Shown here in pieces: positions 1 to 12,209 of a DNA stretch of 12,209 nt. The notes under the pieces were generated by a model. That model made no database searches. It saw nothing but the letters and a program-made list of their open reading frames with translations, and was not told the DNA's origin. The stretch lies in assembly GCA_003973375.1 (NCBI GenBank), contig QNYL01000153.1, forward strand, positions 1 through 12,209, written 5' to 3'. Both the position numbers and the translations under genes were made by a program. This DNA is from Flavobacteriia bacterium (GTDB lineage Bacteria; Bacteroidota; Bacteroidia; Flavobacteriales; Flavobacteriaceae). Numbering within the stretch: the stretch's first letter is position 1; the number at the start of each line of letters is the position of its first letter.

Positions 1-903
1 GAAAAAACTGCAGGAGATACTGAAATGACGATGGATTATTTCAGCAGAAAGGATATGAAATATGAAACTCCAAAAAATCTAAAAGGAAAAGAAAGGATTC
101 TTTGGAATTTTTATGGAACCAAACCCGGTCAGATTGTTCAGCCAAAAGGAATGTCTGCTGAAGAAGGGAAAAAGAGGAGATATCAAAATTATATTAAAGA
201 TTACCTGGCTTGCGTAAAATCGGTAGATGATAATATAGGTAGAGTAATGAAATATCTCGATGAACATGGTCTGGCCGATAATACCATTGTTATTGTTACA
301 GCGGATCAGGGTTTTTATCTGGGTGAGCATGGTTTCTTTGACAAAAGGTTTATTTATGAACCTTCGGTTAATATGCCACTTATTGTCAGATATCCTAATC
401 ATATCAAACCCGGTAGTGTGAACACAGATATCGTTACCAATATAGATTTTGCTCCTACTTTACTGGATCTGGCAGGTATTAAGACCAATCATAAAATGCA
501 GGGCAGTGATTTTACCCCTCTTTTATTTGGAAAAACACCAGAGAACTGGCAAACTGCAATGTATTACCATTATTACGAATTCCCTTACTGGCATCATGTA
601 CAGCCACATTACGGAATCAGGACCAAGCGCTATACTTTGGCACATTTCTATTACAATATAGATGTATGGGAATTGTATGACAATCAAAAAGACCCGGAAC
701 AGATCCATAATATCATTGATGATCCTGCCTACGCAGATGTGGTTAAAGATCTGAAAGCTCAGTTAAAACAACTGATGATCAAATTTGGCGACAACAAAAG
801 TCTGGATGAGTTTAGAGAGATCACCGATAAAAATTACGGAAACATCGTGAAAACGAAAAAAGGAGAACAAACCGTTCAGGATATTTTAACTGAGAAAAAA
901 TAA
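1..903 (+). CDS. S1-family sulfatase, 5'-truncated (N-acetylglucosamine-6-sulfatase-like)
   Basis: The reading frame is open from base 1, so the gene enters from the left edge and lacks its N-terminal half, including the CxPSR motif that carries the formylglycine cysteine. About 300 codons remain. Visible sulfatase marks are the second metal-binding segment TADQGFYLGEHGFFDKR, followed by the RYP...VTNIDFAPTLLDLAGI block common to S1 sulfatases, and a C-terminal block YGIRTKRYTLAHFY...WELYDNQKDPEQ. That C-terminal block is typical of bacterial sulfatases related to GlcNAc-6-sulfatases (mucin- or heparan-desulfating types, SulfAtlas S1_11-like). The expected reaction is hydrolysis of a sulfate ester on a sugar, in the periplasm or at the surface. 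The stop is 7 nt before the next sulfatase, so the two are probably one operon. The family call is solid. The exact substrate is inference, since the active-site half is missing. Confidence 0.9.
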   Translation, partial: EKTAGDTEMTMDYFSRKDMKYETPKNLKGKERILWNFYGTKPGQIVQPKGMSAEEGKKRRYQNYIKDYLACVKSVDDNIGRVMKYLDEHGLADNTIVIVTADQGFYLGEHGFFDKRFIYEPSVNMPLIVRYPNHIKPGSVNTDIVTNIDFAPTLLDLAGIKTNHKMQGSDFTPLLFGKTPENWQTAMYYHYYEFPYWHHVQPHYGIRTKRYTLAHFYYNIDVWELYDNQKDPEQIHNIIDDPAYADVVKDLKAQLKQLMIKFGDNKSLDEFREITDKNYGNIVKTKKGEQTVQDILTEKK

Positions 904-910
904 AATCTTT

Positions 911-2518
911 ATGATAAAAAAAATATTTTTAATAATAAGCACATTGCTTTTCGGGATGATTCTCTTTTCATCCTGTTCAGAAAAAAAAGAGGAAGTAAAG
1001 CAAGAACCCGATAAAAAGATGAATGTACTTTTTATTGCCATAGACGATTTGAAACCTATTTTGGGTGCTTACGGAGATAAATTTGTCATCAGTCCGAACA
1101 TTGATAAAATAGCCGAACACGGAACAATCTTTACCAATAATCACTGTCAGTATGCGGTATGCGGCCCTTCAAGAGCCAGTCTGCTTTCCGGTCAGAGGCC
1201 GGATTACACACAGATCCTGAATTTAAAAACCCTCATCAGAGACAAAAGACCTGATGTGGTAACCCTGCCTCAGCATTTTAAAAATAACGGATACAATACT
1301 TTCGGGGTTGGAAAAATTTTTGATCCCCGTTCTGTAGATAAGTTTCAGGATAAAGCCTCCTGGACCGATTATATTTATATGAAAGATCTGAAATTCCATG
1401 AAGGCTATAACCCGCCTGAGTTTGGTTATTATCAGAGTCCTGAACATTTGAAAAAAATTGCAGAGCTCCGTAAAGAAGCTAAAGCAAAAGGTCTGTCCGA
1501 TAAGGAAGTAAGAAAATATATTCTGAAACGTTACAAGGTGGCCTGGGAAAAAGCAGACGTCCCTGATGATGCTTATGAAGACGGAGCAATCTTAAACGGA
1601 GGAATAGAACTGATGAAAAAAGCGGTAAAAGCCGACAAACCTTTCTTTCTGGCTGTAGGCTTTAAAAGACCACATTTACCTTTTAATTCTCCTACTAAAT
1701 ACTGGGATCTTTATGATGAAAGCAAAGTGCCTTTATCTCTCAATCAGGAAAAATCTGAGAACGGATTTGATCTGGCTTACCAGCCTTCCTGGGAGTTGAG
1801 TTCGTATAAAGTACCGGGTTATACTTACAAAGAGATCGATGGTGTGATCAGAATACCCGAAAAGCAGCAGCGACAATTGATTCACGGTTATTACGCAGCA
1901 ACTTCATATGTTGATGCACAGATAGGTAAACTGATGGAGGAGCTGAAGAAAGAAGGTCTGGAAAAGAATACCATAGTAATCCTTTGGGGGGATCACGGCT
2001 GGCATCTGGGAGATCACAGCATGTGGAACAAACATACCGATTTTGAACAGGCAACCCGTTCGCCGATGATTATTTTTGATCCGAGAGTAGGGAAGAAGAT
2101 CGAGATTTCAAGTCCTACTGAGTTTGTTGATATTTATCCCACCTTATGTGAAATGACCGGAATTGATTTGCCCGAAGATCTAGCGGGCTTATCCTTAAAA
2201 CCTATGGTTGAAGGTAAAAAGGACAGGCTTAAAGAATATGCTTTCTCGGAAATTACAAGGAATGATGAAGATGTGATCGGATATACCCTGAGGAATGACC
2301 GGTACAGATATACAGCGTGGATGACCAACCATCCTATGCTGATGAAAAAATATGATCCTAAAAATCAGATCGGTGAGGAATTATACGATTATAAGGTTGA
2401 TCCGCTGGAGAAGAAGAGTTTTATTAAAGATCCTGCCTATAAAGAAATTCTTGCTAAAATGAAAAAGGATTTTATCGACTATTTTAATAATAAAAGAGCT
2501 GTAAAAGGAGGAAAATAG
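911..2518 (+). CDS. S1-family sulfatase lipoprotein (iduronate-2-sulfatase-like)
   Basis: A complete 535-residue sulfatase. A hydrophobic N-terminus ends in LFSSC (Cys22), a plausible lipobox, so it is likely a membrane-anchored lipoprotein. The calcium-binding pair is Asp45-Asp46 in IAIDDLKP. The formylglycine motif is CGPSR at Cys84, followed by ASLLSGQRP; the cysteine would be oxidised by an anaerobic-type or FGE-type maturase not seen here. The second metal segment is GDHGWHLGDH (Asp361, His362) with WNKH (Lys374). The IAIDDLKP, GFKRPHLPF and SMWNKHTDFEQATRSPM blocks resemble iduronate-2-sulfatases (probably SulfAtlas S1_7), a family that also holds enzymes for algal sulfated glycans. Chosen start: the ATG that supplies a complete signal peptide, 7 nt after the upstream stop. 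No clear Shine-Dalgarno is seen, as is usual in this phylum. Substrate is unproven. Confidence 0.93.
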   Translation: MIKKIFLIISTLLFGMILFSSCSEKKEEVKQEPDKKMNVLFIAIDDLKPILGAYGDKFVISPNIDKIAEHGTIFTNNHCQYAVCGPSRASLLSGQRPDYTQILNLKTLIRDKRPDVVTLPQHFKNNGYNTFGVGKIFDPRSVDKFQDKASWTDYIYMKDLKFHEGYNPPEFGYYQSPEHLKKIAELRKEAKAKGLSDKEVRKYILKRYKVAWEKADVPDDAYEDGAILNGGIELMKKAVKADKPFFLAVGFKRPHLPFNSPTKYWDLYDESKVPLSLNQEKSENGFDLAYQPSWELSSYKVPGYTYKEIDGVIRIPEKQQRQLIHGYYAATSYVDAQIGKLMEELKKEGLEKNTIVILWGDHGWHLGDHSMWNKHTDFEQATRSPMIIFDPRVGKKIEISSPTEFVDIYPTLCEMTGIDLPEDLAGLSLKPMVEGKKDRLKEYAFSEITRNDEDVIGYTLRNDRYRYTAWMTNHPMLMKKYDPKNQIGEELYDYKVDPLEKKSFIKDPAYKEILAKMKKDFIDYFNNKRAVKGGK

Positions 2519-2549
2519 ATTTTGCTGGTCTTTACGAAAGGAATAATTA

Positions 2550-2708
2550 GTGTTTGTCCATAAAGTGCTTGGTTTTTGAAAGATTAAGATTTTTGATGAA
2601 TTTTTGTTTTTTTTATTGCAGCAAATGCTTGTGTATTAGGCAAAATAAAAAAAGGAAAAAGACGCAAAAAGATAATTTTTTCAATTCGATGACTTTATGG
2701 ACAGACAC
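2550..2708. mobile_element. MITE-like non-autonomous element with terminal inverted repeats
   Basis: A 159-bp AT-rich stretch begins GTGTTTGTCCATAAAGT and ends ACTTTATGGACAGACAC. The two ends are inverted repeats with one mismatch. The match extends outward so that 2545-2566 pairs with 2692-2713 at 21 of 22 positions. The element is flanked on both sides by TAATTA (2544-2549 and 2709-2714), a candidate target-site duplication, although this hexamer is itself palindromic and so also adds to the inverted repeat. The interior has T-rich then A-rich arms that could extend the fold, and no ORF. It sits in the gap after the sulfatase operon. The size, ends and lack of coding content fit a MITE mobilised in trans by an IS transposase. 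The IS family is not identified. Alternative: a long regulatory hairpin. Confidence 0.72.
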
Positions 2709-2750
2709 TAATTAGTTTCTGACAGGCAAAAAAACCATTTCACCCCTTTT

Positions 2751-2790
2751 AAAACCCAAATAGCACCTCTGTGCTGTTTGGGTTTTATTA
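2751..2790 (+). terminator. Rho-independent terminator after the sulfatase operon
   Basis: A 16-bp stem (2751-2766 with 2771-2786) around the loop CTCT has one G·T wobble. It begins AAAACCCAAA and ends TTTGGGTTTT, followed by a T-rich run. It lies beyond the MITE-like element and just before the next gene, so it should end transcripts from the sulfatase pair and isolate the downstream gene. The symmetrical A/T flanks would also allow some activity on the other strand. Confidence 0.85.
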
Positions 2791-2823
2791 TTTTTACTCG
2801 TGAAATAATAACTTAAATTTAAT

Positions 2824-4056
2824 ATGATGAAAATAATTACTCTTTTATTGATGTTTTTTGTAGCATCAATCTCTTTACAAGCACAAACTTGGGATTTTAA
2901 TAATTCTAAAGATGGTTGGAAAAATATAGCTTCAACCCAAAAGACGAAATCAGATTACTGGGAATTAACAAGTAAGGATGGTGTGAATAATCCCGGACTC
3001 AAAATTGCTGCAGCAGATATGACAACAGCGCCAGATGTTACAGCTGTACATATATTGGCTATTACAATGAAAAATAAAAGTGCAACTGGTCCAAATGGTA
3101 TTAGATTGGTTATGGAAACTGAAGGGCATGCTGATGCAGGTAAGAAAAATGTTGATGTTGAAATTTCACAGGGGGATACAGATTATCAAACTTACTATTT
3201 AGATGTGTCTAGTCCAAAGTGGGTTGGTACAGTTAAGGAGATAAAAATTTTATTTAAAAATTATAAGAATCAAAATTTTACAGGAACAGGTAATGAAGTT
3301 TTTGATATTGATAAAGTTGAGATGCTTTCATCAATACCAACAACTGAAAAACATAATTTTACTTTTGATACAGATGGTGATCAGGAAGGTTTTGTAGAAA
3401 AGAATGTTAATTCGATAAGTGTTGCCGGAGGGATCTTAACATTAGATCCTAAAGTAGATAAATACTCTAATATACAGCAGGTAGATCATCATCTGGATGC
3501 AAGTACTTACGGAACTCTGGAGATTAAGTTAAAAAATAATTCTACCGATGACGATACTTTATATTTTGTATTTCCTGATGGAAGCACTAAAGAACTTACT
3601 ATAACAACCAGTGATACAGCTTTTAAAACATATAAAATGGACTTGATGGGTAATGCTGAATGGACAGGTGAAGTTACTGGTTTTAAAATTCGTTTTGGTG
3701 ATGCTAGCAGACCAAATCCAAATGATGCTACCAAGTTTGGAGTTTCTTCCGGAACAGGCACAATTGAGATAGACAAGATTACTTTTACCAGTGAAGTCTT
3801 GGCTGTAGATGATGTTGACTTGGTGGATGATGCCAAGATCAGTCTGTATCCTAATCCAACCTGTGATTTACTATCTGTTCATGCGCCAAAACCTATAGAA
3901 AAGATAGAGATTTATAATATGCTTGGTCAAAAAGCAATGTCGAAAACAGACAGCTTAAAAACGCTGAATATTTCCCAACTGGAGAAAGGAATTTATGTTT
4001 TAAAGATCTATCAGGAAGGAAATATAGTTTCTTCAAAGCGATTTATAAAGCAATAG
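2824..4056 (+). CDS. Secreted protein with two tandem beta-sandwich-like modules and T9SS sorting domain
   Basis: 410 residues. Signal peptide at about 1-21 (hydrophobic core, cleavage near LQAQ). Two related modules follow, about residues 22-170 and 177-323. Each opens with an aromatic/Asp segment (TWDFNNSKDGW; FTFDTDGDQEGF), has a matched central block (YQTYYLDVSSPKWVGTVKEI; FKTYKMDLMGNAEWTGEVTG) and closes with a matched strand (FDIDKVEM; IEIDKITF). This shows an internal duplication. The fold looks like the carbohydrate-binding beta-sandwich modules common in Bacteroidota secreted proteins, but I see no catalytic motif and cannot assign a CBM family. The C-terminal ~75 residues (ISLYPNP...IEIYNMLGQK...GIYVLKIY) form a type A T9SS sorting domain, so the protein is exported through the outer membrane and probably surface-held. 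Glycan binding for the neighbouring GH5 is inference. ATG codons at 2824 and 2827 are equally possible starts. Confidence 0.85.
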   Translation: MMKIITLLLMFFVASISLQAQTWDFNNSKDGWKNIASTQKTKSDYWELTSKDGVNNPGLKIAAADMTTAPDVTAVHILAITMKNKSATGPNGIRLVMETEGHADAGKKNVDVEISQGDTDYQTYYLDVSSPKWVGTVKEIKILFKNYKNQNFTGTGNEVFDIDKVEMLSSIPTTEKHNFTFDTDGDQEGFVEKNVNSISVAGGILTLDPKVDKYSNIQQVDHHLDASTYGTLEIKLKNNSTDDDTLYFVFPDGSTKELTITTSDTAFKTYKMDLMGNAEWTGEVTGFKIRFGDASRPNPNDATKFGVSSGTGTIEIDKITFTSEVLAVDDVDLVDDAKISLYPNPTCDLLSVHAPKPIEKIEIYNMLGQKAMSKTDSLKTLNISQLEKGIYVLKIYQEGNIVSSKRFIKQ

Positions 4057-4080
4057 TTTAGAGAACAGTCTAATAATAAT

Positions 4081-4117
4081 CTCCGGAATCTAAGAAATTG
4101 ATTCTGAGATTCCGGAG
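4081..4117 (+). terminator. Stable hairpin, probable terminator after the two-module protein
   Basis: A perfect 11-bp stem (CTCCGGAATCT at 4081-4091 with AGATTCCGGAG at 4107-4117) extends inward by four more pairs past one mismatch, leaving a 5-nt loop. It starts about 25 nt after the upstream stop codon. The downstream tract is AT-rich (TTAATAATTAATAA) rather than a clean run of T, so termination may be weak. It could instead protect the 3' end of the mRNA. Confidence 0.6.
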
Positions 4118-4141
4118 TTAATAATTAATAATCCAGCAGTT

Positions 4142-4210
4142 TTGAAAAAAAATAATATTTTAGTGGTCTTATATCTGATCCTGTTTCTTATTGCCATTTT
4201 ATCAGCTTAA
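4142..4210 (+). CDS. Possible 22-residue hydrophobic peptide (TTG start)
   Basis: In the gap between the two-module protein and the small secreted protein, a TTG-initiated frame encodes two lysines and two asparagines followed by an unbroken hydrophobic run (ILVVLYLILFLIAILSA), then TAA. The pattern is that of a one-helix membrane peptide or an isolated signal sequence. No ribosome-binding site is evident, and TTG is a weak start, so it may be non-coding or a relic of a lost secreted protein. Confidence 0.22.
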   Translation: MKKNNILVVLYLILFLIAILSA

Positions 4211-4275
4211 AATCACAGTTTTAAAAAGTTTTTGAATATAAGTCGGTCTTTTTACAAACATAAAAACATATAAAA

Positions 4276-4629
4276 ATGAAAAAAATATTCTTATTAGTAT
4301 TCTTAACGGGTTTTGCACTTACTGTAAGTGCTCAAAAGAAGCAATCTCATAAAAAAAGAGCAATTGCTCAAACAGATTATGTTTCAAGCAGAATGAATTT
4401 TAATGATGAACAGAAATTATTTTTATTCAATGCTTTACTTGAGAAATATGAAACAATATCCGGGCAGGTAAAAGGAAAGGGCTTAAGTAAAGAGGAAAGA
4501 AAAGCAATCTTTAAACAAAGCAATAAGGCCATGTATGATAAATTAAATACTAAATTCTCAAAGGGTGAGGTAAAAAAGATCAAGGCCTATTTAAAAGAGT
4601 TTCAGGAGAAGAACAGGAAAAAGCGTTGA
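4276..4629 (+). CDS. Small secreted basic helical protein, function unknown
   Basis: 117 residues. A typical signal peptide (MKKIFLLVFLTGFALTVSAQ) is followed by a lysine-rich, mainly helical mature part with no cysteine. The pattern of a helix starting MNFNDEQKLFLFNALLEKY, a linker with KGLSKEERKAIF and a C-terminal helix KKIKAYLKEFQEKNRKKR recalls small periplasmic LTxxQ/CpxP-like or DUF4890-type proteins of Bacteroidota, but the LTxxQ signature is not clear and I do not assign a family. It lies between two T9SS cargo genes and ends before a terminator hairpin, so it may be its own transcription unit. A periplasmic chaperone or stress role would be inference only. Confidence 0.75.
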   Translation: MKKIFLLVFLTGFALTVSAQKKQSHKKRAIAQTDYVSSRMNFNDEQKLFLFNALLEKYETISGQVKGKGLSKEERKAIFKQSNKAMYDKLNTKFSKGEVKKIKAYLKEFQEKNRKKR

Positions 4630-4676
4630 TTTCTAAAATAAAGACATAAAATTTTTTTGAGTTATTTTGAAAAAGG

Positions 4677-4720
4677 TCAATCACTGGAATTTCTGTAGGA
4701 ATTTCAGGATTGATTTTTTT
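4677..4720 (+). terminator. Intrinsic terminator 20 nt upstream of the GH5 start codon
   Basis: An imperfect stem of about 15 pairs (4677-4692 with 4699-4713), with one bulged A and two G·T pairs, has a short loop and is followed by seven T (4714-4720). It fits a Rho-independent terminator for the small upstream gene. Its run of T ends 5 nt before the ATG at 4726 and 20 nt before the ATG at 4741. There is almost no room for a separate promoter between it and the GH5 gene, so it may act as a partial terminator or attenuator. Confidence 0.72.
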
Positions 4721-4740
4721 ATTAAATGAATTGTATAAAA

Positions 4741-6291
4741 ATGAAGAATAATTTTTTTTTAATTTTTACTTTATGGTTCAGTATGTCAAATCTGGTTGCA
4801 CAGATTACACCTGAACAAATGGTAAAACGCATGGGACGGGGAATCAATATCGGGAATGTTTTAAGTGCTCCTGTAGAAGGGAACTGGGCACCAAAGATCA
4901 CATTAAAATATTTTCAGGATGTATCTGAAGCCGGCTTTACCTGTGTAAGGATTCCAATGGATTTCTTTGGCAGCAGAACCGGCGGGGATACCTCTATTTA
5001 TTCAAAAGCGGCCGGTACTTCAGATTCCTATACCGGAAATATTGATGATTATCAGGTGTCAGCATCCTATTTAAACAGAGTAGAACAGGTGGTGAACTGG
5101 GCACTTGGAGAAGGTCTTGTTACGATTATAGATTTTCACGGATCTACACTAAAAACGGAGTTCTTATATACTTTCGACAGGAAAAATAAGCATCCGGATA
5201 TAAAAACCGATCCGACCTCTGCCAAAAGGCTGGCCGATCTGGATAAATTTACCGCTATCTGGACAGCCATCTCAAAACGTTTTAAAAATACTTCTGAAAA
5301 CCTTTTGTTCGAGGTGGTCAATGAACCTTATTTTGAAATAGGAGAGGAAGATATGAATACGATCAATTCTAAGATCATTTCAGCCATTAGAAATACAGGA
5401 GGGAATAATGCAACGCGGAATATTATTATTACAGGAGGATTGAAAAATGCAGAAGAGGCTCCAACTACCATTAACCCTGCCATTCTGAATGGTGATGATC
5501 ATTTGATTGCAAGCTTTCATTATTATAAACCCAATGTTTTTACAAAATCAAGTATAGAAGGGAAAGATCAGAATTCCTGGGGATCAGCAGCCGATAAAGC
5601 AGCCATTGATGCTGCCTTTGATTCGGTGTTAAACTGGTCGGCAGATCATGATACTGAGATCCTGTTAGGAGAATTTGGCGCCGACAATAGTCTGGGTTAT
5701 GACTATTCTACGGGTGATCTGCATGTTGTAAATTCAAATTCTACCGGATTTGCCGACGGTGGGCCGGATAAGGCTTCCCGGGTAGCATATTACAGGTATT
5801 TGGCTGAGCAGGCCATAAACAGAGGATTTGCTTTTACGGTATGGGATGCCGGTCCGGAATCAAATAAAACCATCAATAAAAGAACTGATGCTTCTTCAAC
5901 CTATAATTATGATATCAGTCAGTTTAACGTAATATCCTATAATCCTAAAAATACGGTTAAAAGTACTGTTCAGGATACTTCAATCTGGGTTGAAGATGTA
6001 AAAGATGCATTGCTCACAGCCGGGGAATGGCCCCTTGCTGTTGATGATGAGGTTGCTGTAAAAGATTTTGTAAAGATCTATCCGAATCCTGCAAAGGAAT
6101 ATATCAGTATTGCTTCTGAAAATCCTGTAAAAAAGCTGTCTGTTTATTCGGTTTTGGGAAGAAAATTATTTGAGAAAAGCAATACAAAACAAATAACAGA
6201 CCTTATTGATCTGAAAGCCGGAGTTTACCTGATCAGAATCATACTGGAAAACGGAAATGTATATTCAGACAAATTTATTATTGAAAAATAA
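4741..6291 (+). CDS. Secreted GH5 family glycoside hydrolase with T9SS sorting domain
   Basis: 516 residues from the ATG at 4741, preferred over the in-frame ATG at 4726 because it gives a standard signal peptide (MKNNFFLIFTLWFSMSNLVAQ); the earlier start would add MNCIK. The catalytic domain (about 24-400) has the GH5 (beta/alpha)8 marks: RGINIGNVLSAP at the start, RIP (Arg70), DFHG (His133), the acid/base glutamate in EVVNEP (Glu195), HYY (His260), the nucleophile in LLGEFG (Glu311) and a late active-site Trp in FTVWDAG (Trp368). It should cleave beta-linked glucan-, mannan- or related polymers with retention. The subfamily is not assigned. The C-terminal ~75 residues (IYPNPAKEYISI...LSVYSVLGRKLF...GVYLIRI) are a T9SS type A sorting domain, so it is secreted or cell-surface. 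The HTCS gene follows 71 bp downstream on the same strand and is its likely regulator. Confidence 0.93.
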   Translation: MKNNFFLIFTLWFSMSNLVAQITPEQMVKRMGRGINIGNVLSAPVEGNWAPKITLKYFQDVSEAGFTCVRIPMDFFGSRTGGDTSIYSKAAGTSDSYTGNIDDYQVSASYLNRVEQVVNWALGEGLVTIIDFHGSTLKTEFLYTFDRKNKHPDIKTDPTSAKRLADLDKFTAIWTAISKRFKNTSENLLFEVVNEPYFEIGEEDMNTINSKIISAIRNTGGNNATRNIIITGGLKNAEEAPTTINPAILNGDDHLIASFHYYKPNVFTKSSIEGKDQNSWGSAADKAAIDAAFDSVLNWSADHDTEILLGEFGADNSLGYDYSTGDLHVVNSNSTGFADGGPDKASRVAYYRYLAEQAINRGFAFTVWDAGPESNKTINKRTDASSTYNYDISQFNVISYNPKNTVKSTVQDTSIWVEDVKDALLTAGEWPLAVDDEVAVKDFVKIYPNPAKEYISIASENPVKKLSVYSVLGRKLFEKSNTKQITDLIDLKAGVYLIRIILENGNVYSDKFIIEK

Positions 6292-6362
6292 TTTTTTAGA
6301 ATATCTTTATCAAAACAATTACCTTTATATCAGCATATCCAAAGATTATTTAACATCAGATA

Positions 6363-9300
6363 ATGAAGAACCGTTTAACTCTATTTTTCTTATTGTTCCA
6401 GATCTTTGCAATCCGGTCAGCATATTCTCAATTGAGATTCAATCATATTTCAGGAGATGAGGGATTATCACATAACACCATTCGCAGTCTCATTCAGGAT
6501 AAAGACGGATTTATATGGATTGGTACATATAACGGAATCAACAAGTACGATGGTTATAGCATGCAACATTATAACTTTTCGAATACTGAAAACGGCTTGA
6601 GCAGTAATATTATTATTACTTTATTTGAAGATCTTAAAGGGAACATCTGGGCAGGCACCACCGATGCAGGAATCAACAGAATAGATAAAGAAACAGGCAG
6701 AGTTGATGTATATTTTAACGATAAACTTTCTCCTGATTATATCAGTGAAGTTACCGAATTCTTTCAAGATAAATCAGGAGTAATGTTTTTCCAGCATAAT
6801 AACGGGATCAAGGTTTTTGAGGTTGATGATGATGGTAAACTTTTGTTTAAAAAAGTAATAACTTCTGTAAAAGGGAAAGCACTGCAAATACAAAATATAA
6901 CGCGATCTGAAGATGGTAATCACTGGATATATTCATCACTGGACAGTATCAAACTGAGCAAACTAATTCTTGATAAAAAAAATGATTCCCTATCGGTTGA
7001 GATCAAAGAAACAGATGTACGTTTTTTAAATTTAAAGAAAGAAATTCCTGTCAACATATTTGAATATCCTGAAAATACACTCTGGTTGGTTACAAACAGA
7101 TTAAATCTGATTAAAATTAAGTTAGATGATAATTTGAAGGAAATAAGAAAAGAATATATTGACCTTAAAAATGGAAACAAATCTCTTTTGCAGAAAAAAT
7201 ATGCAAAGTTTAAAATAGTACTAGATAAGAAGAATAACCTGTGGATTGCCAGAGACGATATCTTAATAAAATACAAGCCCGAAACAGGTGAATTACAAAG
7301 ATTTGAAAGTAAACATATTCCGAAGGATATTTATGATATTTATATAGATTATTCCAATATCCTTTGGCTGGGAACCATGAATAACGGTTTGTATAATATC
7401 GATCTTGATAACAATACTTTTTCTAATTCTAATGATTATATTCAGGATGCTGCATTCGAAAAGTATCCCATTCTTGCGGTTACAAAAGATAATTCCGGGA
7501 ATATGTGGTTTGGATTCCAAAAGTATGGCGGATTATTCACGATCAAAGAAGATGATATCATTAAGAGTCATAATTCCGGACAGGATAAAGCCTGGAAAGT
7601 AAAGAGAATTGATGATCAATGGAAGAATATTTCCCTGAAAGAGATCAAGAGGCTGATGAAAGACCGTAGAGGTAATATCTGGGTTGGCAGCAGGGGAGCG
7701 GTAAGTAGGATCTCACAAAAAAAAGGATCAAAAAAGTACAGTATTACCTCTTTTGATAATATAAAAGATAAAAATGGGAAGAAAATTATTAATGCTGCAT
7801 TTGCCCTGGAAGAGGACAAGGAAGGAAATATCTGGGCAGGATACTGGATCGACGGTCTTGTTAAACTGGAGCTTGATAAACAGGGTAAATTAAAAAAAAC
7901 CACAAACTACCAATTCTCAAAGGATGATCAGGGAAGTCTTTCCAATAATTATATCAGGGATATTCTGGAGGATTCCAAAGGAAGGATCTGGATAGGTACG
8001 ATAGGAGGATTAAACAGGTTGGTTTACAATAAACAAGGTGAACCTTATTTTGAACACTATCTGTTCAACGAAGATGACAGAAGAAGTTTGAGTAACAACT
8101 ATGTTCTTGACATTTTTGAATCAAAAGAGGGAGATATTTATATAGGAACTTTTGGGGGAGGACTCAACAAATTACAGATCTCAGATGAGGGTAAGATCAC
8201 ATTTCAACATTATACTACAAAAGAGGGTTTACCCAGTGATGTGATCTTTCAGATAAGGGAAGATAAAAATGGTTATATCTGGATGCAACACGTTAGAGAG
8301 ATTTCAAAATTGAATCCCAAATCAGGAGAGATCAAATATTTCGATAGACAGGATGGGTTTTCTGTAACTGAGTTTAAAGAGAATACGATGTTTTATTCTC
8401 AGAAAGGCTTGATGCTTTTGGCCGGAGTAAATGGTTTTACTTTCTTTTTTCCTGATGAAATGAGCGTTAATACGATTAAACCAAAATTGGCCATTGAAGA
8501 TTTTAAATTATTTAATGAATCAGTAAAGCCTCTGGAAAGAGTAAAAAATCATCTGATTCTTAATAAAGACATTAATGACACCAAAAAGATTGTCCTTCCC
8601 TATTATTTGAATTCGATAGAATTTGTCTTTTCAAGTCTTCATTTCTCCAACCCTGAAAAGAATCAGTATAAATATATCCTTGAGGGTTTTAATGATAAAT
8701 GGCAGTTGTCAAAAGGAAACAAACGAAGATTTGCTTCTTATACCAATGTTCCACCGGGTAATTATACCTTTAAAGTATATGGTTCTAACAGCTCAGGTGT
8801 ATGGATTGACAAACCCAAGCAAATAGAGATTGTAATCAATTCTCCCTGGTATTTAACTCCTTGGTTTATAGCATTATTTATTTTATTAGGCATTTTAATT
8901 TTGTATATTTTAATCAGAATCCGAATGAATCAGATCCGGCTTCAGAGTCAGTTGGCTCTTGAAGGGGCATTACACGAAAAATCAGATGAGATCAACAAGA
9001 TGAAATTACAGTTCTTTACCAATATATCTCATGAACTACGAACACCGCTTACGTTGATTATTGGACCTTTACAACAGATCATGCAGGGAAACGATAACCC
9101 TGTATATTTAAAGAAACTGAATACGATAATGTATAAAAACTCTTTGAGACTCTTAAAACTGATCAATCAGTTGCTCGATTTTAGAAAAGCAGAATCCGGA
9201 GGAGTCAGCCTGATTGTAAAAAATGATGATTTAGTTGAATTTGTAGGAGGAATTTGTAATGCATTTGAGGAAGTCGCTCTTAATAAAGAAATAAAGTTTG

Positions 9301-10586
9301 TGTATTTGCCCGAAGAAAAATCAGTGGATGCATGGTTTGATAGTGACAAGGTAGAGAAGATATTGTACAATCTTTTGTCTAATGCATTTAAATTCACGCC
9401 GAAGAATAAAAGTATTAAAGTAACTTTACAAAAGCGTACAGAAAGCGGAATAGATTACGCCATAATTAAGATAATTGATTACGGAATAGGAATACCCGAG
9501 GATGAACTCAACAATATTTTTGAAAGATTTTATCAGGCAAAGAAAGAGAACAATATTATGAATGTTGGCAGCGGACTTGGCCTGGCTTATACAAGACAAC
9601 TGGTAGAAATTCATAAAGGAAAAATAAAAATTGAAAGTAAATTGCATGAAGGAACCACCTGTACCATAGATATTCCTGTTTCCAGATCGGCTTTTGATGA
9701 AAAATCTATTTTGGAATCACAACTTAATAATTATGATTTCAGATATACCAGAAAAGAGATTGAGGATATGAAAGATCTTGAGGCTGATATACCTGTAGAA
9801 CATGAAAATATTAAAGATTCAGATGCGCCAACGCTTCTGATTGTAGAAGATAACAAGGAACTGCAAGATTATTTATATAATTATTTTACTGTTAATTATC
9901 ATGTGCTGATTGCAGATAATGGAGAAATTGGTCGGGAACTTGCTCTGAAGAATTCTCCTGATATCATTATCAGTGATCTGATGATGCCTGTAATGGATGG
10001 AATAGAGATGTGTAAAAGGATCAAAACTGATATCAATACAAGTCATATACCGGTAATCATTTTAACGGCAAAGGCCGGTATTGAGAACGAAAAAGAAGGT
10101 CTCGAAACAGGAGCAGATGAATTTGTATTAAAACCATTTAATATAGAGATTTTAAAGTTAAGAGTTGAAAATATTTTAAAATCAAGACGAAAATGGATAA
10201 AAAAATACAGAAAAAATTCTGATTTTGAATCTGTAGAAGGGCTTTCGAACAGTTTAGATCAGAAATTCCTTGAGAAAGCTGTTTCCATCATAAAAGACAA
10301 TATGGATAATCCTGATTTTTCCGTAGAGATCTTTGCCTCGGAAATTGCAATGAGCAGATCAACGTTGTTTAAAAAATTAAAATCGATTACCGGTTTGTCT
10401 ACTTCAGAATTTATCAGGTCGATCAGAATAAAGAGAGCTGCAAAACACCTGAGATCGGGAGAATATTCAATAACGGAGGTGATCTTTATGGTAGGTTTTT
10501 CCGATCCTAAATATTTTAGAACCTGTTTTAAGAAACAATTTGGTAAAACCCCAAGTGAATATATAAAATCGCTAAAGAAAGAATAA
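6363..10586 (+). CDS. Hybrid two-component system sensor/response regulator (HTCS)
   Basis: 1407 residues, full length for the family. Signal peptide at 1-22. The periplasmic sensor has about a dozen recognisable beta-propeller strands of the form DxxGxIWIGT (for example residues 47-55, 90-98, 434-442, 485-493, 537-545), fitting two seven-bladed propellers. A Y_Y_Y domain (about 765-827) is followed by one membrane helix (831-853). In the cytoplasm come HisKA with the phosphorylated histidine in NISHELRTP (His890), and a HATPase with N box NLLSNAFKFTP (1003-1013), DYGIGIP (1039-1045) and GSGLGLA (1069-1075). A receiver follows with VEDN (1161-1164), phospho-acceptor Asp1205 in ISDLMMP, Thr1235 and Lys1257, then an AraC-type HTH (about 1300-1405, ending PSEYIKSL). 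Such proteins bind glycan oligosaccharides and switch on polysaccharide-utilisation genes. All phosphorelay residues are present, so it should be active. The likely targets are the genes upstream. The 71-bp leader holds TAnnTTTA-like -7 candidates but no convincing -33 element. Confidence 0.97.
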   Translation: MKNRLTLFFLLFQIFAIRSAYSQLRFNHISGDEGLSHNTIRSLIQDKDGFIWIGTYNGINKYDGYSMQHYNFSNTENGLSSNIIITLFEDLKGNIWAGTTDAGINRIDKETGRVDVYFNDKLSPDYISEVTEFFQDKSGVMFFQHNNGIKVFEVDDDGKLLFKKVITSVKGKALQIQNITRSEDGNHWIYSSLDSIKLSKLILDKKNDSLSVEIKETDVRFLNLKKEIPVNIFEYPENTLWLVTNRLNLIKIKLDDNLKEIRKEYIDLKNGNKSLLQKKYAKFKIVLDKKNNLWIARDDILIKYKPETGELQRFESKHIPKDIYDIYIDYSNILWLGTMNNGLYNIDLDNNTFSNSNDYIQDAAFEKYPILAVTKDNSGNMWFGFQKYGGLFTIKEDDIIKSHNSGQDKAWKVKRIDDQWKNISLKEIKRLMKDRRGNIWVGSRGAVSRISQKKGSKKYSITSFDNIKDKNGKKIINAAFALEEDKEGNIWAGYWIDGLVKLELDKQGKLKKTTNYQFSKDDQGSLSNNYIRDILEDSKGRIWIGTIGGLNRLVYNKQGEPYFEHYLFNEDDRRSLSNNYVLDIFESKEGDIYIGTFGGGLNKLQISDEGKITFQHYTTKEGLPSDVIFQIREDKNGYIWMQHVREISKLNPKSGEIKYFDRQDGFSVTEFKENTMFYSQKGLMLLAGVNGFTFFFPDEMSVNTIKPKLAIEDFKLFNESVKPLERVKNHLILNKDINDTKKIVLPYYLNSIEFVFSSLHFSNPEKNQYKYILEGFNDKWQLSKGNKRRFASYTNVPPGNYTFKVYGSNSSGVWIDKPKQIEIVINSPWYLTPWFIALFILLGILILYILIRIRMNQIRLQSQLALEGALHEKSDEINKMKLQFFTNISHELRTPLTLIIGPLQQIMQGNDNPVYLKKLNTIMYKNSLRLLKLINQLLDFRKAESGGVSLIVKNDDLVEFVGGICNAFEEVALNKEIKFVYLPEEKSVDAWFDSDKVEKILYNLLSNAFKFTPKNKSIKVTLQKRTESGIDYAIIKIIDYGIGIPEDELNNIFERFYQAKKENNIMNVGSGLGLAYTRQLVEIHKGKIKIESKLHEGTTCTIDIPVSRSAFDEKSILESQLNNYDFRYTRKEIEDMKDLEADIPVEHENIKDSDAPTLLIVEDNKELQDYLYNYFTVNYHVLIADNGEIGRELALKNSPDIIISDLMMPVMDGIEMCKRIKTDINTSHIPVIILTAKAGIENEKEGLETGADEFVLKPFNIEILKLRVENILKSRRKWIKKYRKNSDFESVEGLSNSLDQKFLEKAVSIIKDNMDNPDFSVEIFASEIAMSRSTLFKKLKSITGLSTSEFIRSIRIKRAAKHLRSGEYSITEVIFMVGFSDPKYFRTCFKKQFGKTPSEYIKSLKKE

Positions 10587-10596
10587 ACCTATCTCA

Positions 10597-10796
10597 TTAA
10601 TTGTTTGTTTTGTCAGCGTAATCTTTCTTATAATTGACACTAGCTTATAGGCTCTGGCTCTGCCATCCATATTCGACTGTCCCGCAAGGAAGAAAACCAT
10701 GATCTTTTTATCGTTCTTTTCTTTAGTGGTTTCAGTTTTAGAAGTACATCCAAAAAGAACCGATAAGGTGAATAGCAATAAAATTGAATTTTTCAT
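10597..10796 (-). pseudogene. SASA-type (sialate O-acetylesterase-like) lipoprotein gene, broken after ~52 codons
   Basis: From the ATG at 10794-10796 the frame encodes a lipoprotein signal with lipobox LFGC (Cys17), a charged linker, then MVFFLAGQSNMDGRARAYKL. The GQSNM block with Ser41 as nucleophile is the opening of SASA/DUF303 carbohydrate acetylesterases (CE6-type), which normally run a few hundred residues. Here recognisable homology stops at about residue 52 (near 10,640). The same frame then carries unrelated codons and ends at 10572. In another frame, ASVNYKKDYADKTNN followed by TAA at 10597-10599 reads like an ordinary protein C-terminus, suggesting that the middle of the gene was deleted and its ends joined out of frame. 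The gene begins 25 nt after the FucP-type permease stop, so the two probably formed an operon. The His/Asp part of the active site is absent, so no active enzyme is expected. Confidence 0.72.
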
Positions 10797-10821
10797 AAAT
10801 TACTTTACAGACAGTAGGTAC

Positions 10822-11166
10822 TTAGGCAGCCTGTGCCTGCAGTAATTTATCATGCTGGTTTGCTCTGTATGCAAAAATGGCAATGACAACAAAACTGATA
10901 AGCGGCAGAACGAATGAAGCATTTACAGCAGGTAGAGATCCCACTGTGCCCATGTCGATAATAGCTCCCTGTAAAGGAGGCATCAAAGCTCCTCCCACAA
11001 TGGCCATAACCAGCAATGCTGCTCCTAAAGTAGCATCTTCACCAACATCGCGTAAAGCAATTCCATATATGGTAGGGAACATCAGCGACATAAAGATTGA
11101 AGTGGCTACCAAACTGTACAGACCCCACATACCTTCTATAAAAATGGTTCCGCTAACGGTAATTAT
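10822..11166 (-). CDS. FucP-type sugar:H+ symporter (MFS), C-terminal fragment
   Basis: About 114 residues encode the last three membrane helices of an MFS permease: around SLVATSIFMSLMFPTIYGIAL, around GAALLVMAIVGGALMPPLQG, and around SFVLPLISFVVIAIFAYRA. The FMSLMFPTIYGIAL and IVGGALMPPLQG blocks closely follow L-fucose permease FucP and related glucose/galactose transporters (GluP) of Bacteroidota. The usual protein is about 400 or more residues, so roughly the first three quarters are missing. The missing part is not beyond a window edge: at about 11,164-11,172 the sequence changes into kelch-coding animal-type DNA. The fragment is therefore cut by the junction, not by a stop or frameshift. 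The protein would import a deoxyhexose or hexose released from glycans; fucose is inference. The gene is followed by the acetylesterase gene on the same strand. Confidence 0.88.
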   Translation of the reverse strand: MITVSGTIFIEGMWGLYSLVATSIFMSLMFPTIYGIALRDVGEDATLGAALLVMAIVGGALMPPLQGAIIDMGTVGSLPAVNASFVLPLISFVVIAIFAYRANQHDKLLQAQAA

Positions 11167-11172
11167 TCCACC
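11164..11172. other. Bacterium/animal DNA junction
   Basis: On the minus strand the protein reads VVIVDNMIFAIGG (kelch) and then IITVSGTIFIEGMWG (FucP-like membrane segment). The switch lies at or next to GGTGGAATA. The GGTGGA could be shared by both sides, so the exact breakpoint is uncertain by several bases. Left of it everything is low-GC and bacterial in content. Right of it codon use, composition and features are eukaryotic. Confidence 0.82.
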
Positions 11173-11315
11173 AATAGCAAAGATCATGTTGTCTACAATC
11201 ACCACACCGAGGCTGCGTCGAGGGGTCGGCATTGGGGACAACTGCTTTGTCTTGTTGGTGACAGGGTTGTACACCTCCACTGTAGGAAGAAGTTCTCTGT
11301 TGGATGTTTCACCAC
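11167..11315 (-). CDS. Kelch-repeat exon of an animal-type gene (partial)
   Basis: Read on the minus strand, the exon begins at 11315 directly after a canonical acceptor: a pyrimidine-rich tract TTTTCTGCTGTCTTGCAG at 11316-11333. The intron interrupts a codon after its first base (phase 1). The exon encodes about 49 residues, starting GETSNRELLPTVEVYNP and ending VVIVDNMIFAIGG. This is a kelch beta-propeller blade boundary: the VEVYNP strand, the P-M-P-T-P-R-R-S-L-G turn and the next IYAIGG-like strand seen in BTB-kelch (KLHL-like) animal proteins. The exon is cut at its 3' side by the junction with the permease fragment, so no donor site is seen. The upstream exon is not in the window. The particular KLHL-type gene and the animal cannot be named. 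Confidence 0.8.
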
Positions 11316-11628
11316 CTGCAAGACAGCAGAAAACATTGCATATCACAGACAAACGACAGTACTGTGCTCATGCTTTGATTGTTAACTGGTACATTACTGA
11401 TTAAGATACTGCAGTCATGTCCACATCTGCATGCATGTGTGAAGCAAACGCGTGTATGTGCCATATATATACTGGGTGTTTCAGGGGTGGGGGTGAGGGG
11501 TTGCTTCCACCACTTTGGTCAATGCATCTGTTTAGGGCCATTTTATTTTACTTGTAGGTGTTCCATAAATGTTGTACTTGATGAGAAATCTCTTTCATTT
11601 ATGGATACATATATTATAAATATGCAAA

Positions 11629-11826
11629 CCCTCCAATACTCTCCACTCAGCTTCTGATATTATCAGCTTCCAGATTCCTCCTATTAGATTTTCAACTGTT
11701 GGTTCCTGTACCTTTTCCCTCTCAAGACCCTCTACCTGCAATGACCTTCTCCTTCTTCTGTGAAGTGGACACTCTCTGGACTCATTCAAATCTGACTTGA
11801 AGACATCTCTTTTTCCAAAACAATAG
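11629..11826 (+). mobile_element. Decayed C-terminus of a non-LTR retrotransposon reverse transcriptase
   Basis: One frame, open from 11629 apart from a TGA at 11761, reads SNTLHSASDIISFQIPP, then RFSTVGSCTFSLSRPSTCNDL, then SGHSLDSFKSDLKTSLFPKQ and a TAG at 11824-11826. This follows, in order, the well-known tail of animal LINE reverse transcriptases: LRSASD..LxIPRTR, TVGxRxFSxxGPxxWNDLP, and SLxxFKSxLKTxLF. Decay is visible: TGC (Cys) where Trp is expected before ND at 11737, and TGA where Arg (CGA) is expected at 11761. The relic lies antisense inside the kelch-gene intron. The rest of the element is not in the window. The clade (jockey, RTE, CR1 or other) is not assigned. Confidence 0.78.
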
Positions 11827-11940
11827 TCTGAACATACCTGCCATATTTTCTGCTCTAAGCTCGTGTCTTTTTCTGCTGCAAGTCCCTGTATATTATCTTT
11901 TCCAGTTGCTTTCGAAATTGTGTATAGTGTGTATATTACT

Positions 11941-11973
11941 CGTGTGTGTGTGTGCGTGCGTGGGTGCGTGCGT
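11941..11973. repeat. Imperfect (GT)n / GTGC microsatellite
   Basis: A run of alternating GT units passes into GTGC and GTGG units and ends at GCGTGCGT. It is preceded by shorter GTGTATA repeats. Such interrupted dinucleotide tracts are common in animal introns and rare in AT-rich Bacteroidota genomes. Confidence 0.85.
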
Positions 11974-12209
11974 TAGAATAGTCTCTCAGGAGAAGATTTT
12001 GCGCTGGGAAAATAATTAGCATGAGGCACTGATGTTGGGTGTAGAAGTGGGTCCTCTTTAGCAAGCATGGATCAGCTATCTGTTCATCCTATCACTCACA
12101 GTTTGGACAGCGTGTATCGTCGTTGTGCCGTCCCCCAGTTGAACACTCTGGGGGTCACCCGCTAATTGCAATCCTTCAATGAGAAATACTAATAATGAGG
12201 GGGATTTCT

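Follow-up and report, generated by a model that had tools for sequence, protein, structure and literature searches.

A probable chimeric contig end between a bacterial fucP gene and an animal-type kelch exon in a draft genome of a Flavobacteriia bacterium

Gene content of the window

The window, i.e. the whole stretch of DNA analyzed here, is a complete contig of 12,209 bases (C30). It belongs to a draft genome whose 315 contigs add up to 2,089,819 bases, with a completeness of 75.7% and a contamination of 0.65%. The features are listed in Table 1. Judged from their sequences, the genes in the left 10.6 kb are those of an ordinary polysaccharide-utilisation locus. The Pfam domains found (sulfatases, GH5, Por tails, hybrid regulator) agree with an earlier interpretation made from the letters alone (the sequence-only reading), which had described a normal bacterial polysaccharide locus on this side. 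The far (left) contig end falls inside a bacterial sulfatase gene. A short ORF on the minus strand (10,572-10,796) weakly resembles the beginning of SASA-type acetylesterases (score below the cut-off); it is apparently a truncated gene and overlaps the end of the regulator. An Rfam search of the window gave no match.

Table 1. Features of the 12,209-base window, with strand and the evidence used for each assignment.
Feature	Position	Strand	Evidence
Sulfatase, 5' end lost at contig end (bacterial side)	1..903	+	Pfam Sulfatase 2.3e-20, SGSH_C 7.8e-65
Sulfatase (bacterial side)	911..2518	+	Pfam Sulfatase 1e-46
Protein with Por secretion C-terminal sorting tail	2824..4056	+	Pfam Por_Secre_tail 6.6e-13
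Small ORF without family	4276..4629	+	Pfam search to E=0.01 empty
GH5 cellulase-family glycosidase with sorting tail	4726..6291	+	Pfam Cellulase 1.3e-41, Por_Secre_tail 9.7e-11
Hybrid two-component regulator	6363..10586	+	Reg_prop, Y_Y_Y, HisKA, HATPase_c, Response_reg, AraC HTH (Pfam)
FucP-type permease, 3' quarter, bacterial side of junction	10822..11187	-	TIGR00885 4.7e-42 and 92% DNA identity to same-genus gene
Overlap MIFAIGG fitting both parents, which holds the join	11167..11187	-	G001 FucP reads MIFAFGG; P0001 reads MIFAIGG
Kelch exon with FucP in place of its 3' end	11167..11315	-	Pfam Kelch_1 1.9e-7; P0001 95% identical, P0003 and P0004 related
Non-bacterial (animal-type) segment to contig end	11188..12209	.	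Extreme CpG, TG/CA and coding scores; single copy in own genome
Putative splice acceptor and pyrimidine tract	11316..11345	-	Read from sequence; compared with other kelch ORFs
Stop-free stretch, possible transposable-element relic	11598..11972	-	P0006 copy; no Pfam family
Short GT/GC microsatellite	11944..11973	+	TRF scores 39 and 46

FucP fragment and its bacterial parent

The permease fragment matches the C-terminal 108 positions of the model for the L-fucose:H+ symporter FucP (TIGR00885, model positions 303-410, E=4.7e-42), whereas the first 302 model positions are absent; with 144.6 bits it lies below the curated cut-off of 280.4 bits. The closest relative compared, the same-genus genome G001, contains an intact fucP of 435 AA. 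Relative to this gene about 73% of the length is lost, in accordance with the loss of the first three quarters stated in the sequence-only reading. Using blastn, 92% DNA identity to G001 was obtained over 10,834-11,187 (28 mismatches in 354 bases), and past 11,187 the agreement falls to 13 of 50 bases, which is chance level. The mismatches are crowded near the junction: after 72 identical bases, 8 of the 28 lie within the 42 bases from 11,146 to 11,187.

With the FucP fragment as query, matches at E ≤ 0.001 were found in 43 of 60 genomes, the own genome being among the 60. Contigs of named genomes were also scanned with the fused ORF and the best 80 of at least 593 relatives were evaluated, whereby near records of the own genome were possibly left out. 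None of these best 80 had a match on the kelch side; the query start was residue 56 or later in 79 and residue 43 in one. The FucP family model gave four matches in the own genome, namely the window piece, one on contig C95 (model positions 2-381, 437-AA frame) and two on C93 (396-AA frame). The matches on C95 and C93 were considered as the lost 5' part of fucP and rejected; they were read as other, complete transporters.

In G001, fucosidase-like and sulfatase genes (named by eye) are located upstream of fucP. Contig C178 of the own genome matches this upstream DNA at 86% from its base 6. On the map of G001, the start of C178 lies 1,382 bases past the break in fucP, in the orientation continuing the window's contig; the first ORF of C178 is cut by the contig end inside the gene upstream of fucP. 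For the intervening ~1.38 kb (the first 1,382 bases of G001 DNA upstream of the break), no match was found in the bin. Since the contigs are numbered roughly by length and the shortest readable one of 100 examined has 3,035 bases, this piece of about 1.4 kb was presumably too short for binning. To the left of fucP the window is not syntenic with G001, fucP being the sole match within 19 kb; the adjacency of the window's contig and C178 is thus based on fucP and its upstream genes.

Kelch exon and splice acceptor

The kelch coding sequence described in the sequence-only reading to the right of the junction was recovered by Pfam (Kelch_1, E=1.9e-7) with a score of 30.9 bits, above the curated cut-off of 20.1. 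Kelch by itself is not diagnostic of an animal, since the family also gave matches in 4 of 14 prokaryote genomes used as controls. After designed kelch proteins, the best PDB matches were KLHL2, KLHL20, KLHL3 and KEAP1 (among 60 of 94 matches listed). Compared to animal BTB-kelch (KLHL) proteins, the window contains one kelch blade on a single exon, whose 3' end is cut; the remaining gene, in which BTB and BACK domains would be expected, is outside the contig.

A search with residues 1-62 of the fused ORF against 5.8 billion proteins retrieved two proteins. P0001 is a 102-AA ORF on an ENA contig of 1,263 bases, and P0002 is a multi-kelch protein of 282 AA with 44% identity to the query, which is possibly prokaryotic. 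P0001 and the window are identical at 54 of 66 aligned residues and at 95% in the exon part; three of the differences occur up to ...VVIVDNMIFAIGG and nine beyond. Following MIFAIGG, P0001 continues kelch-exon-like with SDGLSALCTVE, whereas the window continues as FucP with IITVSGTIFIE. Searching with P0001 as query added P0003 (88%), P0004 (69%) and P0005 (39%, a kelch relative). P0003 and P0004 have the exon of the window, its GG start, the same frame and the SDG continuation. Viral contigs searched with the kelch ORF contained no relative.

Before GTGG the window reads TTTTCTGCTGTCTTGCAG, which, read from the sequence, gives a good putative splice acceptor with the cut between TTTTCTGCTGTCTTGCAG and GTGG. 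Similarity to the other kelch ORFs starts at the acceptor GG in two of three cases (P0003 and P0004). The splice acceptor with pyrimidine tract proposed in the sequence-only reading can be read from the sequence and is consistent with these two ORFs, but the agreement with P0001 starts slightly earlier and includes a few residues upstream of the acceptor GG. Similarity to KLHL proteins, the signs of an exon-intron structure and the CpG depletion reported below suggest that the kelch parent was an animal.

Composition, repeats and copies of the right end

Base composition was determined for 78 end pieces of 1 kb from 39 contigs, one piece not being a true end (stretch cut at 20 kb). The last 1 kb of the window had the lowest CpG observed/expected ratio of all 78 pieces (0.40; mean 0.80), the highest TG/CA observed/expected ratio (1.38; mean 1.03) and, with -0.183, the lowest coding score, followed by a piece with -0.152. 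A wider scan used 600-base ends of 101 contigs, of which two consisting entirely of N were dropped and one, cut at 20 kb, contributed one end, which left 99 contigs with 197 scored ends. Here, the right end of the window ranked third on the combined score behind the left ends of C41 and C53; the latter is bacterial-looking and transposase-like (by eye).

A GT microsatellite, as reported in the sequence-only reading, is present at 11,944-11,973, but it is weak and short (TRF scores 39 and 46). The LINE relic claimed there was not confirmed, as the stop-free stretch at 11,598-11,972 had no Pfam match up to E=10, though a copy exists on another public contig (P0006, 89% identical over 89 residues). 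The segment 11,188-12,209 has one copy in the own genome. The animal-side DNA was compared to 397 genomes of the family and 395 genomes of the order, two overlapping sets which each include the own genome. Besides the window itself, one chance-like match of 30 bases was obtained in the family set and one of 21 bases in the order set. Five other genomes of the same genus gave no match. A kelch search of the own genome gave 0 matches at E ≤ 0.001; as it missed the window's piece, too, it was blind to a single blade and carries no information on further kelch.

Position of the join

Both parents have the heptapeptide MIFA(I/F)GG in the same frame. The sequences at the join are LLMIFAFGGIITVTG for FucP of G001, VDNMIFAIGGSDG for the kelch ORF and VDNMIFAIGGIITVSG for the window. 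The similarity to kelch extends to about 11,167 (ORF residue 62) and the identity to FucP to 11,187. According to these alignments, the finest placement of the break is 11,167-11,187, where the two sides overlap by at most 21 bases. The junction seen in the sequence-only reading at 11,164-11,172 is thus real, but slightly displaced; instead of the replacement base to base also assumed there, the parents are joined within this common stretch. G001 differs at 4 of the 21 bases of the overlap, and the stretch shared by the bacterium itself may differ in length from 21. Across the join the frame is kept, which results in a fused kelch-FucP ORF of 176 AA. The two sides match different parents, and the FucP relative as well as P0001, P0003 and P0004 are each without the join.

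The number of words shared by chance between a genome of 2.1 Mb and one of 0.5-2 Gb was estimated under the assumption of independent bases. This gives 477 to 6,190 shared 21-mers and 0.1 to 2.1 shared 27-mers.

Other contig ends of the draft genome

Twelve other contig ends were read by eye, and four of them were tested against genomes of the same genus; the remaining eight are bacterial-looking. As only these four were compared with relatives, the chimeric ends counted here are a minimum. Based on the alignments, two further ends are clearly chimeric (C55 right and C2 left), and C41 left and C5 right are likely chimeric, too.

At the right end of C55, ligA is cut and the identity to G001 (91%) ends at 9,251. 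Past this position, C55 contains a fragment of a sodium:solute symporter in opposite direction (Pfam SSF, 27.2 bits; cut-off 22.8), which had no match over its length in five other genomes of the same genus; one match of 31 bases in this five-genome set lies within the ligA part. As ligA is an essential gene, a real break within it is implausible. In C2, identity to G001 (87%) sets in at 625; the 624 bases before it had no match in the five other genomes of the same genus. This stretch (1-624) is non-coding and TG-rich. Possibly, it is animal DNA as well.

At the left end of C41, about 600 bases have a GC content of 20% and contain an ORF that includes two in-frame TGA codons; from 597 onwards, C41 matches G001. 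No family was matched and no long match was obtained in relatives. Five short matches in relatives (45-64 bases, E 2e-5 to 9e-4), all within the first 310 bases, were taken as chance matches of AT-rich DNA. Because of the two in-frame TGA, the 20% GC and the lack of a long match in relatives, the end probably originates from a bacterium reading TGA as glycine, Gracilibacteria- or SR1-like (the groups named in genetic code table 25). Where homology ends, the right end of C5 (16,832-17,491) continues with a 70-bp minisatellite and DNA lacking a match. It is the weakest of the four cases: the end of homology nearly coincides with a gene end, the end is outside the 22 top ends of the 197-end scan, and ordinary intergenic divergence could be the cause.

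Origin of the junction

We consider it almost certain that the right end of the window is a chimeric contig end, i.e. a false join of bacterial and animal-type DNA, as far as this can be judged from sequence comparisons. A chimeric contig had been the preferred interpretation of the sequence-only reading, and it is now strongly supported by intact relatives of both parents, the shared stretch, contig C178 and the further chimeric ends. DNA of an animal-type kelch gene and the bacterial fucP would have been joined at the identical or nearly identical stretch ATGATCTTTGCTATTGGTGGA, which encodes MIFAIGG in the same frame in kelch and fucP. A length of 21 bases is a usual starting k-mer of an assembly. 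The join most likely arose by a false short overlap during assembly, rather than during amplification or library making. Several points weigh against the chimera reading: the kelch parent was matched through proteins and not through DNA, P0002 could be prokaryotic and kelch matches occur in prokaryote controls, P0001 might derive from the same sample, G001 has 4 mismatches in the overlap, the window left of fucP is not syntenic with G001, and its right end ranks third and not first in the 197-end scan.

If the join is an artefact, it could also have preceded sequencing, as a product of multiple displacement amplification, PCR or library ligation. Such an origin would fit the contig ends with several unrelated partners, and amplification chimeras likewise join at short shared words. 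The sequence comparisons suit this origin as well as an assembly error; we nevertheless hold it to be rather unlikely, as a k-mer overlap agrees well with a codon-aligned heptapeptide shared by both parents. In the sequence-only reading, real insertion of bacterial DNA into an animal genome had been named as the alternative; here, this would mean the lateral transfer of at least 11 kb of polysaccharide-utilisation genes of a Flavobacteriaceae member into an animal kelch gene. The clean join, with the reading frame kept from the kelch exon into FucP, would be in line with it. However, the bacterial genes are intact save for the sulfatase at the contig end and possibly the SASA-type ORF at 10,572-10,796, C178 of the same bin carries the genes that precede fucP, further chimeric ends occur in the same genome, one of them within ligA, and three public kelch ORFs are without an insertion at this site. 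Hence, the insertion is unsupported and highly improbable. Even less credible is a real acquisition of animal DNA by the bacterium. In its favour, the foreign DNA forms the terminus of a bacterial contig, but it comprises an exon with a putative splice acceptor, is depleted in CpG, shows no bacterial coding signal and has no credible copy in the genomes searched.

Read as a chimeric contig end, the junction reveals no biology, but it is a well-resolved case of how a false junction between a bacterium and an animal can arise. With its frame kept, the 176-AA ORF could pass for a kelch-FucP fusion protein during annotation. Given the further chimeric ends (two clear, two likely), gene fusions and gene neighbourhoods at the contig ends of this draft genome are not trustworthy. 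Chimeric sequence contamination is described as a known problem in reference genomes and metagenome-assembled genomes (PMC10978663, section 2.7). Compared to the description in that section, the present case is alike in that a single contig of a draft genome combines sequences of different organisms, and nothing essential differs; for this join, relatives of either parent can be named, and so can the stretch shared at the break.

From the junction, the sequence-only reading had also taken the bacterium to be a probable associate of an animal, living with or on it. The junction does not demonstrate this, because other ends are joined to a symporter fragment and to very AT-rich DNA of a probable TGA-recoding bacterium. 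The draft assembly appears to join the bacterium to other bacteria as well, and sharing a contig indicates at most that the DNA was present in the same sequenced or pooled sample.
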